A program made the position numbers and the translations under genes. The notes under the pieces were generated by a model. It ran no database searches. It was given only the letters and a program-made list of their open reading frames with translations, and was not told the origin of the DNA. DNA of 64,000 nt from Streptomyces antibioticus (GTDB taxonomy: Bacteria; Actinomycetota; Actinomycetes; Streptomycetales; Streptomycetaceae): contig NZ_KQ948422.1 in NCBI RefSeq assembly GCF_001514065.1, positions 1,240,001 to 1,304,000 of the forward strand, read 5' to 3'. Each line of letters begins with the position of its first letter. Within the stretch, counting starts at the first letter, position 1. Below, one piece after another: positions 1 to 64,000 of this stretch.

Positions 1-1
1 G

Positions 2-1936
2 CTCCAGCCCGTGCTGGACGGCGCCCACGAACGCGGCATCTCCGTCGTCCTCGGCACCCCGACCTACGCGGTGCCGCCGTGGCTGGCCCGCCAGTACCCG
101 GAGATCACCGGCGAGGGGCGGACCGGCGAGCGGTTCGGCTGGGGCGGGCGCCAGGAGGTCGACTTCACCCACCCGGCGTTCCGCTTCCACGCCGAACGCG
201 TCATCCGCAAGATCGTCGCCCGGTACGCCGGTCACCCCGCGGTCATCGGCTTCCAGGTCGACAACGAGCCCGGCCTGCACCTCTTCCACAACCACGGCGT
301 CTTCCAGCGCTTCGTCGACCATCTGCGGGACAAGTACGGCGACGTCGAGACCCTCAACCGTGAATGGGGCCTGGTCTACTGGTCGCACCGCCTGTCCACC
401 TGGGCCGACCTGTGGACACCGGACGGCAACCAGCAGCCCCAGTACGACGTCGCCTGGCGGGAGTTCCAGGCGCGGCAGGTCACCGAGTTCATCGGCTGGC
501 AGGCCGATCTCGTCCGCGAGTACGCCGCCGAGGACCAGTTCGTCACGACCTGCATCTCCTACACCCGCCCCGGCGTGGAGGACGACGAGCTCACCGACCG
601 GCTCGACATCGCCTCCGGCAACCCCTACTACGACATGCAGGACGGCCTGCTGCTGCCCGACCCCACCCCTGACGATCACGAGCAGATCTGGAAGACCACC
701 GGCGTGTGGGCGCTGTACCGGACCGCCGACTGGATGTTCTCCTCCCGCCAGGAGCCGTTCCTGGTCACCGAGACCAACGCCGGTTCCATCGGCTTCCCCT
801 GGGACAACCGCCCCGCCTACGACGGGCAGTGGCGCCAGGCGGCCTGGGCACTGGTCGCCCGCGGCGCCCGCATGATCGAGTACTGGCACTGGCACACGCT
901 GCACTTCGGCGCCGAGACCTACTGGGGCGGCATCCTCCCCCACACCGGGCAGCCGGGACGGACGTACGCCGAACTCGCCCGTCTGGGAGCCGAGTTCGAG
1001 ACCGCCGGCCCCCTCGTCGCCAGGCTGACACCGGACGCCGACATCACGATGGTGTACTCGACGCCGAGCAAGTGGCTGATGCAGAAGTACCCACCGCTGG
1101 CCCAGCCGGACGGCAGCCCGGACCCGGCCGCCTACCACCGCTTCTTCGACCCCTTCTACCGCGGCGCGTTCGACGCCGGCCGCCAGGTCCGCATCGCCCA
1201 CGCCCGCCAACTGCACGACCCGCGCGGCGAACGGGAAGGGCTCGCCCCCGAGGAAGCCGTACGCCGCCATCCCGTCCTCGTCGTCCCGGCCCTGTACCTC
1301 GCCGCCGACACCACCCTGGACTGGCTGGCCGCCTACGCGCACGCCGGTGGCCATCTGGTCCTGGGCCCGCGCACCGGCTACGCCGACCACGAGGCGCGCG
1401 CCCGCGCCGAACGCGCCCCGGGGCGTCTCGCCGAGCACGCGGGCGTGTCCTACGACGAGTTCAGCAACCTCGCGCACGACGTCCCGGTGCGCCCGGCGCC
1501 CGGCAGCCCGCTGCACCTGCCCGCCGATGCCACGGCGACCCGGTGGGCGGACGGCCTCACCGTCGCCGACGCCGACGTGCTGGCCGCCTACGACCATCCC
1601 CACTTCGGCCGCTGGCCCGCGGCCACCACCCGACGCCACGGCGCGGGCCGCATCACCTGCGTGGGCACCGTCCCCGGCCGCGCCTTCGCCCGGGAGCTTG
1701 CCGCCTGGCTGGCACCGGCCGAGCCCGGGGCCTGGCGGGACCTCCCGGCGTCCGTCACCGCGACCACCGGCACGGCCGCCGACGGCCGGCGCGTCCACGT
1801 CGTCCACAACTGGACCTGGCAACCGGCCGCCGTCCAGGCCCCCTTGGACCTCACCGACGTCCTGACCGGGGCCACCGTCCCAGCGGGGAGCGCACTCGAC
1901 CTCGGCCCGTGGGACGTACGCGTCCTCGCCGCCTGA
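2..1936 (+). CDS. Beta-galactosidase, glycoside hydrolase family 42 (5' end outside window)
   Basis: Cytoplasmic-type GH42 enzyme that removes terminal beta-D-galactose from oligosaccharides such as galactan fragments. The reading frame is open from the first bases, so the N terminus lies upstream. The visible 644 residues hold most of the TIM barrel: the Asn-Glu pair in DNEPG (about residue 88) is the family's acid/base, and the Glu of VTETNAG (nt 770-772) fits the nucleophile. The HPAVIGFQ strand and the WHWHTLH segment are also typical. The later part matches the trimerisation and C-terminal beta domains. It is followed after 29 bases by a secreted sialidase-fold protein in the same direction, so a shared role in using plant galactan/arabinan is inferred. 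No signal peptide can be judged. Confidence 0.9.
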   Translation, partial: LQPVLDGAHERGISVVLGTPTYAVPPWLARQYPEITGEGRTGERFGWGGRQEVDFTHPAFRFHAERVIRKIVARYAGHPAVIGFQVDNEPGLHLFHNHGVFQRFVDHLRDKYGDVETLNREWGLVYWSHRLSTWADLWTPDGNQQPQYDVAWREFQARQVTEFIGWQADLVREYAAEDQFVTTCISYTRPGVEDDELTDRLDIASGNPYYDMQDGLLLPDPTPDDHEQIWKTTGVWALYRTADWMFSSRQEPFLVTETNAGSIGFPWDNRPAYDGQWRQAAWALVARGARMIEYWHWHTLHFGAETYWGGILPHTGQPGRTYAELARLGAEFETAGPLVARLTPDADITMVYSTPSKWLMQKYPPLAQPDGSPDPAAYHRFFDPFYRGAFDAGRQVRIAHARQLHDPRGEREGLAPEEAVRRHPVLVVPALYLAADTTLDWLAAYAHAGGHLVLGPRTGYADHEARARAERAPGRLAEHAGVSYDEFSNLAHDVPVRPAPGSPLHLPADATATRWADGLTVADADVLAAYDHPHFGRWPAATTRRHGAGRITCVGTVPGRAFARELAAWLAPAEPGAWRDLPASVTATTGTAADGRRVHVVHNWTWQPAAVQAPLDLTDVLTGATVPAGSALDLGPWDVRVLAA

Positions 1937-1965
1937 CCCCACCCCACAGTCCCCCTGGAGAAGAC

Positions 1966-3777
1966 ATGCTCAGCAGAAGACCGGCCCGGGCACTCGGGAC
2001 CGTCCTGGCCGCATCGGCCATGCTGGCGCTGCCCATGGCCGGCGCCCACGCGTACAACCCGACAGGCGGCGTCCTCTACCGGCTCGGCGACGAGCCCTGC
2101 CTCAAGGGGCGCGGCAACTGCGCCGTCTACCCCAAGTCGGCGCAGCTGCCCGGCGGACGGCTGGTCGCCTCGTTCGAGAAGTCGACGGTCGTGCCGGCCA
2201 CGGGCTCCGCGGACGGTCAGACGCTGCCCGTCCACAAGAGCGACGACGACGGCACCTCGTGGCAGCCGCTGTCCGAGGTGAAGGCTCCGGCGTATCTCTC
2301 CAAGGACCCCAAGTACGCGAAGTACACCAGCAATTGGACGAACCCTTACCTCTACGTCCTCCCGCAGGACGTCGGTGACCTGCGGCGCGGCACGCTGCTT
2401 CTGGCGAGCGTGGTGTCGGGCGACGACGCGTACTACCAGGAGCACAAGGCCGCCGACCCGAACTGGGTCCCGTCCAACGACGGAGACCGCAGCGACCTGG
2501 CGATCGCCCTGTACTCCAGCACCGACGACGGTGCGACCTGGCGGGTCGTCAACGTCATCGCCACCGGCGGATGGCAGGGCGGCAGCGCGGGCGCGATCGG
2601 GCGGAACATCGCGGCGGCGAACACGGCCCGGCAGGTGGACCCGCTCTGGGAGCCGTATCTCATGGTCCACCAGGGCCGGTTGGTCTGCTACTACTCCGAC
2701 GAGAACGACTACACCGGCTTCGACCCGGTCACCGGCGTCCCCACCCTGGACCCCGCCAACGCCACCGCCCCCGACTCGCACGGGCAGATCCTCGTCCACA
2801 AGACCTGGGACGGCCGCAGCGCCCGCTGGAGCAGCCCGGTCGTCGACGTCCCCGGCCTGACGCAGGACATGGGCGGCGGCAAGACGGAGATCGGCGGCGG
2901 CCGGCCGGGGATGACGAACGTCGTGCGGACGACGGACGGCAAGTGGTTGCTGACGTACGAGTACTGGGGCGGCGGCGCCAATGTCCGGTACCGGCTGGCC
3001 GACGACCCGCTGAAGTTCTACGCCGCCACCACCGACGGCGCCATCACCTCACTGCCCGTCGACCCCGGCAGCCGCCCGCTCGCCACCGGCGGCAGCCCGG
3101 TGGTCATCCGGCTCCCCGGCGGTCGCCTGGTCTACAACGCGGCCGGCAGCGGCGACGTCTGGGTCAACGACAGCGGGCGCGCCGGCGGGGTGTGGAAGGA
3201 GTACCGGACGACCTCGCAGGCCGGGTACAGCCGCAACCTCCAGTACGTCCGCGGCACCGGCCGCGTCGCGATCCTCAACAATCAGGGCACGTCGACGATC
3301 GCCTTCGCCGAGGTGGACCTGGGCCGTTCGGCCGGCACCTACCACCAGCTGGTGAACCGCAGGACCGGCCAGGTCATCGGCACCGGGAACAGGACCAACG
3401 ACGCCGACCTCGGCAACGGCGACGTCCCCGACGTACGCCTGGAGCGGCCCGGTTCCGCCGGAAACGCGGACACGCAGTACTGGCATGTGGTGACCGAGCC
3501 GAACGGCGGCGTCAGTCTGCTGAACAAGTCGGGCGGCCGGGCGGCGGCGATCTGGACGGGCAACGCGAGTGCCGGGCAGCGCATCGGGCAGTGGGTCGAC
3601 AACAGCGCCACCGGAAGCTGGAACCTCGTCAGGACGGCCGACGGTTTCTACCGGTTCCAGTCCGTCAAGAACCCCAGCCTGTATCTGACCGGTGCGTCCG
3701 CGGACGCACCCCTCACCCTGGAGAGCGCCGCGACGGACGGCTCGCAGGACTGGAAGCTCGTCCTCGGCCGCGGCTGA
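1966..3777 (+). CDS. Secreted sialidase-fold (BNR) glycoside hydrolase with ricin-type lectin C terminus
   Basis: 603 residues. Residues 1-29 form a Sec signal peptide ending AHA. The body is a beta-propeller with Asp-box motifs (SDDDGTSW near residue 90, STDDGATW near residue 190) as in sialidases and related exo-arabinanases. The last 140 residues carry repeats like a ricin B/CBM13 lectin (TYHQLVNRRTG, DTQYWHVV, QDWKLVL). ATG at 1966 follows a GGAGAAG ribosome site, and the gene sits 29 bases behind a GH42 beta-galactosidase, probably in one transcript. The family (sialidase GH33, arabinanase GH93 or another propeller hydrolase) cannot be fixed by eye; the neighbour favours plant polysaccharide over sialic acid. 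A terminator hairpin follows. Confidence 0.8.
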   Translation: MLSRRPARALGTVLAASAMLALPMAGAHAYNPTGGVLYRLGDEPCLKGRGNCAVYPKSAQLPGGRLVASFEKSTVVPATGSADGQTLPVHKSDDDGTSWQPLSEVKAPAYLSKDPKYAKYTSNWTNPYLYVLPQDVGDLRRGTLLLASVVSGDDAYYQEHKAADPNWVPSNDGDRSDLAIALYSSTDDGATWRVVNVIATGGWQGGSAGAIGRNIAAANTARQVDPLWEPYLMVHQGRLVCYYSDENDYTGFDPVTGVPTLDPANATAPDSHGQILVHKTWDGRSARWSSPVVDVPGLTQDMGGGKTEIGGGRPGMTNVVRTTDGKWLLTYEYWGGGANVRYRLADDPLKFYAATTDGAITSLPVDPGSRPLATGGSPVVIRLPGGRLVYNAAGSGDVWVNDSGRAGGVWKEYRTTSQAGYSRNLQYVRGTGRVAILNNQGTSTIAFAEVDLGRSAGTYHQLVNRRTGQVIGTGNRTNDADLGNGDVPDVRLERPGSAGNADTQYWHVVTEPNGGVSLLNKSGGRAAAIWTGNASAGQRIGQWVDNSATGSWNLVRTADGFYRFQSVKNPSLYLTGASADAPLTLESAATDGSQDWKLVLGRG

Positions 3778-3791
3778 GCTGCCGCTTCGCG

Positions 3792-3823
3792 CTGCCCGAG
3801 CGCAGCCCTCCGCACTCGGGCAG
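3792..3823. terminator. Bidirectional terminator hairpin between convergent genes
   Basis: Perfect 9-bp inverted repeat CTGCCCGAG / CTCGGGCAG with a 14-base loop, lying just past the sialidase-fold gene and 12 bases before the end of the oppositely oriented OsmC gene. There is no clear U tract, which is common for Streptomyces terminators. Confidence 0.6.
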
Positions 3824-3835
3824 TGCGAGGTGCGG

Positions 3836-4276
3836 TCAGGCCTCCTCGACCGTCGCCGTGACCGGCGTGCCGATCTCCACCGTGCGGCTGACCGTGCAGA
3901 GCCGGTCGTGGGAGGTCTTGACCGCCCTCGGCAGGATCGCCCGGGCGCGGTCGGCGCCCTCACCGTCGGGGAAGGCGACCGAGAAGGTGACCGTGAGGTC
4001 GGTCATCCGGTTGCCGAGGTCGTCGCTGACCTTGTTGCCGGTGACCGTCACGGAGAACCCGGAGGGTTCCGCGTGGCGGCTGGTCGCGATGTCGACGTCC
4101 ACGGCCGTACAGCCGCCGATCGCGGCGAGCAGCAGCTCGACCGGGGTGAACTCGGTGTCGCCGTCGGCACCCGAGCCGGTGCCGAAGCTGATGGTGCCGC
4201 CGCGGGTGTTGGTCGCGGTGAAGTGGCCGGTGCTGGTTCGCTCGACGGTGACGGTGCGCACGGGGTTGTCGGTCAT
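3836..4276 (-). CDS. OsmC/Ohr-family protein
   Basis: 146-residue small peroxidase-fold protein. Residues 10-40 hold the GHFTATNTRGG strand region, followed by the family signature FTPVELLLAAIGGCTAVDVD, with Cys in the GGCTA motif as the candidate peroxidatic residue. A second Cys lies in DRLCTVSRTV near the C terminus, as in OsmC/Ohr proteins that reduce organic hydroperoxides with two cysteines. Length is normal for the family. The start chosen is the ATG giving MTDNPVRTV; upstream in-frame sequence does not look coding. It is convergent with the sialidase-fold gene and lies downstream of the ECF sigma factor and its partner, so the three may be co-transcribed. Confidence 0.88.
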   Translation of the reverse strand: MTDNPVRTVTVERTSTGHFTATNTRGGTISFGTGSGADGDTEFTPVELLLAAIGGCTAVDVDIATSRHAEPSGFSVTVTGNKVSDDLGNRMTDLTVTFSVAFPDGEGADRARAILPRAVKTSHDRLCTVSRTVEIGTPVTATVEEA

Positions 4277-4317
4277 GCCGTCGACCTTACGGGTACGGCG
4301 CACGCGCGCGGCGCTGG

Positions 4318-5046
4318 TCATTGCCGCATTTCCGCGAGCTCCGCCCCGTCGGCTCCGTAGACGCGGAAGACGGGGCCGTCCACCGGCCGGATCAGCCTTT
4401 TCCGCTCCTTCTCGCTGACGGGCGTACTGATGGCGTACGAGCTGACGAACGAGGGCCGGCCGGGCAGCCGGACGATGGGAAGCAGGGTGGTCCGGCCGTG
4501 CTGGGTCATGGTGATCCGGGTGGCGGGCGTCTTGCCGGTGTAGGCGAACACGGACACCACCCCTTGCGGGAACGGGTACCAGTCGAGGGTCATGGGCACG
4601 CCCGGCTGGTCCACGTCCAACGGCCCCACACACGACGGCTCGGGGTCCAGCTGGTGCTTGGGGCAGTACTCCCGTTCCTTCAGCAGGTACCACATGCCGA
4701 GTCCGACATCGATCCGCTCCCCGGGGCGCACCACGCGTACCGGCGAGGGGGCGTCGCCGGTCTCGGACGAGGCGGAGGACACGGGGGTCGGCGTGTCGGC
4801 GCTGCTGACGGTGGGGGAGGACGGGGCGCCCTGGTCGAGGGCCAGCTTGCCGGCCACCGGAATCAGCAGCAGCGCGGCCACGGTGACGGCCGTCAGCCTG
4901 CGGCGCCGTCTGATGGCCGCCGCCCGGCGCACGATCCCCTCCCTCGGGAACGCCGGTGGCACGCAGTCCGTCACGGCCTCGTCCAGCAGCCGCCGCAGGT
5001 GGGGCTTCGGCGGCTGCGGCGAGAGGTCGGGCTTCATGTCGGACAC
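4318..5046 (-). CDS. Single-pass membrane protein paired with an ECF sigma factor
   Basis: 242 residues. An N-terminal cytoplasmic stretch of about 45 residues ends in a RRRRR patch, followed by one membrane helix (LTAVTVAALLLIPVAGKLAL) and an outer domain with Pro/Ser/Thr-rich linker and two Cys (EREYCPKH, EPSCVG) that could form a disulphide. The gene starts (GTG) three bases after the sigma gene ends, so the two are translationally coupled. This layout is usual for regulators or partners of SigE-family ECF factors in Streptomyces, but no zinc anti-sigma motif is visible. Anti-sigma function is therefore an inference. ATG at 5037 is an alternative start. Confidence 0.65.
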   Translation of the reverse strand: MSDMKPDLSPQPPKPHLRRLLDEAVTDCVPPAFPREGIVRRAAAIRRRRRLTAVTVAALLLIPVAGKLALDQGAPSSPTVSSADTPTPVSSASSETGDAPSPVRVVRPGERIDVGLGMWYLLKEREYCPKHQLDPEPSCVGPLDVDQPGVPMTLDWYPFPQGVVSVFAYTGKTPATRITMTQHGRTTLLPIVRLPGRPSFVSSYAISTPVSEKERKRLIRPVDGPVFRVYGADGAELAEMRQ

Positions 5047-5049
5047 TCC

Positions 5050-5691
5050 CTACTCCCCGCGCGTCATGACGGCGGCGTACTCGGACAGCACCGCGCTGGA
5101 GCGCAGCTTCTTCAGTGCCCGGCTGGCCTGGCTCTTCACCGTGCCGACCGAGCAGCCGAGGAGGTGCGCCGTCTGCTGTTCGCTCAGGCACTCCCAGTAG
5201 CGCAGCACGACGATGGCCCGCTGCCGGGGCGGCAGGGTGGCGAGGGCGTCGAAGAGTTCCGACCGGGTGTCGTAGCTGTCGGGCCGGTCGGCGTCTCCGA
5301 TGGGGTTGCGCTGTTCGGGCAGGTGGGGCGTGAGCAGTTGCACGACCCGTCGCTTGCGCTGCCGGGTGGTGTTGTTGTTGATCAGGGCGCGTCGGACGTA
5401 CTGGTCGGGTGCGTCCAGGGTGCGTATGTGCGACCAGCGCAGATAGATCTTCGCCAGCGTGACCTGGACGAGGTCCTCCGCCTCGTGATGATCGCCGTTG
5501 GTCAACAGGTAGGCGGTGCGCAGCAGTCGCGGCCATCGGACGGCCGCGTAGGTCTCGAAGTCCGGCAACTCGTCCCGCGGCGGCTCCGTCTCACCGTCTC
5601 CTCCCGCCTCGTCCCCCTGTTCCTGGTCCACGTCCCGCACCGCCTCTCTTCGATCGGCGATGGGCGTACACGTCCTGGTCGTCGTACGCAC
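5050..5691 (-). CDS. ECF RNA polymerase sigma factor, SigE-like Streptomyces subgroup
   Basis: 213 residues from the GTG preceded by GGGGGAG. An acidic N-terminal extension is followed by region 2 (YLLTNGDHHEAEDLVQVTLAKIYLRW, about residues 65-90) and region 4 (LPPRQRAIVVLRYWECLSEQQTAHLLGCSVGTVKSQASRAL, about 150-190). The DFETYAAVRWPRLLRTAYLLT entry is typical of the SigE-like actinobacterial subgroup. The next gene encodes its membrane partner. A longer frame exists upstream, but it would place the start inside a second ribosome-site-like run, so the internal GTG is preferred. A three-codon ATG mini-ORF precedes it (see separate entry). Confidence 0.85.
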   Translation of the reverse strand: MRTTTRTCTPIADRREAVRDVDQEQGDEAGGDGETEPPRDELPDFETYAAVRWPRLLRTAYLLTNGDHHEAEDLVQVTLAKIYLRWSHIRTLDAPDQYVRRALINNNTTRQRKRRVVQLLTPHLPEQRNPIGDADRPDSYDTRSELFDALATLPPRQRAIVVLRYWECLSEQQTAHLLGCSVGTVKSQASRALKKLRSSAVLSEYAAVMTRGE

Positions 5692-5729
5692 GTTGAGCTC
5701 CCCCGATTCGTTCCACTGCCGCGCGCTGG

Positions 5730-5741
5730 TCAGGCGCGCAT
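5730..5741 (-). other. Possible three-codon leader ORF with strong ribosome site
   Basis: On the minus strand a near-perfect GGGAGGAG run is followed 3 bases later by ATG CGC GCC TGA, that is Met-Arg-Ala-stop, about 40 bases before the sigma factor start. It may be a translated mini-leader, or an accident. Confidence 0.2.
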
Positions 5742-5830
5742 GAACTCCTCCCTGTAACACCGCTCGCGAAGCACTCAGGTTGCATGCGCGACGAATTTCG
5801 GGCCGCGTGCGCCACCGGCCACGGGGCCGG

Positions 5831-7741
5831 CTAGGGCCGCCCCACCACGCCGACGGTCACATATCCCTCGCCGGGGCCCGGTGGGCGGCGCCAGGAGTGG
5901 GTGCGGAGCGTGTGCAGTCGTCCCTCGGTGAGGGCGAACCTCGGGAGGCGGACGCCGAATTCGGCGGCCAGGGCCTCCAGCGCGCGCCGCTCGCCCAGGC
6001 GCTGGTCACGGCGCTCGTCCGCCGGGAAGAGCCGGTGCGGGTCCAGGGCGCCCGGCACGGTTCCACGGCTGTCGGTGGTGTCGCGGCGGACGGTGAGGGC
6101 GTACGTCTCCTCGCCGTTCTCCGCGACCGACAGATGGAAGACGCCGGGACGCTGTCCGTCGAACGGCTCGCTCCGCACCGTCACCACCCGGGTGCCCCGC
6201 GAGGCGGCGACGCCCGGGGAGACGAACCACCGCTCGTCGTAGGAGGCGCCGGGGTGGGCCTGGAGGGCGAAGCTCCAACTCTCCCCCGCCCGCCCCACGG
6301 AGGCGGTGGCCTCGTCCGCCCACGGCTCGCTGCGCCGGCCACCGCGCGGCCGCATGCGGGACTCCCACGCCATCGCCGGCTCCCCCAGGGCGGCGGTCTC
6401 GTCGGCACCGATGCGGCCCGGAAGGTCGGCCGGTGCCACGCCTTCGACGAGGAGGAAGCGATACGACCCGAGCGGGTTGCCGGGTTGTATCTCCGTCAGC
6501 CATGCCAGGCCCGGCGGATCCAGGTCGGGCGTGGGCGCCGGGGTGTCACCGCTGTGCCCGGCGCGGGGCGTGGCCAGCAGTTCCCGGCCGCGTTCCGCCG
6601 TGATCACGGGGCCGAGGAGCTGGTCGGCGTACAGGCCCACGGGGGCGAGGTGGTCCGGGCCGAGGGGCCGCCACCGGGGCAGTGCGGCGCGCAGCGTGCG
6701 CCAGGCCGCGTCCGTCTCGCCCCACCGGGCCTGCTCCCGCGCCTGCTCGACCGCGTCACCGAAGGGGCCCTCGGGTGTGTAGCGGTACGTGCCGGCCCAC
6801 ACCTGCCGCACGGCCTCTTCCACCTCGCCCCGGTCCGCGTCGGGAAGGGTCCCCAGCCGCGCCGTCAAGGTCGGGTCCTCGCGGTTCATCCGCACGTTCT
6901 CGGCCGCCAGCACCGGCACCACCTCCGCCGCGTACCGCGGGTCGGTCGCCAGTTCCGGGAAGGACACCAGGTAGGTCTCCCCCAGCAGTCTGCGGATCTG
7001 GTCGCGCAGTCCGCCCACCCGGGGTCTGCCGTGCGAGCCCGCCTCCGCCAACGCCGCCGCGGCCTGCTCGTACCGGCCCGCCAGGGCGTCCAGGCGGGCC
7101 GCGTCGACCGAGTCGTCGAGCGCTCGCGTCGTCGCGTTGACGAACTCCGTCCCGGCCCGCTGGGAGCGGTCCGTCTGGAGGCTGTGGAACTCCCGGTACA
7201 TCTCCTGCATCCACGCCCGGAACGACGGGTACCGCTCGGGAGGACTGGCCCGCCAGGACGCGTACGAGTACACGGCACACTCACCCTCGTCGTCCACGTC
7301 CCCCGGGTCCAACAGGACGTACACCATGTCCGACTCGACGTCGAGTTGCAGCGCCCGGTCCCACATCCCGGCGAGCAGCTCGTCCTCCGGCGTGAGGTCC
7401 TCCGAGTCGAAGGGGAAGTACTCGGACAGGCCCGCCGCGTCCTGATGCCATCGCACCTGCCCGGTGCCGGCGAGGAGCCAGACGAAACCGCCCGCGTGCC
7501 GCCAGCCGTCGGTCACCTCCAGGAACGTCCGGTACGACGGCGGCAGTCGGTGTCCGAGGCGCTCCTCCAGGTCCGCTATCCGCTCCTCGGACGCACCGGG
7601 GAACCCAAGCCATCGCGCCCGCGCGGCCTCATCGTCCGCCACGTCCCGTTCGTCGGCCGGTGCGTCCAACTCCTGTGCGTCCGCCCACTCCTGGCTCCAC
7701 CGCTCCAGGAACGGCCGCCAGTCCTCGATCTTGTCCGCCAT
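5831..7741 (-). CDS. Large SMI1/KNR4-family protein
   Basis: 636 residues. The N-terminal 150 residues carry the SMI1/KNR4 (SUKH) fold signatures: a Trp-rich entry, FPGASEERIADLEERLGHRLPPSYRTFLEVTDGW and GGFVWLLAGT. The rest is helical and repeat-like, with tetratricopeptide-like AARLDALAGRYEQAAAALAEAG, and a C-terminal domain rich in Trp and Arg. SUKH proteins often act as immunity proteins to polymorphic toxins, but many in Streptomyces are orphans with no known job, and no toxin gene is adjacent. The ATG at 7741 is the first good start. Most SMI1 proteins are 150-250 residues, so the long C-terminal extension is unusual. Confidence 0.75.
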   Translation of the reverse strand: MADKIEDWRPFLERWSQEWADAQELDAPADERDVADDEAARARWLGFPGASEERIADLEERLGHRLPPSYRTFLEVTDGWRHAGGFVWLLAGTGQVRWHQDAAGLSEYFPFDSEDLTPEDELLAGMWDRALQLDVESDMVYVLLDPGDVDDEGECAVYSYASWRASPPERYPSFRAWMQEMYREFHSLQTDRSQRAGTEFVNATTRALDDSVDAARLDALAGRYEQAAAALAEAGSHGRPRVGGLRDQIRRLLGETYLVSFPELATDPRYAAEVVPVLAAENVRMNREDPTLTARLGTLPDADRGEVEEAVRQVWAGTYRYTPEGPFGDAVEQAREQARWGETDAAWRTLRAALPRWRPLGPDHLAPVGLYADQLLGPVITAERGRELLATPRAGHSGDTPAPTPDLDPPGLAWLTEIQPGNPLGSYRFLLVEGVAPADLPGRIGADETAALGEPAMAWESRMRPRGGRRSEPWADEATASVGRAGESWSFALQAHPGASYDERWFVSPGVAASRGTRVVTVRSEPFDGQRPGVFHLSVAENGEETYALTVRRDTTDSRGTVPGALDPHRLFPADERRDQRLGERRALEALAAEFGVRLPRFALTEGRLHTLRTHSWRRPPGPGEGYVTVGVVGRP

Positions 7742-7815
7742 GAGACCGATGCTGCCAGCCCCCACTGACAACCGGCCTCGCCGGCGCCGCTCGCCGGGTC
7801 GGAACGTCCCGTTGC

Positions 7816-8742
7816 TTACGGCTCCGAGGTCTCGGACTCCAGGGCCGCCCGGGTCCGAGGGCCGTACACGCCCGGCTCGTCGTCGAACACCACGCGGGTG
7901 ACCTGGTAGCCGCGCACGGCGCTCTCCACCTCGCTGTCGTAGGTGCCGTCAGCCTCGCCGCTGTAGAAGCCGACCTGGTTCAGCCGGAGTTGGAGTTCCG
8001 TCACCTCCGGTCCTTTGTCGCCGCGGCGGAGAACGGGGGCCTGTCCTCCGGAGGAACTCGGTGTGGGCCCACCACCGGTGGCGGTGGGGGCGGCGCCGGA
8101 CGCCGTCCGTGTCGGGGCGGTGGAGCCGGTCGGGGTGGCCGGGCCCGCGGAGTCGGAGGCTCCCGCCGAGACGGTGACGGAGGGGGACGGTTGCGTCGGG
8201 GACGCCGACAGGGAGGTGGACGGGGACAAGGAGCCGGTGACCGAGGGCTGTTCGTCCGGGAGGCCCGCGCGGACGCCGCCGGACAGGGAGTCGTCGCGCT
8301 CGGGGCCGTCGTACCAGAAGAGCCCGCCGACGAGGCATCCCGTCAGGACGACGACCCCGGCGGCTCCCAGCCCGGCGGCCGTCAGGGTCCGTCGCCGTCG
8401 GCGCCCTCGTGCGGGGTCGGCGGGATCACGGTCCGGCTCGTCCGGGCCGGTCGGCGCGAGCACTGTCGGCGGGGCCTGGAGCGCGGGCAACTCCCCCGTG
8501 GCGCCCGTCAGTTCGTCCGCCGGGTCACTCTGGGTGTCCTCCGAGGCGGGCGGCTCGCCATCGCCGACCTCCACGAACGGCCGTATGCGTACCGGATCGA
8601 AGTCCTCCGCCGCCGCTGCCTCCGCCGTACGCACCGCACGGTGAGCATCCGAGGCACGGCGGGCGCAGCCGCACGCCGGGGTTCCGTCCGCGGCCCGGGC
8701 CGTTCCGCACTCCGGACAGACGGGGCCTGCCTGTTCACTCAC
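7816..8742 (-). CDS. Membrane-anchored peptidoglycan-binding (PGBD_1) protein
   Basis: 308 residues from a GTG preceded by GGAGAAGGAG. The N terminus has a zinc-ribbon-like CPEC...CGC arrangement (residues 8-28). After an acidic linker comes an RRRRR patch and one membrane helix (LTAAGLGAAGVVVLTGCLVGGLF). A long Ser/Thr/Pro-rich outer linker leads to a C-terminal peptidoglycan-binding domain (LRRGDKGPEVTELQLRLNQVGFYSGEADGTYDSEVESAVRGYQ). The layout suggests a cell-wall-sensing or wall-anchoring protein with a cytoplasmic zinc ribbon; its partner is unknown. The SMI1 gene lies downstream in the same direction. On the minus strand a TAGACT-like -10 element lies about 30 bases upstream (nt 8772-8777). 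Confidence 0.8.
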   Translation of the reverse strand: MSEQAGPVCPECGTARAADGTPACGCARRASDAHRAVRTAEAAAAEDFDPVRIRPFVEVGDGEPPASEDTQSDPADELTGATGELPALQAPPTVLAPTGPDEPDRDPADPARGRRRRRTLTAAGLGAAGVVVLTGCLVGGLFWYDGPERDDSLSGGVRAGLPDEQPSVTGSLSPSTSLSASPTQPSPSVTVSAGASDSAGPATPTGSTAPTRTASGAAPTATGGGPTPSSSGGQAPVLRRGDKGPEVTELQLRLNQVGFYSGEADGTYDSEVESAVRGYQVTRVVFDDEPGVYGPRTRAALESETSEP

Positions 8743-8862
8743 TCGTGCTCCTTCTCCGTACAAGAGCCAGAGTCTAGACAGAAAAAGCACACACGACTTG
8801 CACAACAGTTCGATGATCGGAACCCCGGAGTCCGCCCTGGTGTGCGGCGGAGGGTGGAGCAC

Positions 8863-9027
8863 ATGAAGGCAAGAGCCGACGGGGAGCGGGAGAGGACGAT
8901 GCGTCAACTGGTGTTGTGCGAGGAGGAGATAGCCGGTGCCGAGGTCATCCCGCCCCACGGAGAGCCGGAGGCGCCCCGCCCGGCGCGGGGCGTGCGGCGG
9001 GCAGAGGGCTGGCGCTGCGGACGCTGA
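8863..9027 (+). CDS. Possible small protein in divergent intergenic region
   Basis: A 54-codon frame with ATG at 8863 after a GGTGGAG ribosome-like site, in the 377-base gap between two divergent genes. The product is rich in Arg and Glu, with Cys near residues 19 and 52, and has no recognisable domain. Codon third positions are only moderately GC-biased. It may be real or may be leader sequence of the next gene, which starts 93 bases after its stop. Confidence 0.25.
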   Translation: MKARADGERERTMRQLVLCEEEIAGAEVIPPHGEPEAPRPARGVRRAEGWRCGR

Positions 9028-9119
9028 GCCGACCCACTCGACGCCGGCCGCCCGAGTCCAAGTCGTGGATCATCGTGGAGTCGCATCCGAACGAAGCGCC
9101 TCCAGGGGGAACAGCCACC

Positions 9120-10250
9120 ATGAGTACGACGCCTTCGCGATCCGAACGGCAGCCGACCGACCCCGCCGCCGTCCGGATCGGTGTGCTCGCCCCGCTCACC
9201 CGGCCCGGCTGGGTCGAAGCGGGTCAACACCTGCTCGCCGGAATCGAGTTGGGTACGCGCGAGGTCAACGCGGCCGGTGGTGTCGCCGGCAGGCCGCTCG
9301 AACTCGTGGTGCGGGACACCGCGGCCGATCCGGAGAGGGCCGCGGCGGCCGTGGACGAGCTGGCGGACCAGGGGGTGGCCGCTCTGGTCGGCGAGTATCA
9401 CAGCGTCGTCGCCCGTGCCGCGGCCACCCGCGCCGACGCCGTCGGGCTGCCGTACCTCTGCTCGTCGGCCGTGCTCGACGCCCTCACCGAGCGGCCGACG
9501 GAGTGGGTGGCGCGCCTGTCGCCGCCGCAGTCGCGCGGCTGGCGGGTCTACGCGGACCACCTCCTCGACGCGGGCCACCGTCGTGTCGCCGTGGCGACCC
9601 AGCCGAGTGTCTACTGGGCGACCGGCACCCGTGTCCTGCGGGACCGCTTCGCCGCGCACGGCGGCGCGGTCGTCGAACTCGACATGAGCGAGCTCACCCC
9701 CGCCGCCGTGTGCGACGCACTGCACGACCAGCGCGTGACGGCCCTTCTCCTGCTGGTCGGCCATCCGGAACCGGCCGTGCCGCTCGTCCGGGCCGTGCGC
9801 CGCGACCCGCGCCTCGCCGGGGTCCTGCTCGGCGCTCCGGCCGGACAACCCGAGTTCGCCGCATGGGCGGCGTCACTGGGCGCCGACGGCACCGGGATCC
9901 CGTTCCTGCGCTACCTGCCCGAGCGACTCACGCCGCTAGGGACACGCGTCGAGGCCGACCTGCGCGCACAGCTGGGCGGCGCGCCGTCCTTCGTCGCCTT
10001 CGAGGGCTACGACACGATGGTTGCCCTCGCCGACGCGCTGCGCATCGGCGGCGCGGACCGTGCGGCCGTCGCCGCGTCCTGGCCACGTGTCGCGGTCGAG
10101 GGCACCCGCGGCCGCATCAGCTTCTCCCGCGCACCGGGCATCGGCGTCCGGCAGTGGACCTGGGCGCCGATCCAGGTCGTGGACCGCGATCCGGCCGAAC
10201 CCGACCGGTTCCGCGTGCTTCGCACCGGCTGGGCCCGGGAAGGCTCGTGA
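9120..10250 (+). CDS. Type I periplasmic-binding-fold protein (branched-amino-acid/amide-binding type) without signal peptide
   Basis: 376 residues of the Peripla_BP_6 family: RIGVLAPLTRPGWVEAGQHLLAGIELGTREVNAAGGVAGRPLELVVRDTAADPERAAAAVDEL is the classic N-terminal lobe start, and VGEYHSVVARAAA and FVAFEGYDTMVALADAL match the ligand-cleft segments. Unlike transport proteins it starts with a polar MSTTPSRSERQ and has no signal or lipobox Cys. No ABC permease or ATPase is adjacent. A cytoplasmic ligand sensor, like AmiC, is more likely than a transporter part. Ribosome site AGGGGGA precedes ATG. The VOC gene follows with 2 bases between stop and ATG, so they are co-translated. Confidence 0.8.
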   Translation: MSTTPSRSERQPTDPAAVRIGVLAPLTRPGWVEAGQHLLAGIELGTREVNAAGGVAGRPLELVVRDTAADPERAAAAVDELADQGVAALVGEYHSVVARAAATRADAVGLPYLCSSAVLDALTERPTEWVARLSPPQSRGWRVYADHLLDAGHRRVAVATQPSVYWATGTRVLRDRFAAHGGAVVELDMSELTPAAVCDALHDQRVTALLLLVGHPEPAVPLVRAVRRDPRLAGVLLGAPAGQPEFAAWAASLGADGTGIPFLRYLPERLTPLGTRVEADLRAQLGGAPSFVAFEGYDTMVALADALRIGGADRAAVAASWPRVAVEGTRGRISFSRAPGIGVRQWTWAPIQVVDRDPAEPDRFRVLRTGWAREGS

Positions 10251-10252
10251 TC

Positions 10253-10636
10253 ATGGTTTCGGTGGTGCAGAACGTCGCGATCGACTGTGCGGACGCCTAT
10301 GAGCTGGCCCGGTTCTGGAGCGGGGTGACCGGCCGTCCGCTGGATCCTGAGGACGGCCCGGGCAGCCGGGAGACCCAGGTGCAGCTGGCGGAGGGCCTGG
10401 TGCTCTATTTCAACCAGGTGCCCGAGCCCAAGACGGTCAAGAACCGTGTCCACCTGTGTCTGCGTCCCGAGACCTCACGCGATCAGGAGGTGGACCGGCT
10501 GCTGGGCCTCGGTGCGGCCTTCGTCGCCGATCACCGCGATCCCGACGGTTCCGGCTGGGCCGTCCTCGCCGATCCGGAGGGCAACGAGTTCTGCGTCCTG
10601 CGCAGCGAATCCGACCGGGCCGCCATGAACTCCTGA
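10253..10636 (+). CDS. VOC (glyoxalase/bleomycin-resistance fold) protein
   Basis: 127 residues with the two half-domains of the vicinal oxygen chelate fold: VVQNVAIDCADAYELARFWSGVTGRPL at the start, then KNRVHLCLRP and WAVLADPEGNEFCVL at the end. In this small-molecule-binding subfamily the metal positions are partly degenerate. GTG at 10247 overlaps the upstream stop codon and is an alternative start. Coupled to the binding-fold protein before it, so the two may handle the same small molecule. The substrate cannot be told. Confidence 0.8.
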   Translation: MVSVVQNVAIDCADAYELARFWSGVTGRPLDPEDGPGSRETQVQLAEGLVLYFNQVPEPKTVKNRVHLCLRPETSRDQEVDRLLGLGAAFVADHRDPDGSGWAVLADPEGNEFCVLRSESDRAAMNS

Positions 10637-10826
10637 CACCCCGCGTCCTGGCTTTCCCGCAGCACGTGTCACAGAAGGGGCCGCTGTCCGGTCTCTTCTT
10701 CCGCGGAGCGAAATCCGCCAGGAGATCCGGAGAGGAAGCCGTGATGAGGGTCGTGAGGAGCGGCGGCAGCGGGTGCCGGCCGGCGCGGCAGCGGTGATCG
10801 GAGCCGGCGGCCGACTCCCGGGTGCG

Positions 10827-11567
10827 TCAGGCGCAGGCCCGGACGGCTTCGTCCCAGGCGCCGGGTGCACGCCGGTGGTTCGCATGCCCCGCGGCCAGCA
10901 CGAAGCGCAGCTCGTCAACGTGCGCGGTGCCCGCCGGCAGCCGCAGCCGCTCCAGGAGGGCCCGCGCGGCGGCCGGTTCCAGGTCGCCGTAGACGTCGTG
11001 GTAGCCGGCCAGCAGGCCGCTGAACAGCGCCGGGTGCAGCGCGGGATGGCGTACGGCGGTGTCGTACGCGCTCTCCTTCACCGGCCACGGCACCGGGCCC
11101 GAGCAGTCGAGCACCCGCCCGGCCCGACGCAGCCGCGCTTCCGAGCCCTCGGTGACCACCCGGTCGACGTCGTGCCCGAGCACTTCGCCGAACGCCGTCT
11201 TCACGGTGGCGCGGTCCTCGAACCAGTCGACCCACAGCGAGTACGTGACGGCCTCGGCGTCCCGTTCCGCCTCCAGCCGCCGCCGGTAGCCGTCCCACAG
11301 CGCGTCGGCGGGCAGCGGCCCGTCCGGACCCAGGTGGGCCATCCGGATCTCGCACGTCACCCAGTACTCGTCGAGCAGGTCCAGCAGGCCGAAGGCCAGC
11401 CGCACTTGGCCGGCCGGGTCCAGATCGTCGTCGGTGAACACGTCCCCGGCCAAGGAGTGCGCGACCTGTCCGGAGGTCAGCAGCTGGTCGGCGGTCGCGT
11501 CGGCGACCCACCCTCCGGCGGCCTGGACCACCCCCTGCCGGGCGAGCCAGTCCCGCGCCTCTTCCAT
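10827..11567 (-). CDS. Uncharacterised actinobacterial protein
   Basis: 246 residues, mostly helical and acidic, with no signal peptide or membrane segment and no motif I recognise. Visible landmarks are MEEARDWLARQG at the start, a DEYWVTCEIRMAHLG segment near the middle, and VDELRFVLAAGHANHRRAPGAWDEAV at the end. The GTG at 11582 (giving VTTQA ahead of MEEARDW) is an equally good start; neither has a clear ribosome site. It diverges from the ECF41 sigma gene 134 bases away. Third-position GC is high throughout, so it is very likely a real gene. Confidence 0.6.
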   Translation of the reverse strand: MEEARDWLARQGVVQAAGGWVADATADQLLTSGQVAHSLAGDVFTDDDLDPAGQVRLAFGLLDLLDEYWVTCEIRMAHLGPDGPLPADALWDGYRRRLEAERDAEAVTYSLWVDWFEDRATVKTAFGEVLGHDVDRVVTEGSEARLRRAGRVLDCSGPVPWPVKESAYDTAVRHPALHPALFSGLLAGYHDVYGDLEPAAARALLERLRLPAGTAHVDELRFVLAAGHANHRRAPGAWDEAVRACA

Positions 11568-11701
11568 GGCTTGCGTCGTCACCCGTGGAGTATGACGCGG
11601 TGCCGGGGAGCCGGTGCGACCGAGGTGTCCGGTCCGGCGGACTTGCCGTCGGTGCGAGCCGGCGGAGAGTGGGTCCATGGAGAAGAAGCGAGGGAGCAGT
11701 C

Positions 11702-12634
11702 GTGACGTCCGATGACAGCGGCACCGCACCGCCGAGCCGTGCGACGAGCGGCCTCGACGACGCCGTCTCGGTGTTCCTGCGGCACAGGGGACGTCTCTTC
11801 GGCATCGCCTACCGCGTGCTCGGCAGCGTGACCGAGGCCGAGGACGTGGTCCAGGAGGTCTGGCTGCGCTGGCAGAAGACCGACCGTGCCGTGGTGGACA
11901 ACCCGATGGCCTTCCTGTCGACGACCGCGACCCGTCTGGCCATCAACGTGGCGCAGTCGGCGCGGGTGCGCCGGGAGTCCTACATCGGAACGTGGCTGCC
12001 CGAACCCGTCGACACGAGCGCCGACCCGGAGGTGGGCGCGGAGCGCGCGGAGGCGGTGGAGCTGGCCCTGCTGCTGGTGCTGGAGCGCCTCAATCCCACC
12101 GAGCGCGCCGCCTACGTCCTGCGCGAGGCGTTCGACTACGGCTATCCCGAGATCGCCGAGATGCTCCGGCTGAACCCCGCCAACGTGCGGCAGATCGTGA
12201 GCCGGGCTCGCCGGCATCTGCTGGACGACGCTCGGGAGACGGTGGACACCGCCGAGCACCGGCGCCTCCTGGACGCCTTCGTCGCGGCGGCCCGCACGGG
12301 CGACGTGGCCTCGCTGGAGGCCCTGCTCACGCCGGACGCCGTCAGCCTGTCCGACGGCAACGGCATCCGGGGCTGCGCCCGCGTCCCCGTACTGAGCGCG
12401 GCCCACGTGGCCAAACTGTCGAGCCGCCGGATGCTGTGGCACGACGCGGAGACGGAGGCGGTCACCGCCAACGGCCTGCCCGGCGCCCTGGTCAGCCGCG
12501 AGGGCAGGCCAGTCGCCTTCCTGACGGTGGTGGCCTCGAAGGACGGCATCCACCAGGTGCTGTGGGTGTTCAACCCCGACAAGATCGCCGCGTTCCTCGG
12601 CTCCCGCTCCCGTGGCACCGCGGCCCTCGGCTGA
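11702..12634 (+). CDS. ECF41-type RNA polymerase sigma factor with SnoaL-like C-terminal domain
   Basis: 310 residues from GTG after GAGGGAGC. Sigma region 2 (VFLRHRGRLFGIAYRVLGSVTEAEDVVQEVWLRW) and region 4 (LNPTERAAYVLREAFDYGYPEIAEMLRLNPANVRQIVSRARRHL) are followed by a SnoaL-like fold of about 110 residues. Group hallmarks are present: WLPEP in the linker after region 2, and NPDK near the C terminus, the motif known in ECF41 factors to tune activity. The usual DGGG motif appears as DGNG. ECF41 genes usually sit next to a carboxymuconolactone-decarboxylase-like or oxidoreductase gene; none is adjacent here. No anti-sigma gene is expected because the C-terminal domain takes that role. Confidence 0.9.
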   Translation: MTSDDSGTAPPSRATSGLDDAVSVFLRHRGRLFGIAYRVLGSVTEAEDVVQEVWLRWQKTDRAVVDNPMAFLSTTATRLAINVAQSARVRRESYIGTWLPEPVDTSADPEVGAERAEAVELALLLVLERLNPTERAAYVLREAFDYGYPEIAEMLRLNPANVRQIVSRARRHLLDDARETVDTAEHRRLLDAFVAAARTGDVASLEALLTPDAVSLSDGNGIRGCARVPVLSAAHVAKLSSRRMLWHDAETEAVTANGLPGALVSREGRPVAFLTVVASKDGIHQVLWVFNPDKIAAFLGSRSRGTAALG

Positions 12635-12649
12635 GACCCGCCTGGTGCG

Positions 12650-12670
12650 CCCGGCGGCGACGCTGCCGGG
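12650..12670. terminator. Candidate terminator after ECF41 gene
   Basis: Inverted repeat CCCGGC / GCCGGG around a short GC-rich centre, 16 bases past the sigma gene stop. The rest of this 143-base gap up to the convergent Nudix gene shows nothing recognisable. Confidence 0.35.
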
Positions 12671-12777
12671 CCCACCGGCTCGCTCAGGCGCTGAAGCGGT
12701 ACGTACCCGCTCGCGCCCGGTACACCCCGTACGCGGCGCCCCCGAAGTGTCCTGGCGGACAGGGTGAACACCGCGGG

Positions 12778-13305
12778 TCACGCTGACGGGCCCGCCCTGG
12801 GCGGGGACCCGGATCTCAACAGGTCGGCGGCATAGCGGTCCAGGATCTCGTGGCTGTCAGGGGTGAAGGTCCGTTCCTGAAGAATCCGCGGCAGGTCGGA
12901 CTCGCCGATCCAGGCATGCCAGGCGACCTCCTGTGAGTCCGGCCTGACAGCCCGCGGAATGACGGCGTCGCACACCCCGAGCCAGTGCGGGCTCAGCCCG
13001 CTGCGGTTGAGGAACTTGAACCGGAAGCGCACCGCCGCCGACACCCCCAGCTCCTCCTCCAACTCACGGGCGGCCGCCTGCTCGTAGGACTCCCCGACCC
13101 CCACGGCTCCCCCGATGCCGACCTCGTGACGCCCCGGGAATCGGGGCACCTGCTCGGCGCGCCGATGGACGAGGAGGTGCCCCTGCCGGTCGTGACACAC
13201 GACCACGGCGACCCGGTGCAGCCACCCCTCCCGGACGGCGTCCCTCCGGCTCACCTGGCCCAGCACACGGTCCTGCGCATCGACACGTTCCACGACTTCG
13301 TCCAC
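12778..13305 (-). CDS. Nudix hydrolase
   Basis: 175 residues. The Nudix box fits GX5EX7REUXEEXGU exactly: Gly-Ala-Val-Gly-Val-Gly-Glu, then seven residues, then RELEEELGV. The opening (VDEVVERVDAQDRVLGQVSRRDAV) and HRVAVVVCHDRQGHLLVHRRA resemble the group of Nudix enzymes annotated as isopentenyl-diphosphate-isomerase-like or YfcD-like, which hydrolyse nucleoside diphosphate derivatives. Substrate unknown. Two further in-frame starts (GTG 13314, TTG 13335) lie upstream; none has a strong ribosome site, so the first residues are uncertain. Followed after about 100 bases on the same strand side by the hydrolase locus. Confidence 0.85.
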   Translation of the reverse strand: MDEVVERVDAQDRVLGQVSRRDAVREGWLHRVAVVVCHDRQGHLLVHRRAEQVPRFPGRHEVGIGGAVGVGESYEQAAARELEEELGVSAAVRFRFKFLNRSGLSPHWLGVCDAVIPRAVRPDSQEVAWHAWIGESDLPRILQERTFTPDSHEILDRYAADLLRSGSPPRAGPSA

Positions 13306-13411
13306 ACCGCACACGATCGCAGAGCCCACTGACAACGGCCCGGCACGCTCCCCTGCGGGCAGCTGGGAAGTGTCGGTAGAGGGTGCCGGGCAGGCGCCAT
13401 CGGCCCGGCGG

Positions 13412-14281
13412 TCAGGCGACCTTGTTCAGCAGGTCGGCCAGTACGTCGGGGCGTTCCAGGGCGATGAAGTGGCCGGCCTCGGCGACCTGGGTGAACTCGG
13501 CGGACGGCAGCAGTCGCCTGTCGGCTTCCCGGTCCGAGGGGCGGGACCAGTCCTTCTCGCCGTAGACGAGGTGGACGGGCGCCTTGACCTCGGGGTAGCG
13601 CGAGCGGGCCGCGATGAGGCTGGGCAGGGCCTGGTAGACGGCGCGGGCGACGGCCGGATAGCCGGGGCGGCTCCCCACCCGGAGCAGCTCGTCCACGTAG
13701 TCCTCGCGCAGCGCGCTCTTGTCGCCGAGGCCGCCTCGAAGGATCGCGCGGAGGGCGGGCCTGGGCTCGACCCCCGCGATCACCGGGCCCACACCGGGCG
13801 CGAGGACGCCGCTGACCACCACGCGGGCCAGGAGGCTGGAGCGGGCGATGCCGCCGCGGAAGTCGTACGTGTTCACCGCGACGACGCGCCGCACCCGGTC
13901 CGGCAGCTCGGCCGCGGTGGTCAGGGCGAGCACCGCGCCCATGGACTCCCCCACCAACGTCACGTCGTTCAGGTCGAGTTCGGTCAGCAGCCGCTCGACG
14001 CCCGCGCGCATCGCGGGCTCGTCGTACGACGCGCCGGGCACGATCTCGGAGTAGCCCATCCCCGGCAGGTCGAGGGCGTGGACGGTGTAGTGGTCCGCGA
14101 TCAGCGGGATGAGGTGGCGGAAGTGCTCGGCCTGGGTGCGCACGGTGTGCAGCAGGACCAGAGGAGCGCCGGTGCCCGCCTTGAGGTAGCGCAGTTCTCC
14201 CTCCCGGCCGTCGCGAGGGGGGATCGTGTGACTGGTGGTCCCCGGGATGTGGATCGTGGGACGTGACTCTTGGCTGGGCAT
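13412..14281 (-). CDS. Alpha/beta hydrolase under TetR-type operator
   Basis: 289 residues. The nucleophile elbow is GESMG (Ser113), the oxyanion region is LLHTVRTQ (about 44-50), the acid lies in VYGEKDWSRPSDRE and the His in EAGHFIALERP near residue 275, so a complete triad is present. No signal peptide. Ribosome site AAGGAG precedes ATG. The promoter region carries a twin palindrome with core ACCGATCGGT, also found at the nearby tetR and SDR genes, so it is probably repressed by that TetR protein. The likely role is breakdown of an ester or lactone that also acts as inducer; this is inference. Confidence 0.88.
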   Translation of the reverse strand: MPSQESRPTIHIPGTTSHTIPPRDGREGELRYLKAGTGAPLVLLHTVRTQAEHFRHLIPLIADHYTVHALDLPGMGYSEIVPGASYDEPAMRAGVERLLTELDLNDVTLVGESMGAVLALTTAAELPDRVRRVVAVNTYDFRGGIARSSLLARVVVSGVLAPGVGPVIAGVEPRPALRAILRGGLGDKSALREDYVDELLRVGSRPGYPAVARAVYQALPSLIAARSRYPEVKAPVHLVYGEKDWSRPSDREADRRLLPSAEFTQVAEAGHFIALERPDVLADLLNKVA

Positions 14282-14343
14282 CTCACCGACTCCTTGTACG
14301 TGAGGGATCGACCAAAACGGTCATGCCGCTCACCGGAGCATGA

Positions 14344-14384
14344 GAAACCGATCGGTCTCCATCAAGGTAAACCGATCGGTTTCC
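14344..14384. promoter_or_regulatory. Twin TetR operator upstream of alpha/beta hydrolase
   Basis: Two palindromes with identical core ACCGATCGGT (14347-14356 and 14371-14380), flanked by GAA/TTC, with core starts 24 bases apart. Together with 14341-14343 the module matches 17555-17597 over 43 bases with two differences. It lies 62 bases ahead of the hydrolase ATG. Confidence 0.8.
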
Positions 14385-14419
14385 GGCCGCAAGGCCGCGC
14401 GCCGGCGAAGCCACGGACG

Positions 14420-14539
14420 GGCGCCGAGAGCTACACGGCCACCCTGGCCCGGGGCGCCGGGATCTTCGTGGCCGGCGCGGCGCTCACGGCATTCCCGGCA
14501 CCGAGCACGGCCACCGCAAAACCGATCGGTTTCCAATGA
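14420..14539 (+). pseudogene. Probable remnant of an MFS transporter C terminus
   Basis: Between the operator sites lies an open plus-strand stretch whose translation (ESYTATLARGAGIFVAGAALTAF and onwards) resembles the last membrane helix of DHA2-type drug exporters, where SYT-x-AF-x-GAGIF-x-AGA is a usual pattern. There is no start codon with a ribosome site and no other helices. I read it as the tail of an exporter gene otherwise lost from between the operators and tetR. It is short, so chance similarity is possible. Confidence 0.35.
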
Positions 14540-14558
14540 GTCGGAATCGAGTTAACCT
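14519..14558 (+). promoter_or_regulatory. tetR autoregulatory operator and leaderless promoter
   Basis: A fourth-base-perfect copy of the palindrome (core 14521-14530, AAACCGATCGGTTT at 14519-14532) overlaps a TTTCCA -35 hexamer (14530-14535). A 17-base spacer leads to TAACCT (14553-14558), and the tetR ATG follows 6 bases later. There is no ribosome site, so a leaderless transcript is expected, blocked when the operator is bound. Confidence 0.65.
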
Positions 14559-14564
14559 CGCCAT

Positions 14565-15134
14565 ATGACCACCGAAGCAATGCCGAGCTCCCGAGAGCGC
14601 CTGCTGGAGGCAGCGGCCACCCTCACCTACCAGGAGGGCGTCAACATCGGCGTCGACGCGCTGTGCAAGGCGGCGGGGGTGTCCAAGCGCTCCATGTACA
14701 AGCTTTTCGAGAGCAAGGACGAACTGCTGGCGGCGAGCCTGGAGGAACGCGCCTCCGCCTATGCGACGACACTCCTTCCCGCCACGGACGACGACCGTCC
14801 GCCCCGCGAGCGGATCCTGCACGTCTTCGAACGGGCGGAGGCACAGGCGGGCGCACCCGACTTCCAGGGCTGCCGGTACCTCGTCGTGCAGATCGAACTC
14901 AAGGACCCGGACCACCCCGCGAGCCAGGTGGCCCGCCGGGTCAAGGAGAACCTGACGGCCTTCTTCCGCACCGAGGCCGAACAGGGCGGGGCGAACGACC
15001 CCGACCTGCTGGCCCGGCAGCTGATCCTGGTCTTCGACGGCGCCAGCGCCCGCGCGGGCATCAAGGCCGACACCCAGGACGGGCTCATCATTCCCACCGT
15101 GACCGCCCTGCTCGACGCGGCGCACCTGCGCTGA
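14565..15134 (+). CDS. TetR-family transcriptional repressor
   Basis: 189 residues. The N-terminal helix-turn-helix spans about residues 10-55 (SRERLLEAAATLTYQEGVNIGVDALCKAAGVSKRSMYKLFESKDELL), and the C-terminal ligand domain contains FQGCRYLVVQIELKDPDHPASQVAR, a feature of the AcrR/YcdC-like group. It probably binds the ACCGATCGGT palindromes at its own promoter, at the alpha/beta hydrolase and at the SDR gene 2 kb away. The start codon sits 6 bases behind a -10 hexamer without ribosome site. The likely effector is the substrate or product of the two controlled enzymes. Confidence 0.92.
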   Translation: MTTEAMPSSRERLLEAAATLTYQEGVNIGVDALCKAAGVSKRSMYKLFESKDELLAASLEERASAYATTLLPATDDDRPPRERILHVFERAEAQAGAPDFQGCRYLVVQIELKDPDHPASQVARRVKENLTAFFRTEAEQGGANDPDLLARQLILVFDGASARAGIKADTQDGLIIPTVTALLDAAHLR

Positions 15135-15220
15135 CGGGTCGCGCCCTTGCGGAAACCGACCTGGCGGGCGGGCGCGAGCACGTGGTGGTTCAACCCCGCA
15201 AGACCCGTGGGGCTTCGTGC

Positions 15221-16135
15221 TCACGCGGCCTCAGGGAAGCCGAACCGCTTGACGAGCCCCGGGTCCCCGAACGCGTTGATGCTCGCGATGCCCGTCCCGG
15301 TGACGGTGAGCACGAGGATGCCGTAGGCCCGACCGTTGAGGTAGCCGACCGCCGCGGGCTGGCCGTTCGCGCTGGTCGGCAACAACCGCCAGGTTCCCGG
15401 CGGGCCCAGGACCTGCCGGACGAGATAGGGCACGCACGTGGCACGGCCGGCGAACCACGTGCGCCACGGCGTCGCCTCGATCTTGGCATCGACACGCAGC
15501 AGCCGTTCAAGGGCCGCGCCATCGGCCTCCTCGATGGCCGCGATGTAATGAACGAGTACGGTGCTCAGCTTGCCCGGATCGAGTGTTTGCTCGACGTCGG
15601 GAGGCTCCTGCGCCAGCCGCGCACGCGCGCGCTGCAGCGTGCTCTTCACCGCTGCCGTGCTGGTGCCCATCACCTGTGCCACGTCCGACGCCGGCCACTC
15701 CAGCACATCCCGCAGGACGAACACCGCCCGCTGGCGGCCCGGCAACTTCTGGAGCGTGGCGATCAGCGCGATCCGCAGGCTGTCGCGCGCCGCCACGATC
15801 GCCGCCGGGTCGAGCATGGAGTCGGGAATGGGCTGAACCCATGGCCCTTCCGCGGCCGTCGGCGGGGTCATCGGGTCGTCGGCGGGTCCACCGAGGCCCG
15901 AAGGCAGGAACCGCCTGCTTCGGTGCGACAACGCGGAAAGGCATGCGTTCGTGGCGATCTGGTAGAGCCAGGTGCGCACCGACGACCTGCCCTGGAAGGC
16001 CTGGTACGAACGCCAGGCACGCATGTAGGTCTCCTGGATCACGTCCTCGGCGTCGTCCACCGATCCAAGCATGCGATAGCAGTGCGCCAGCAGCTCGCGC
16101 CGGTAGCGTTCCGTGTCCGTCGCGAAATCTCCCAT
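15221..16135 (-). CDS. ECF sigma factor with SnoaL-like C-terminal domain (SigG/ECF56-like)
   Basis: 304 residues. Region 2: RRELLAHCYRMLGSVDDAEDVIQETYMRAWRSYQAFQGRSSVRTWLYQIATNACL. Region 4: LPGRQRAVFVLRDVLEWPASDVAQVMGTSTAAVKSTLQRARARL. A C-terminal domain of roughly 110 residues (VLVHYIAAIEEADGAALERLL...INAFGDPGLVKRFGFPEA) has the SnoaL/NTF2 fold often fused to this group. The chosen ATG gives MGDFATDTERYRREL; a GTG 12 bases earlier overlaps the end of the DHFR-like gene upstream. The pairing of such sigma factors with a DHFR-like protein is common in actinomycetes, and the two are probably co-transcribed. Confidence 0.88.
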   Translation of the reverse strand: MGDFATDTERYRRELLAHCYRMLGSVDDAEDVIQETYMRAWRSYQAFQGRSSVRTWLYQIATNACLSALSHRSRRFLPSGLGGPADDPMTPPTAAEGPWVQPIPDSMLDPAAIVAARDSLRIALIATLQKLPGRQRAVFVLRDVLEWPASDVAQVMGTSTAAVKSTLQRARARLAQEPPDVEQTLDPGKLSTVLVHYIAAIEEADGAALERLLRVDAKIEATPWRTWFAGRATCVPYLVRQVLGPPGTWRLLPTSANGQPAAVGYLNGRAYGILVLTVTGTGIASINAFGDPGLVKRFGFPEAA

Positions 16136-16146
16136 CCCGATCGACA

Positions 16147-16701
16147 CTACGGGGCATAGGTGAGGGTGACGACTCCTGTCGCACTCGGTGTTGCGGACAC
16201 GAACCGCAGCGAGCGCGGCAACGCACCGTCGAAGAGCCGCTTGCCCTCGCCGACGACGAGGGGATGGACGCCGAGGTTCAGCTCGTCGATCAGGTTCTCC
16301 TGCAACAGAGTCCGCAGCAGCGTGAAGCTGCCGTACATCACGATGTTGCCGCCGGGCTCCTGCTTGAGCTTCGCGACCGTCTGTGCCGCTTCACCGGCAA
16401 GGACGGTGGCGTTCCAGGGCAACGGGCCGCGCAGCGTCCTCGTCACGACGAGCTTGGGAAGGGCGTTCATCGCCTCGGCATACGGCCCGGTGTTGCGCGA
16501 CCAGGCCTTCTCGAGGATCTCAAAAGTCGCCCGCCCCAGCAGAAAGGTGTCGCTGGCCAGGAGAGCGTCGGTGGCCCGCTGACGCGAGGTGTCGTCGAAG
16601 TAGTCCAGTGCCCAGCCGCCGCGTTCGATCTCGCTGAATCCGCCCGGATCCTGGACCACGCCGTCAAGCGTGATGAATGCCCCCGCGATGAGCTTGCGCA
16701 T
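16147..16701 (-). CDS. Dihydrofolate-reductase-like (RibD C-terminal) protein
   Basis: 184 residues: MRKLIAGAFITLDGVVQDPGG start, FLLGRATFEILEKAW, and GGNIVMYGSFTLLRTLLQENLIDELNLGVHPLVVGEGKRLFDG are the hallmarks of the RibD C-terminal/DHFR-like NADPH-binding family. Members are usually not true folate reductases and their substrates are unknown. GGAGACC precedes ATG. The sigma factor gene follows at once in the same direction, suggesting a shared response. A second DHFR-like gene lies at 30.7 kb. Confidence 0.87.
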   Translation of the reverse strand: MRKLIAGAFITLDGVVQDPGGFSEIERGGWALDYFDDTSRQRATDALLASDTFLLGRATFEILEKAWSRNTGPYAEAMNALPKLVVTRTLRGPLPWNATVLAGEAAQTVAKLKQEPGGNIVMYGSFTLLRTLLQENLIDELNLGVHPLVVGEGKRLFDGALPRSLRFVSATPSATGVVTLTYAP

Positions 16702-16833
16702 GATGGTCTCCGTCCTCGGGCCGGAGGTTCCGGCCCTCGCATAGGGAGACTCGGGTCAGCTCCGAGAGGAATCGGTCGGTGTGTCGAGACCGGTCGCGAT
16801 GCGCCCCCGGTGGGGCCTACTCCGGCTCCAGGT

Positions 16834-17535
16834 CTACTTCGCCAGCTGGGGGTACAGCGCGGCCAGGTCACCGGCCAGCCCCGCCTTGACCTGGCGGGAG
16901 ATGTCGTCGGCGAGGACTTCGTGGGCACCGGTCTCGATGCCGTCGAGGGCGAGTGCGGCGACGTCACGCGGGTCGGACTTGGGGGCGTCGACGCGGGCCG
17001 CGAGGTCCGTGTCGACGTAGCCGACGTGCAGGCCGGTGACGGCGATGCCGCGCGGCTGGAGTTCGAGGCGCAGGGAGTTGGTCTGTGACCACAGGGCGGC
17101 CTTGGAGGCGCTGTAGGTGCCGCCGAGCGCGATCCAGGACAGCACGGAGTGCACGTTGAGGAGGTGGCCGCCGCCGTTGCGCTCGATGATCGGCACGAAG
17201 GCGCGGGCGACGAGGAGCGGGCCGTAGAAGTTGGTCTCGAACTCCCGGCGTACGTCGTCGACCGGGGTGTCGAGGAAGGACCCGCCGACGGAGGCGCCGG
17301 CGTTGTTGATCAGCACGGTCACGTCCTGCGCCTGGGCGGCGGCCGCCGCGACGGAGGCCGGGTCGGTGACCTCCAGGGCGACCGGGACGGCGTCCGGATG
17401 CGTCACGCTGCGCGGGTCGCGGGCCGTGGCGTAGACCTTGGCGGCGCCTCGTGCGTACAGCTCTTCCACCAGGGCCTTGCCTATGCCGCGGCTGCCGCCG
17501 GTGACGAAGACGTTGGCGCCCTTCAAAGCGGTCAT
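16834..17535 (-). CDS. Short-chain dehydrogenase/reductase under TetR-type operator
   Basis: 233 residues, classical SDR: cofactor motif TGGSRGIG (12-19), NNAG (77-80), catalytic Tyr141/Lys145 in YSASK, and Ser in NVHSVLSW. Arg near the cofactor loop (ATARDPRS) suggests NADP(H). GGAGG stands ahead of ATG. A twin palindrome identical in design to that of the alpha/beta hydrolase lies 22 bases upstream, so the enzyme is very probably in the same TetR regulon although a DHFR-like/sigma pair separates them. The hydrolase and SDR may act in sequence, cleaving an ester and then oxidising the alcohol. Confidence 0.92.
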   Translation of the reverse strand: MTALKGANVFVTGGSRGIGKALVEELYARGAAKVYATARDPRSVTHPDAVPVALEVTDPASVAAAAAQAQDVTVLINNAGASVGGSFLDTPVDDVRREFETNFYGPLLVARAFVPIIERNGGGHLLNVHSVLSWIALGGTYSASKAALWSQTNSLRLELQPRGIAVTGLHVGYVDTDLAARVDAPKSDPRDVAALALDGIETGAHEVLADDISRQVKAGLAGDLAALYPQLAK

Positions 17536-17557
17536 GACTGCAATCCTCCACAGATGA

Positions 17558-17597
17558 GAAACCGATCGGTTTCCATCACGGTAAACCGATCGGTTTC
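17558..17597. promoter_or_regulatory. Twin TetR operator upstream of SDR gene
   Basis: Cores ACCGATCGGT at 17561-17570 and 17585-17594, again 24 bases apart, oriented towards the minus-strand SDR gene. Its far edge overlaps the stop codon of the DUF6461 gene, so that gene's transcription would run into the operator. Confidence 0.8.
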
Positions 17598-18255
17598 ACA
17601 TTGCAAGCCGATGGGGACGCAAGCTGAACGCGGCTGCCGGCAGCTCTGCCTCTGTCTCCTCCCAGGGGATCCAGAGGCCCAACTCGACTTCCAGGAACCG
17701 TAGAAACGCCACGTCACCCGGCTCATCTCCGCCAGCGACGAAGCCAAGGGCTGTTTCGGCCGGGACGCCGTTCGTGAGGTGGGGCAGACCGGGCTCGAAG
17801 GATGTCACCGGCTCCCCCTGGAAGGCGTAGCCGATGCGGCTGAACCCCTTGGCGTTGCGATGGATGCTGAAGGCGCGCCCCCGTTGAGACAGTGCGGCGA
17901 GGTAAGTGTCCGTACGGCACTGGAATTCCTCCAGCGCATAGGCCCACCCCGCCACCGCGCCCGCTCTCACGATGGTGTCGGGCGGGTCGGGGAGGAAGCC
18001 GCCGTCCGTCAGACGGGCGACCTCCGCCTCGTCTTCCCAGTCCAGGAAGTCGAGGTCACTGATGTGGTCGTCCGCGTCCCTGGTCAGCAACCCGTACGCC
18101 GCGAAGCGGGTCAGCGGGACGATACGAGGGTCCTCGGCGCCGATGCTGTGCAGCAACTCACGCGGCGAGAGACCCTCGCTGAGGGTGAGCGTGAAGCCGA
18201 CGTCGTAGGCGTCGGCTATCCAGCGCAGGCCGTTCCGTTCATGCTCCCCAACCAT
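17596..18255 (-). CDS. DUF6461-like uncharacterised protein
   Basis: 219 residues. Recognisable features of this Streptomyces family are GWAYALEEFQCRTDTYLAALSQRGRAFSIHRNAKGFSRIGYAFQGEPVTSFEPGLP and the acidic LTDGGFLPD segment. No signal peptide or membrane span. The function is unknown; such proteins often stand near other small orphan proteins. The next gene upstream (DUF6928-like) runs the same way. Its stop codon coincides with the edge of the SDR operator. Confidence 0.6.
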   Translation of the reverse strand: MVGEHERNGLRWIADAYDVGFTLTLSEGLSPRELLHSIGAEDPRIVPLTRFAAYGLLTRDADDHISDLDFLDWEDEAEVARLTDGGFLPDPPDTIVRAGAVAGWAYALEEFQCRTDTYLAALSQRGRAFSIHRNAKGFSRIGYAFQGEPVTSFEPGLPHLTNGVPAETALGFVAGGDEPGDVAFLRFLEVELGLWIPWEETEAELPAAAFSLRPHRLAM

Positions 18256-18296
18256 CAAGTCGTCCTCCCGGTCTCATGGGCCTCCACAGCGGGGTG

Positions 18297-18947
18297 TCAG
18301 GGGCGTGCGGGTTCCCGGACACGGAAGCCGTGCAGGACGACGGCGTCCGCGTCGATGTCGTCGGGTTCGGGTCGGCCCTCCAGGATGAACCCGCAGAGTG
18401 CGCGCAGCGCTGCCTCGCCGAGTTCCAACGGGTGGAAGGGGAGAGGGTACGGCTCTTCGTCCTCGTCCGGCCATGGGGTGACGTCGACAGGATGCTCGCC
18501 GGCCCAGTAGGGGCCCTCGAAGGGCAGCGGTTCGCCGATGTTCTCGATGATCCCGCCGTCCGGAGACACGCTCAGCGAGCGCAGCAGTCGGCCGTCCTCC
18601 CAGACCGCGAAGGCCAGCCAGTCGACGACGCTGTGCATCGCGTGCAGGACGAGACGCCGACCGGCGCTCGCCGCGACCAGGTGCTCCGCAAGCCGGGACG
18701 GGAAGTCGATCATCACCCGTCGGTCGCCGACGACCTCCACGCCGGGCCAACTCGCGGCGTAGGCCGTGCCCTTCGGCGGGTAGGTGGCGTCCCACAGTTC
18801 CACACTCTCGCAGGGTTCGAACTGGCTGCCCGGATAAAGGCGCCGCATCATGTCGGCCGTCCGCGCCAACTCCGGTGCCCCCACCTGCCGCAGCAGGCCC
18901 GGCACCGCGCCGTCGGCATACACCAACAACCCCGTCTTGGCTCCCAC
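18297..18947 (-). CDS. DUF6928-like uncharacterised protein
   Basis: 216 residues, GTG start after GGGGAGGGG. Family-like features are MGAKTGLLVYADG at the N terminus, LHAMHSVVDWLAFAVWEDGRLLRSLSVSPDGGIIENIGEPLPFEGPYW in the middle, and HPLELGEAALRALCGFILEG at the end. It is cytoplasmic, with no catalytic motif evident. It precedes the DUF6461-like gene by 41 bases on the same strand, so the pair is probably one operon. Confidence 0.65.
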   Translation of the reverse strand: MGAKTGLLVYADGAVPGLLRQVGAPELARTADMMRRLYPGSQFEPCESVELWDATYPPKGTAYAASWPGVEVVGDRRVMIDFPSRLAEHLVAASAGRRLVLHAMHSVVDWLAFAVWEDGRLLRSLSVSPDGGIIENIGEPLPFEGPYWAGEHPVDVTPWPDEDEEPYPLPFHPLELGEAALRALCGFILEGRPEPDDIDADAVVLHGFRVREPARP

Positions 18948-19049
18948 AGCCCCTCCCCAAGCCCTGCTCCATCAATGCCCGTCGCACGCTAGCCGTCGGC
19001 ACTGACAGTGAGGGTCCAGGTCAACACCCCGCGCTGACCCTCGCGGCTC

Positions 19050-19385
19050 TCAGGGTGACGCCACGAAACCGGCGGACAGGTCGAGATGGAAGGTGGCGCC
19101 TCGTGACGTCGGGGTCCAGCCCTCGCTCAAGGCCTGTTCGATGGCCCGGGCGACGGCGGACGGCAGGATCGGCTTGCCTTCGTATCCGCGCCAGTTGCTC
19201 AGGTGCGGCTGGTCGGTGGTCACCACGAGCGTTGTTCCCGGGCCCGGGCTGTCCGCCTGTTCGACCGCGAAGGTGCACGGAGTCCAGGCCAAGGCCTGGA
19301 AGTAGGTCGGCCGGCGGCGCAGGCGCCAGCGATACGCCGTGCCGTCGACCACGATGCGCCGTGCGCCCTTGCGTCCCAGTGCCAT
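19050..19385 (-). CDS. Small uncharacterised protein
   Basis: 111 residues beginning MALGRKGARRIVVDGTAYRWRLRRRPTY after an AGAGGGGGAG site. It has several Trp residues, a TTLVVTTDQPHLSNWRGYEG segment and an AIEQALSEGWTP helix near the end. This compact form is widespread in Streptomyces without known function. It lies about 100 bases upstream of the DUF6928-like gene, facing the same way. Confidence 0.55.
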   Translation of the reverse strand: MALGRKGARRIVVDGTAYRWRLRRRPTYFQALAWTPCTFAVEQADSPGPGTTLVVTTDQPHLSNWRGYEGKPILPSAVARAIEQALSEGWTPTSRGATFHLDLSAGFVASP

Positions 19386-19613
19386 GACTCCCCCTCTGCC
19401 TCTACGGGGGGGCGATGCTAACGACTCCGGCTCCGCGCGCTGAAGGAATATTCGTGCCGGCCGACGGCTCAGTTCAACGTCCCTGCACGGCACGGTCGTA
19501 GGTACGGAGGCGTAGGTCAGTTGGTCCCCTGTGCCGATGTCACGGCCGTTCGCCCCTCCTAGGGTCGGAACAGCCAGGGATCATCAGTCCGAGGCCCCAC
19601 CAGGAGGAAACCC

Positions 19614-20438
19614 GTGATCGTCGTCACCGGCGCCACCGGCAACGTCGGCCGTGCTCTTGTCGAGCGGCTCGTGGCCGAAGGACAGTCCGTGCGGGCCGTG
19701 AGCCGCGATCCGGACCGGGCCGCGCTTCCCCCGGACGCGGAAGTGAACCACCTTGAGTCGGACGGGCTGTTCGACGGAGCGTCGAAGCTCTTCCTGCACA
19801 TGCAGGCCACCGGCGACCACACGGACACCGTCCTCGACAGGGCTCGCGCCGGCGGCGTACGACACGTGGTCATGCTCTCCTCGGGGATCATCCAGGACGG
19901 CGCCGACGAGACCCACCCGATCCACATCATGCATGCGCGGGCCGAGCAACTCGTCCGGGACAGCGGCATGGAGTGGACCTTCCTGCGGCCCAACGCGTTC
20001 TCCGCCAATGCCTTCCAGTGGGCCCCGCAGATCCGGCAGGGTGACTCCGTGCGCGCCCCCTTCGCCGGCGCCGTCTCCGCGCCGATCCACGAGGACGACA
20101 TCGCGGCCGTGGCCGAGCAGTGTCTGCTCGACACGGGCCACGAAGGTGCCGTCCACCGGCTCACCGGGCCCGCAGCGACGACGAACGCGGAGCAGGTGAC
20201 CGCCATCGGGCAGGCCGTCGGCCGGAAGTTGACCTACGTCGAGACTCCCGCGGAGGAGGCGGAAGCCACGCTCTTCCCGGAACTGCCGCGGCCGATGGTG
20301 CGGGCCCTGCTCAAGTCCTTTGCGGCGACGGTCGATTCCTCGCCCGAGATCACCTTCGAGGTCGAGCGCATCACCGGTCGCCCGGCCCGGACCTTCGCGG
20401 AATGGGCCGAGGACCACCGGGCCGACTTCACAGCCTGA
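19614..20438 (+). CDS. NmrA-like NAD(P)H-binding reductase
   Basis: 274 residues. Rossmann motif TGATGNVGRAL begins at residue 5, Arg in AVSRDP suggests NADPH, and VVMLSSGI plus WTFLRPNAFSANAF match atypical SDRs of the NmrA/QOR2 type (NADPH sensors or quinone reductases). No YxxxK active site, as usual here. GTG start after a perfect AGGAGG. It converges with the protein kinase gene with only 30 bases between stops. Enzymatic substrate unknown. Confidence 0.85.
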   Translation: MIVVTGATGNVGRALVERLVAEGQSVRAVSRDPDRAALPPDAEVNHLESDGLFDGASKLFLHMQATGDHTDTVLDRARAGGVRHVVMLSSGIIQDGADETHPIHIMHARAEQLVRDSGMEWTFLRPNAFSANAFQWAPQIRQGDSVRAPFAGAVSAPIHEDDIAAVAEQCLLDTGHEGAVHRLTGPAATTNAEQVTAIGQAVGRKLTYVETPAEEAEATLFPELPRPMVRALLKSFAATVDSSPEITFEVERITGRPARTFAEWAEDHRADFTA

Positions 20439-20468
20439 GCATGCGGGAGCGTGTCCGAGCCCGCCTCG

Positions 20469-22133
20469 TCATTTCTCGGCCGGGTACACGTCCGTCACCC
20501 TTCCCTGAGGGGTGGCCGCCAGGTAGCCGGACCCGTAGTCGCCGCTCAGGTAGACGGCCAGTCCCTTCGGAGTGTCGAAGACGTCGTTGGGCGCCTTGAC
20601 CACCACGTATCGAAGGTCCGGATCCGAAACGTTCAGCTTCTTGTCCGCCTCCTTCAGAAGCGCGGGAACCTTGTCCCAAGCGATGCCGTCGAGCGTGAAG
20701 GGGTGATCGCCGTCGAACACGGTGCCCTTGATGATTCCCTCCTCCACACCCGTCCCCGGGCGGTACGTGTAGCTGTCGTACTTGGTGTTGCTGCCCTTCA
20801 CCATCACCTGGGCCGTCACGTAGTCGTCGTAGACCGTGAAGTCCCCGAACCTGTCCCGCCCCGTCTCGGCCTCCAACGCCTTGATCGCGGTACGGATGTT
20901 GGCCGGTGTCAGCATCGAACCGGTCGCGAGGGGCTCCTCGGACGGCTTCGGAGTCGACGACCTGGACCCGGACGCGGACGCGGACGCGGATGTGGGCGTC
21001 GAGGGGCCGGTGCCCAGATTGTCGCCTTTGTTGTCGTCCAAGGGCAGGAGCCACCACAGCAGGCCCACGGTGCCGGCGAGCGAGACGCCTGACACGGTCC
21101 GCAGGACCGTCGCACCCGTGCCGCGTCTGCGGGTCGTCGTCGACATCGGTGCCGTGGACGGTGGGGGTGATATCTGGACCGGTGGTCCGGGGAGGACCGG
21201 CGGCGGTCCGAAGCCGGTTGTCGGTGGTGGCGCTTGTGGTGGGGTGAGGGGGTACGACGTGGGTTCGTCACTGGGCGGCGGCGTCGGCAGTGACTCGATC
21301 TCCGCCAGTCGCCGGTCCAGTTCGGCCGCGGACGGGCGTGCCGCCGGGTCCCGTACCAGCACGCTCATCAGGACCCCGCCGAGAGCACCGGCCCGCACCG
21401 GGGGTGGTACGTCCTCGTGGAGGACCGCGGCGAGGGTGGCCAGGGTGGTGCCTCGGCGCAGGGGGTGACGGGCCTCCACCGCGGTGTACAGCATCATCGC
21501 CAGCGACCACAGGTCGGAGGCGGCGCCGCCTTCCTGGCCGGTGATGCGTTCCGGGGCCATGAAGTCGGCCGTGCCGATGATGGAGCCGGTGGCGGTGAGG
21601 GTGGTCGACTCGCGGATCGCCGCGATGCCGAAGTCGGTCAGGACCGGGCGGCCGTCCGGCCGTAGCAGCACGTTGGCGGGTTTCACGTCCCGGTGCTGGA
21701 TGCCGGCGTCGTGCGCGGCGGTGAGCGCGGCCAGCACGCCGCGGCCGATCCGGGCCGCCTCGGCCGGTGCCATCGGGCCCTGGGCGAGACGGTCGGCCAG
21801 GGAGCCACCGCTCACCAGCTCCATGACCAGCCAGGGATACGTCCCTTCGCCGCCGTCGACGATGTGGTGGATGGTCACGACGTTCGGGTGGTCGGTGCGG
21901 GCCAGCGCCCTGGCCTCGCGCAGCACCCGCTCGCGCAGCATCCGCGCGCCCTCGGGGTCGTACTCGGCGAGGTCGCGGTCCGGCGGGCGGACCTCCTTGA
22001 CCGCCACCAGCCTGTGCAGCACCAGGTCCCTGGCGCGCCAGACCGTGCCCATCCCACCGCCACCGAGACGGGCCTCCAGTTCGAAGCGCCCGTCGACGAC
22101 GCGTCGTTCGGCGCGTCTGTCTGCCTCACTCAT
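20469..22133 (-). CDS. Transmembrane serine/threonine protein kinase
   Basis: 554 residues. The Hanks-type kinase domain covers about residues 15-275: glycine loop GGGGMGTV, Lys46 in VAVKEV, catalytic HRDVKPANVLL and DFGIA. A Pro-rich linker leads to one membrane helix (near 340-362). The outer C-terminal domain of about 170 residues, with a Ser/Thr-rich neck, contains the repeated KVPALLKEADKKLNVSDPDLRYVVVK and YLSGDYGSGYLAATPQGRV segments and is not a PASTA domain. The outer part resembles substrate-like lipoprotein domains seen in Streptomyces kinases, so it probably senses an extracellular signal. Ligand unknown. Confidence 0.93.
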   Translation of the reverse strand: MSEADRRAERRVVDGRFELEARLGGGGMGTVWRARDLVLHRLVAVKEVRPPDRDLAEYDPEGARMLRERVLREARALARTDHPNVVTIHHIVDGGEGTYPWLVMELVSGGSLADRLAQGPMAPAEAARIGRGVLAALTAAHDAGIQHRDVKPANVLLRPDGRPVLTDFGIAAIRESTTLTATGSIIGTADFMAPERITGQEGGAASDLWSLAMMLYTAVEARHPLRRGTTLATLAAVLHEDVPPPVRAGALGGVLMSVLVRDPAARPSAAELDRRLAEIESLPTPPPSDEPTSYPLTPPQAPPPTTGFGPPPVLPGPPVQISPPPSTAPMSTTTRRRGTGATVLRTVSGVSLAGTVGLLWWLLPLDDNKGDNLGTGPSTPTSASASASGSRSSTPKPSEEPLATGSMLTPANIRTAIKALEAETGRDRFGDFTVYDDYVTAQVMVKGSNTKYDSYTYRPGTGVEEGIIKGTVFDGDHPFTLDGIAWDKVPALLKEADKKLNVSDPDLRYVVVKAPNDVFDTPKGLAVYLSGDYGSGYLAATPQGRVTDVYPAEK

Positions 22134-22270
22134 GGGCCGGAGCCTAGCGGTCCGCGCCGACCGCCTCCCGCCGCCCCTGGCTGCGACGATGCTTGACTTC
22201 GCTCGGTCCGGCTGGCTCGGTGGTGCGTGGTGCACAGCAGCCCCGTCCATCCCACCCCAGGGAGCACAGA

Positions 22271-23512
22271 ATGACCGGACGCACGGATCAGGAGCCCGAC
22301 GGCGCGGAGGCCCGGCGGACGGACCCTCTCACCCGGCTCACCCTGGCGCAGTTGCGGCAGCGGAGCAGCATGAAGTGGCGCACGCACCCTAGGGACGTGC
22401 TTCCGCTCTGGGTCGCCGAGATGGACGTGCCGCTCGCTCCGGCCGTCGTCGAGGCCCTGCACGCGGCCATCGAGCTGGGCGACACCGGGTATCCGTACGG
22501 GACCGCGTATGCCGAGGCCTTCGCCGCGTTCGCCGCCGAGCGGTGGCAGTGGGACGGGGTGCGGGTGGAGCGCACCGCGATCGTGCCGGACGTGATGCTG
22601 GGCATCGTCGAGGTGCTGCGGCTGCTCACCGATCCGGGCGACTCGGTCGTGGTGTGTTCGCCGGTGTACCCGCCCTTCTACGCGTTCGTCTCGCACGACG
22701 CCCGCCAGGTCGTCGAGGCCCGCCTCGGTGCCGATCTGCGGATCGACCTGGACGCTCTGGAGGACGCCTTCGTGCGGGCCCGAGGCGACGGGCGGCGTGC
22801 GGTGTTCTTGCTGAGCAACCCGCACAACCCCACCGGTGTCGTGCACACCCGCGCGGAGTTGGAGGCCGTCGCCGCCCTCGCCCGCCGGCACGGGGTGCGG
22901 GTCGTCTCCGACGAGATCCACGCGCCCTTGGTGCTGCCGGGGGCCGTCTTCACCCCGTTCCTCAGCGTGCCCGGCGCCGAGAACGGCTTCGCGCTGGCCT
23001 CCGCTACCAAGGCGTGGAACCTCGCCGGTCTGAAGGCGGCCCTGGCGCTCGCGGGGCCCGAGGCCGCCGACGAACTCCGGCTGCTGCCCGAAGAGGTCAG
23101 CCACGGGGCCAGCCACCTCGGCGTCATCGCGCACACCGCGGCCTTCCGCAAGGGCGGCGACTGGCTCGACGACCTGCTGCCCGGCCTCGACGCCAACCGA
23201 GACCTGCTCGGCCGCCTCGCCGCCGAACACCTCCCCGGCGTGCGATGTCACCGCCCCGAGGGCACCTATCTGGCCTGGCTCGACTGCACCCGGCTGGGAC
23301 TGCACACCGAGGCGGGCGGTGACGGTCCCGGTGTGGTCAGCGACCTGGCCGGGCCCGCGAAGTTCTTCCTCGACCGGGCGCGGGTCGCGCTCAGTTCGGG
23401 GCATGTCTTCGGCTCCGGCGGCGCGGGGCACGTACGCCTCAACTTCGCGACACCGCCCGCCGTCCTGCGCGAGGCGGTGACCAGGATGGGGCGGGCGCTG
23501 CGGGACCGGTAG
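22271..23512 (+). CDS. PLP-dependent aminotransferase-fold C-S lyase, PatB/MalY type
   Basis: 413 residues of fold-type [35 protein letters not shown] is the signature opening of PatB/MalY cystathionine beta-lyases. [26 protein letters not shown] and the Schiff-base Lys in [14 protein letters not shown] are all present. It likely cleaves cystathionine or S-substituted cysteines to a thiol, pyruvate and ammonia. AGGGAGC precedes ATG. It diverges from the kinase gene; there is no adjoining regulator. Confidence 0.9.
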
Positions 23513-23668
23513 CCGTCGTCCGACGGTCCCGCGACCACCGGCGCCATTGGCCTCGCTGGTGGCCGGGGCTGCCGTACGCGCCGCTCTTCCTGGAGCGGGA
23601 GGCGAGGTTCCCGCAGGAGTGGACCTACCTCCTTCTGTTCGGTTCAGCGGACTGACAGGATCGGCCGC

Positions 23669-24253
23669 ATGACGCCATCCGTCACCGACTCCTGGGCCCG
23701 CATCGAGACCTGGCTCGCCAGGCACGCGCCGAGGGCGTTCGCGGCCCTGGAGCCTCCCGCGGAGCCCGCCGCCATCGCGGCGGCGGAGGAGGCCGTGGGA
23801 CAGCCGTTCCCCGCGAGCCTCCGGGAATCCCTGCTCCGGCACAACGGCTCGGGGTATCAAGCCCTGGTGCCGCCCCTCTGGATGCTGCTGGACGTGCGGA
23901 ACATCGTCGACAGCCGTCAACGGCGTATGCGGATCCACGGTGATGAGCCTGCCCATCGCGAAGAGGGTGACCCGGAGTCGGAGTACGGGCCTTGGTGGCA
24001 CGCCGAGTGGATTCCCTTTGCCGCTGACGGCGCCGGTGACTGTCTCGTCGTGGATCAGCGGCGGCACGGACGCCGGGGGCGGATCGGCGACGCCGATCAC
24101 GAGACCGGCTGTTCCTTCTCCCCCTCTCCCATCTGGGCCTCGCTCCCGGCCCTGCTGGACGCGACGGCCACCGCGCTGGAGACGGGCGAACCGATGGAGG
24201 GCTACCGGCGGGTCGCGGTCGACGAGACCGAGTTGGAGTGGGAGGACGCCTGA
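23669..24253 (+). CDS. SMI1/KNR4-family protein
   Basis: 194 residues with the full SUKH pattern: WARIETWLARHAP, AAIAAAEEAVGQPFPASLRESLLRHNGSGYQALVPPLWMLLDVRNIVD, then WHAEWIPFAADGAGDCLVVDQ and a closing IWASLPALLDATATALETG helix. Normal length for the family. Such proteins are candidate immunity or general regulatory factors; no toxin gene is visible beside it. A strong terminator follows. Confidence 0.85.
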   Translation: MTPSVTDSWARIETWLARHAPRAFAALEPPAEPAAIAAAEEAVGQPFPASLRESLLRHNGSGYQALVPPLWMLLDVRNIVDSRQRRMRIHGDEPAHREEGDPESEYGPWWHAEWIPFAADGAGDCLVVDQRRHGRRGRIGDADHETGCSFSPSPIWASLPALLDATATALETGEPMEGYRRVAVDETELEWEDA

Positions 24254-24266
24254 GGCGGACATGAAC

Positions 24267-24305
24267 ATGGGGCCCGCTCCGCGTATCACGCGGGACGGGC
24301 CCCAT
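24267..24305. terminator. Strong hairpin terminator
   Basis: Perfect 10-bp stem ATGGGGCCCG / CGGGCCCCAT with a further inner CCGCG / CGCGG stem, directly after the SMI1 gene and before the tRNA-like gene read from the other strand. It should stop transcription both ways. Confidence 0.75.
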
Positions 24306-24310
24306 CATTG

Positions 24311-24380
24311 AGCGCTGGGCAGGCCTTGCACCTGCATTTCCCCGCAGGAAGCGGGGCGTCTTTCCTTGGACCACCAACGC
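24311..24380 (-). tRNA. tRNA-like gene, anticodon UCC (Gly), with atypical conserved positions
   Basis: The minus strand folds as a cloverleaf: 7-bp acceptor GCGTTGG / CCAGCGC (one G-U), 3-bp D stem GTC / GAC with GG in the loop, 5-bp anticodon stem CCCCG / CGGGG with loop CTTCCTG (U33 present, anticodon TCC), a 4-base variable loop, and 5-bp T stem GCAGG / CCTGC with loop TGCAAGG. Odd points: G instead of T at position 55, T instead of a purine at 37, T as discriminator, and no encoded CCA. It could be a minor tRNA-Gly, a degenerate copy or a tRNA-like RNA with another role. Confidence 0.55.
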
Positions 24381-24456
24381 AGTACCGGCTGTTCGCAGTT
24401 GCGGTGACCGGCTCAAGATCGAGCTTACCGCATCCGCGGGGGTGCTTCCGACCGCG

Positions 24457-25488
24457 TCAGTCGCGGCGTGGATCGACGAGGATCTTGGGTCCGAGGCCCG
24501 CCTCCGGAGGACGCTTCCCGGCGAGTACGGCACCGACCTCCGCCAGGCCGACCGTCGCGGCGACGAGGGGACGCGGGTCGACACTTCCCTCCGCGTACGC
24601 CTGAACGGTCGCTTCCAGCCCGGGAGATGCGGAGAGTACGCCCACCGCGGTGACGTCCTTCAGGGCCAGCGTCCGGGTGTCGACGCGGCTGGGTTCGGCG
24701 GCGATGCCGACGTACACCACGCGTCCGGCGGGCTCGACCAACTCGACCGCCAGGGAGGGGAGATGGACGGCGTTGGTGGCGTCGACGACCGCGTCGTAGG
24801 GCACGTCGGGCAGGGAGTCCGCGCGCCAGACGTGCGCGAAGCCGAGGTCGCGGGCGAACGCGAGGGATCGGTCCGTCGCTCCCATGAGGTGGACCTCCGC
24901 CCCGGCGGCCCGCACGAACATCGCGGTGAGCAGGCCGATCGTGCCGGGCCCGAGGATCAGCACCCGGTCACCGGCGCCGGACGCGGTGGCGCGGGCGGCG
25001 CGCAGGGCGGTGCCGCCGGGTTCGACGAGGGCGCCGAGTTCGGCGTCGACGGTGTCGGGCAGGGCGTGCAACGACGCCGCGGGGACCGCGAGTTGCTCGG
25101 CCAGGGCGCCGGGGCGGTCGCCGCGTATGCCCACCTCCTGCCGCTGGTCGCACACGTGCTGCCGGCCGCGTCGGCAGCGGCGGCACGCTCCGCAGCCGAG
25201 CATGGTGTCCCCCATGACGCGCCGGCCGAGCCACGCGGGGTCCACACCGTCGCCGACCGCCGCCACGCGTCCGGCCCACTCGTGCCCGAGCCGCATCGGG
25301 TAGGCGGCGTGGCCCTGGTGGAGGTAGGTCATCGCGCCGGTGAAGAACTCGACGTCGGTGCCGCAGACGCCGACGCGTTCGACGTCGACGACGGCTTCGC
25401 CGGGTCCCGGCACCGGGGCCGGGACCTCCTGGACCGCGTACTCCCCCGGCGCGGTGAGGACGAAGGCGCGCATGGGCGGGTGGGTCAC
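24457..25488 (-). CDS. Zinc-dependent alcohol/polyol dehydrogenase
   Basis: 343 residues, medium-chain dehydrogenase. Catalytic zinc ligands Cys42 (VCGTD) and His69-Glu70 (GHE), and structural zinc Cys99, 102, 105 and 113 (CGACRRC...C), are all present. The Rossmann motif is GPGTIG. It resembles sorbitol/threonine/glucose dehydrogenases. GTG start overlaps the stop of the FAH-fold gene upstream by 4 bases, so translation is coupled. With the IlvD-type dehydratase and FAH-fold hydrolase it most likely oxidises a sugar to its lactone or acid in a non-phosphorylative pathway. Confidence 0.9.
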   Translation of the reverse strand: MTHPPMRAFVLTAPGEYAVQEVPAPVPGPGEAVVDVERVGVCGTDVEFFTGAMTYLHQGHAAYPMRLGHEWAGRVAAVGDGVDPAWLGRRVMGDTMLGCGACRRCRRGRQHVCDQRQEVGIRGDRPGALAEQLAVPAASLHALPDTVDAELGALVEPGGTALRAARATASGAGDRVLILGPGTIGLLTAMFVRAAGAEVHLMGATDRSLAFARDLGFAHVWRADSLPDVPYDAVVDATNAVHLPSLAVELVEPAGRVVYVGIAAEPSRVDTRTLALKDVTAVGVLSASPGLEATVQAYAEGSVDPRPLVAATVGLAEVGAVLAGKRPPEAGLGPKILVDPRRD

Positions 25489-26345
25489 CGCGGGGCGAGG
25501 ACGTGCTGGCGCTGGGTGCCGAGGTGCTTGATCCCGAGTTCCATGACGTCGCCGGGCTGGAGGTAGACGGGCGGGGTGAGGCCCATACCGACGCCGGGCG
25601 GGGTGCCGGTGTTGATGAGGTCACCGGGTTCCAGGACGAGGAACTGGCTGAGGTAGTGCACGATGAAGTACGGGTCGAAGATCATCGTCTTGGTGCTGCC
25701 GGTCTGGCGGCGCACTCCGTTGACGTCCAGCCACATGTCGAGGGCGAGGACGTCGTCGATCTCGTCGGCGGTGGCGAGCCAGGGTCCCGCGGGGTTGAAG
25801 GTCTCGGCCGACTTGCCCTTGGCCCACTGGCCGCCGCGTTCCAGCTGGAAGGCCCGCTCACTGACGTCGTTGACGACGACGTATCCGGCGATCGCGTCAC
25901 GGGCGTCGTCGACGGAGTCGAGGTAGCTGGTGCGACGGCCGATGACGATGCCGAGTTCGACCTCCCAGTCGGTCTTGGCGGAGCCGCGCGGGATACGGAC
26001 GTCGTCGTTCGGGCCGATCAGGGTGTTGGGCGACTTGGTGAACAGGATCGGCTCGTCGGGAACCGCCATGCCGCTCTCGGCCGCGTGGTCACGGTAGTTG
26101 AGGCCGATGCACAGGATCTGGTGCGGGCGGGCGATCGGCGCGCCGACGCGTTCCCCGGCGAAGCGGGACACCTGACCGGCGGCCACGCGCTCGGCGACGA
26201 CGGGCCGGACGCGGTCGATGCCGCCCGAGCCGAAGAACGCCTCGTCGAAGTCGGTGACGGTGTCGGACAGATCGACGTAGGTGTCGTCGTCGACGCGGGC
26301 CACGGGCTTCTCGGCGCCGGGCGCGCCTATGCGCATGAGGTACAC
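25485..26345 (-). CDS. Fumarylacetoacetate-hydrolase-fold enzyme, probably acting on a diketo-deoxy sugar acid
   Basis: 286 residues. Motifs: ILCIGLNYRDHAAESG, PILFTKSPNTLIGPNDDVRIP, DWEVELGIVIGR with the metal-binding acidic residues, GYVVVNDVSERAFQ, and TGTPPGVGMG at the end. This fits the ureidoglycolate-lyase / 2,4-diketo-3-deoxy-L-fuconate hydrolase subgroup. GTG at 26345 is chosen because GGAG precedes it and the resulting N terminus aligns with typical members; ATG at 26336 is possible. It is the middle gene of a three-gene minus-strand unit (IclR, FAH, ADH), and a role in hydrolysing a diketo sugar acid is inferred from that context. Confidence 0.88.
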   Translation of the reverse strand: MYLMRIGAPGAEKPVARVDDDTYVDLSDTVTDFDEAFFGSGGIDRVRPVVAERVAAGQVSRFAGERVGAPIARPHQILCIGLNYRDHAAESGMAVPDEPILFTKSPNTLIGPNDDVRIPRGSAKTDWEVELGIVIGRRTSYLDSVDDARDAIAGYVVVNDVSERAFQLERGGQWAKGKSAETFNPAGPWLATADEIDDVLALDMWLDVNGVRRQTGSTKTMIFDPYFIVHYLSQFLVLEPGDLINTGTPPGVGMGLTPPVYLQPGDVMELGIKHLGTQRQHVLAPR

Positions 26346-26398
26346 GGGGTCGGTCTCCAGGGATTCGGGGGGTTCAGCCGGTTCACGGGGGCGGGGGC

Positions 26399-27256
26399 TT
26401 ACGGGGTGCGGGGGCCTACGGGGTGATGGGGTGCGCTCAGCGGGCCGAGCGCGGCGCGGATCTCGTCGACGGCATCGACCAGGCTCGGCAAGGGAGTTCG
26501 GTAGGTGAGGGCGCTGACGCTCACGGCTCCGGAGGGGGAGGCCGGAGAGGTGGCGTAGACGGGCAGGGCGAGGCAGTTGACGCCGGCCTCGTTCTCCTGG
26601 TCGTCGACGGCGTAGCCGCGCTGCCGGGTGGTCTCCAGTGCGCGGTGCAACTCCTCGGCCGTGCACAGGGTTTGCGGGGTGCGGCGCTCCAACGGCGTGC
26701 CGCCGATCCACTGTCGTACGGCGTCGAGCGTCTCCAGCTCGTGGGCGAGCAGGACCTTTCCGACGCCGGTGGCGTGGGCGGGGTTGCGGCCGCCCACGGT
26801 GGAGGTGAGGCGGACGGCGCCGGTCGGTGGGTCGACCTTGGCGCGGTAGACGACCTCGCGGCCGTCGAGGACCGCGTAGTGGGCGGTCTCGCCGAAGCGC
26901 GCGGCGAGGGTCTGGAGCAGCGGTCGGAGGCGGACGTGGTCCGGGCGGGCCTCGTGGTGGGCGAAGGCCATGCGCAGGAATTCGTCCCCGAGCAGATAGC
27001 GGCCCCGGGCGTCCTGGTCGGCGAGCCCGGCCCGGCGCAGGGCGCCCAGCGCCCGGTGCACGGTCGGCTTCGGGCTGCCGATCACCCGGGTCAGCTCCTC
27101 GAGGCCCACCCCGTCGGGATAGCGGGCCAGGTGCTTGAGCACGGCGAGCACCCGGTCGGAGCCCACCAGACGGCCCTCGCCCGAACGCGATGCGGCCGAC
27201 CCGGAGTCGTCCTGGTCGGGGTCTGTCGAGCCCTCGTACGTCTGCGTATGCTCCAT
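26399..27256 (-). CDS. IclR-family transcriptional regulator of the sugar-acid genes
   Basis: 285 residues. The winged helix-turn-helix (DRVLAVLKHLARYPDGVGLEELTRVIGSPKPTVHRALGALRRAGLA) is followed by the IclR effector domain (LRPLLQTLAARFGETAHYAVLDGREVVYRAKVD, HATGVGKVLLA, GYAVDDQENEAGVNCLALPVY). A 30-residue acidic N-terminal extension is present. It faces the IlvD-type dehydratase across 49 bases, where an imperfect palindrome lies, and precedes the FAH and ADH genes. Control of both transcripts by a sugar-acid intermediate is the natural reading. Confidence 0.92.
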   Translation of the reverse strand: MEHTQTYEGSTDPDQDDSGSAASRSGEGRLVGSDRVLAVLKHLARYPDGVGLEELTRVIGSPKPTVHRALGALRRAGLADQDARGRYLLGDEFLRMAFAHHEARPDHVRLRPLLQTLAARFGETAHYAVLDGREVVYRAKVDPPTGAVRLTSTVGGRNPAHATGVGKVLLAHELETLDAVRQWIGGTPLERRTPQTLCTAEELHRALETTRQRGYAVDDQENEAGVNCLALPVYATSPASPSGAVSVSALTYRTPLPSLVDAVDEIRAALGPLSAPHHPVGPRTP

Positions 27257-27260
27257 GGCG

Positions 27261-27295
27261 TTCCACAGATTAGACCCGTGTGTCGATTGTTGGAA
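27261..27295. promoter_or_regulatory. Candidate IclR operator between divergent genes
   Basis: Imperfect inverted repeat TTCCACAGAT (27261-27270) / ATTGTTGGAA (27286-27295), 7 of 10 positions paired, spanning almost the whole 49-base gap between the IclR gene and the dehydratase. It must overlap both promoters. Confidence 0.5.
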
Positions 27296-27305
27296 GGAGC
27301 TCCGG

Positions 27306-29018
27306 GTGACGCTCCGCAGCGCCCAGTGGTACGCCGGACAGGACCGCAACGCCTACATCCACCGGGCCTGGATGCGCCGCGGTGTCCCGGACGACGCGTT
27401 CAGCGGACGTCCGCAGATCGCGATCGCCAACACCGCCTCCGACCTGACCCCGTGCAACGCCCATCTCGACGAGGTCGCGTCGTCCGTCCGCGACGGGGTG
27501 TACGAGGCCGGCGGCATCCCGCTGGACCTGCCGGTGGTGTCGCTCGGCGAGACCAACGTGCGCCCGACGGCCATGCTGTGGCGGAACATGGCGGCGATGG
27601 CCACCGAGGAGATGCTGCGCGCCAACCCCATCGACGGGGTGGTCCTGTTGGGCGGCTGCGACAAGACGATCCCGTCGCTGCTCATGGCCGCCGCGTCGGT
27701 GGATCTGCCCGCGGTCGTCGTACCGGGCGGACCGATGCTCACCGGGACCTTCCGCGGCACGCCCCTGGGCTGCGGCACGGACGTGTGGCGGCTGTCGGAG
27801 GAAGTGCGGGCCGGGACGCTCACCCAGGAGCAGTTCACCCGCTCCGAGTCGGCGATGATCCGCAGCCGAGGGCATTGCAACACCATGGGCACCGCCTCCA
27901 CGATGGCGCTGGTGACCGAGGCCCTGGGCACGGTGCTGCCGGGCGTCGCCGGGACGCCCGCGCCCGACAGCCGGCTGCTCCAGGCCGCGCACCGCACGGG
28001 CCGGTTGGCGGTGGACATGGTCGCCGCCGACCGGCGCCCGGCGACCTTCCTGACCCGGGCCAACTTCCACAACGCGATCGTGGCGCTGGCCGCGATCGGC
28101 GGCTCCACCAACGCGGTCGTCCATCTGCTGGCCATCGCCGGGCGGTTGGGCGTCGAGCTGAGCCTCGACGACTTCGACCGCATCGGCTCGCGCGTGCCGG
28201 TCCTCGTGGACCTCCAGCCGGCCGGCCGCTTCCTCATGGAGGACTTCCACCGCGCCGGAGGGCTGCTCGCGGTACTGCGCGAGGTCCGCGACCTGCTCGA
28301 CCCCGCGGCGCTGACCGTCACCGGCGAGCCGCTGGTGGACCATCTCCACGACGCCCCGATCTGGGACACGGAGGTCATCCGCCCCCGCGCCGAACCGCTG
28401 GTCGCCGAGGGCGGCATCGCCGTGCTGCGCGGCAACCTCGCCCCGCACGGCGCGCTGGTGAAGCCCGCGGCCGCCTCCCCGCACCTGCTGCGCCACCGGG
28501 GCCGGGCGGTCGTCTTCGACAGCATCGAGGACTTCCACGCCCGTATCGACGACCCCAGCCTGGACGTGGACGCCGACTCCGTCCTCGTCCTGCGCGGCTG
28601 CGGCCCCAAGGGCTACCCCGGCATGCCCGAGGTGTCGAACATGCCGCTGCCGAAGAAGCTCCTGGAGCAGGGCGTACGGGACATGGTCCGGGTCTGCGAC
28701 GGCCGGATGAGCGGCACGGCGTACGGCACGGTGGTGCTGCACGTGGCGCCGGAGGCGGCGGCCGGCGGACCGCTGGCCCTCGTGCGGACCGGGGACGTCG
28801 TCGTCCTCGACGTCGAGGCCCGCCGCATCGACGTCGACGTACCGGACGACGAACTCGCCCGCAGAACCCCGGACAAGGCCACCGTCGCCGGCTTCGCCAG
28901 TCCCCGGCGCGGCTGGGAGCGGCTCTACGTCGACCACGTCCTCCAGGCCGACACCGGAGCCGACCTGGACTTCCTGGTGGGGTCCAGTGGCTCGGAGGTG
29001 ACCCGGGAGTCGCACTAG
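27306..29018 (+). CDS. IlvD/Edd-family sugar-acid dehydratase (L-arabinonate dehydratase-like)
   Basis: 570 residues. The start, MTLRSAQWYAGQDRNAYIHRAWMRRG, is typical of pentonate/hexonate dehydratases rather than dihydroxyacid dehydratase of branched amino acids. Iron-sulphur ligands Cys118 (GGCDKT) and Cys191 (GHCNTMGTAST) are present, with the third expected in the N-terminal region where ASDLTPCNAHL supplies one. Substrate-loop GPKGYPGMPEV and CDGRMSGTAYGTVVLH close the active site. AAGGAG before GTG. It turns an aldonate into a 2-keto-3-deoxy acid; the precise sugar is not determined. Confidence 0.9.
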   Translation: MTLRSAQWYAGQDRNAYIHRAWMRRGVPDDAFSGRPQIAIANTASDLTPCNAHLDEVASSVRDGVYEAGGIPLDLPVVSLGETNVRPTAMLWRNMAAMATEEMLRANPIDGVVLLGGCDKTIPSLLMAAASVDLPAVVVPGGPMLTGTFRGTPLGCGTDVWRLSEEVRAGTLTQEQFTRSESAMIRSRGHCNTMGTASTMALVTEALGTVLPGVAGTPAPDSRLLQAAHRTGRLAVDMVAADRRPATFLTRANFHNAIVALAAIGGSTNAVVHLLAIAGRLGVELSLDDFDRIGSRVPVLVDLQPAGRFLMEDFHRAGGLLAVLREVRDLLDPAALTVTGEPLVDHLHDAPIWDTEVIRPRAEPLVAEGGIAVLRGNLAPHGALVKPAAASPHLLRHRGRAVVFDSIEDFHARIDDPSLDVDADSVLVLRGCGPKGYPGMPEVSNMPLPKKLLEQGVRDMVRVCDGRMSGTAYGTVVLHVAPEAAAGGPLALVRTGDVVVLDVEARRIDVDVPDDELARRTPDKATVAGFASPRRGWERLYVDHVLQADTGADLDFLVGSSGSEVTRESH

Positions 29019-29041
29019 GCCGGGAGGTGGCTCGGGAGTGC

Positions 29042-29950
29042 CTACGCCGCCCGGGCGCGCAGTCGGCGCAGCATGCGGGCGTCCTCGAAGCCGACCGAGC
29101 GGGCGGCCGCCTCCAGGGTGGCGCCGTGGCTGATGAGGTGCTGGGCGCGTTCGAGGCGGAGGGTCTGCTGGTAGCGGAGCGGGGTCAGACCGGTGGCGCG
29201 GGTGAACAGGCGGGTGAGGGTGCGTTCGCTCACGCCGACCGCGGCGGCGAGGGCGGGCAGCGGCAGCGGGTGGTCGAAGCGGGCGTCGATCAGGTCCTGC
29301 ACATGGTGGACGGTGTCGTCGAGGTGGGACCGGTGCCGGAACATCGCGCTGGACTGGGCGTCGTGGCCGTTGCGACGGGCGTAGACGACCATGTCCCGGG
29401 CGACCTTGGCGGCGAGGGCGGGCCCGTGCCGGCCGGCGACCAGGTGCAGGGCCAGGTCGATGCCGCTGGCGATGCCGGCCGAGGTGATGACGCGGTCGTC
29501 GGCGGTGAACAGGACGTCGCGGACGACGGTCGCGCCCGGGTGGCGCCGGGCCAGTTCGTCCTGCACGTCGTGGTGCGTGGTGCAGCGGCGGCCCTGGAGC
29601 AGACCGGCCCGCCCGAGCGCCTCGGCGGCCGCGCACACGCTGGCCACCGTGCCGCCCCGGGCGTGGTGGTCTCGCAGGGCCCGCAGGACGGGGGCGCCGA
29701 TCTCGGGCGAGTCGGCCAGGGTGACCGCCTGCCAGCCGGGCACCACGACGAGGTCCTCGGGTCCCAGCTCGGGCCAGTCGAGTCCGGCCACCAGCGACAC
29801 CCCCTGCGCGGTGGGGACCTCGGTCCGCTCGGCGACGTAGGTGAGGGTGTAGGGGTGCCCGAAGTCGGCGGCGGTGGAGAAGACCTGCGCGGGTCCCGCC
29901 AGGTCCAGCAGATGGACTCCGGGCACCAGGAAGAAGACGACGTGGCTCAC
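29042..29950 (-). CDS. GlxA-type AraC-family regulator with DJ-1/PfpI domain
   Basis: 302 residues. Residues 1-170 form a DJ-1/PfpI glutamine-amidotransferase-like domain (FFLVPGVHLLDLAGPAQVFSTA, SVCAAAEALGRAG with the conserved Cys105). Residues 205-302 form an AraC-type double helix-turn-helix (HPLPLPALAAAVGVSERTLTRLFTRATGLTPLRYQQTLRLERAQHLI). The end is short: after GFEDARMLRRL the usual closing FRRxxGxxPxxYR helix is missing, and the protein stops about 12 residues early. GTG start. The isochorismatase-fold gene lies 10 bases upstream on the same strand. Confidence 0.9.
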   Translation of the reverse strand: MSHVVFFLVPGVHLLDLAGPAQVFSTAADFGHPYTLTYVAERTEVPTAQGVSLVAGLDWPELGPEDLVVVPGWQAVTLADSPEIGAPVLRALRDHHARGGTVASVCAAAEALGRAGLLQGRRCTTHHDVQDELARRHPGATVVRDVLFTADDRVITSAGIASGIDLALHLVAGRHGPALAAKVARDMVVYARRNGHDAQSSAMFRHRSHLDDTVHHVQDLIDARFDHPLPLPALAAAVGVSERTLTRLFTRATGLTPLRYQQTLRLERAQHLISHGATLEAAARSVGFEDARMLRRLRARAA

Positions 29951-29960
29951 GATCCGGTCA

Positions 29961-30560
29961 TCATGCCGGACGCCGGGCCGCGGCCTCCAGCCCGGCGACG
30001 GTGGCGATGGTGGCGAAGCGTCCGGCGAGGGCGTACTCGGTACGCCGTACGACCTCCTCGGCGGGCAGGGTGCGGGGGTCGGCCAGGAGTTCGGCGTTAC
30101 TGAGGTCGGCGGGGGCGTCGCGGTGCGGGATGGGGTTGGTGGCCGTCGCGTCGACGACGAAGGTGACGCCGTAGCCGAGGTCGCTCGCGACGCGTGCGGT
30201 GGTCTCCACGCACTGCTCGGTGCGGATGCCGCAGACGGTGAGTTCGCGGATGCCGTGCCCGGTCAGCAGTTGCTGAAGGTTGGTGGTGGTGAACGCGTTG
30301 TGCGAGGTCTTGTGGATCAGCGGCTCGCCGTCCGCCCGCTCCAGCTCCTCCATCAGGCGGACGTGGCCGAGGGCGGGGTCGAAGACGTCGGCGCTGCCGG
30401 GCTCCGAGTGCAGCACCCACACCACCAGCTCCCCCGCCTCGCGGGCCAGCCGGACGAGACGGCTCACCTTGTCGGCGATCTTCGGGTCGGAGATGGTCTC
30501 CCACAGCGGGCGGGCGCGGAAGGACTCCTGGACATCGATGACGATGAGTGCTCGGGTCAT
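29961..30560 (-). CDS. Isochorismatase-family cysteine hydrolase
   Basis: 199 residues. The catalytic triad is visible: Asp9 in LIVIDVQESF, Lys84 in HKTSHNAF, Cys117 in GIRTEQCVETTAR. Nicotinamidase/isochorismatase fold, normal length. The GlxA-like regulator gene follows after 10 bases, so the pair is co-transcribed and the regulator probably responds to the metabolite processed here. Substrate (an amide or enol ether) not determined. Confidence 0.9.
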   Translation of the reverse strand: MTRALIVIDVQESFRARPLWETISDPKIADKVSRLVRLAREAGELVVWVLHSEPGSADVFDPALGHVRLMEELERADGEPLIHKTSHNAFTTTNLQQLLTGHGIRELTVCGIRTEQCVETTARVASDLGYGVTFVVDATATNPIPHRDAPADLSNAELLADPRTLPAEEVVRRTEYALAGRFATIATVAGLEAAARRPA

Positions 30561-30656
30561 GTCCCCCAGCCTGGTCGGGCGGCCGGGGCCGCGGACAGGC
30601 CGGATCGGGTCCCGGGGCGGACCGATCCGGTCACCTGTCCCGTACGGCCGGGTGCG

Positions 30657-31256
30657 TCAGCGGACGCGGTCGTACGTCAGGGCCATCTCGCCCGACTCGC
30701 CGGTCTCCCGGTGGGTGAGCGTCCACTTCGAGGCCGGCAGACCGTCGTCGAACAGCCGCTCCCCGCCGCCGGCGATCTCGGGGCAGACGATCAGATACAG
30801 CCGGTCGACCAGATCCGCCGCGAGGGCCGCCTTGATGACGCTCGCGCTGGTGTTGATCAGGATGTCGCCCTCGCCGGTGGCCTTGAGGTCGGCGAGGACC
30901 TCCGCGGTCGGGGCGTTCACCACGCGGGCGCGGCTCCACGGCGCCTCGGTGAGGGTCGTGGACAGGACCACCTTCTCGGTGTCGACCAGCCACTTCGCGT
31001 AGCCGCGGTCGCGCGGGTCGGCGTTGTCGTCCTCGGCGACGGAGGGCCAGAACCCGAGGAACCCCTCGGCGTTGCCGCGGCCGAGCACCACCGTCGTCGC
31101 GTTCTCCCAGATGCGGGTGAGGTGGTTGCGGGCGACGTCCGTGACGGCGTACGGGACGATCGCGCCGAGGTCACCGGGGCCGCCGGGGCCGTTGTAGCGT
31201 CCGTCGAGGGTGAGGTTGATGTTCGCGGTGACCTTGCGTCCGGTCGAGTCGCTCAT
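30657..31256 (-). CDS. Dihydrofolate-reductase-like (RibD C-terminal) protein
   Basis: 199 residues. Motifs: VTANINLTLDGRYNGPGG, ATTVVLGRGNAEGFLGFWP, EGDILINTSASVIKAALAADLVDRLYLIVCPEIAGGGERLFDDG. Same family as the 16.1-kb protein but only distantly similar. It lies 12 bases downstream of the ArsR-SRPBCC gene on the same strand and is probably co-transcribed with it. NADPH reductase of unknown substrate. Confidence 0.87.
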   Translation of the reverse strand: MSDSTGRKVTANINLTLDGRYNGPGGPGDLGAIVPYAVTDVARNHLTRIWENATTVVLGRGNAEGFLGFWPSVAEDDNADPRDRGYAKWLVDTEKVVLSTTLTEAPWSRARVVNAPTAEVLADLKATGEGDILINTSASVIKAALAADLVDRLYLIVCPEIAGGGERLFDDGLPASKWTLTHRETGESGEMALTYDRVR

Positions 31257-31268
31257 GATGGCGCTTCC

Positions 31269-32117
31269 TTATCCCTTGGTCCGTGCGTTCGTGGTGCCCT
31301 TGGTGGTGGTGCGCGCTGTGCCGACGGTGCCGGCGAGGTGGTCGGCGAGGTGGTCGAGCACCTGCTCCCAGCCCGTTCCGATCCCGGCGATGTACGGGGC
31401 CGCTTCGACGGTCGTGTCGGTGATGCGCAGGTCGAGCCGGAGTCGCGTCCCCTCCGGGACCTCGGCGAGGCTCAGGTCGTAGTGGCCGGTGAACGAGACC
31501 GCGCCCCCGGCGTCCAGTACCGAGAGGTCGAACACGAGGTGCTCGGGTTCCGCCGCGGTGTGGACCCGCCCCTCGGAGCGGTAGCGCCCTTCGGCGTCCC
31601 GGTATTCGAGAACGGCTCGTCCGCCGGGCCATGCCTCCAGCACGCATTCGCTGACCGTCATCGACGGCGGCGCCCACCAGGAGGCGAGCAGGTCCGCGTC
31701 GGTCCAGTGCCGCCAGACGAGGTCCCGGGGTGCGGGGAGGACGCGCTCGAACGAGAAGGTACGTCCGTCCGCCCACCGTTCGCGGTCCGCGGCAGCGGTC
31801 TCCGCCTCGATGGCGGCCTGGTAGCGGGCGATGACGTCCCGCTCGCCCGCGTGCGTCCCCGCCGTCTCGACCAGCTCCCGCAGACGCCGCTCCAGGGCCG
31901 CCAGGGGGGCGGTCTCGACCGCGTAGACCCGGCGCTGCCCCAGCGGGAAGACCGTCACGAGGCCGGCCCGGGCGAGGGTCTGGAGGTGCTTGGTGGTCTG
32001 TGGCTGCCGCAGCCCGGTCAGCTCCGCCAGTTCACCGACGGACCGGGGCCGCTCGACGAGGAGTTCGACGATGCGCCACCGCGCTCCGTCCCCCAGTGCT
32101 GATGCGATCCGCTCCAT
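31269..32117 (-). CDS. ArsR-type regulator fused to SRPBCC (AHSA1) domain
   Basis: 282 residues. Residues 1-80 are an ArsR winged helix (MERIASALGDGARWRIVELLVERPRSVGELAELTGLRQPQTTKHLQTLARAGLV). After a helical linker, residues 115-270 form an AHSA1/START-like ligand-binding domain (FSFERVLPAPRDLVWRHWTDADLLASWWAPP, GHYDLSLAEVPEGTRLRLDLRI, GWEQVLDHLADHL). In most genomes these are separate adjacent genes; here one protein holds both sensor and DNA-binding parts. An inverted repeat sits just upstream and overlaps the end of the MFS gene. The DHFR-like gene follows at 12 bases. Confidence 0.9.
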   Translation of the reverse strand: MERIASALGDGARWRIVELLVERPRSVGELAELTGLRQPQTTKHLQTLARAGLVTVFPLGQRRVYAVETAPLAALERRLRELVETAGTHAGERDVIARYQAAIEAETAAADRERWADGRTFSFERVLPAPRDLVWRHWTDADLLASWWAPPSMTVSECVLEAWPGGRAVLEYRDAEGRYRSEGRVHTAAEPEHLVFDLSVLDAGGAVSFTGHYDLSLAEVPEGTRLRLDLRITDTTVEAAPYIAGIGTGWEQVLDHLADHLAGTVGTARTTTKGTTNARTKG

Positions 32118-32126
32118 GCCCTGAAG

Positions 32127-32152
32127 TATTCACTATGACGAATATTCTCGTC
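32127..32152. promoter_or_regulatory. Candidate ArsR operator
   Basis: Overlapping inverted repeats TATTC (32127-32131) / GAATA (32140-32144) and GACGA / TCGTC (32137-32152), AT-rich against the surrounding 70% GC, lying 10-35 bases ahead of the ArsR-SRPBCC start and touching the MFS stop codon. Confidence 0.5.
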
Positions 32153-33422
32153 AAGGAATTTCTCGGACGGCCTGGGCTGCTCGGCTGGCCTGGGCCGCTC
32201 GGGCCGCTCGGGCCGCGATCGCCATGACGGCGACGGCGACCGCGACGATCCCGGCGCCGACGAACAGCGGCGCCCGGTAACCGAGGCCCGCCGAGAGAGC
32301 CAGGCCGCCGAGCCAGGCGCCGAGGGCGTTGCCGACGTTGGAGGCGGAGACGTTGGCGCTGGCGGCGAGGGCCGCCCCATGGGCGTGGTCGGTGACGCGG
32401 GTGATCATGCCGGGGACGGCGGCGAAGCCGGTCAGCCCCATCAGGAACACCAGGAGGACCGAGGCGGGGGCGCTCGCGGCCAGCAGGCCGAACACGGTGA
32501 GGGTGACGGTGAGGCCGAGGAGGGCGAGCAGCAGGGCGCGGTCACGGTCATGGTCGGCGGCCCGTCCGCCGACCACGTTCCCGACGACCAGGCCGACGCC
32601 GTAGACCATCAGCAGCCAGGCGACATCCGGCGCCGAGAAGCCGCCGACCTCGGTGAACGTGTAGGCGATGTAGCTGAATGCCCCGAACATGCCGCCGTAG
32701 CCGAGTGCGGTGGCGGTGAGGGTGAGCCAGACCTGCGCGGAGCGGAAGGCGCGGAGTTGGGCGCGCAGGTTGCTGGGCGGGGCCGAGTCCGCCTCGGCCG
32801 GCGTGGGCACCAGGGCGGCGATCCCCGCCAGGGCCAGGACGCCGATCGCGGTGACCGCCCAGAACGCCGAGCGCCAGCCCCAGCGTTCACCGACCAGCGC
32901 GCCGAACGGCACACCCAGCACGTTCGCCAGGGTCAGCCCGGCGAACATGACCGCCACCGCACGGGACTTGCGCTCGGGCGCGACCAGGTCGCGGGCGACC
33001 AGCGAACCGATGCCGAAGAACGAACCGTGGCACAGGGCCGCGACGATCCGGCCGAGCATCATCACCGGATAGTTCGGCGCGACGGCGGACAGCAGGTTGC
33101 CGATGACGAACAACGCCACCAGGCCGACCAGGACCTGCTTGCGGGGCAGTCGGGCCGTCGCCGCCGTGAGGGCGATGGCGCCGACCGCGACACTGAGCGC
33201 GTATCCGGAGATCAGCCGGCCGGCCGCCGCCTCGGACACCGCGAAACTCGACGCGATCTGCGGCAGCAGCCCGGCGATCAGAAACTCGGTCAGCCCGATG
33301 CCGAAGCCACCGAGAGCCAGGGCGACCAGCCCCGGCGGCAGCCGTCCCCGTTCACCGGTACGGCGTGGGCGCTGCTTGGATGTGCCGTGGAACGTCCGTG
33401 TGCCATCCCTGAATTGGCTCAT
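32151..33422 (-). CDS. MFS transporter, DHA1 family
   Basis: 423 residues and twelve predicted membrane helices, the first in LVALALGGFGIGLTEFLIAGLLPQIASSF. The A-like motif region between helices 2 and 3 (TARLPRKQVLVGLV) and PEARGRA-like region (APERKSRAVAVMFAGLTLANVLGVPFG) match AraJ/YdhP/chloramphenicol-pump-like exporters. The tail is a short Ala/Arg/Gln-rich string (ARAARAAQASRAAQA) encoded by small repeats. Upstream of the ArsR-SRPBCC gene on the same strand with 33 bases between, so it may share regulation. Exported compound unknown. Confidence 0.9.
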   Translation of the reverse strand: MSQFRDGTRTFHGTSKQRPRRTGERGRLPPGLVALALGGFGIGLTEFLIAGLLPQIASSFAVSEAAAGRLISGYALSVAVGAIALTAATARLPRKQVLVGLVALFVIGNLLSAVAPNYPVMMLGRIVAALCHGSFFGIGSLVARDLVAPERKSRAVAVMFAGLTLANVLGVPFGALVGERWGWRSAFWAVTAIGVLALAGIAALVPTPAEADSAPPSNLRAQLRAFRSAQVWLTLTATALGYGGMFGAFSYIAYTFTEVGGFSAPDVAWLLMVYGVGLVVGNVVGGRAADHDRDRALLLALLGLTVTLTVFGLLAASAPASVLLVFLMGLTGFAAVPGMITRVTDHAHGAALAASANVSASNVGNALGAWLGGLALSAGLGYRAPLFVGAGIVAVAVAVMAIAARAARAAQASRAAQAVREIP

Positions 33423-33526
33423 GATCCACCCTGACCCGCTGCGGCGGAGCGGTCCATGGACAAAGGCCCACGGCCCTTGGACGATCGGCCGCGGCGTACG
33501 GCGATCACCGGAGGAGTACGGAAGCG

Positions 33527-33928
33527 ATGTCACCGAAGTCACCGAGGGTTCTTCACGACCCCGCGTCCGGCGAAGTGGACCTCACCGCCCCGGCCGCCGA
33601 ACTGCACCGTCTGGCACGGGCCGTGGCCGAGGGCGAGGGACTGCTGTGGACCACGGCCGGGACGGACGGCGCTGCCCTGGCGGGCGTCGAGGTGCGGGAC
33701 GCCCCGGGACCCGGGGTGCGCATCGGCCTCGACCCCGGCCGGCGAGTCCTCCTCATCGGCGGCGACCGCGACGCCCGTACCCTCTTCGCGGCCAACCTGC
33801 GCGCCATGGCCGACGCGGAGGACGGTGGGCACCTCCACGTCGACCATTTCCCCGACCATCCCTATCTGGCGGAGGGTTCCCTCCCGCTGGTGGTCAACAG
33901 CCCGCACGGGGGGATGCCGGGGCGCTGA
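33527..33928 (+). CDS. Small protein, possibly Imm32-like
   Basis: 133 residues after GGAGGAG. The C-terminal half (RVLLIGGDRDARTLFAANLRAMAD, HLHVDHFPDHPYLAEGSLPLVVNSP) resembles the Imm32 immunity-protein pattern as I recall it; the N-terminal half (LTAPAAELHRLARAVAEGEG) is helical. No signal peptide. It is convergent with hbpS with 4 bases between stops. If it is an immunity protein its toxin is not in this window. Confidence 0.6.
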   Translation: MSPKSPRVLHDPASGEVDLTAPAAELHRLARAVAEGEGLLWTTAGTDGAALAGVEVRDAPGPGVRIGLDPGRRVLLIGGDRDARTLFAANLRAMADAEDGGHLHVDHFPDHPYLAEGSLPLVVNSPHGGMPGR

Positions 33929-33932
33929 GCCG

Positions 33933-34514
33933 TCAGCGGCCCGTGACCGCCTCCGCGCCCGCCTGCGCGAACTTCTCGTCCAGGGCGCCGGACGGGGCGC
34001 CCGCGACGCCGATGCCCGCGATCGGTGCGTTCTGGGCGGTGACGGGGACGCCGCCGGCCAGGAACAGGGTGCCGGGGATGTCCTTCAGGTTCGGGGCCTG
34101 CTTCAGGCGCTCGGCGAGCTCGGAGGTGGGGGCGTTCCAGGAGACGGCGGTGTACGCCTTGCGCTCGGCGGACTCGTACGACTGCGGGCCGGCACCGTCG
34201 CCGCGCAGGGTGACGACGGTGTTGCCGTTGCGGTCGACGACGGCGACCGTGACCCGCTGGTTCTCCTTCTCGGCGGCGTCGAGCGCGGCCTGGGCGGCGC
34301 GGGTGGCGGCGTCGATCGTCAGGTGGGTGGACGTGGTGGTGGCCCTGGCCGGGGCGGAGACCGCGGCGGCAGCGGCGGGTGCCGCGGCCGGTGCGGAGGC
34401 GTTGGCGGAGACCGCGCCGAAGCCCGCCAGGGCGACGGCGCCGAGCACGGCACCGCCGAGGGCGACACGGGCGCGGCGGGAGACCTTCTTGTGCTGGGGC
34501 TGCACGGCGTTCAT
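33933..34514 (-). CDS. hbpS: HbpS-like secreted haem-binding protein
   Basis: 193 residues. Residues 1-43 form a long signal peptide (RRARVALGGAVLGAVALAGFGAVSANASA) followed by an Ala/Pro linker. The rest is the GlcG/HbpS domain: LTIDAATRAAQAALDAAEKENQRVTVAVVDRNGNTVVTLRGDGA, SWNAPTSELAERL, LFLAGGVPVTAQNAPIAGIGVAGAPSG. HbpS of Streptomyces reticuli is an extracellular octamer that binds haem and modulates the sensor kinase SenS under oxidative stress. The divergent senS-senR pair at this position makes the assignment firm. A perfect palindrome lies in the shared upstream region. Confidence 0.9.
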   Translation of the reverse strand: MNAVQPQHKKVSRRARVALGGAVLGAVALAGFGAVSANASAPAAAPAAAAAVSAPARATTTSTHLTIDAATRAAQAALDAAEKENQRVTVAVVDRNGNTVVTLRGDGAGPQSYESAERKAYTAVSWNAPTSELAERLKQAPNLKDIPGTLFLAGGVPVTAQNAPIAGIGVAGAPSGALDEKFAQAGAEAVTGR

Positions 34515-34634
34515 GGGTCGTCGACTCCTTCGGTGAGCGGGCGGCTCGGTCGCCGCCGCGTTTCCTGCTCTCCACCCTCGGCCCGGAACCGGGCCCGGAC
34601 AGTCGACGTTCCGGCTCGCCCGGGATCGCGGGAC

Positions 34635-34654
34635 GGATGACACCGGGGTCATCC
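34635..34654. promoter_or_regulatory. Perfect palindrome between hbpS and senS
   Basis: GGATGAC (34635-34641), six bases, GTCATCC (34648-34654). It sits 120 bases ahead of hbpS and 92 ahead of senS in the 231-base divergent region. A TTGACC hexamer (34661-34666) follows. It is a natural candidate for SenR binding. Confidence 0.55.
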
Positions 34655-34745
34655 GATCGGTTGACCTGCGGGGCCCGCGGCGCCGGTGACAATGAAGGTG
34701 TTTGCCCAGTTCAGCGACCACAGCCGGGAAGGGAGGCGGGCCCTG

Positions 34746-35942
34746 ATGCCGGATCGCCCGGACGAACCGAGCGCCGTGGACACCCGGTGGCTCGGCGTCG
34801 TCCTGCACGCGGCGTTCTTCCTGCTGCTCGGCGGCGCCCTCGCCCGCTTCCTGCTGCGCCATCCCGGCGAGCCGCGCACGCCGTGGATCATCGCGCTGTG
34901 CGTGGTGCTCGTCGTCCTGCATCTGGCGGGGCCGAAGGCGGGCCGCCCGGGACCACGGCACTCCGCGTGGCTGGCGCTCGTCGTCGTGGTCTGGATGGTG
35001 CTGGTCGTGCTCGCGCCCAGCTTCGCCTGGTGCGCGGTGCCCCTCTTCTACACGGGCCTGCGCACGCTGCCGTCGCGGGCGGCGCTCGTCCTGGTGGCGG
35101 TGCTGACGGTGTTCGTCGTCGCCGCGCAGGTGCAGCTCGGCGGGCGTTTCGACCCGAACCTGGTGCTGGCGCCGCCCGCCGTCGCCGCACTCGCGACCGC
35201 GGTCTTCCTCCAGATGGAGCGGCAGACCGACCGGCAGCGCGCCCTCATCGACGACCTCATCCGCACCCGCCGCGAACTCGCCGCCTCGGAACGCCGGGAA
35301 GGCACGCTCGCCGAGCGGGAACGGCTCGCCATGGAGATCCACGACACGCTCGCCCAGGGTCTGTCCAGCCAGCGGATGCTGCTCCAGGCGGCGGACCGGG
35401 TGTGGGACGGCGCACCGGACAAGGCCCGCGCCCACGTCCGCACCGCCGCCTCCGTCGCCGAGCACAACCTCGCCGAGGCCCGCCGTTTCGTGCACGACCT
35501 CGCGCCCGCCGACCTCGCCCGCGGCGGCGGCCTCGACGAGGCGCTGCGTGCGCTGGCCGCCCGGGAGTCCGGTGGGCAGGTGACCGTACGGGTGCACGTG
35601 GACGCCGACGAGGAGCGGCTCACCCGGCTGCCGGACCGCGTCCAGTCCGCCCTGCTGCGCATCGCCCAGGGCGCCCTGGCCAACGTCCGCGAGCATGCCG
35701 GCGCGAGCGGTGCCGCGCTCACGCTCACCCTGCTCGACGACGAGGTCGTCCTGGACGTCTCCGACGACGGCCACGGCTTCGACCCGGCCGCGCTGCCCGA
35801 CTCCGCCGAGGGTGGCCGCGGCCACGGTCTGCCCGCGATGCGGGCCCGCCTGCGGGCACTCGGCGGCACCCTGACCGTCGAGTCCCGCCCCGGCGAGGGC
35901 ACGGTCCTGTCCGCGGCGGTTCCTCTGGAGGCGCACCGATGA
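34746..35942 (+). CDS. senS: SenS-like sensor histidine kinase
   Basis: 398 residues. Five or six membrane helices occupy residues 15-160. The dimerisation/phosphoacceptor helix (ERERLAMEIHDTLAQGLSS, His199) and the HATPase (ALANVREHAGASGAALTLTL, DDGHGFDP, GRGHGLPAMRARL, GTVLSAAVPL) mark a NarL-type HisKA_3 kinase. ATG at 34746 follows GGGAGG; an upstream ATG at 34692 is possible. In S. reticuli SenS autophosphorylates and passes phosphate to SenR, with HbpS acting outside the membrane in response to haem or peroxide. The gene order hbpS-divergent-senS-senR is conserved. Confidence 0.9.
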   Translation: MPDRPDEPSAVDTRWLGVVLHAAFFLLLGGALARFLLRHPGEPRTPWIIALCVVLVVLHLAGPKAGRPGPRHSAWLALVVVVWMVLVVLAPSFAWCAVPLFYTGLRTLPSRAALVLVAVLTVFVVAAQVQLGGRFDPNLVLAPPAVAALATAVFLQMERQTDRQRALIDDLIRTRRELAASERREGTLAERERLAMEIHDTLAQGLSSQRMLLQAADRVWDGAPDKARAHVRTAASVAEHNLAEARRFVHDLAPADLARGGGLDEALRALAARESGGQVTVRVHVDADEERLTRLPDRVQSALLRIAQGALANVREHAGASGAALTLTLLDDEVVLDVSDDGHGFDPAALPDSAEGGRGHGLPAMRARLRALGGTLTVESRPGEGTVLSAAVPLEAHR

Positions 35943-35967
35943 CTTCTGTGGTCCGCTGGGAGGCACC

Positions 35968-36615
35968 TTGACCACCCCCGACCGCTCCCGCAGCGTGCGC
36001 ATCCTGGTCTGCGACGACCATGCCGTTGTACGCGCCGGACTGCTCGCGCTGCTCGACAGCGCCCCGGACATCGAGGTCGTCGGGGAGGCCGGTACCGGTG
36101 CGGAGGCGCTGGCGCTGGCCGCGAAGCTCATGCCGGACGTCGTGCTGATGGACCTCCAGCTGGGCGAGGGCATCGACGGCGTGGAGACCACCCGCCGCCT
36201 CACCTCCGCGCCGGGCGCCCGCCCGCACGTCCTGGTGCTGACGACCTTCGACACCGACGCCGACATCACCCGCGCCATCGAGGCGGGCGCCACCGGCTAT
36301 CTCCTCAAGGCCGAGCGCCCCGACGAGCTGTTCCAGGCGATCCACGCCGCCGCCGAGGGCCGCACCACGCTGTCGGCGCCGGTCGCCGGCCGGGTGATGG
36401 CCAATCTGCGCAAGCCCCGCCCCACCCTCACCGACCGCGAACGCGACATCCTCGCCCAGCTGGCACGCGGCATCGGCAACCGGGACATCGCGCGTGCCCT
36501 GTTCATCAGCGAGGCCACGGTGAAGACCCATCTCCGTCGTATCTACGACAAACTCGGCGTCGACACGCGGGCAGGAGCGGTGGCGGTCGCCAAGGAGAGA
36601 CGACTGCTTCCGTGA
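35968..36615 (+). CDS. senR: SenR-like response regulator, LuxR/NarL type
   Basis: 215 residues. Receiver domain with phospho-acceptor Asp62 (DVVLMDLQ), acidic DDH near residue 16, Thr in LVLTTFD and Lys in YLLKAE. The C-terminal LuxR-type helix-turn-helix is LTDRERDILAQLARGIGNRDIARALFISEATVKTHLRRIYDKLGV. The start codon is TTG, behind GGGAGG. Between senS and senR a ten-codon ORF overlaps both genes. In the model system SenR activates catalase-peroxidase and hbpS genes. Confidence 0.92.
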   Translation: MTTPDRSRSVRILVCDDHAVVRAGLLALLDSAPDIEVVGEAGTGAEALALAAKLMPDVVLMDLQLGEGIDGVETTRRLTSAPGARPHVLVLTTFDTDADITRAIEAGATGYLLKAERPDELFQAIHAAAEGRTTLSAPVAGRVMANLRKPRPTLTDRERDILAQLARGIGNRDIARALFISEATVKTHLRRIYDKLGVDTRAGAVAVAKERRLLP

Positions 36616-36738
36616 GGAGGATCCGCACCGTGTCCAGATCCAGCCACTCTCCCGCCGACGTGACCGTGTCGCCCCGGCCGGTGCCCCGCGCGGACGTAAC
36701 GTGGTGGCGGCCGATGCCGTAAACCCCTGGATGGCGTG

Positions 36739-37368
36739 ATGTGTTGGAGTGCGACGGCCGACCTGGTGGCCGGTACGGCGGTCGCGGGCGTCGGTGTCGC
36801 CTGTGTGGCGCGGGTGCGTGATCCGCGTGATCTCCCGCTGGCCGGGCTGCCGTTGCTGCTCGGGGCGCATCAGATCGTCGAGGCGCTGGTGTGGAACTCC
36901 GGTGGCGGCAGCGGCACCGCGACGGTGGTGTGGGCCGTGATCGCGCTGCCGGTACTGGCCGCGGGGGTGCCCTTGGCCGTCTGGTGCGCGGCTGCGCCAC
37001 GGGCCCGGCGTCGGCTGGGCCTTCTTCTGGTGCTCGGCGCGGCGACTGCGGCTGCGCTCACCCACGCTTTGGTCTCCGGTCCGGTCACGGCCGAGATCCG
37101 CGGCCACACGATGGGCTACTCCATAGGCCTGTCGCACACTCCCCTGCTCATCGCCGGGTATCTGCTGGCGACCGTGGGCTCCTTGCTGCTCTCCGGCGAC
37201 CGGCGGCTGTTCGTGCTGGGCGTGCTGGTCGCCGTGGGTGCGGCGGTCTGCTCGGCGTTGTGGCGGCTGGAGTTCGTCTCGACGTGGTGCGCGCTGGCCG
37301 CCCTGTGCTCGGTGGTGCTGCTCGGCTGGGTCCGGGCACGGTCGCGCGACGCGGTGTCCGCGGCCTGA
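36739..37368 (+). CDS. DUF6629-like membrane protein
   Basis: 209 residues and about seven membrane helices, starting MCWSATADLVAGTAVAGVGVACVARVRDPRDLPLAGLPLLLGAHQIVEALVW, which is the signature opening of this actinobacterial family. ATG at 36739 is preferred over the GTG three bases earlier. The conserved MCW start and a His in the LGAHQ motif suggest a metal or haem site, but function is unknown. The 123 bases between senR and this gene hold no recognisable element. Confidence 0.7.
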   Translation: MCWSATADLVAGTAVAGVGVACVARVRDPRDLPLAGLPLLLGAHQIVEALVWNSGGGSGTATVVWAVIALPVLAAGVPLAVWCAAAPRARRRLGLLLVLGAATAAALTHALVSGPVTAEIRGHTMGYSIGLSHTPLLIAGYLLATVGSLLLSGDRRLFVLGVLVAVGAAVCSALWRLEFVSTWCALAALCSVVLLGWVRARSRDAVSAA

Positions 37369-37476
37369 CGCCATCCATCCGCACGGCCGCCCGGCACAAT
37401 GGCCACCGTCTGACGCCACCGATCTTTCCGGGGCCGCCTGCGCGTCGCGCCCCGCATGGGACAGGATGAGCGGGTC

Positions 37477-38112
37477 ATGCGCCCGCACCTCAGCCATCGC
37501 CACCGTCCAGCGCCTCTGCCCGTGTTGCGGGCTGCGGTGTTCGCCGTCGTCGGCGCCGTGCTGGGGGTGAGCGCCCATCATCTGTTCGGCGCGGAGTCCG
37601 TGCCGTGGGCGCAGGCGTCGACCGTCGCCGGCGGGCTCTTCGGGCTGGGTCTGGTCGGCGTACGGCGGCCGCGGCATGTGGGCACGGTCGTCGTGTTCAG
37701 CGTGGCGGGGCAGTCGGGGCTGCATCTTTGGCTGACGCTCACCACGCACACTCCGCAGGCCCAGGGCCACGTCCACCACGCCGGCCCCGCGACGGGTCAT
37801 GAGCGGCTGCACGACTCCGTCGCCATGACCGTCGCCCACGCGCTGGTCGCCGTACTCGTCGCGGTGTTGCTGCATCGCGCGGACGCCGCCTGCTGGACGC
37901 TGGTCCGCGGTGTGGGCGCGGTGCTGGGCTCGGTGCGGGCCCATGTCGCCGCCGCCCGGGCGCTGTTCACCCGGCCGCGGGTGGCCGGGCTGCTCGATGT
38001 GCTGGTTCCGGTGCGGGCCGAGCGGGCGCGGCCGACGCTCACGGGGACCGTCCTCGCGCACGCGGTGGTGCGGCGGGGGCCGCCATGGGGTCGGGCGGTT
38101 CTCGTCAACTGA
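37477..38112 (+). CDS. Four-helix membrane protein upstream of YcnI-type gene
   Basis: 211 residues; helices near 15-35, 45-65, 72-92 and 130-150. A His-rich outer loop (LTLTTHTPQAQGHVHHAGPATGHERLHD) lies between helices 3 and 4, the kind of loop that binds copper or zinc. The C terminus is an Arg/Ala-rich cytoplasmic tail. It is followed after 69 bases by the YcnI-type copper protein, so a role in copper handling is inferred. ATG at 37456 is another possible start. Confidence 0.65.
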   Translation: MRPHLSHRHRPAPLPVLRAAVFAVVGAVLGVSAHHLFGAESVPWAQASTVAGGLFGLGLVGVRRPRHVGTVVVFSVAGQSGLHLWLTLTTHTPQAQGHVHHAGPATGHERLHDSVAMTVAHALVAVLVAVLLHRADAACWTLVRGVGAVLGSVRAHVAAARALFTRPRVAGLLDVLVPVRAERARPTLTGTVLAHAVVRRGPPWGRAVLVN

Positions 38113-38181
38113 CCCGATCGGGGCGCGCGTTCGGCTTCGCCGTGCGGCGGCCCCGGCAACCCCCCATGCCTGGAGACACCC

Positions 38182-38910
38182 ATGTCCCGCATCATCCGCC
38201 GGCTGACCGTCGCGGCCGCCGCCGCGGCAACCGCCGTCCTGTTCACCGCCGTTCCGGCCGCCGCCCATGTCGAGGTCGAGTCGGACGACGCACAGGCCCT
38301 CGCCGAGAACGCCGAACTCGCCTTCACCGCCGAGTCGGAGTCCGCCACCGCCGGGATCACGCAGATCCGGGTGGTCCTGCCCAAGGGCATCGCCCCGTCC
38401 GACGTGACGTACGGGAAGGGGCCCGAGGGCTGGAAGTTCACCGCGACGAACGACGGCTACACCGTGAAGGGCGCGGCGCTGAAGGTGGGTGCCGATGCCG
38501 AGTACTCCGTCGTCGTACGGCAGTTGCCCGACGCGAAGGAGCTGGCGTTCAAGACGCTCCAGACGTACGGCGACGGCAAGGTCGACCGCTGGATCGAGCT
38601 GGACGAGTCCGGCGACGACGACGGCCACGGGCACGGTGAGGGCAACCCGGCCCCGGTGCTGAAGCTGAAGGCGGCCGCGCCGGGTGCGACGCCGGTCGGC
38701 CCCTCCCCCAGTGCGTCCGCGAGCCCGTCGGCGACCCCGACCGCCGAGGAGTCCAGCACCTCGCCGACCCCACAGGCGGCCGACACCGAGAAGGAGGACG
38801 ACGGCGGCGGTCTCTCCTCGGGGGCGTGGGTCGCGATCGCCGTGGTGCTCGTCGTAGCGGTAGCCGTGGCCGTGGTCTTCGCGCGACGCAGGGGCGGCGC
38901 CCGGCAGTAG
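38182..38910 (+). CDS. YcnI/DUF1775-family copper-binding membrane protein
   Basis: 242 residues. Signal peptide 1-28 ends AAA, so the mature protein begins with His29 (HVEVESDDAQAL), the conserved N-terminal copper-brace histidine of YcnI. DUF1775 body: ELAFTAESESATAGITQIRVVLPKGIAP...GPEGWKFTATNDGYTVKG, with the conserved Trp. A His/Asp stretch (DDDGHGHGEG) and a Pro/Ser linker precede one C-terminal membrane helix and an RRRGG tail. It probably scavenges or delivers copper outside the membrane. Genes for CopC/D are not visible nearby. Confidence 0.88.
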   Translation: MSRIIRRLTVAAAAAATAVLFTAVPAAAHVEVESDDAQALAENAELAFTAESESATAGITQIRVVLPKGIAPSDVTYGKGPEGWKFTATNDGYTVKGAALKVGADAEYSVVVRQLPDAKELAFKTLQTYGDGKVDRWIELDESGDDDGHGHGEGNPAPVLKLKAAAPGATPVGPSPSASASPSATPTAEESSTSPTPQAADTEKEDDGGGLSSGAWVAIAVVLVVAVAVAVVFARRRGGARQ

Positions 38911-38929
38911 GCCACCGCTCGGCTCAAGT

Positions 38930-38964
38930 GCCCCCGCATCCCACCGAGTTCGGGTTGCGGGGGC
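38930..38964. terminator. Terminator hairpin after YcnI-type gene
   Basis: Perfect 9-bp stem GCCCCCGCA / TGCGGGGGC with a 17-base loop, 20 bases past the YcnI stop codon and 76 bases before the next start. Confidence 0.6.
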
Positions 38965-39039
38965 TGGTCATGGCAGCGGTCCGAGGGGGACGATTCGGGA
39001 GGACACCGTCGAACCGGCGCGGAGGAGTGGAGTGCCCCG

Positions 39040-40011
39040 ATGAAGGCCATCGTCCAGTACGCGTACGGCTCCACCGAGACCCTGGAACTGCGGGACGTCG
39101 AGCGTCCCGTGCCCCGCGACGACGAAGTGCTGGTGGAGGTGCGTGCCGCGGGCGTCGACCCGAGCGTCTGGCATCTCATGACCGGACGGCCCTACATCGC
39201 CCGGCTCAGTCCCGAGCTCGGCCTGCGCCGGCCCGCTCACGTCGTGCGCGGCTGGGACGCGGCGGGGCGGGTGGCGGCGGTCGGGGCGAAGGTGACCGGG
39301 TTCAAGCCGGGGGACGAGGTGTTCGGGCAGTGCGACGGCTCCTTCGCCGAGTTCGCGCGCGCCAGACCCGACCAGCTCGCCACGCTGCCCGACGGCCTCT
39401 CCTTCACGCAGGCCGCCGCCCTGCCCGTCTCCGGCGTGACCGCCCTCCAGGCCCTCGACATGGCCCGCCCGCGGCCCGGCGACAAGGTGCTCGTGATCGG
39501 CGCCTCGGGCGGCGTGGGGACGTACGCCGTGCAACTCGCCGCCCATTACGGGGCCCAGGTCACCGGGGTGTGCGGGCCCGGCGCGGCCGACCTGGTCCGG
39601 TCGCTCGGGGCGGCCGACGTCATCGACTACACCCGGGAGGACGTCACCGACCGGCCCGTCCGCCACGACCTCGTCATCGACACCGCCGGCAACCGTTCCC
39701 TGACCCGGTTGCGCCGGGTCCTCGCGCCGCGGGGCACGGTCGTCTTCGTCGGCGGCGAGGACGGCGGGCCCGTGGTGGGCGGCCTGGACCGATTGGTCCG
39801 GGGACTGGTGCTGTCACTCTTCGTGGGGCAGCGCCTGCGCCCGCTGTTCGCCCGCACCCGGCAGCCGGACCTGCTCCGGCTCAAGGCCCTCGCGGAGACC
39901 GGCGCGATCGCCCCGGTGATCGACCGCATCTACCCGCTGGAGGAGGCCGTGGCCGCCGTACGCCATCTGGAGAGCGGGCATCCGCGGGGCAAGCTCGTCG
40001 TCACCGTCTGA
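39040..40011 (+). CDS. NAD(P)-dependent zinc-independent alcohol dehydrogenase/quinone oxidoreductase
   Basis: 323 residues. N-terminal GroES-like domain (MKAIVQYAYGSTETLELRDVERPVPRDDEVLVEV, VRGWDAAGRVAAVG) and a Rossmann domain (VLVIGASGGVGTYAVQLAAHYGAQVTGV). The zinc-ligand Cys/His pairs of true alcohol dehydrogenases are missing, so this is the quinone-oxidoreductase-like branch using NADPH. GGAGGAG before ATG. It converges with the marR gene with 5 bases between stops and may belong to the same stress response, but nothing in the sequence shows it. Confidence 0.88.
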   Translation: MKAIVQYAYGSTETLELRDVERPVPRDDEVLVEVRAAGVDPSVWHLMTGRPYIARLSPELGLRRPAHVVRGWDAAGRVAAVGAKVTGFKPGDEVFGQCDGSFAEFARARPDQLATLPDGLSFTQAAALPVSGVTALQALDMARPRPGDKVLVIGASGGVGTYAVQLAAHYGAQVTGVCGPGAADLVRSLGAADVIDYTREDVTDRPVRHDLVIDTAGNRSLTRLRRVLAPRGTVVFVGGEDGGPVVGGLDRLVRGLVLSLFVGQRLRPLFARTRQPDLLRLKALAETGAIAPVIDRIYPLEEAVAAVRHLESGHPRGKLVVTV

Positions 40012-40016
40012 GCGCG

Positions 40017-40547
40017 TCAGCTCTCCGTCGGGGGTTCGAGGCGGGCGAGCCAGGTGGTGAGCAGCGTTTCCAGGATCTCGGCCTCGGCGGGCGTCAGCAG
40101 GTCCAGCAGCCGGCGTTCGTTGCGCATGTGGTCGGTGAAGGCCCGGTCGACGAGTTCGCGGCCGGGCCGGGTGAGGGCGACGATCCGGCCGCGCTGGTCG
40201 TCGGCGGAGCGGCGGCGGGTGACGAGTCCGGCCCGCTCCAGACGGTCGATGCGCTTCGTCATCGCGCCGGTGGTCACCATGGTGTGCGCGGCGAGCTCGC
40301 CGGGCGCCCGCTCGTAGGGCTCACCGGCGCGGCGCAGGGCGCACAGGACGTCGAACTCCCCCTCGCCGAGGCCGTGACGGCTGTAGACGAGCTGGAGTTC
40401 CTCGGTGAGCCGGCCGGCGAGGCGGTGCAGCCTGCCGATCACTCCCTGCGGGGCGACGTCGAGGTCGGGCCGCTCGCGGCGCCAGTCGGCCTGGATACGG
40501 GCCACACGGTCCGGCGTTCGCCGGTCTTCCACGGACATGCACGCCAT
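40017..40547 (-). CDS. MarR-family transcriptional regulator
   Basis: 176 residues. Winged helix: LGEGEFDVLCALRRAGEPYERAPGELAAHTMVTTGAMTKRIDRLERAGLVTRRRSADDQRGRIVALT, flanked by dimer helices (HRLAGRLTEELQLVYSRHG and LLDLLTPAEAEILETLLTTWL). Start at 40547 has GGAAG five bases upstream; ATG at 40538 is an alternative. Two CTTCCA-type palindromes lie in the 31-base gap to the divergent EamA exporter, so it very likely represses both genes. Confidence 0.9.
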   Translation of the reverse strand: MACMSVEDRRTPDRVARIQADWRRERPDLDVAPQGVIGRLHRLAGRLTEELQLVYSRHGLGEGEFDVLCALRRAGEPYERAPGELAAHTMVTTGAMTKRIDRLERAGLVTRRRSADDQRGRIVALTRPGRELVDRAFTDHMRNERRLLDLLTPAEAEILETLLTTWLARLEPPTES

Positions 40548-40552
40548 ATTAG

Positions 40553-40585
40553 CTTCCAGGGAAGTTATATTGTCTTCCATGGAAG
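40553..40585. promoter_or_regulatory. Paired MarR operators overlapping the exporter start codon
   Basis: CTTCCAGGGAAG (40553-40564) and the perfect CTTCCATGGAAG (40574-40585), 21 bases apart. A TATATT -10 element (40566-40571) lies between them, and the ATG of the EamA gene (40579-40581) is inside the second palindrome, 7 bases after the -10. Confidence 0.8.
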
Positions 40586-41469
40586 CCAATTCCCGATGGG
40601 TGGCGCTGACGGCGGTGGCCCCGGTGGCCTGGGGCACCAACTACTACGTCACCCACGAGTTCCTCCCGACGGACAGCCCGCTGTACGGGGCCGCGCTGCG
40701 GGCCCTGCCCGCCGGTCTGGTGCTGCTCGCCCTCGCCCGGCGGCGGCCGTACGGGGTGTGGTGGTGGCGCTCGGCGGTGCTCGGGCTGCTCAACGTGAGC
40801 GTGTTCTTCGTCCTCGTCTACGCCGCCTCGCAGCTGCTTCCGACGAGCGTGGCCTCGACCGTCATGGCGGTGTCCCCGCTGACGATGATGCTCATCGCCT
40901 GGTCGCTGGTCGCCGAGCGGCCCGGCGCCGCGCATCTCACCGGCGCCGCGATCGGGCTCGCCGGGGTCTGTCTGATGCTGTTCACCGGGGCGGAGGGGGT
41001 GAGCGTGCCGGGGGTGCTGGCCTCGGGCGGGGCCATGCTGGTGTCGGCGTTCGGGCACATCCTGACCAAGCGGTGGAACGCCGGGGGCGCGGTGCTCGCC
41101 TCGACCGCCTGGCAGCTCACCGCCGGGGCGCTGTTCCTGCTGCCGGTCGCGGCGGCCGTGGAGGGCCCGCCGCCCGCCCTGTCCGCGTCGGCGCTCCTCG
41201 CGTTCGCGTATGTCTCCGTCGTCGCCACGGCTCTGGCCTTCACCGTGTGGTTCGCCGGACTGCGGCACCTGCCGTCGGGGACGGTCGGGCTCATCGGGTT
41301 GCTCAATCCGGTGACCGGTGTCCTGCTCGGCACGGTGGTGGCGGGCGAGGCACTGACCGTACGGCAGCTGTGCGGGCTGGGGCTGGTGCTGCTCGGGGTC
41401 GCGCTCGGCCGACCGGGACGCGCGCGGCCGGCACCCCGGGTCGTGCCCGCGGCCTGCAACGCCCCCTGA
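40579..41469 (+). CDS. EamA/DMT-family exporter
   Basis: 296 residues with ten membrane helices in two EamA repeats (RWVALTAVAPVAWGTNYYVTHEFLPTDSPLYGAALRALPAGLVLLAL; VLASGGAMLVSAFGHILTKRW to PVTGVLLGTVVAGEALTVRQLCGLGLVLLGVAL). It is close to the RhaT/PecM-like exporters often paired with MarR. It starts at ATG 40579 with no ribosome site but a -10 element 7 bases upstream, so a leaderless transcript is expected. Regulated by the divergent MarR. Substrate likely a metabolite or drug. Confidence 0.9.
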   Translation: MEANSRWVALTAVAPVAWGTNYYVTHEFLPTDSPLYGAALRALPAGLVLLALARRRPYGVWWWRSAVLGLLNVSVFFVLVYAASQLLPTSVASTVMAVSPLTMMLIAWSLVAERPGAAHLTGAAIGLAGVCLMLFTGAEGVSVPGVLASGGAMLVSAFGHILTKRWNAGGAVLASTAWQLTAGALFLLPVAAAVEGPPPALSASALLAFAYVSVVATALAFTVWFAGLRHLPSGTVGLIGLLNPVTGVLLGTVVAGEALTVRQLCGLGLVLLGVALGRPGRARPAPRVVPAACNAP

Positions 41470-41488
41470 GCCGGGGCAAGGTGGAGGG

Positions 41489-42301
41489 GTGAGCGAACAG
41501 CGCTTCGACGTGTGGGCCGCCGGCGACGCCTACGAGCGGTACATGGGCCGGTGGAGCCGGCGTGTGGCCGACGAGTTCGTCCGGTGGCTGGGCTGCCCGC
41601 CCGAGGCACGGTGGCTGGACATCGGCTGCGGTTCGGGGGCGCTGACCTCGGCGGTGGCCGTACGGTGCCGGCCCCGGGCGCTGCTGGGCGTGGAGCGGTC
41701 CGCCGGGTTCGCCGCGACGGCACGCGCCGCCGCTCCCCCGCCCGCCCGTGTCGCCGTGGCGGACGCCCAGGCGCTGCCGGTGCGGGACGCGGCCTTCGAC
41801 GCGGCCGTCAGCGGGCTGGTGCTCAACTTCCTTCCCGATCCCGGCCTCGCGCTGGCGGAGGCGGTGCGGGTGGTGCGGCCGGGCGGCGCGGTGGCCGCCT
41901 ATGTGTGGGACTACGGCGAGGGCATGGGGTTCCTGCGTCACTTCTGGGCCGCCGCGACCTCGGTCGACCCGTCGGCCGCGGCCCATGACGAGGGCCGCCG
42001 CTTCCCGCTCTGCCGGCCGTCCGCGCTGTGTCCGCTGTGGACCGGGGCGGGGCTGACCGAGGTGACGGTGGCGCCGGTGGAGATCCCCACCCTGTTCACG
42101 GACTTCGAGGACCTGTGGACCCCGTTCCTGTCCGGCCAGGGCCCGGCCCCCGGGTACGTGGCCGCCCTCGCCCCCGACGTCCGGGAGCGGCTGCGGCGGA
42201 CGCTGCACGATCGGGTGCCCGTACGGGCGGACGGGACCATCGCGCTCACAGCGCGCGCCTGGGCCGTACGGGGTCGCAAGCCGGGAGCTAGCGGAGGGTG
42301 A
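41489..42301 (+). CDS. Class I SAM-dependent methyltransferase (UbiE-like)
   Basis: 270 residues. SAM motif WLDIGCGSGALTSAV, post I LLGVERSAG, motif II region ARVAVADAQALPVRDAAFDAAVSGLVLNFLPDPGLALAEAVRVVRPGGAVAAYVWDY. Opening DVWAAGDAYERYMGRWSRRVADEFVRWL is typical of small-molecule methyltransferases in actinomycetes. GTG start 19 bases after the EamA stop, same strand, so it may be read with the exporter. Its end overlaps by 14 bases the end of the convergent barstar-family gene. Substrate unknown. Confidence 0.87.
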   Translation: MSEQRFDVWAAGDAYERYMGRWSRRVADEFVRWLGCPPEARWLDIGCGSGALTSAVAVRCRPRALLGVERSAGFAATARAAAPPPARVAVADAQALPVRDAAFDAAVSGLVLNFLPDPGLALAEAVRVVRPGGAVAAYVWDYGEGMGFLRHFWAAATSVDPSAAAHDEGRRFPLCRPSALCPLWTGAGLTEVTVAPVEIPTLFTDFEDLWTPFLSGQGPAPGYVAALAPDVRERLRRTLHDRVPVRADGTIALTARAWAVRGRKPGASGG

Positions 42302-43112
42302 CCGTGGCGCCGCGCGCTTCGAGGAGGCACACGATGTCCTCGAAGCAGGTCAGCTCCGACGCGGGATCGGGGAACACGTCCGCGAACGCCTCCCGGGCCA
42401 CCTGGGAGTCGTGCCAGACCAGCGTGAAGGGCCGGGCGATGCCGAAGCCGCCGCCCAGGCAGTCCTTGAACGCGTTCCACTCCCGTCCGAAGTACCCTCC
42501 GGGTCCGACCAGCGCCTCGGCCAGGGCGCAGTACAGGCCGGGCGCGTCGGTGACGAACCGGCCGTCGAGATGGTGGACGCCACCGGAGCGGTCCGGACCC
42601 TGCGCATTCCAGTCCGGAGTCGTCAGGTCGAGCCACTCCTGTCGACCCTCGGTGCCGTACGGCGCCCAGAGGTTGCGGGTCGCCGGGACGCCCCGGTACC
42701 AGGTCTCCCAGACCGGCCGCGCCGCCGTCGAGGGCCGTTCGGGGCCGCCGTCGGTGAGCTTGATGTCGAAGAGGTCGGCGCCGAGGACCGAGGGGCGTGC
42801 CGTCTCGATGCGCAGATGCACGGGCAGCCGGTACATCTCCCGGCCGTTCCGGTCGAGCGCCCGCAGCTCCACCCAGTCCTGGTCGTACTCGCGCCGCCTG
42901 CGCAGCACCGTGAGCAGCGGCTCGGCGGGCTCGCAGCCGATGAGGTGCAGCGGCACGGCGGGGTGGCCGTAGCGCGGCGCGAACAGCCCCTCGATCTCCC
43001 GACACTGCCCGGCGGACGGAAGGCGGCTCCGGGTGGCGGCGAACATCTTGAACACCGGCTCGGCCGGCAGGGTGTGCTGCCACTGCCGTTCCTCCTCGAC
43101 CCCGGCGCCCAC
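42288..43112 (-). CDS. Barstar-family protein, main part (N terminus out of frame upstream)
   Basis: 274 residues from GTG 43112. The C-terminal 90 residues are barstar-like: LDGRFVTDAPGLYCALAEALVGPGGYFGREWNAFKDCLGGGFG, then FTLVWHDSQVAREAF and FEDIVCLLEARGATVTLR. The preceding part (WETWYRGVPATRNLWAPYGTEG) is found in large Streptomyces barstar proteins. Barstars inhibit barnase-type RNases by covering the active site, with acidic residues on helix 2. The expected N-terminal domain (YLLVQVDPDGEEEYWGRCAGVEG) is coded just upstream but in another frame, so the gene seems broken by a frameshift near 43115-43130, or the assembly has an indel there. Confidence 0.7.
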   Translation of the reverse strand: MGAGVEEERQWQHTLPAEPVFKMFAATRSRLPSAGQCREIEGLFAPRYGHPAVPLHLIGCEPAEPLLTVLRRRREYDQDWVELRALDRNGREMYRLPVHLRIETARPSVLGADLFDIKLTDGGPERPSTAARPVWETWYRGVPATRNLWAPYGTEGRQEWLDLTTPDWNAQGPDRSGGVHHLDGRFVTDAPGLYCALAEALVGPGGYFGREWNAFKDCLGGGFGIARPFTLVWHDSQVAREAFADVFPDPASELTCFEDIVCLLEARGATVTLR

Positions 43113-43311
43113 GACGACGTCGACCGCGCAGGGTCAGGACCTCACGCCGGGGCGGCGGCTTGTCGACGAGGAGCCCCTCGACGCCGGCGCACCGCCCCCA
43201 GTACTCCTCCTCGCCGTCCGGGTCCACCTGCACCAGCAGGTACCGCACCGGGAAACCCCGCTCCCAGACCGCGTGCCGCACGCCGCCGCCCACCCCCGCC
43301 CCGTCGTCCAC
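43113..43311 (-). pseudogene. N-terminal fragment of the barstar-family gene, frameshifted
   Basis: Minus-strand frame from GTG 43311 encodes VRYLLVQVDPDGEEEYWGRCAGVEGLLVDKPPPRREVLTL, a plausible opening domain of the barstar protein. It then runs into Arg-rich nonsense (RGRRRRGRRGRGG), while the continuing barstar sequence is in the next frame. One or two bases gained or lost around 43115-43130 would join them. Confidence 0.5.
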
Positions 43312-43360
43312 AACGGCACACAGTAGGTCGGCGGCAACGCGCGGAGCACGGGGTTTTCCG

Positions 43361-44533
43361 CTAGGCGTGCGGGCCGCGCACCAGGGCGCAGACCAGGTTC
43401 TCCTCGATCTTGCGCATGCGTTCCACCTGGGCGGCGTCCGTGGCCTTGTTGATCTGGGTGGTGGCGGAGAACGTCACCGAGCGGCGCCCGTCCGGGGTGG
43501 CCGCGACGAACTGCGTGTAGCCGAGGGTGTTGCCGGTGTGGCCGAACACGGCGCCGCACCGGGTGTCGTACCGGAAGAGCGCCAGCCCCGCCCGGTTGTG
43601 TCCGGGCCCCGCGGGCTCGGAGGAGCCCTCGACCCACTGCCGCTGCGCATGGATCTCGCGCCCGCCGAAGAGCGCCCCGCCGACGTAGCCGTGGATGAAG
43701 CGGGTCATGTCGGCCGGCGTGGAGACGATGCCTCCGGAGGCCCACACCCCGGACATGCCCAGCACCTCGCTGACGTCCTCCGGAGCGGCCCCCGGCTCGA
43801 CGGCGTAGCCGTGCAGGTAGGGCTTCGGCATGCGGTAGCCCTGCGGAAGGCTCGTGCGGTGGAGGCCGAGCGGGGTGTAGACGAGGTCACGCAGGAGGCG
43901 TTCGTACGGTGTTCCGGTCGCCGCCTCCGCCATCAGCGCGACCGCGATGTTGTCGGAGTTGGAGTACTGGTAGCGGCTGCCCGGCGCGAAGCGGAGCGGC
44001 TGGTCGGCCACATAGTCGAGCAGGCGGCGGGAGTCGAAGTGGTGGCGTGGGTCGGCGATGATCTCGGCCCGGAACGCGGTGCTCTCGGAGTAGTCCGGCA
44101 GCCCGCTGGTGTGCTGGAGGAGCTGGCGCAGGGTCACCGCGCCCCATGCGTCCGGCAGTTGGGGCAGCCGGTCGCGCAGGGTGTCGTCGAGGTCCAGGGC
44201 GCCGCGGTCGGCCAGGGCCAGGGCGACGGCACCGCTGAAGGCCTTGGCCGTGCTGGCGATGCGCATGTGGTCGTCCGGGTGGGGCCTGCGGCCGGTACGG
44301 ACGTCGGCGGTGCCCGCGGTGAGGACGCGGGTCTTCCGGCCATAGTCCAGGACGGCGATGACGGCGGGCGGGCCGCCCTCGCTGCGGACGAACCGGTCGA
44401 GCTGTTCCTGGAGTCGGTGGTCGTCGCCGCGCTTCGGTGTCGCGGACGCGGGGCTGGAGGCGGTGACCGGGGTCAGTACGGCCACGCAGAGGGCGGCCAC
44501 GCAGGCGGCACGCAGGCTGGAACGCAGAGGCAT
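43361..44533 (-). CDS. Secreted serine hydrolase, class C beta-lactamase/DD-carboxypeptidase fold
   Basis: 390 residues. Signal peptide about 1-30 (LRAACVAALCVAVLTPVTASSPASA). SxxK motif STAK (catalytic Ser), YxN motif in YSNSDN, and HTG in FGHTGNTLGYTQF, giving all three elements of the serine beta-lactamase/D-Ala-D-Ala carboxypeptidase fold (R61 type). ATG at 44533 opens the signal peptide. It follows the barstar region on the same strand and is preceded by the LysR gene 96 bases upstream, same strand. Probably cell-wall or peptide-hydrolytic rather than true antibiotic resistance. Confidence 0.9.
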   Translation of the reverse strand: MPLRSSLRAACVAALCVAVLTPVTASSPASATPKRGDDHRLQEQLDRFVRSEGGPPAVIAVLDYGRKTRVLTAGTADVRTGRRPHPDDHMRIASTAKAFSGAVALALADRGALDLDDTLRDRLPQLPDAWGAVTLRQLLQHTSGLPDYSESTAFRAEIIADPRHHFDSRRLLDYVADQPLRFAPGSRYQYSNSDNIAVALMAEAATGTPYERLLRDLVYTPLGLHRTSLPQGYRMPKPYLHGYAVEPGAAPEDVSEVLGMSGVWASGGIVSTPADMTRFIHGYVGGALFGGREIHAQRQWVEGSSEPAGPGHNRAGLALFRYDTRCGAVFGHTGNTLGYTQFVAATPDGRRSVTFSATTQINKATDAAQVERMRKIEENLVCALVRGPHA

Positions 44534-44629
44534 CGAGGGCTCCCGGGGGGGTGGGCTGGACTGCGGTCCAGCCTCTCCGCCCCCTGCCGTCACCTGCTTC
44601 CTGTGCTGCTGCATCCGGCCCAGTCGGAT

Positions 44630-45559
44630 TCACTGCGCCCAGTGCGGCGTCCAGATCTGCCGGGTGCCGTGCCTCTGCCGGGCGGCGTCCAGGTGGGCGC
44701 GCAGGGCGGTGAGGGCCGGGTGGGGGTTGTCGGCGCGCCAGATCAGGGAGTGCGGGTAGACCGGCATCGGGTCGTGCAGGGCGATGCGCCGCAGGTCGTG
44801 GTCGGCGGGCCAGCCGATGCGGGTCTGCGCGCCGACCAGGGTGGCCAGGGAGGGCGAGTCGGCGATGGTGTCCAGGAGCGGGTCGGTGCCGAAGTCGGGT
44901 CCGGTGGCCTCGATCGTGAGGCCGAACGCGGCGGCGAAGTCGTCGTAGTAGGCGGCCCACTCGGTGCCGTCGACGAGGCCGGGCATCCAGATCCGGTGGC
45001 CTGCGAGCCGGTCCGGGGTGACGGAGCGGGCCGCGGCGAGGGCGTGCCGCGGCCCGGTCAGGAGCTGGACGGGCTCGTCGTGCACGCGGGCGGTGGCGAT
45101 GCCGTCGGGGAGCCTGCGGGCGGGGAGGGTGACGGCACGGAAGGACGCGTCGATCGTGCCGGAGCGGACCGCGGCGAAGGCCTCCTTGGCGTCGAAGAGG
45201 GTCACCACGTCCAGTTCGACGTCCGGATGGGCGCGATGGAAGCCGCGCAGGACGTCCGCCGGGGCCAGCCGGCGCCCGATGACGTCCACGCGCAGCGCGC
45301 GGCGGCCGGGTCGCACGGAGGCCACGGCCCGTTCCTCGGCGTCGAGGAGGGCCCGGGCGTGCGGCAGGAACGCCTGCCCGTCGATGGTGAGCCGCACTCC
45401 CCTGGCCGTGCGGGTGAACAGCCGTACGGCCAGGTCCTTCTCCAGCGCGGCGACCCGTTTGGAGACCGCCTGCTGGGTGATCGACAGGGTCGCGGCGGCG
45501 TCCTGGAAGCGTCCCGCGTCCGCGGCCGTCACGAACGTGCGCACACCGTCGAGATCCAT
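44630..45559 (-). CDS. LysR-family transcriptional regulator
   Basis: 309 residues. N-terminal helix-turn-helix DLDGVRTFVTAADAGRFQDAAATLSITQQAVSKRVAALEKDLAVRLFTRTARGVRLT, then the substrate-binding domain (LRVDVIGRRLAPADVLRGFHRAHPDVELDVVT, VHDEPVQLLTGPRHALAAA). It faces an MFS exporter gene across 162 bases that hold a perfect palindrome and a 23-base tandem repeat. Control of that exporter and itself is likely. Confidence 0.92.
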   Translation of the reverse strand: MDLDGVRTFVTAADAGRFQDAAATLSITQQAVSKRVAALEKDLAVRLFTRTARGVRLTIDGQAFLPHARALLDAEERAVASVRPGRRALRVDVIGRRLAPADVLRGFHRAHPDVELDVVTLFDAKEAFAAVRSGTIDASFRAVTLPARRLPDGIATARVHDEPVQLLTGPRHALAAARSVTPDRLAGHRIWMPGLVDGTEWAAYYDDFAAAFGLTIEATGPDFGTDPLLDTIADSPSLATLVGAQTRIGWPADHDLRRIALHDPMPVYPHSLIWRADNPHPALTALRAHLDAARQRHGTRQIWTPHWAQ

Positions 45560-45576
45560 GGCCGCCAGCGTAGAGC

Positions 45577-45593
45577 CACAACCGATGGTTGTG
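45577..45593. promoter_or_regulatory. Palindrome upstream of lysR-type gene
   Basis: CACAACC (45577-45583), GAT, GGTTGTG (45587-45593): perfect 7-bp arms, 18 bases before the LysR ATG. A further GGTTGT half-site occurs at 45609-45614. It fits an autoregulatory LysR site. Confidence 0.5.
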
Positions 45594-45623
45594 TCCGGGC
45601 CGCGTGGCGGTTGTTTGATCCGC

Positions 45624-45703
45624 GCGGGTCCGGCCCGGTTGGATGTGCGGGCCCGGCCCGGTTGGATGTGCAGGCCCGGCTCGGTTGGATGTGCGGGGTC
45701 GGC
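45624..45703. repeat. Tandem 23-base repeat, three and a half copies
   Basis: Units beginning GGTTGGATGTGC at 45637, 45660 and 45683, each 23 bases (last truncated), preceded by a partial unit from 45624. The copies differ at 2-3 bases. They end 19 bases before the MFS start codon, so they lie in that gene's promoter/leader region. Slippage or a multi-site regulator could explain them. Confidence 0.75.
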
Positions 45704-45721
45704 GAGAGGTGGGTGCGGTTC

Positions 45722-46996
45722 ATGGGGGCGAGGCGTTCGCTCGGGCGGTCCTTCGGGTGGCTGTGGGCGGCGTACGGGGTCAGCGCGCTCGGCACCTGGC
45801 TCGCCTTCGACGCGTTCGCGCTGGTCGCGATCCTCGTCCTGCACACCGGGCCGGCCCAGGTGTCGGCGCTGTCGGCGGCCGGGCTCGCGGTCGGGGCGGT
45901 GGTGGCGGTGCCGCTGGGGCCGTGGGTGGAGTTCCGCCGGAAACGGCCGGTGATGATCGGGATGGACCTGGTCCGGTGCGCCGCGCTGATGACGATCCCG
46001 GTCGCGTTCGCCCTCGGCGGGCTGACGTTCGGACAACTCCTGGTTGTGTCGGTGGTCGTCTCCGCGGCCGACATCACCTTCACCGCCGCCTCTGGCGCGT
46101 GCCTCAAGGCGCTGGTGCCGCGGGAGGAGCTGCTCGTCGCCAACGGGCGGTTCGAGGCGACGACCTGGAGCACCACCATGGTGGGCCCGCCGCTCGGCGG
46201 CGCCGTGGTCGCCGTGTTCGGGCCGGTGACGACCATCGCCGCCAACGCGGTCAGCTTTCTGCTCTCGGCCGGCGGCATCCGCGCGATGGGCGGCACCGAG
46301 CCCCGGCCCGCACCCCGCCCGGTCAGCGCGAAGCTCCGGGCCGGTGACCTCCTCCACGGCTGGCGCTACCTCCTCACCCACGCGACGCTGCGTCCCCTGT
46401 TCTTCAACAACGCCCTGGTGAACGGCCTGATCATGGCGGCCCAGCCACCCCTCGCCGTCCTCATGCTCAGCCGACTCCACTTCACGCCCTGGCAGTACGG
46501 GCTCGCCTTCGCCCTGCCCTGCCTGGGCGGTCTGATCGGGTCGCGGCTGTCCCGGCGCCTGGTCACCCGGTTCGGGCAGCGCAAGGTGCTGCTCGTCGCC
46601 GGGACACTGCGGGCGTGCTGGGGGCTGGGGCTGGCCTTCGTCGGGCCCGGAGCGGCGGGACTGCTGCTCGTCATGGCCGTGGAGTTCGGGCTGATCACCT
46701 GCGCGGCCGTGTTCACGCCCGTCCTGGCGACCTACCGGCTGGAGCGCACCCCGACCGACCGCCTCGCCCGCACGCTGTCCGCCTGGTCCATCACCGTCAA
46801 GCTGTCCATCGCCGCGCTCACCGCGCTGTGGGGCCTGCTCGCCGCGGCCGCGGGCCCGCGCGTCGCCATCGCCACCGCCGGACTGCTGCTCCTCGCGACA
46901 CCACTCCTGCTGCCGCGGCGGGCGCTGCGCCCGGGCGAGGCCGACGAGGAGGGCGGGGACGACCGTACGGATCCGTCGCTCACCGCGGCGCGCTGA
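45722..46996 (+). CDS. MFS exporter, EntS-like
   Basis: 424 residues, about twelve membrane helices: LGRSFGWLWAAYGVSALGTWLAFDAFALVAILVLHTGPAQVSALSAAGLAVGAVVAVPLGPWVEFRRKRPVMIGMDLVRCAAL is the usual opening of this group (EntS-like permeases, MFS_3). The WSTTMVGPPLGGAVVAVFGP segment and SRLHFTPWQYGLAFALPCLGGLIGSRLSRRLV cover the middle. The tail is acidic. GAGAGGTGG lies ahead of ATG at 45722. Probably controlled by the divergent LysR protein. Exported compound unknown. Confidence 0.88.
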   Translation: MGARRSLGRSFGWLWAAYGVSALGTWLAFDAFALVAILVLHTGPAQVSALSAAGLAVGAVVAVPLGPWVEFRRKRPVMIGMDLVRCAALMTIPVAFALGGLTFGQLLVVSVVVSAADITFTAASGACLKALVPREELLVANGRFEATTWSTTMVGPPLGGAVVAVFGPVTTIAANAVSFLLSAGGIRAMGGTEPRPAPRPVSAKLRAGDLLHGWRYLLTHATLRPLFFNNALVNGLIMAAQPPLAVLMLSRLHFTPWQYGLAFALPCLGGLIGSRLSRRLVTRFGQRKVLLVAGTLRACWGLGLAFVGPGAAGLLLVMAVEFGLITCAAVFTPVLATYRLERTPTDRLARTLSAWSITVKLSIAALTALWGLLAAAAGPRVAIATAGLLLLATPLLLPRRALRPGEADEEGGDDRTDPSLTAAR

Positions 46997-47006
46997 ACGG
47001 ACCGCC

Positions 47007-48236
47007 TCACAGCCGTACGACGATCAGCGCCGTGTCGTCCGTCGCTCCCTCCGGCGGCAGCAGCTCCAGGAGGACCGCGTCCGCCATCGCCGCCGGTTCG
47101 GCCGTGCGGTTGCGGGCGAGGGAGTCCGCCAGGCGTGCCAGGCCCGCGTCGATGTCCTCACCGCGGCGTTCCACCAGCCCGTCGGTGTACAGGACCAGCG
47201 TGTCGCCCGCACGGAAGGCGGCCGTCGCCTCGGGGCGTGAGACGGGTTGGGGGCTGGCGTCCAGCGGCGGGTCCGTGGCCGCGTCGAGGAACTCCACCCG
47301 GCCGTCGGCGTGGACCAGCGCCGGCGGCAGATGGCCGGCGCTGCTGTAGGTCACGGTCCGGGCGTCGAAGTCGACGAACGTGGTGACCACCGTCGCGGAC
47401 TCGGCGCCGGGGACGACGTTCGCGTACCGGCCCAGGACGTCCAGGGCCTGCGCGGGCCCCTCGGCCACCCGGGACGCGGCGCTCAGCGCGCTGCGCAGCT
47501 GGCCCATCACACAGGCGGCCGCCAGTCCGTGCCCGACGACGTCGCCGACCGCGACACAGATGCGGTCGCCGCCGATCCGTTCCACGAGGTCGTACCAGTC
47601 GCCGCAGACGTTCAGCGCGCCGACGGCGGGCCGGTAGCGTACGGCCGCCCGGTGGTCGCGCACCTGGCGCGGCGCCGGGAGCATCGCCTCCTGGAGAGCC
47701 AGGGCGACCTCGCGCTCACGGGCGTGGGCCTTTCTCAGCCGTTCGTTGACCTCCTGCAACTCCCGGGCGCGGATGTAGAGTTCGGCCTCCAGCGCGCGGG
47801 CCCGGGTGCCGACGGGGCCACCGCGGTCGCGGATGAACTCGGTGACCTCCTCCACCCGGTGCACCAGCAGGGCGACCTTCCCGTCCGGCCCGAACACGGG
47901 AGCGTTGACGGGGCTCCAGTAGCGCTCCTCCCAGCGCCCCGGCTGCTCCAGCAGCTCGACGTCGTAGCGCTGGACGGCCATGGTGTCGCGCTCGCCGGTG
48001 GCCAGGACGCGTTGCAGGGAGGCGGCGAGGTTGCGCATGCCGGAGGCGGCCGGGTCGCCGGGGTTGTCGGGGAACACGTCGAAGAGGTAGCGGCCGACGA
48101 GCTGCTGCCTGCTGCGTCCGGTCATGCGGACGAACTCCTCGTTGGCGTCCACGTACACCAGCTCGGGCGTCAGGACCGCCACCATGCCGGGCAGCGCCTG
48201 GAACACCGCTGCGTAGTCGATCCCAGCGTCCGCCAT
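47007..48236 (-). CDS. PAS-SpoIIE (PP2C) serine phosphatase
   Basis: 409 residues. Residues 5-130 form a PAS domain (VFQALPGMVAVLTPELVYVDANEEFVRMTGRSRQQLVGRYLFDVFPDNP), followed by a helical signalling linker and a SpoIIE phosphatase from about 185 (LALQEAMLPAP, CGDWYDL, VAVGDVVGHGLAAACVMGQLRSAL, LVLYTDGLVERRGEDID, TDDTALIVVRL). The Asp residues that bind the two metals are kept. Such proteins dephosphorylate anti-anti-sigma factors in partner-switching stress pathways. No HATPase domain is present. It converges with the MFS gene. Confidence 0.92.
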   Translation of the reverse strand: MADAGIDYAAVFQALPGMVAVLTPELVYVDANEEFVRMTGRSRQQLVGRYLFDVFPDNPGDPAASGMRNLAASLQRVLATGERDTMAVQRYDVELLEQPGRWEERYWSPVNAPVFGPDGKVALLVHRVEEVTEFIRDRGGPVGTRARALEAELYIRARELQEVNERLRKAHAREREVALALQEAMLPAPRQVRDHRAAVRYRPAVGALNVCGDWYDLVERIGGDRICVAVGDVVGHGLAAACVMGQLRSALSAASRVAEGPAQALDVLGRYANVVPGAESATVVTTFVDFDARTVTYSSAGHLPPALVHADGRVEFLDAATDPPLDASPQPVSRPEATAAFRAGDTLVLYTDGLVERRGEDIDAGLARLADSLARNRTAEPAAMADAVLLELLPPEGATDDTALIVVRL

Positions 48237-48443
48237 GGCTCTGCCGCCTCACTGCCGATATCGCCTCACTTCCCACGATATGGGCCCAAGGGCCCGGCCG
48301 GTGGGTCTGCCACGGACGCGGGGGCGGGCACGCCGGCTCCGACAGGGCGCGGGCGCTCACCTCCGTCCTGCTCCGCGGGCCACGCCCGGGCCGCGGATTC
48401 CCGCCGTACGGGCGCTCCACCCCGTGAGGGCCCGGAAATTCGG

Positions 48444-48474
48444 TTGCTGCGCACCCCTCGCCGGGGGCTAGATT
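48444..48474 (+). promoter_or_regulatory. Leaderless promoter of the serine hydrolase gene
   Basis: TTGCTG at 48444-48449 and TAGATT at 48469-48474; ATG follows 6 bases later and no ribosome site is present. The rest of the 244-base gap (48237-48443) shows no other element I can support. Confidence 0.5.
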
Positions 48475-48480
48475 CCGCGC

Positions 48481-49587
48481 ATGGCAGACATCCAGGGCTC
48501 GTACGACGATCTGTTCGTGGCGGTGCCCAACGCGCTGGCCGCCTTTCTGGACGAGGGCGACACCGGCGGCTCGGCTGCGGTCTTCGTCGACGGCAAGCCT
48601 GTGGTGGACGTGTGGGGCGGGCACGCGGACGCCGGGCGGAGCAGGCCCTGGGAACAGGACACGATCACCTGCGTCTTCTCCGTGACCAAGACGATGACGG
48701 CCCTGTCCGCGCTCGCCCTGGTGGACCGCCTCGAACTCGACCTGGACGCGCCGGTCGCCCGCTACTGGCCCGAGTTCGCCGCGGCGGGCAAGGACAAGGT
48801 GCTCGTACGGCATCTGCTGTCGCACACCGCGGGCCTGCCCGACTACGACGGGCCCGTCGCCGAGATCTACGACTGGCCCGCCATCACGGCCCGGCTCGCG
48901 GCACTGGCCCCGCAGTGGGAGCCGGGGACCGCGGCCGGCTACCACTCCCTCACGCAGGGCTTCCTGGTGGGCGAGGTGGTGCGCCGGATCACGGGCCGCA
49001 CCCTGGGCACGTTCTTCGCCGAGGAGGTGGCCGGGCCGATCGGCGCCGACTTCCACATCGGCGTGGGCCCGGAGGACGACCATCGCGTGGCGCTCGCCGT
49101 CCCGCCGCCGGGACACGACGAGGACTACACCGCGAGCGCCCCGAACGCGGAGCCCAAGCCGACCCCCGCGACCGCGTTCCGGGTCCGGGACGCCAACGGC
49201 ATGGCCTGGCGCCGGGCCGAGATCCCCGCGGCCAACGGCTACGGCAACGCCCGCTCCGTCGCCCTCGTGCAGTCCGTGATGGCCTGCGCGGGTGGGATCG
49301 GCCCGGTCCGGCTGATGTCCCCGGCAGGGCCCCAGCGGGCGTGGGAGGAGCAGTTCGACGGCGAGGACCGCACCCTCGGCATGCCGATGCGCTGGGGACT
49401 GGGATACGGCCTGTTCGGCACGGCGTACGGCTGGGGCGGGTGGGGCGGCTCGCTGGTCATGATCGATCCCTCGGCCCGTATGGCGGTCGCGTACGTGACC
49501 AACCAGATGCGCGAGCCCGCGAACGACCAGCGAGGCCTGGAGATCGTCTCGGCGGCCTACGAGGGCCTCCAGGGCCTGCCCACCTGA
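48481..49587 (+). CDS. Serine hydrolase, EstB/class C beta-lactamase-like
   Basis: 368 residues without a signal peptide. SxxK is SVTK (catalytic Ser about residue 67, in CVFSVTKTM), the Tyr of AAGYHSLTQGFLVGEVV takes the YxN place, and a WGGWGGS stretch near the end replaces the KTG/HTG box, as in family VIII esterases. Typical cues: GGSAAVFVDGKPVVDVWGGHAD and LLSHTAGLPDYDGPV. It likely hydrolyses small esters in the cytoplasm. It lies between two phosphatase genes with no visible link. Confidence 0.88.
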   Translation: MADIQGSYDDLFVAVPNALAAFLDEGDTGGSAAVFVDGKPVVDVWGGHADAGRSRPWEQDTITCVFSVTKTMTALSALALVDRLELDLDAPVARYWPEFAAAGKDKVLVRHLLSHTAGLPDYDGPVAEIYDWPAITARLAALAPQWEPGTAAGYHSLTQGFLVGEVVRRITGRTLGTFFAEEVAGPIGADFHIGVGPEDDHRVALAVPPPGHDEDYTASAPNAEPKPTPATAFRVRDANGMAWRRAEIPAANGYGNARSVALVQSVMACAGGIGPVRLMSPAGPQRAWEEQFDGEDRTLGMPMRWGLGYGLFGTAYGWGGWGGSLVMIDPSARMAVAYVTNQMREPANDQRGLEIVSAAYEGLQGLPT

Positions 49588-50150
49588 CGCCGGGCACACC
49601 GGGGTCCCCGTCCGGCGTGCCGAGCCAGGTACGCCGGCCGCGCTCCGCCCCTCGCCCATGCTTTCCAGCCGGGCAGATCGGGCACGCCCACATCACGATC
49701 ACCCCGAGGGCGCCGGACGCGCCCCGGCCCTCGTCCATGGCCTGCGGCCGAGCGGGCCGGGCACACGCCCTGCCCCCTGCGGCCGAGCGGGTCGGGGTCG
49801 GGCACACGCCCTGCCCCCTCCGCCCGGGCGTGCCAGGTGCACCCCGGCCCCGCCCACCCCAACCGCCCGCAGGCACCCGGCCCGCCCCCGCCCTCGTCCG
49901 CACCTTCCCGCCAGGCAGAGCGGGCACGCCCCCGTCACCGTCCACCTTCACCGCCCGAAGGCGCCGGCCGCGCCTCCGCCCACGCCCTCCGGTCGGACGG
50001 ATCAGGCGCGCCACCCCCGTCCCCTCCGCGCAGGCGGGCCGCGCGCGGTCAGATGTTCCTCCGTCCCTTCCGTCCGGGTGCGCCGCAGGCGTCTCGTGGC
50101 GCATTCTTGCTGTGTCGCCCGAGCGGCGGCACAGCGACGAGGCAGGGCTG
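49588..50150. repeat. C-rich gap with degenerate repeats
   Basis: No convincing gene. A 35-base unit starting TGCGGCCGAGCGGG (49743-49777) is followed directly by a copy with a 7-base insertion (49778-49819). A longer stretch around 49669-49722 recurs in degenerate form at 49911-49972 (shared GGGCACGCCC and GGCGCCGG...CGCGCC blocks). Strand composition is strongly skewed, C over G on the plus strand. The last 40 bases must hold the promoter of the next phosphatase gene. Frames through this stretch lack start signals and familiar protein content. Confidence 0.55.
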
Positions 50151-52631
50151 ATGACTGGGAGCGGCGAGGACGCGCACCGGGCGCCGGGACAGCTGGCCGC
50201 ACTGCTGATCGACGCCTCGACGGAGGCGATCGGCGCGGCCGGGGGTCATGCCGGCGGTGTCTACCTGCGCTCGCACACCCCGGGCGTGCTGCGGCTGGCC
50301 GTCCTCGCCGGACTGCCGGGGCCGCTGTTCAAGCCCTGGTGGCGGCTGCACGTCGACCGGCCCTTCCCCGTCGCCGACGCCTACCGGCTCGGGGTGGACG
50401 TGGTGCTGCCGAACGCCACGGAGACGATGCGCCGCTATCCGCAGTTCGCGGCGGGCCTGCCGTTCCAGTTCGGGTCGTTGTACGTGCCCGTGGTGGGGCC
50501 GTCGGCGACGTACGGCGTGCTGACCGTGCTGCGGCCCGCGGCCGCCGACGCCGCCGAGCTGCTGTCGGCGCGGGAGCGGTTGACACGGGTCGCCGAGGAG
50601 CTGGCCGCTCGTCTGGAGGGTCACCCGGAGACCGTCGTCTGGGGCGGTGAGCCCCTGTGCGTACGGCCGCCGACCACGCACCCGGCCGAGGGGCGGCTGG
50701 GGCGGTTCGCCTGGGACCCGGCGAGCGGCGTCGTCACCGCCGACGCACCGCTGCACGCCCTGCTCGGGGTGGCGCCGACCGAGTTCGACGGCACGGTCGA
50801 GGCGCTCGCGGAGGCGCTGTCCCCGGCCGACACGGAACGGGTGCTGGCGGCGCTCCAGGAGACCGCGGCGAGCCGGCCCCCGCCGTCGCTGCCGCTGTAT
50901 GTGCGGGCCCCGGACGGCGGCCTGCGGCTCATGGAGTTCTGGACCCCGGACCCAGGCCCGGAGGGCTCGGACACCCGGCCCGTGCGGGGGTTCGTCCTCG
51001 ATCCGAGGCCCTCGGTGGCGGGCGACGCGGCCGCCGACCTGCTGCCGGAGGGCGTGTTCTGTCTGGACCGGCTGGGGCTGGTCGCCTACGCCAACCCGCG
51101 CGCCGCCCAGCTGCTGCAACGACCGCGGGACCTGCTCCTCGGGCGTTCGCTGTGGGACGGCGTGCCCTGGCTGAACCAGCCCGACTTCGAGGACCATCTG
51201 CGCAGCGCCCTGCTGTCGCCGGACCCGGCCCATCTGCACGTGCGGCGGCCGCCCGACCCGGCGAACGACTCCTACGAGGGCGACTGGCTGGAGCTGTCGG
51301 TGTATCCGGGCCCGGACGTGCTGACCTGCACGGTCCAGCCCACGAGCCGGATGCCGGACTCGGCGGAGGCGGCGGGCGGCGCCGGTACGGCCGGCGCGTC
51401 CTCGCTGGCCCCGCTGTACCGGCCGATCGTGCTCGCCATCGCCCTGACGGAGGCCGTCACCGCCCGTCAGGTCTCCGCCGTGGTGATGCGGGAGCTGCTG
51501 CCGGCGTTCGGCGGCCGGCGGTTCGCGCTCTACCTCCTTCAGGACCGGCATCTGTTCCTGGCCTGGGAGTCCGGTTTCCCGCCGGGATTCCTCGCCCCGT
51601 TCGACGGCGTGGGCCTCGACGCGCAGCTGCCCGGCGTCGAGACGCTCACCACCGGCCGGCCGCTCTTCTTCGACTCGATGGAGCAGCTCTCCGCCGCCTA
51701 CCCGGGCATCGCGCTGGACGCGACGGAGGGCGCCCGTGCCTTCCTGCCGCTGATCGCCTCGGGACGCCCGGTCGGCTCCTGCATCCTGGGCTTCGACGGA
51801 CGGCACAGCTTCAGCGGCGAGGAGCGTTCGGTGCTGACCGCGCTCGCCGGGCTGATCGCCCACGCCATGGAGAAGGCCCAGCGCTACGAGAGCGAGGCCT
51901 CGCTGGCCCGCGGCCTCCAGCAGGCGCTGCTGCCCCGGCGGCTGACGGACCATCCGCTGGTGGAGACCGCCGGGCGCTATCTGCCGGGCACCCAGGGCAT
52001 GGAGGTCGGCGGCGACTGGTACGACGTCGTCGAGTCGGGGGACGGCCTGGCCCTGGTGATCGGGGACGTCCAGGGCCACGGTGTGCAGGCCGCCGCGACC
52101 ATGGGGCAACTGCGCAGCGCGGTGCGGGCGTTCGCGCTCGGCGACCGGCCGCCGGACGAGGTGATGAGCGGTACGAACCATCTCCTCATCGACCTCGATC
52201 CCGGTCAGTTCGCCAGCTGCTGCTACATCCGGCTCGACCCGGCCACCGGACTCGCCCGCGCCGCCCGGGCCGGCCATCCCCCGCCCCTGCTGCGCAACCC
52301 CGACGGCAGCACCCGCGTCCTCGACCTGCCCGGCGGTGTCGTCCTCGGTGTCGATCCCGGGGCCCGGTACCCGGTCACCGAGTTGCAGGTGGAGCCCGGC
52401 GCCGTCCTCGCGCTCTACACCGACGGTCTCGTCGAGCGGCCCGGCATCGACATCGACGACGGCATCAGCGCCCTGCGGCTGGCCCTGACCCGGGCCGGCA
52501 ACCCCTCGACCCGCCTCGCGGATCTGGCCGACCGCCTCACCACGGCGGCCCGGCACACCGCCGAACGGCCGGACGACATCGCCCTGCTGCTGGCGACACG
52601 GCGCCCGGAGCGAAGGCGGCGGCAGCGATGA
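50151..52631 (+). CDS. Multi-sensor SpoIIE phosphatase (GAF-PAS-PAS-GAF-PP2C)
   Basis: 826 residues. GAF-like domain 1 about 15-165 (GGVYLRSHTPGVLRLAVLAGLPG, PFQFGSLYVPVVGPSATYGVLTVLRP); PAS-like 185-285; second PAS 300-400 (GVFCLDRLGLVAYANPRAAQLLQRPRDLLLGRSLWDGVPWL); GAF 2 435-590 (RRFALYLLQDRHLFLAWESGFPPG, AFLPLIASGRPVGSCILGF); SpoIIE phosphatase 605-820 (LARGLQQALLPRRL, EVGGDWYDV, VIGDVQGHGVQAAATMGQLRSAV, LALYTDGLVERPGIDIDDG). A cytoplasmic multi-input regulator of anti-anti-sigma factors. ATG at 50151 is the first start after the repetitive gap. Confidence 0.92.
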   Translation: MTGSGEDAHRAPGQLAALLIDASTEAIGAAGGHAGGVYLRSHTPGVLRLAVLAGLPGPLFKPWWRLHVDRPFPVADAYRLGVDVVLPNATETMRRYPQFAAGLPFQFGSLYVPVVGPSATYGVLTVLRPAAADAAELLSARERLTRVAEELAARLEGHPETVVWGGEPLCVRPPTTHPAEGRLGRFAWDPASGVVTADAPLHALLGVAPTEFDGTVEALAEALSPADTERVLAALQETAASRPPPSLPLYVRAPDGGLRLMEFWTPDPGPEGSDTRPVRGFVLDPRPSVAGDAAADLLPEGVFCLDRLGLVAYANPRAAQLLQRPRDLLLGRSLWDGVPWLNQPDFEDHLRSALLSPDPAHLHVRRPPDPANDSYEGDWLELSVYPGPDVLTCTVQPTSRMPDSAEAAGGAGTAGASSLAPLYRPIVLAIALTEAVTARQVSAVVMRELLPAFGGRRFALYLLQDRHLFLAWESGFPPGFLAPFDGVGLDAQLPGVETLTTGRPLFFDSMEQLSAAYPGIALDATEGARAFLPLIASGRPVGSCILGFDGRHSFSGEERSVLTALAGLIAHAMEKAQRYESEASLARGLQQALLPRRLTDHPLVETAGRYLPGTQGMEVGGDWYDVVESGDGLALVIGDVQGHGVQAAATMGQLRSAVRAFALGDRPPDEVMSGTNHLLIDLDPGQFASCCYIRLDPATGLARAARAGHPPPLLRNPDGSTRVLDLPGGVVLGVDPGARYPVTELQVEPGAVLALYTDGLVERPGIDIDDGISALRLALTRAGNPSTRLADLADRLTTAARHTAERPDDIALLLATRRPERRRRQR

Positions 52632-52754
52632 GCCGCCGCGACACCGTGGCTGCGGCGCCCGGAACTGCGTGGACGGTGCCTAGGTACCGTGCAGGTCGTG
52701 TCACAGACCGTGACGCCCCTCGCCTCCTGGGGCCGTGCAGTGTAGACATGGCAC

Positions 52755-55430
52755 ATGGGCCGACTCTCGCAGCGTGACGCAGGCCCGTCGCGGCGCGGGC
52801 GGGCGGAGGTGCGGTCGGCGCTGGGCGGACGCAGCGTCGCCGGGCAGGTGTTCGTCCTCCAGGTCGTGATCGTGCTGCTGCTGGTCGTGGCCGCCGTGGT
52901 GGCCCTGGTGCTCCAGGTGCGGCACGACAGCACGACCGAGGCCCGCAACCGCTCGGTCGCCGTCGCCCAGGCCTTCGCCAACGCGCCGGGCACCCGCGAG
53001 GCCCTGGACGACCCCAACCCGACGGCGGTGCTGCAACCCCGGGCCGAGGCCGCGCGCAAGGCGACCGGCGTCGACTTCATCGTCGTACTCAACACCGACG
53101 GCATCCGCTACACGCACCCCAAGCCGGACCGTATCGGGAAGAAGTTCGTCGGCAATCTCGAGCCCGCGCTGGCCGGGCAGGTGGTGACCGAGGAGATCAA
53201 CGGGACCATCGGGCAGCTGGTGCAGGCGATCGTGCCGATCAAGGACCCGGACGGGAAGGTCGTCGGCGCGGTGTCGGCCGGTATCACCACGGCCCACGTG
53301 GGCGGCACCGCGAACCAGCAGCTGCCGTTGCTGATCGCCATGGCGGCCGGCGGGCTGGCGGTGGCGACGGCGGGCACGGCCCTGGTCAGCAGACGGTTGC
53401 AGCGCCAGACGCACGGCCTGGGTCCGCACGAGATGACCCGCATGTACGAACACCACGACGCGGTGCTGCACTCGGTGCGCGAGGGCGTGCTCATAGCGGA
53501 CGGCGAGGGGCGGCTCCTGCTCGCCAACGACGAGGCGCACCGGCTGCTGCATCTGCCCGCGGACGCCGAGGGCCGGCAGGTCGTCGACCTCGGTCTGCCG
53601 CCGGACACCGCGGATCTGCTGGCCTCCGGGCGGGTCGCGACGGACGAGGTGCACCTGGTCGGCGACCGGCTGCTGGTCATCAACCAGCGGGCCACGGAGC
53701 TGGAGGCCGGCCCGGCGGGCACCGTGGCGACCCTGCGCGACTCCACGGAGCTGCGGGCCCTGTCGGGCCGGGCGGAGGCGGCGCGGGAGCGGCTGAACAT
53801 GCTCTACGACGCCGGGGTGGGCATCGGCACCAGCCTGGACGTGACCCGTACCGCCGAGGAGCTGGCGGAGCTGGTCGTGCCCCGGTTCGCGGATTTCGCC
53901 ACGGTGGACCTGTTCGACGCGGTGCTCGGCGGCGGGCAGCCGGAGGCCGGGACCGAGCTGCGGCGCACGGCGTTCAGCGGCATCCGCAAGGACGCGCCGC
54001 TGTACCCGGTGGGCGAGCGGATGCGGCTGGTGGCGTCGGCTCCGCAGGCCCGTGCCCTGCGCTCCGGTCAGGCGGTCCTGGAATCCCGGCTGGCGGAGTC
54101 GCCGGGCTGGCGGGCCCAGGATCTGGAACGCACCTCGCAGGTCCTGGAGTTCGGCATCCACTCGCTGATCGCCGTGCCGCTGCGGGCGGGCGCGCTGGTC
54201 CTGGGCGTGGTCAACTTCTGGCGCTCGCAGAAGCCGGAGCCCTTCGACACCGACGAAGTGGCCCTGGCGGAGGAGCTGGTGACGCGGGCGGCGGTCTCCA
54301 TCGACAACTCCCGCCGCTACACACGCGAGCACACCATGGCGGTCACGCTCCAGCGCAGCCTGCTGCCCCGCAGCCTGCCCGAGCAGAACGCCCTGGACAT
54401 CGCCTACCGCTACCTGCCCGCGCAGGCGGGGGTCGGTGGCGACTGGTTCGACGTCCTTCCCCTGTCCGGCGCCCGGGTCGCACTGGTCGTCGGCGACGTC
54501 GTCGGCCACGGGCTGCACGCGGCGGCGACGATGGGCCGGCTGCGCACCGCGGTCCACAACTTCTCCTCGCTCGACCTGCCGCCCGACGAACTGCTGGTCC
54601 TGCTGGACGAACTCGTCGGCCGCATCGACCAGGACGAGACCCAGGAGGGTGACAGCGCCCCGGTGACCGGCGCGACCTGTCTGTACGCCGTCTACGACCC
54701 CGTCTCCCGGCGCTGCACCCTGGCCCGCGCCGGCCATCCGCCGCCCGCGCTGATCCACCCCGACGGCAGCGTGGAGTTCCCCGACGTGCCCGCCGGTCCC
54801 CCGCTGGGCCTGGGCGGCCTGCCGTTCGAGACCGTCGACCTCGAACTCGCCGAGGGCAGCAGGCTGGTGCTGTACACGGACGGACTGGTCGAGGACCGGG
54901 AGCGGGACATCGACGTGGGTCTGGAGCTGCTGGCCGCCGCGCTGGAGCGGGCCGGGGAGACGCCCGAGGAGACCTGCCAGGTCGTGCTGGACTCCAAGCT
55001 GACGGCCCGCCCCAGCGACGACATCGCCCTGATCGTGGCCCGCACCCGGGCGCTCGACCCCGGCCGGGTCGCCGAGTGGCAGGTGCCGTCCGACCCGGCG
55101 GCGGTCGGGCGCGTCCGGGCCGACGTCAGCCGGCAGCTGGCCCAATGGGGCCTGGAGGAGCTGGAGTTCACCACTGAGCTGATCCTGAGCGAGCTGGTGA
55201 CCAACGCGATCCGCTACGGCGGTGAGCCCATCCGGGTCCGGATGCTGTACGACCGCAGCCTGATCTGCGAGGTCTTCGACAGCAGCAGCACCTCGCCCCA
55301 TCTGCGCTACGCGACGATGACGGACGAGGGCGGCCGCGGCCTGTTCCTGGTCGCGCAGCTCGCCGAGCGCTGGGGCACCCGCTACACGCCCGGGGGCAAG
55401 GTCATCTGGGCGGAGCAGCCGGTGCCGTAA
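52755..55430 (+). CDS. Membrane sensor SpoIIE phosphatase with HATPase (Cache-PAS-GAF-PP2C-HATPase)
   Basis: 891 residues. Membrane helix 30-52, extracellular single Cache/CitA-like sensor 55-185 (GVDFIVVLNTDGIRYTHPKPDRIGKKFVGNLEPALAGQ), second helix 190-212, PAS 225-325, GAF 340-510, SpoIIE phosphatase 535-745 (VTLQRSLLPRSLPEQ, VGGDWFDV, GDVVGHGLHAAATMGRLRTAV), and an anti-sigma-kinase-type HATPase at 765-885 (LILSELVTNAIRYG, DEGGRGLFLVAQLAERWG). One protein thus senses a dicarboxylate-like outside signal and holds both phosphatase and kinase-like parts. Its promoter may be leaderless; no ribosome site is seen. Confidence 0.93.
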   Translation: MGRLSQRDAGPSRRGRAEVRSALGGRSVAGQVFVLQVVIVLLLVVAAVVALVLQVRHDSTTEARNRSVAVAQAFANAPGTREALDDPNPTAVLQPRAEAARKATGVDFIVVLNTDGIRYTHPKPDRIGKKFVGNLEPALAGQVVTEEINGTIGQLVQAIVPIKDPDGKVVGAVSAGITTAHVGGTANQQLPLLIAMAAGGLAVATAGTALVSRRLQRQTHGLGPHEMTRMYEHHDAVLHSVREGVLIADGEGRLLLANDEAHRLLHLPADAEGRQVVDLGLPPDTADLLASGRVATDEVHLVGDRLLVINQRATELEAGPAGTVATLRDSTELRALSGRAEAARERLNMLYDAGVGIGTSLDVTRTAEELAELVVPRFADFATVDLFDAVLGGGQPEAGTELRRTAFSGIRKDAPLYPVGERMRLVASAPQARALRSGQAVLESRLAESPGWRAQDLERTSQVLEFGIHSLIAVPLRAGALVLGVVNFWRSQKPEPFDTDEVALAEELVTRAAVSIDNSRRYTREHTMAVTLQRSLLPRSLPEQNALDIAYRYLPAQAGVGGDWFDVLPLSGARVALVVGDVVGHGLHAAATMGRLRTAVHNFSSLDLPPDELLVLLDELVGRIDQDETQEGDSAPVTGATCLYAVYDPVSRRCTLARAGHPPPALIHPDGSVEFPDVPAGPPLGLGGLPFETVDLELAEGSRLVLYTDGLVEDRERDIDVGLELLAAALERAGETPEETCQVVLDSKLTARPSDDIALIVARTRALDPGRVAEWQVPSDPAAVGRVRADVSRQLAQWGLEELEFTTELILSELVTNAIRYGGEPIRVRMLYDRSLICEVFDSSSTSPHLRYATMTDEGGRGLFLVAQLAERWGTRYTPGGKVIWAEQPVP

Positions 55431-55493
55431 CCGGCCTGCTCTCGTTCATTGGTACGAACCTTCTACCGAAAGGCTGTTCTTCACGCGCGGCGT

Positions 55494-55516
55494 CTGATAG
55501 GAAACCTTCCTATCAG
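55494..55516. promoter_or_regulatory. Perfect palindrome upstream of chitosanase gene
   Basis: CTGATAGGAA (55494-55503), ACC, TTCCTATCAG (55507-55516): perfect 10-bp arms, 48 bases before the start codon. Chitosanase genes of actinomycetes are known to carry a conserved palindrome bound by the ROK-family repressor CsnR; this is probably that site. Confidence 0.7.
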
Positions 55517-55564
55517 TGTTAGGTACGGCCAACTCCCCACCCCCCACCTCCCTTTGGAGACGCC

Positions 55565-56386
55565 GTGAAGCACCCAGCGCGCACCTCGCGCCGCACCCTC
55601 CTCACCCTGATCGGCGCGTCCCTGGTGTCGGTCCCGCTCCTCAACAACTCACCCCGTGCCGCCGCGACTTCCGCCGCGGTCGGACTCGACGACCCGGCGA
55701 AGAAGGAGATCGCCATGAAGCTGGTGTCGAGCGCGGAGAACTCCTCGCTCGACTGGAAGGCGCAGTACAAGTACATCGAGGACATCGGCGACGGCCGCGG
55801 CTACACCGCGGGCATCATCGGGTTCTGCTCGGGCACCGGCGACATGCTCGACCTCGTCGAGCTCTACACCGACCGCAAGCCCGGCAACGTCCTCGCCCGC
55901 TATCTGCCGGCGCTCCGCCGGGTCGACGGCACCGACTCACACTCCGGTCTGGACCCGAACTTCCCGGCGGACTGGCGCCGGGCCGCACAGGACACGGAGT
56001 TCCAGCGGGCCCAGAACGACGAGCGCGACCGCGTGTACTTCAACCCCGCGGTCCGCCAGGGCAAGACGGACGGACTGCGCGTGCTCGGCCAGTTCGCCTA
56101 CTACGACGCCATCGTCATGCACGGCGACGGCGACGACCCGACCAGCTTCCGCAACATCCGCAGGCGGGCGCTGAACCGGGCCAAGCCGCCGGCCCAGGGC
56201 GGCGACGAGGTCACCTACCTCAACGCCTTCCTGGACGCCCGGGTGTGGGCCATGAAGCAGGAGGAGGCCCACAGCGACACCAGCCGCGTCGACACGGCCC
56301 AGCGGGTGTTCCTGCGCAAGGGCAACCTCGACCTGAACCCGCCGCTGGACTGGAAGGTGTACGGCGACAGCTACCACATAGGCTGA
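55565..56386 (+). CDS. csnA: Secreted GH46 chitosanase
   Basis: 273 residues. The N terminus carries a twin-arginine-type signal (SRRTLLTLIGASLVSVPLL, to about residue 36). The mature enzyme shows the GH46 signature: Glu58 in SSAENSSLDW is the acid/base and Asp76 in EDIGDGRGYTAGIIGF is the second catalytic residue, 18 residues apart as in the N174 enzyme. YFNPAVRQGKTDGLRVLGQFAYYDAIVMHG and the terminal NPPLDWKVYGDSYHIG complete the fold. It cleaves chitosan internally outside the cell. Expression is probably held by a CsnR-type repressor at the palindrome upstream. Confidence 0.95.
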   Translation: MKHPARTSRRTLLTLIGASLVSVPLLNNSPRAAATSAAVGLDDPAKKEIAMKLVSSAENSSLDWKAQYKYIEDIGDGRGYTAGIIGFCSGTGDMLDLVELYTDRKPGNVLARYLPALRRVDGTDSHSGLDPNFPADWRRAAQDTEFQRAQNDERDRVYFNPAVRQGKTDGLRVLGQFAYYDAIVMHGDGDDPTSFRNIRRRALNRAKPPAQGGDEVTYLNAFLDARVWAMKQEEAHSDTSRVDTAQRVFLRKGNLDLNPPLDWKVYGDSYHIG

Positions 56387-56413
56387 CCGCCCCGGGGGGC
56401 ACCGCGGTCCCGG

Positions 56414-57412
56414 CTACGGGCGCTGACCGATGCGGTCCACGACACCCAGCTCCTCACGGGCACGCAGCTCGTGGTACCAGTCGTGATGCTTGAACCTCCC
56501 GTCGACCAGGTCCGCGGTGCTCCCCTTCAGCCGCAGCCCCAGGTACGTGTAGTCCGTCGCGTCGAAGATGAACGCGAAGTCGAACTTCGGGTAGGAGACG
56601 GCGACTCCCTTGCGGCCGAGGCCGTCCAGCGCGTCGCGGTCGATCCGGATGCCGTGGATCCGGGCGACCGCCTCGAAGGTGGCCGCCTCCAGCCCTGGCG
56701 GCATGATCCGCGGGACCACGAAGAGCTGGACGGCGTTGGCGAACGCCACGCCGTCGATGTCCTCCTGACGCATCGGCGTCTCGCGGACCTCACCCGTTCC
56801 CACGTCCGCATTCGCCATCTTGTCGTCGAGGCTGATGCCCATCCGCAGCCTGTCCAGGAGCTCGTCCGGCTGCGTCGGCCACTGCGCCAGCTGGGCGTAC
56901 CTGGTCGGCGGCCACATCACCTGGTGCTCGCCGAGCGGCGGATCGCGGTGGACCTTGCCGTACTCCTGGCGCCTGGAGGGCTTGGAGCCGTCCACGGACG
57001 TCCAGCTCTCGTCCGTCCAGGTCTTGCGCTTCCCGTCCTTCACATAGGTCCGGGTGACGAACATCCTCGTGTACACGTACTGGTCGTCGCGCGGAATCGG
57101 CGTCCCGGCGCTGTCGGCACGGGATCGCACCGCGGCCTTGTGCAGCAGCTCGGCCGCGCTGAGCGTCCCCATCCGCGAGGCGTCCGCGCCCCCGCTCCCG
57201 CCGTGCCGGCCGGCCACGACCACGCCACCGGCGACCGCCGCCGTGGCGGTCCCCACCACCGCGACCCTGAGCATCAGCCGCCGCGACAGATCGCCCGGGC
57301 GGCCCTCCCGCACGATGGCGCGCCGCAGCCGGGCGCGGGCCGCGAAACGGGCGTCGTCGGTGAGCGGGGCCACGTCGGCCTCGAACTCGCGTACCACGGT
57401 GAGGTCATCCAC
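56414..57412 (-). CDS. CU044_5270-family membrane protein paired with ECF sigma factor
   Basis: 332 residues. Short cytoplasmic N terminus (VVREFEADVAPLTDDARFAARARLRRAI), one membrane helix (LMLRVAVVGTATAAVAGGVVVAG) and a large outer domain (YVYTRMFVTRTYVKDGKRKTWTDESWTSVDGSKPSRRQEYG, GRKGVAVSYPKFDFAFIFDATDYTYLGLRL). This is the CU044_5270 family, which in actinomycetes accompanies ECF sigma factors. GTG start overlaps the sigma stop by 8 bases, so translation is coupled. Anti-sigma function is likely but no known anti-sigma motif is visible. Confidence 0.85.
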   Translation of the reverse strand: MDDLTVVREFEADVAPLTDDARFAARARLRRAIVREGRPGDLSRRLMLRVAVVGTATAAVAGGVVVAGRHGGSGGADASRMGTLSAAELLHKAAVRSRADSAGTPIPRDDQYVYTRMFVTRTYVKDGKRKTWTDESWTSVDGSKPSRRQEYGKVHRDPPLGEHQVMWPPTRYAQLAQWPTQPDELLDRLRMGISLDDKMANADVGTGEVRETPMRQEDIDGVAFANAVQLFVVPRIMPPGLEAATFEAVARIHGIRIDRDALDGLGRKGVAVSYPKFDFAFIFDATDYTYLGLRLKGSTADLVDGRFKHHDWYHELRAREELGVVDRIGQRP

Positions 57413-58058
57413 GACCGGTCTCCTCGTTCTCCTCGTGCAGGGCTGTGGGGTCCGCCCCGCCCAGTGCGTCGCGCAGCCTGGTCCGCGCCCGGTTGAGCCG
57501 TGAGCGCACCGTGCCCACGGGGATGCCGAGGGCCTCGGCGGCCTCGGCGTAGTCGAGATCGCCCCAGGCGATCACCAGCAGCACGTCCCGGTACCGTGCG
57601 GGCAACTTCGCGAGTGCGCCCGCCAGTTGGGCGCGGGAGTGCTCGGCACCGACCCTCGCCACCACCCGGTCGGCCAGTGCCTCTCCGCCGTCGCCGGTCC
57701 CCGTCGTGGCGACCCGTGAGAACGCCCTGAGCCGCCGTGCCTCGGCGCGCCGGTGCTGGCCGACGAGGTTGGTGACGATGCCGTACAGCCACGGGCGGGC
57801 GTGCGGCCGCGACAGGTCGTAGCGGTGGCGCTGCTGGAACGCGATGACGAAGGTCTCGGCCATCAGGTCGTCGGCCGCCTCGGCGCCGAGGCGTCGGGCC
57901 GCGTAGCGGTGGATGTCGTCGGCGTAGCGGTGGAAGAGGATCTCGAAGGCGTCGGGCTCCTCCCGCGAACGTCCGACGACCGAGGCGTCGGACTCGACAC
58001 CGTCGCGGGGAACGACGTCGGGAAGGTCCTCGACGCGCGGATCGCCTGTCGATTGCAT
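57405..58058 (-). CDS. ECF RNA polymerase sigma factor
   Basis: 217 residues. Region 2 (FEILFHRYADDIHRYAARRLGAEAADDLMAETFVIAFQQRHRYD), RPWLYGIVTNLVGQHRRAEARRL, and region 4 (LAKLPARYRDVLLVIAWGDLDYAEAAEALGIPVGTVRSRLNRARTRLRDAL). An acidic 35-residue N-terminal extension precedes region 2. AAGGGA stands before ATG. Immediately followed by the CU044_5270 membrane partner. The divergent region to the ferredoxin reductase gene holds repeats that might control either gene. Confidence 0.9.
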   Translation of the reverse strand: MQSTGDPRVEDLPDVVPRDGVESDASVVGRSREEPDAFEILFHRYADDIHRYAARRLGAEAADDLMAETFVIAFQQRHRYDLSRPHARPWLYGIVTNLVGQHRRAEARRLRAFSRVATTGTGDGGEALADRVVARVGAEHSRAQLAGALAKLPARYRDVLLVIAWGDLDYAEAAEALGIPVGTVRSRLNRARTRLRDALGGADPTALHEENEETGRG

Positions 58059-58157
58059 GCGGTTCCCTTGAGGTCATGGGCATGGTCGACTGCTGTTGGC
58101 CGATGCCCGTGATCGGGTTCCCGCGCCGCATGAGAGAGTGCTCGCACGGCCCGTCCG

Positions 58158-58185
58158 GCTCATAAAGTAGCCTTATGAGCTCATA
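58158..58185. promoter_or_regulatory. Three GCTCATA half-sites between sigma and reductase genes
   Basis: GCTCATAA (58158-58165) and its perfect inverse TTATGAGC (58173-58180), which in turn overlaps the perfect 12-base palindrome TATGAGCTCATA (58174-58185). This gives three half-sites in alternating orientation about 85-110 bases from either start codon. Confidence 0.6.
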
Positions 58186-58205
58186 GATCGGACCCGCGTA
58201 CCGAC

Positions 58206-58227
58206 TTAGGCATGCCTTAGTTTAGGC
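58206..58227. promoter_or_regulatory. Possible DtxR/DmdR-type iron box upstream of reductase
   Basis: Two TTAG-type half elements, TTAGGCATGCC then TTAGTTTAGGC; the second differs at one base from the left 11 bases of known Streptomyces iron boxes, while the right arm is poorly kept. 44 bases ahead of the start codon. Confidence 0.4.
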
Positions 58228-58270
58228 TTCCCGTCGAGATCGCTTGTCGCCTCTCGAAGGGAACCAGATC

Positions 58271-59635
58271 ATGCCCCGCCCCCTGCGGGTAGCCATCGTC
58301 GGCGCCGGCCCGGCCGGCATCTACGCCGCCGACGCTCTGCTCAAGTCCGACGTGGCCGCCGAGCCCGGTGTGTCCATCGACCTCTTCGAGCGGATGCCCG
58401 CCCCGTTCGGGCTGATCCGGTACGGCGTCGCCCCCGACCACCCCCGCATCAAGGGCATCGTCAAGGCCCTCCACCAGGTCCTCGACAAGCCGCAGGTCCG
58501 CCTCTTCGGCAACGTGGACTACGGCACGGACATCCACCTGGACGACCTGCGCGCCTTCTACGACGCGGTGATCTTCTCGACCGGCGCCATGGCGGACCGC
58601 GAGCTGAAGATCCCGGGCGTCGAGCTCGACGGCTCCTACGGCGCCGCCGACTTCGCCTCCTGGTACGACGGCCACCCGGACGTCCCGCGCACCTGGCCGC
58701 TGGAGGCGGAGAAGGTCGCCGTCCTGGGCGTGGGCAACGTGGCCCTCGACATCTCCCGCATCCTCGCCAAGACGGCCGACGAGCTGCTGCCGACCGAGAT
58801 CCCGCCGAACGTCTACGAGGGCCTGAAGGCCAACAAGGCCGTCGAGATACACGTGTTCGGCCGCCGCGGCCCGGCGCAGGCGAAGTTCTCCCCGATGGAG
58901 CTGCGCGAGCTGGACCACTCGCCCACCATCGAGGTCATCGTCAACCCCGAGGACATCGACTACGACGAGGGCTCGATCGCCGAGCGGCGCGGCAACAAGC
59001 AGGTCGACATGGTCGCCAAGACCCTGGAGAACTGGGCGATCCGCGACATCGGCGACCGCCCGCACAAGCTCTTCCTGCACTTCTTCGAGTCGCCCACGGA
59101 GATCCTCGGCGAGGACGGCAAGGTCGTCGGCCTGCGCACCGAGCGCACCGAACTGGACGGCACCGGCAACGTCAAGGGCACCGGCCAGTTCACCGACTGG
59201 GACGTCGACGCGGTCTACCGCGCGGTCGGTTACCTCTCCGACAAGCTCCCCAAGCTGCCCTGGGACATCGACTCGGGCACCGTCCCGGACGACGGCGGCC
59301 GGGTCCTCCAGGAGAGCGGCGAGCACTTCGCGTCGACGTACGTCACCGGCTGGATCCGGCGTGGCCCGGTGGGTCTCATCGGCCACACCAAGGGCGACGC
59401 CAACGAGACGGTCGCGAACCTGCTGGACGACTTCGCCAACGAGCGTCTCCAGACGCCGGCTTCGCCCGCTCCCGAGGCCGTGGAGGAGTTCCTCGCCGAG
59501 CGCGAGATCCGCTTCACCACCTGGGAGGGCTGGTACAAGCTGGACGCCGCCGAGAAGGCGCTGGGCGAGCCGCAGGGCCGCGAGCGCGTGAAGATCGTCG
59601 AGCGCGAGGACATGCTCAAGGCGAGCGGCGCGTAA
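58271..59635 (+). CDS. fprA: FprA-type ferredoxin/adrenodoxin-NADP reductase
   Basis: 454 residues. FAD motif VGAGPAGIYAAD at residues 10-20, DLFERMPAPFGLIRYGVAPDHPRIKGI (the adrenodoxin-reductase signature), NADPH motif GVGNVALDISRIL, and FGRRGPAQAKFS, with TKGDANETVANLLDDF near the end. It moves electrons from NADPH to ferredoxins, serving P450s and iron-sulphur chemistry. AAGGGA before ATG. The upstream region carries an iron-box-like element and GCTCATA half-sites. A very strong terminator follows. Confidence 0.94.
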   Translation: MPRPLRVAIVGAGPAGIYAADALLKSDVAAEPGVSIDLFERMPAPFGLIRYGVAPDHPRIKGIVKALHQVLDKPQVRLFGNVDYGTDIHLDDLRAFYDAVIFSTGAMADRELKIPGVELDGSYGAADFASWYDGHPDVPRTWPLEAEKVAVLGVGNVALDISRILAKTADELLPTEIPPNVYEGLKANKAVEIHVFGRRGPAQAKFSPMELRELDHSPTIEVIVNPEDIDYDEGSIAERRGNKQVDMVAKTLENWAIRDIGDRPHKLFLHFFESPTEILGEDGKVVGLRTERTELDGTGNVKGTGQFTDWDVDAVYRAVGYLSDKLPKLPWDIDSGTVPDDGGRVLQESGEHFASTYVTGWIRRGPVGLIGHTKGDANETVANLLDDFANERLQTPASPAPEAVEEFLAEREIRFTTWEGWYKLDAAEKALGEPQGRERVKIVEREDMLKASGA

Positions 59636-59654
59636 GCGCGTTGCCGCAGGCGAG

Positions 59655-59692
59655 GCGAAGGGGCCGGGAGACGCACTCCCCGGCCCCTTCGC
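59655..59692. terminator. Bidirectional terminator after fprA
   Basis: Perfect 14-bp stem GCGAAGGGGCCGGG / CCCGGCCCCTTCGC with a 10-base loop, between convergent fprA and the quinone oxidoreductase gene. Confidence 0.85.
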
Positions 59693-59696
59693 GCGT

Positions 59697-60698
59697 TCAG
59701 CGGTGCTCGACGGTGACGACTATCTTCCCGACCTGCGAGCCCGCCTCCATGTAGCGGTGCGCCTCGGCGATGTCCTCCAGGGCGAAGGTCCGGTCGACGG
59801 CCGGTGCGAAGACTCCCGTGCGCAGTCCGGACGCGACGAACGCCTCGGCGCGGCGCAGCCGTTCGGGGTCCCGGGTCGTCTCGTGGAGCGTGTACGTCCG
59901 CATGTTCAGCGCGGGCATGCCCAGGTCGAAGCCCGGGTACGGGGTCGGCCGGCCGCTGAGTGCCCCGTACAGCAGCAGCGTGCCGCCGGGGGCGACCGCC
60001 CGGGCCAGGTCGACCACTCCGGGCCCGGCCACGGCGTCGAAGACGAACTCGGCGCCCCGCCCGGCGGTACGGCCGAGGATCCGCTCGGTGACGTCCTCCT
60101 CCCCGGTCACGATCACGTCGGCCGCGCCCGCCTTCCGCAGCGCCGCCGCCTTGGCGCGGCTGCGCGTGGTGGCGACGGGGACCGCGCCGACGCTGCGGGC
60201 GACCTGGATCGCGGCCAGGCCGACGCTGCTGGAGGCGGCGGTGAGGACGACCGTGTCCCCGGCCCGCATCCCGCCGACCTCCACCAGTGCCCCGTACGCC
60301 GTCACGTACGGCATCCACACGGCGGCACCGGCCACCGCGTCGAGCCCCTCGGGGCGGTGGAGGACCGCCCGGGCGGGCACGATCGCGCGCTCGGCGTAGA
60401 CGCCGTACTCGTTCATCGAGAACGCGGGCACCACGCTGACCGGTTGGCCGACGGCGAACCCCGTCACGCCCGGGCCGACGGCCTCGACGACGCCCGCGGC
60501 CTCGGTGCCGAGGCGGGCGGGGAACTCCTTGACGGGCTCGATGTACTGCCCGCTGCGGAACAGCACCTCGGCCCGGTTGAGGCCGATCGCGTCCACCCTG
60601 ATCAGCAGTTCGGCCGGGCCCGGCTCGCCGACCGGCGCCTCTTCGAGCCGCAGCACCTCGGGTCCGCCGACCTCGTGGAACCGCACCGTCCTGACCAT
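59697..60698 (-). CDS. Zinc-independent quinone oxidoreductase/alcohol dehydrogenase-like protein
   Basis: 333 residues. GroES-like N domain (VRFHEVGGPEVLRLEEAPVGEPGPAELLIRVDAIGLNRAEVLFRSGQYI, LGTEAAGVVEAVG) and Rossmann domain (VVLTAASSSVGLAAIQVARSVGAVPVATTRS). No zinc ligands. It probably reduces quinones or enones with NADPH. GAAGGGGG precedes ATG. A 9+9 bp palindrome 28-49 bases upstream of the start marks a probable repressor site; genes of this type are often induced by electrophiles. No regulator gene is adjacent. Confidence 0.9.
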   Translation of the reverse strand: MVRTVRFHEVGGPEVLRLEEAPVGEPGPAELLIRVDAIGLNRAEVLFRSGQYIEPVKEFPARLGTEAAGVVEAVGPGVTGFAVGQPVSVVPAFSMNEYGVYAERAIVPARAVLHRPEGLDAVAGAAVWMPYVTAYGALVEVGGMRAGDTVVLTAASSSVGLAAIQVARSVGAVPVATTRSRAKAAALRKAGAADVIVTGEEDVTERILGRTAGRGAEFVFDAVAGPGVVDLARAVAPGGTLLLYGALSGRPTPYPGFDLGMPALNMRTYTLHETTRDPERLRRAEAFVASGLRTGVFAPAVDRTFALEDIAEAHRYMEAGSQVGKIVVTVEHR

Positions 60699-60725
60699 GG
60701 CTCTTCCCCCTTCGACCGGGCATGC

Positions 60726-60747
60726 AAGTTCGACGGGCGTCGAACTT
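60726..60747. promoter_or_regulatory. Perfect palindrome upstream of quinone oxidoreductase
   Basis: AAGTTCGAC (60726-60734), GGGC, GTCGAACTT (60739-60747), arms matching at all nine positions, 28 bases before the start codon: the position of a repressor operator. The cognate regulator is not adjacent. Confidence 0.65.
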
Positions 60748-60771
60748 CGATGACCATCGTAATAGAGGGGC

Positions 60772-61404
60772 CTACGGCCGGTCGAGGTTTCCGGTCGCAC
60801 GCCCCAGGCAGGCGACGGGCCCCAGGTCCGGTACCGGGATCTCCCGGAAGCCCAGCCGGTCGTAGAAGGCGCGGGCCGGTACGTTGGCCGTCGCCATGAC
60901 CAGGTGGACGGCCGGAACCCCGCGATCGGCCAGGGCCGCCAGGAGCGTGCGCATCAACTCCCTGCCGTGTCCGCGGCCCTGCCACTCGGGGAGCAGGTCG
61001 ATGTGCAAGTGGGCGGGGTACGCGGCGAGTTCGGGGACGACCATCCGCTCGGGGTCGTGCAGGAGCCGGAACATCAGCTCGTCCGGGGTGCCGGGGACGG
61101 CGCCTCCCTCCGGGTACCGGTCGGCGACGAGCGGGAGCCACTTGGTGCGGAACTCCGCTGCGAAGCGGGGGGTGTCGGCGACGCCGAGGATGTAGCCGAC
61201 GGCCTGTCCCCGGCCGTCGTCGAGCACGAAGGCGAGGTCCGGCTCCAGCTCGACGTACGGCTGCGCGAAGATCGCCGGGAGGATGGCGGGGTCGGCGTAG
61301 ACGGGCCTGGCGTCCAGGCCGTTGTGGGCGGTGCGGATGCAGATGTCGTCCAGGGCGGCCCGGTCGCCGGGGCGGTACCGGCGGATCACTGGTGGCGAAG
61401 TCAT
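60772..61404 (-). CDS. GNAT acetyltransferase with upstream CebR box
   Basis: 210 residues. The GNAT core is visible: AHLHIDLLPEWQGRGHGRELMRTLLAALADRGVPAVHLVMATANVPARAFYDRLGFREI, with the RGHG acetyl-CoA loop. The N-terminal half (IRRYRPGDRAALDDICIRTAHNG, AFVLDDGRGQAVGYILGVADTPRFA) resembles acetyltransferase domains related to the O-GlcNAcase C-terminal domain. AGGA is 8 bases from ATG. The exact 14-base CebR box lies 19 bases upstream, so expression should respond to cello-oligosaccharides. Substrate unknown; possibly an amino sugar or antibiotic. Confidence 0.88.
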   Translation of the reverse strand: MTSPPVIRRYRPGDRAALDDICIRTAHNGLDARPVYADPAILPAIFAQPYVELEPDLAFVLDDGRGQAVGYILGVADTPRFAAEFRTKWLPLVADRYPEGGAVPGTPDELMFRLLHDPERMVVPELAAYPAHLHIDLLPEWQGRGHGRELMRTLLAALADRGVPAVHLVMATANVPARAFYDRLGFREIPVPDLGPVACLGRATGNLDRP

Positions 61405-61422
61405 CGCAGCATCCTGACCGCT

Positions 61423-61436
61423 TGGGAGCGCTCCCA
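61423..61436. promoter_or_regulatory. CebR box
   Basis: TGGGAGCGCTCCCA, a perfect 14-base palindrome identical to the published binding site of CebR, the cellobiose-responsive LacI-family repressor of Streptomyces. It is 19 bases ahead of the GNAT start codon and 24 bases ahead of the -35 of the divergent DUF1152 gene. Confidence 0.8.
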
Positions 61437-61459
61437 CAAGCCCGCCGCGCCCAACTCGC

Positions 61460-61488
61460 TTGCCGTGGCGCGAAGATCGCCTTAGCGT
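61460..61488 (+). promoter_or_regulatory. Leaderless promoter of the DUF1152 gene
   Basis: TTGCCG (61460-61465), 17-base spacer, TAGCGT (61483-61488), then GTG start 6 bases later; no ribosome site. Confidence 0.55.
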
Positions 61489-61494
61489 CCTGCG

Positions 61495-62460
61495 GTGTTC
61501 TCCCTCCAAGAGCCTGCTCTCTTCACCCGGCTGCGTGCCGCGCGACGGGTTCTCGTCGCGGGCGCGGGCGGCGGTTTCGACGTCTACGCCGGCCTGCCGC
61601 TGGCGCTCGCGCTTCAGGCCGCCGGGAAGGAGGTGCACCTGGCGAACCTGTCGTTCGCGGACCTCTACGGCCTGGACCTGGACGTATGGCTCGACCAGGA
61701 CGTCGCGGCCGTGCGCCCTGACACCGCCGCCCGCGGCGACTACTTCCCCGAGCGCACCCTCGCCCGCTGGCTGGAGCGGCAGGGCCTGCCCGCGACGGTG
61801 TACGCCTTCCCGCTCACCGGGGTGCGCCCGCTGCGGGCCGCCTATCGCACCCTCCTCGACCACCTGGGTCCGGTGGACGCGATCGTGCTGGTGGACGGCG
61901 GCACCGACATCCTGCTGCGCGGCGACGAGCACGGGCTCGGCACCCCGGAGGAGGACATGGCGAGCCTGGCGGCGGTGGCCGGACTGGACGACGTACCCGA
62001 ACGGCTGGTCGCCTGCCTGGGGTTCGGGGTGGACGCGCACCACGGCGTCAACCACTCCCTGGTCCTGGAGAACCTGGCCGCGCTGGACCGCGAGGGCGGT
62101 TACCTGGGCGCCTTCTCGCTGCCACGCGACAGCCGCGAGGGCGCGCTCTACCTGGACGCGGTGGCACACGCCCAGGAGTGCACCCCGGACCATCCGAGCA
62201 TCGTCAACGGCTCCGTCGCCGCGGCCGTGCGCGGCGACTTCGGGGACGTGCGCTTCACCGAACGCACCCGGGGCAGCGAGCTGTTCATCAACCCGCTGAT
62301 GTCCGTGTACTTCTGCGTGGACGCGCCCGCCCTGGCCCGGCGCAACCTCTACCTCGACCGGCTGGAGGACACCGCGCTGATGCGTCAGATCCACACCGTC
62401 ATCGCGGAGTTCCGCGACGAACTGCCCCGACAGCGGCCACCGCGCGCCTACCCGCACTGA
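61495..62460 (+). CDS. DUF1152-family protein
   Basis: 321 residues. DUF1152 features: RRVLVAGAGGGFDVYAGLPLALALQAAGKEVHLANLSF, DAIVLVDGGTDILLRGDEHGLGTPEEDMASLAAV, VACLGFGVDAHHGVNHSLVLENLAAL and ELFINPLMSVYFCVDAPALARRNLYLD. The Gly-rich N-terminal loop and the Asp-rich DGGTD suggest nucleotide or metal binding. Function unknown. It is transcribed away from the GNAT gene across the CebR box, and may or may not be under CebR. Confidence 0.85.
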   Translation: MFSLQEPALFTRLRAARRVLVAGAGGGFDVYAGLPLALALQAAGKEVHLANLSFADLYGLDLDVWLDQDVAAVRPDTAARGDYFPERTLARWLERQGLPATVYAFPLTGVRPLRAAYRTLLDHLGPVDAIVLVDGGTDILLRGDEHGLGTPEEDMASLAAVAGLDDVPERLVACLGFGVDAHHGVNHSLVLENLAALDREGGYLGAFSLPRDSREGALYLDAVAHAQECTPDHPSIVNGSVAAAVRGDFGDVRFTERTRGSELFINPLMSVYFCVDAPALARRNLYLDRLEDTALMRQIHTVIAEFRDELPRQRPPRAYPH

Positions 62461-62557
62461 CGTGGTCACATTTCGGGGAATCGGCCGTGACCGTACAAGA
62501 AGGTTGTATACGCTCCAGGTTCTTCTTCACTGAAGCTTCACAAAGGGGGGCTTTGTC

Positions 62558-63061
62558 ATGCGTATACGTCTTGCCGCCACCACGGCGGCCGCGGCCACGG
62601 CCGCAGGGACGCTCATAGCGCTCACCGCGGTGCCCGCGCAGGCCACCGAGTACTCGTCCGCGCTGAAGATCCGCGGGACCCAGTACGACGCGCCCGGCCG
62701 CGACTCCAACAACTGCGCGACCGGGAACACCGACGAGGAGTACGTGACGATCAAGAACTACTCGTCGACCAAGACCGTGAACCTCAAGGGGTACTGGGTC
62801 GAGGACGCGGCCGGGAACTACTTCGAGTTCACCGCGAACCACTACCTCCAGCCCGGCGACTACGTGAAGCTGCGCGGCGGCCACGGCACCGACTCGGACG
62901 CGAAGAACGTCGTGTACCGCGACAACTGCAACTTCATGTGGAACAACGACAAGGACACGATCTACCTGTTCAAGCCGGCCGGCAGCCGGGCCGACGTCCA
63001 CTCCTACACCAAGAGCGGGTCGGACCCGGACGGCAACGGCTACATCAAGTTCCACAGCTGA
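62558..63061 (+). CDS. Secreted lamin-tail-domain (LTD) protein
   Basis: 167 residues. Signal peptide 1-29 ends AQA. The rest is one LTD immunoglobulin-like domain: LKIRGTQYDAPGRDSNN, EEYVTIKNYSSTKTVNLKGYWVEDAAGNYFEFT, HYLQPGDYVKLRGGHGTDS and NNDKDTIYLFKPAGSRADVHSYT. Two Cys (CATGN, DNCNF) probably form a disulphide. Usual for small secreted Streptomyces LTD proteins of unknown role, perhaps DNA or surface binding. A good AAAGGGGGG ribosome site precedes ATG. Confidence 0.88.
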   Translation: MRIRLAATTAAAATAAGTLIALTAVPAQATEYSSALKIRGTQYDAPGRDSNNCATGNTDEEYVTIKNYSSTKTVNLKGYWVEDAAGNYFEFTANHYLQPGDYVKLRGGHGTDSDAKNVVYRDNCNFMWNNDKDTIYLFKPAGSRADVHSYTKSGSDPDGNGYIKFHS

Positions 63062-63079
63062 GCGTGCGGCGCGGCCCCG

Positions 63080-64000
63080 TCAGCGGGGGGCGAGGTCGCG
63101 CCTGGCCACCACACCCAGCACCAGGACCAGCAGCGTGAGCGCGGTCGCCTGGGCGTACGCGCCCGCAAGGAAGACGGCGGGCAGCGGAAGGCCGCTCCAC
63201 AGGAGCAGCGACGCCGCCCGGACCGCGAGGATCAGCAGGCCGAGGACCGCCAGGGCCAGCGCCCCGCTGCCGGCCCCCGGTTCCGCGCGGCGGGTGCGCA
63301 GCAGCAGCCAGCCGAGGGCGGCGAGGACGAAGCAAGTGGCGGGGGCCCAGGCGAGATCGACCACGGTGGGCAGCAGCGCGACGGAGCCGCCGGTGACGAC
63401 ACAGCAGGCCAGGAAGGCCAGGCCGGGGGTACCCACGGGGAGCGTGGCCGGCGGTGCGTCTCGGTGGTACGCGGCGCACACGGCGAGGGCCGGCAGCCAG
63501 GCGAACAGCGCGTTGGCGGTGACGAAGTACGGGGCGGACATCGGCCACTCGGTCACCAGCGGCTCGATGAGCGGCCACAGCGAGGGCAGCGCGGCCAGCA
63601 GCACGGCGGCCCGGGCGAGGCGTCGGCGGTCGTGGGCGAGGGCGAAGAACCCGACGGTCCACAGCAGCGGCAGCACCCATCCGGAGACGGCGACGACGGT
63701 CGGCAGCGGGCCGCTGCCGGTGAAGCCGGTCAGGAACAGGTCCCATTCACGGGGGCCGCGGGTGGCCGACCAGGTGATGCGCAGGACCTCGTCGGAGACG
63801 ATCACCGCCGCCTGGAGCAGTACGGCGTACAGCGCGAAGTTCCGGACGGCCGAGCCGAACAGGGCATAGCGGCGGGGCGCCCCGGTGGCGGCCAGCCTGC
63901 TGCGTACGGCGAGGGCGGCGATGCTGGCGATCTCGCCGAGGGTGGGCCTGCTCTGGTCCTGGGTCTCCTGGTCGACGTCCCAGAGATAGACCTCGACCAT
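63080..64000 (-). CDS. Multi-pass membrane protein (possibly cut by the window edge)
   Basis: 306 residues visible, with an ATG at the very last bases of the window; the frame may continue upstream. A cytoplasmic start (VEVYLWDVDQETQDQSRPTLGEIASIAALAVRSRLAATG) precedes eight or so helices (YAVLLQAAVIVSDEVLRI, VVAVSGWVLPLLWTVGFFALA, LAVCAAYH, GLAFLACCVVTGGSVALLPTVVDLAWAPATCFVLAALGWLLLRT and others). No catalytic motif is recognised. Similar proteins in Streptomyces stand behind ECF sigma factors as membrane partners; the sigma gene would lie beyond this window. Confidence 0.6.
   Translation of the reverse strand: MVEVYLWDVDQETQDQSRPTLGEIASIAALAVRSRLAATGAPRRYALFGSAVRNFALYAVLLQAAVIVSDEVLRITWSATRGPREWDLFLTGFTGSGPLPTVVAVSGWVLPLLWTVGFFALAHDRRRLARAAVLLAALPSLWPLIEPLVTEWPMSAPYFVTANALFAWLPALAVCAAYHRDAPPATLPVGTPGLAFLACCVVTGGSVALLPTVVDLAWAPATCFVLAALGWLLLRTRRAEPGAGSGALALAVLGLLILAVRAASLLLWSGLPLPAVFLAGAYAQATALTLLVLVLGVVARRDLAPR

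What the first reader, a model, noticed from the sequence alone, without database searches (positions are those of the whole stretch)
14341..17597. A 43-base twin-operator module is duplicated in front of two separated genes
Positions 14341-14383 and 17555-17597 agree at 41 of 43 bases. Each holds two ACCGATCGGT cores exactly 24 bases apart, facing a minus-strand gene (alpha/beta hydrolase; SDR). Between the copies lie the tetR gene and a DHFR-like/ECF sigma pair without such sites. This implies a TetR regulon built by copying a whole promoter module, then split by an insertion or rearrangement. The two-site spacing (about 2.3 helical turns) suggests two dimers bound side by side.
Basis: partly seen in the sequence, partly recalled or inferred. 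Interest (0 to 1): 0.7.

Follow-up and report, generated by a model that had tools for sequence, protein, structure and literature searches.

The report
TetR regulon with operon-splitting scar
Two near-identical switch sequences in a Streptomyces genome look like the two-operator promoters of a small TetR-controlled gene set, and the copy in front of the hydrolase gene still carries what appear to be the first codons of a deleted neighbouring gene, a record of how one operon became two genes under the same switch.

Summary
In detail: 14341-14383 and 17555-17597 agree at 41 of 43 bases, each with two exact ACCGATCGGT sites 24 bp apart, the only such pairs in the 10.1-Mb genome at up to 2 mismatches. 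One detail is wrong: a fifth exact site (14521) lies before tetR. Each module looks like a promoter: the upstream operator fills the 17-nt -35/-10 spacer, the downstream operator starts near +1. In relatives 110 of 110 exact-core pairs keep TAnnnT at this register, against 0.12% by chance. Of 16 sampled genomes with the module, 14 carry this TetR clade and all 16 this or its sister. The 41/43 identity does not need recent copying: 33 of 485 hydrolase-SDR pairs from different loci reach it. In 21 loci SDR and hydrolase form one operon. The hydrolase leader, in the window too, keeps a decayed SDR leader and codons 1-4, joined to the SDR-hydrolase intergenic region. So its promoter is most likely the old operon promoter after SDR deletion; the second module belongs to another SDR copy. 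An MFS gene was also lost here. Binding, repression and ligand are untested.

The parts
14341..14383 (-). module 1: two-operator promoter of the hydrolase gene (probably inherited from a deleted SDR gene)
   Evidence: 41/43 identity to module 2; same plan in relatives
14371..14380 (-). operator 1 of module 1, inside the -35/-10 spacer
   Evidence: exact ACCGATCGGT; register conserved
14347..14356 (-). operator 2 of module 1, about at the start site
   Evidence: exact ACCGATCGGT; start site inferred
14387..14392 (-). proposed -35 TTGCGG of the hydrolase promoter
   Evidence: position; TTGC 12 nt before operator 1 in 29 of 33 hydrolase modules
14364..14369 (-). proposed -10 TACCTT of the hydrolase promoter, 17 nt after the -35
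14313..14324 (-). fossil SDR start: ATGACCGTTTTG (codons 1-4 of the deleted SDR)
14282..14306 (-). relic of the SDR-hydrolase intergenic region with the hydrolase RBS
   Evidence: alignment to operon intergenic regions
13412..14281 (-). alpha/beta hydrolase gene
   Evidence: Pfam PF00561, PF12697
14390..14511 (+). C-terminal remnant of an MFS (DHA2-like) transporter gene that stands at this place in relatives
   Evidence: blastn/blastp to the genes of relatives; family
14519..14532 (+). single operator of the tetR promoter, abutting its proposed -35
   Evidence: a site with up to 1 mismatch 43-46 nt before the start codon in 174 of 185 tetR homologues
14530..14535 (+). proposed -35 TTTCCA of tetR
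   Evidence: sequence, (inferred)
14553..14558 (+). proposed -10 TAACCT of tetR; transcript probably leaderless
   Evidence: TAACCT just before the start codon in 141 of 185 homologues
14565..15134 (+). tetR, the presumed repressor (189 aa)
   Evidence: Pfam TetR_N; PDB 3jsj_A close homologue, E 2e-87
15221..16147 (-). ECF sigma factor gene, lineage-specific neighbour, not a clear regulon member
16147..16701 (-). RibD_C (DHFR-like) gene paired with the sigma gene
16834..17535 (-). SDR family oxidoreductase gene
   Evidence: NF006119 (372.7 bits, cut-off 249), PF00106
17555..17597 (-). module 2: two-operator promoter of the SDR gene
17585..17594 (-). operator 1 of module 2, inside the -35/-10 spacer
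17561..17570 (-). operator 2 of module 2, about at the start site
   Evidence: start site inferred
17601..17606 (-). proposed -35 TTGCAA of the SDR promoter
17578..17583 (-). proposed -10 TACCGT of the SDR promoter

Best explanation
The window holds a small version of a TetR regulon of Streptomyces. TetR dimers bind the palindrome AAACCGATCGGTTT (inferred). At the SDR and hydrolase promoters two dimers bind, one between -35 and -10 and one at the start site, shutting out RNA polymerase; at tetR's own promoter one dimer overlaps the -35, giving weaker self-repression. An unknown small molecule releases TetR. The two modules descend from one promoter, that of an SDR-hydrolase operon. A second SDR copy with its own module arose; in the old operon the SDR reading frame was deleted almost exactly, which put the hydrolase directly behind the SDR promoter and left the SDR's leader and codons 1-4 as a scar. 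Shown by sequence comparison: promoter register, link of TetR to module, operon in relatives, scar. Inferred: binding, repression, induction, start sites, and the order of duplication and deletion.
For: Register: 110 of 110 exact-core pairs have TAnnnT at the same offset (random spacers 0.12%); TTGC 12-13 nt before operator 1 in 78 of 79 SDR and 29 of 33 hydrolase modules. Link: of 149 genomes, 14 of 16 with the 24-bp module carry the close TetR clade, 3 of 133 without it do, p = 5e-15 (labels set by hand). Self-site: 174 of 185 tetR homologues, 156 of 166 distinct ones, have a site 43-46 nt before the start codon. Operon: SDR and hydrolase adjacent in 21 loci (20 distinct SDR proteins). Scar: 16 of 33 hydrolase leaders, window included, beat all 200 shuffles against SDR 5' regions; 0 of 22 QueG-like leaders and 0 of 41 other modules beat all 100. 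L088 keeps codons 1-4 and the last 27 codons of the SDR, L212 only its last 14, L233 has 6 SDR codons fused in frame to the hydrolase. The leader's other half matches operon intergenic regions (L211 score 47, window 29; shuffle maxima 25 and 22). DNA trees: 11 of 14 hydrolases labelled as scarred form one group (support 93), and the separate SDRs lie among operon SDRs. A Thermus TetR-family protein binds CTGACCGATCGGTCAG with KD 2 nM (PMC7022988, passages).
Against: No binding or expression data. A consensus promoter scan found none here. 16 of 33 hydrolase leaders do not beat all shuffles at either SDR end, among them the close relative L210 (1 of 200 shuffles as good), so other routes exist or the scar has decayed. 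In the window the 3' half of the match covers only the 22 nt next to the hydrolase start, which orthologous hydrolases could share without an SDR. No hydrolase remnant lies behind the window's SDR, so a duplication of the whole operon with reciprocal loss is not shown. The trees are weakly resolved: operon against own module takes 8 changes on the DNA tree (2 forced by well supported branches), 11 on the protein tree (1 forced). 25 of 41 genomes with a TetR homologue have no 24-bp module at up to 1 mismatch.
Confidence: 0.8

Rival explanations
1. Recent duplication of the 43-base module as a unit, followed by a split.
For: 41/43 identity, the highest of the 8 same-locus pairs; the window's SDR module is slightly nearer to other hydrolase modules (mean 39.4) than to other SDR modules (38.6).
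Against: Same-locus hydrolase-SDR identities are 34-41 in 8 loci; between loci the mean is 37.3, the maximum 43, and 33 of 485 reach 41. The window's hydrolase module is nearer to other hydrolase modules (mean 39.7) than to SDR modules (37.2). The homology goes on into the leader and first codons, so the unit was not the 43-mer. Not excluded: local conversion that raised the window's identity.
Confidence: 0.07
2. Convergence: each promoter gained the operators independently under selection by the same TetR; the shared -10 and -35 explain the rest.
For: Modules before unrelated genes (QueG-like and others) share the plan.
Against: Hydrolase leaders carry the SDR leader and start codons; QueG-like leaders do not.
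Confidence: 0.07
3. Another TetR reads these sites, and the local tetR is only a neighbour.
For: Pairs with the same core occur with other flanks, probably in other regulons; relatives carry further TetR genes in the island.
Against: Tight co-occurrence and the conserved self-site; one match at E <= 1e-25 in the own genome, of 8 candidates scored among 117.
Confidence: 0.08

Closest known systems
Tn10 tetA/tetR control region (recalled, no call)
   Same: TetR-family repressor, two palindromic operators over the promoters, self-repression
   Different: operators there lie between divergent genes, about 30 bp apart; here two operators on each target promoter, one on tetR, and another palindrome
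Thermus TTHB023 (PfmR), PMC7022988, passages seen
   Same: TetR-family protein binding a palindrome with the identical core ACCGATCGGT (KD 2 nM); two promoters reported with two sites each
   Different: outer bases CTG...CAG rather than AAA...TTT; promoters of fatty acid biosynthesis genes; the two proteins were not compared here
PDB 3jsj_A, putative TetR-family regulator
   Same: close homologue of the window's TetR over residues 1-188 (E 2e-87)
   Different: the deposited name gives no operator, target or ligand; no paper with its code in the library
Operon death or splitting in genome evolution (recalled; search listing only)
   Same: an operon becomes separately transcribed genes
   Different: here promoter and presumed regulator are kept, and the break points of the gene deletion can still be read in relatives

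Membership tests
TetR family of repressors | N-terminal TetR_N helix-turn-helix | tested here: met
   PF00440, 39.6 bits against cut-off 24
TetR family of repressors | palindromic operator beside the regulator gene | tested here: met
   core begins 44 nt before the ATG; a site at 43-46 nt in 174 of 185 homologues
TetR family of repressors | dimer binding to the operator and release by ligand | not testable with these tools
   needs protein
a named NCBIfam TetR equivalog | score above the curated cut-off | tested here: not met
   best of 12 families: DicD_YjdC 39.4 bits, cut-off 240
recently duplicated promoter module | copies in one genome more alike than non-orthologous modules of different genomes | tested here: not met
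   8 same-locus pairs 34-41 of 43; between loci mean 37.3, maximum 43, 33 of 485 at 41 or more
operon split by deletion of the first gene | both break points readable: first gene's 5' end and the intergenic 3' part in the leader | tested here: met
   clear in L211-type leaders; in the window both halves are decayed but score above all 200 shuffles
operon split by deletion of the first gene | intact operon in relatives, as the older state | tested here: inconclusive
   operon in 21 loci; tree order favours it with weak support

The most novel reading that the evidence does not exclude
Operator spacing is an address. Two TetR clades with the same recognition helix read the same palindrome, but their SDR promoters keep the two sites 23-26 bp apart in one clade and mostly 30-35 bp in the other; where both live in one genome (G084, G104, G128) the spacing, through cooperative binding of two dimers, keeps the regulons apart.
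Probability: 0.1. Interest if true: 0.65.

Novelty: new variant of a known kind. Interest (0 to 1): 0.47.

Why it matters
It gives a defined Streptomyces regulon, not found in the papers searched, with a clear operator and promoter plan and a close solved structure, so repressor and ligand can be tested directly. The scars show, base by base, how the second gene of an operon can inherit the promoter and regulator of the first when that gene is deleted, a step in operon evolution that I believe is seldom caught.

Tried and rejected
Recent copying of the 43-mer. Helical phasing: spacings 23-26 and 30-35 do not keep one face of the helix, so strict side-by-side contact was dropped as essential. 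A spacing code set by TetR alone: spacing takes 2 changes on the TetR tree but also 2 on the SDR tree, so regulator and target cannot be told apart; two rows outside the close clade (L157, L162) have spacing 25; three genomes with 30-35 pairs (G068, G107, G108) have no sister-clade TetR in my labels, and two with 24-bp pairs (G033, G111) have only the sister clade. Reciprocal loss: no hydrolase remnant behind the window's SDR. Functional leader peptide: the fossil frame reads 13 codons in the window but runs on in L211 and L091, and the start codon is changed to GTG, CTG or ACG in several leaders. Sigma-70 consensus scan: nothing.

Rows dropped and labels by hand. In one search, 43 pairs (up to 2 mismatches) lacked TAnnnT on either strand, mostly the weakened twin of the transporter gene, and one had it on both strands; the 199 left were used further. 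In the 24-bp table I left out the own genome and the eight genomes whose pairs have other flanks (GTACCGATCGGTAC and others). The lists are cut, so sister-clade labels may be incomplete. The scar label was set by eye: it includes L210 and L250 (1 and 2 of 200 shuffles as good) and leaves out L188, which did beat all shuffles; L180, L213 and L250 fall outside the main scar group. One search prints 85 of 165 loci. Locus counts include some genomes twice (unnamed and named copies).

Papers: operator strings gave no Streptomyces study of this operator (listings only), gene-content terms none that I recognised as this regulon (listings only), 3JSJ none; subscription journals are missing from that library. 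Not used: structure prediction and fold search.

Full report
OBSERVATION. The two 43-mers agree at 41 of 43 bases and each holds two exact ACCGATCGGT cores 24 bases apart. With up to 2 mismatches the pair occurs nowhere else in the 10.1-Mb genome. AAACCGATCGGTTT occurs exactly four times in the genome, all here; of two copies with one mismatch, one is the remaining operator of module 1 and one lies on another contig, near genes that I read as ABC-transporter and MoxR-like.

WHAT THE MODULE IS. I collected 120 regions around TetR homologues from unnamed genus genomes and 44 loci from named genomes. They hold 199 oriented modules (43 further pairs without TAnnnT and one with it on both strands were set aside), 175 after removal of identical ones. 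Their common plan is CTTGC, then the first operator within a 17-nt spacer, then TACnnT, then the second operator. Among pairs with exact cores, all 110 distinct ones have TAnnnT at this register on one strand; random spacers do in 0.12%. In the window: -35 14387-14392 and -10 14364-14369 for the hydrolase, -35 17601-17606 and -10 17578-17583 for the SDR. The second operator thus begins near +1 (inferred). The tetR gene has one operator abutting a proposed -35, and its ATG lies where transcription should start, so it is probably leaderless; 174 of 185 homologues (156 of 166 distinct) have a site 43-46 nt before the start codon, and 141 of 185 have TAACCT just before it. A consensus promoter scan finds nothing; it asks for a close match to the E. 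coli consensus.

WHO READS IT. Among 149 sampled genus genomes besides the own, 16 have a 24-bp module with AA/TT flanks; 14 of these carry the close TetR clade and 16 of 16 this or the sister clade; 3 of 133 genomes without such a module carry the close clade (p = 5e-15). For 30-35-bp modules against the sister clade the count is 17 of 20, p = 8e-13 (labels read by hand). Residues A37-S43 (AGVSKRS) of the helix-turn-helix are invariant in 13 diverse members, with rare exceptions in the larger set (L115). A Thermus TetR-family protein binds a palindrome with the same core at KD 2 nM (PMC7022988, passages). Direct binding by the window's protein is inferred.

WHERE THE TWO COPIES COME FROM. In the 8 loci with both modules at spacing 24 and exact cores, hydrolase and SDR modules agree at 34 to 41 of 43; across loci the mean is 37.3 and 33 of 485 pairs reach 41. 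The window's value is the highest same-locus one but needs no recent copying; its nearest relatives L208 and L210 have 38 and 39. In 21 loci SDR and hydrolase stand in one operon. In the window's group the hydrolase stands alone, and its leader is the SDR leader: for L211, TTCTCCGGTGAGAGTCATGACCGTTTTG against the SDR's TTCTCCGGGGAGAGTCATGACTGTTTTG (26 of 28), followed by GTAATCCCCTCACACACAAGGAGTCGGCGAG, which matches the last base of the SDR's last codon, its stop codon and the intergenic region of an operon (L112; score 47, shuffle maximum 25). In the window the two halves are seen at 14324-14313 and 14306-14282 with more changes (scores 32 and 29; shuffle maxima 22 and 22); there the 3' half matches only the 22 nt next to the hydrolase start, which is weaker evidence. 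16 of 33 hydrolase leaders beat all 200 shuffles for the SDR 5' end, a seventeenth (L212) for the 3' end, and 16 do neither, L210 among them. Controls: 0 of 22 QueG-like leaders and 0 of 41 other modules beat all 100 shuffles (lowest of the 41: 1 of 100, L181). Other scars differ: L088 keeps codons 1-4 and the last 27 codons in frame; L212 the last 14; L233 has six SDR codons fused in frame to the hydrolase. Some may be steps of one decay rather than separate events. DNA trees put 11 of 14 hydrolases labelled as scarred in one group (support 93) and the separate SDRs among operon SDRs, so the operon is probably older. No hydrolase remnant lies behind the window's SDR; by eye, many of its relatives share the start of another small gene there.

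THE REST OF THE ISLAND. Many relatives carry, between hydrolase and tetR, an MFS transporter gene behind a weakened twin (ACCGATCTGT...ACAGATCGGT; 29 loci), and beyond tetR a QueG-like iron-sulphur protein (spacing 23 in 21 of 22 modules), a second tetR, another regulator or another SDR, in varying sets. At this place the window has none of these; 14390-14511 is what is left of the transporter gene. Elsewhere in the own genome I searched only for the transporter and the SDR: an 82% identical transporter without a module, and an SDR of 50% identity. The ECF sigma/RibD_C pair is at this place only in the window and L210 (Streptomyces sp. GKU 895) among the 85 loci printed.

SPACING. SDR modules fall into 23-26 and 30-35 bp. 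On the TetR tree this takes 2 changes (shuffled mean 22), and 2 on the SDR tree. It is inherited with the pair; whether it matters for recognition is open.

NOVELTY. A TetR-family local regulon with tandem operators is a known kind; this regulon and its operator did not turn up in the papers searched. The readable operon-splitting scars are the unusual part.

Noticed in passing
L091:6182-6215 and the same place in 29 loci: The MFS transporter promoter has a weakened, symmetric twin (ACCGATCTGT...ACAGATCGGT), mostly at the same 24-bp spacing and with the same CTTGC -35, without the TAnnnT -10; it may be released earlier than the enzymes.
   Followed up: partly
L233 (Streptomyces dysideae), hydrolase start: Six SDR codons are fused in frame to the hydrolase, so the hydrolase may be made from the SDR's start codon.
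   Followed up: partly
e.g. L004, L033, L037, L056: Other paired-operator families share the core with other flanks (GTACCGATCGGTAC; TGACCGATCGGTCA with a 10-base gap), probably other TetR regulons.
   Followed up: no
window 14565-15134, residues 34 and 102-103: C34 and the pair G102-C103 are invariant in 13 diverse homologues; a cysteine sensor is possible but untested.
   Followed up: no
L248 (Frankia canadensis): A 74% identical TetR with the SDR and a 24-bp module lies outside Streptomyces, which suggests transfer of the unit.
   Followed up: no
window 15221-16701: ECF sigma and RibD_C genes are paired end to end and, among the 85 loci printed, stand at this place only in the window and L210.
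   Followed up: partly
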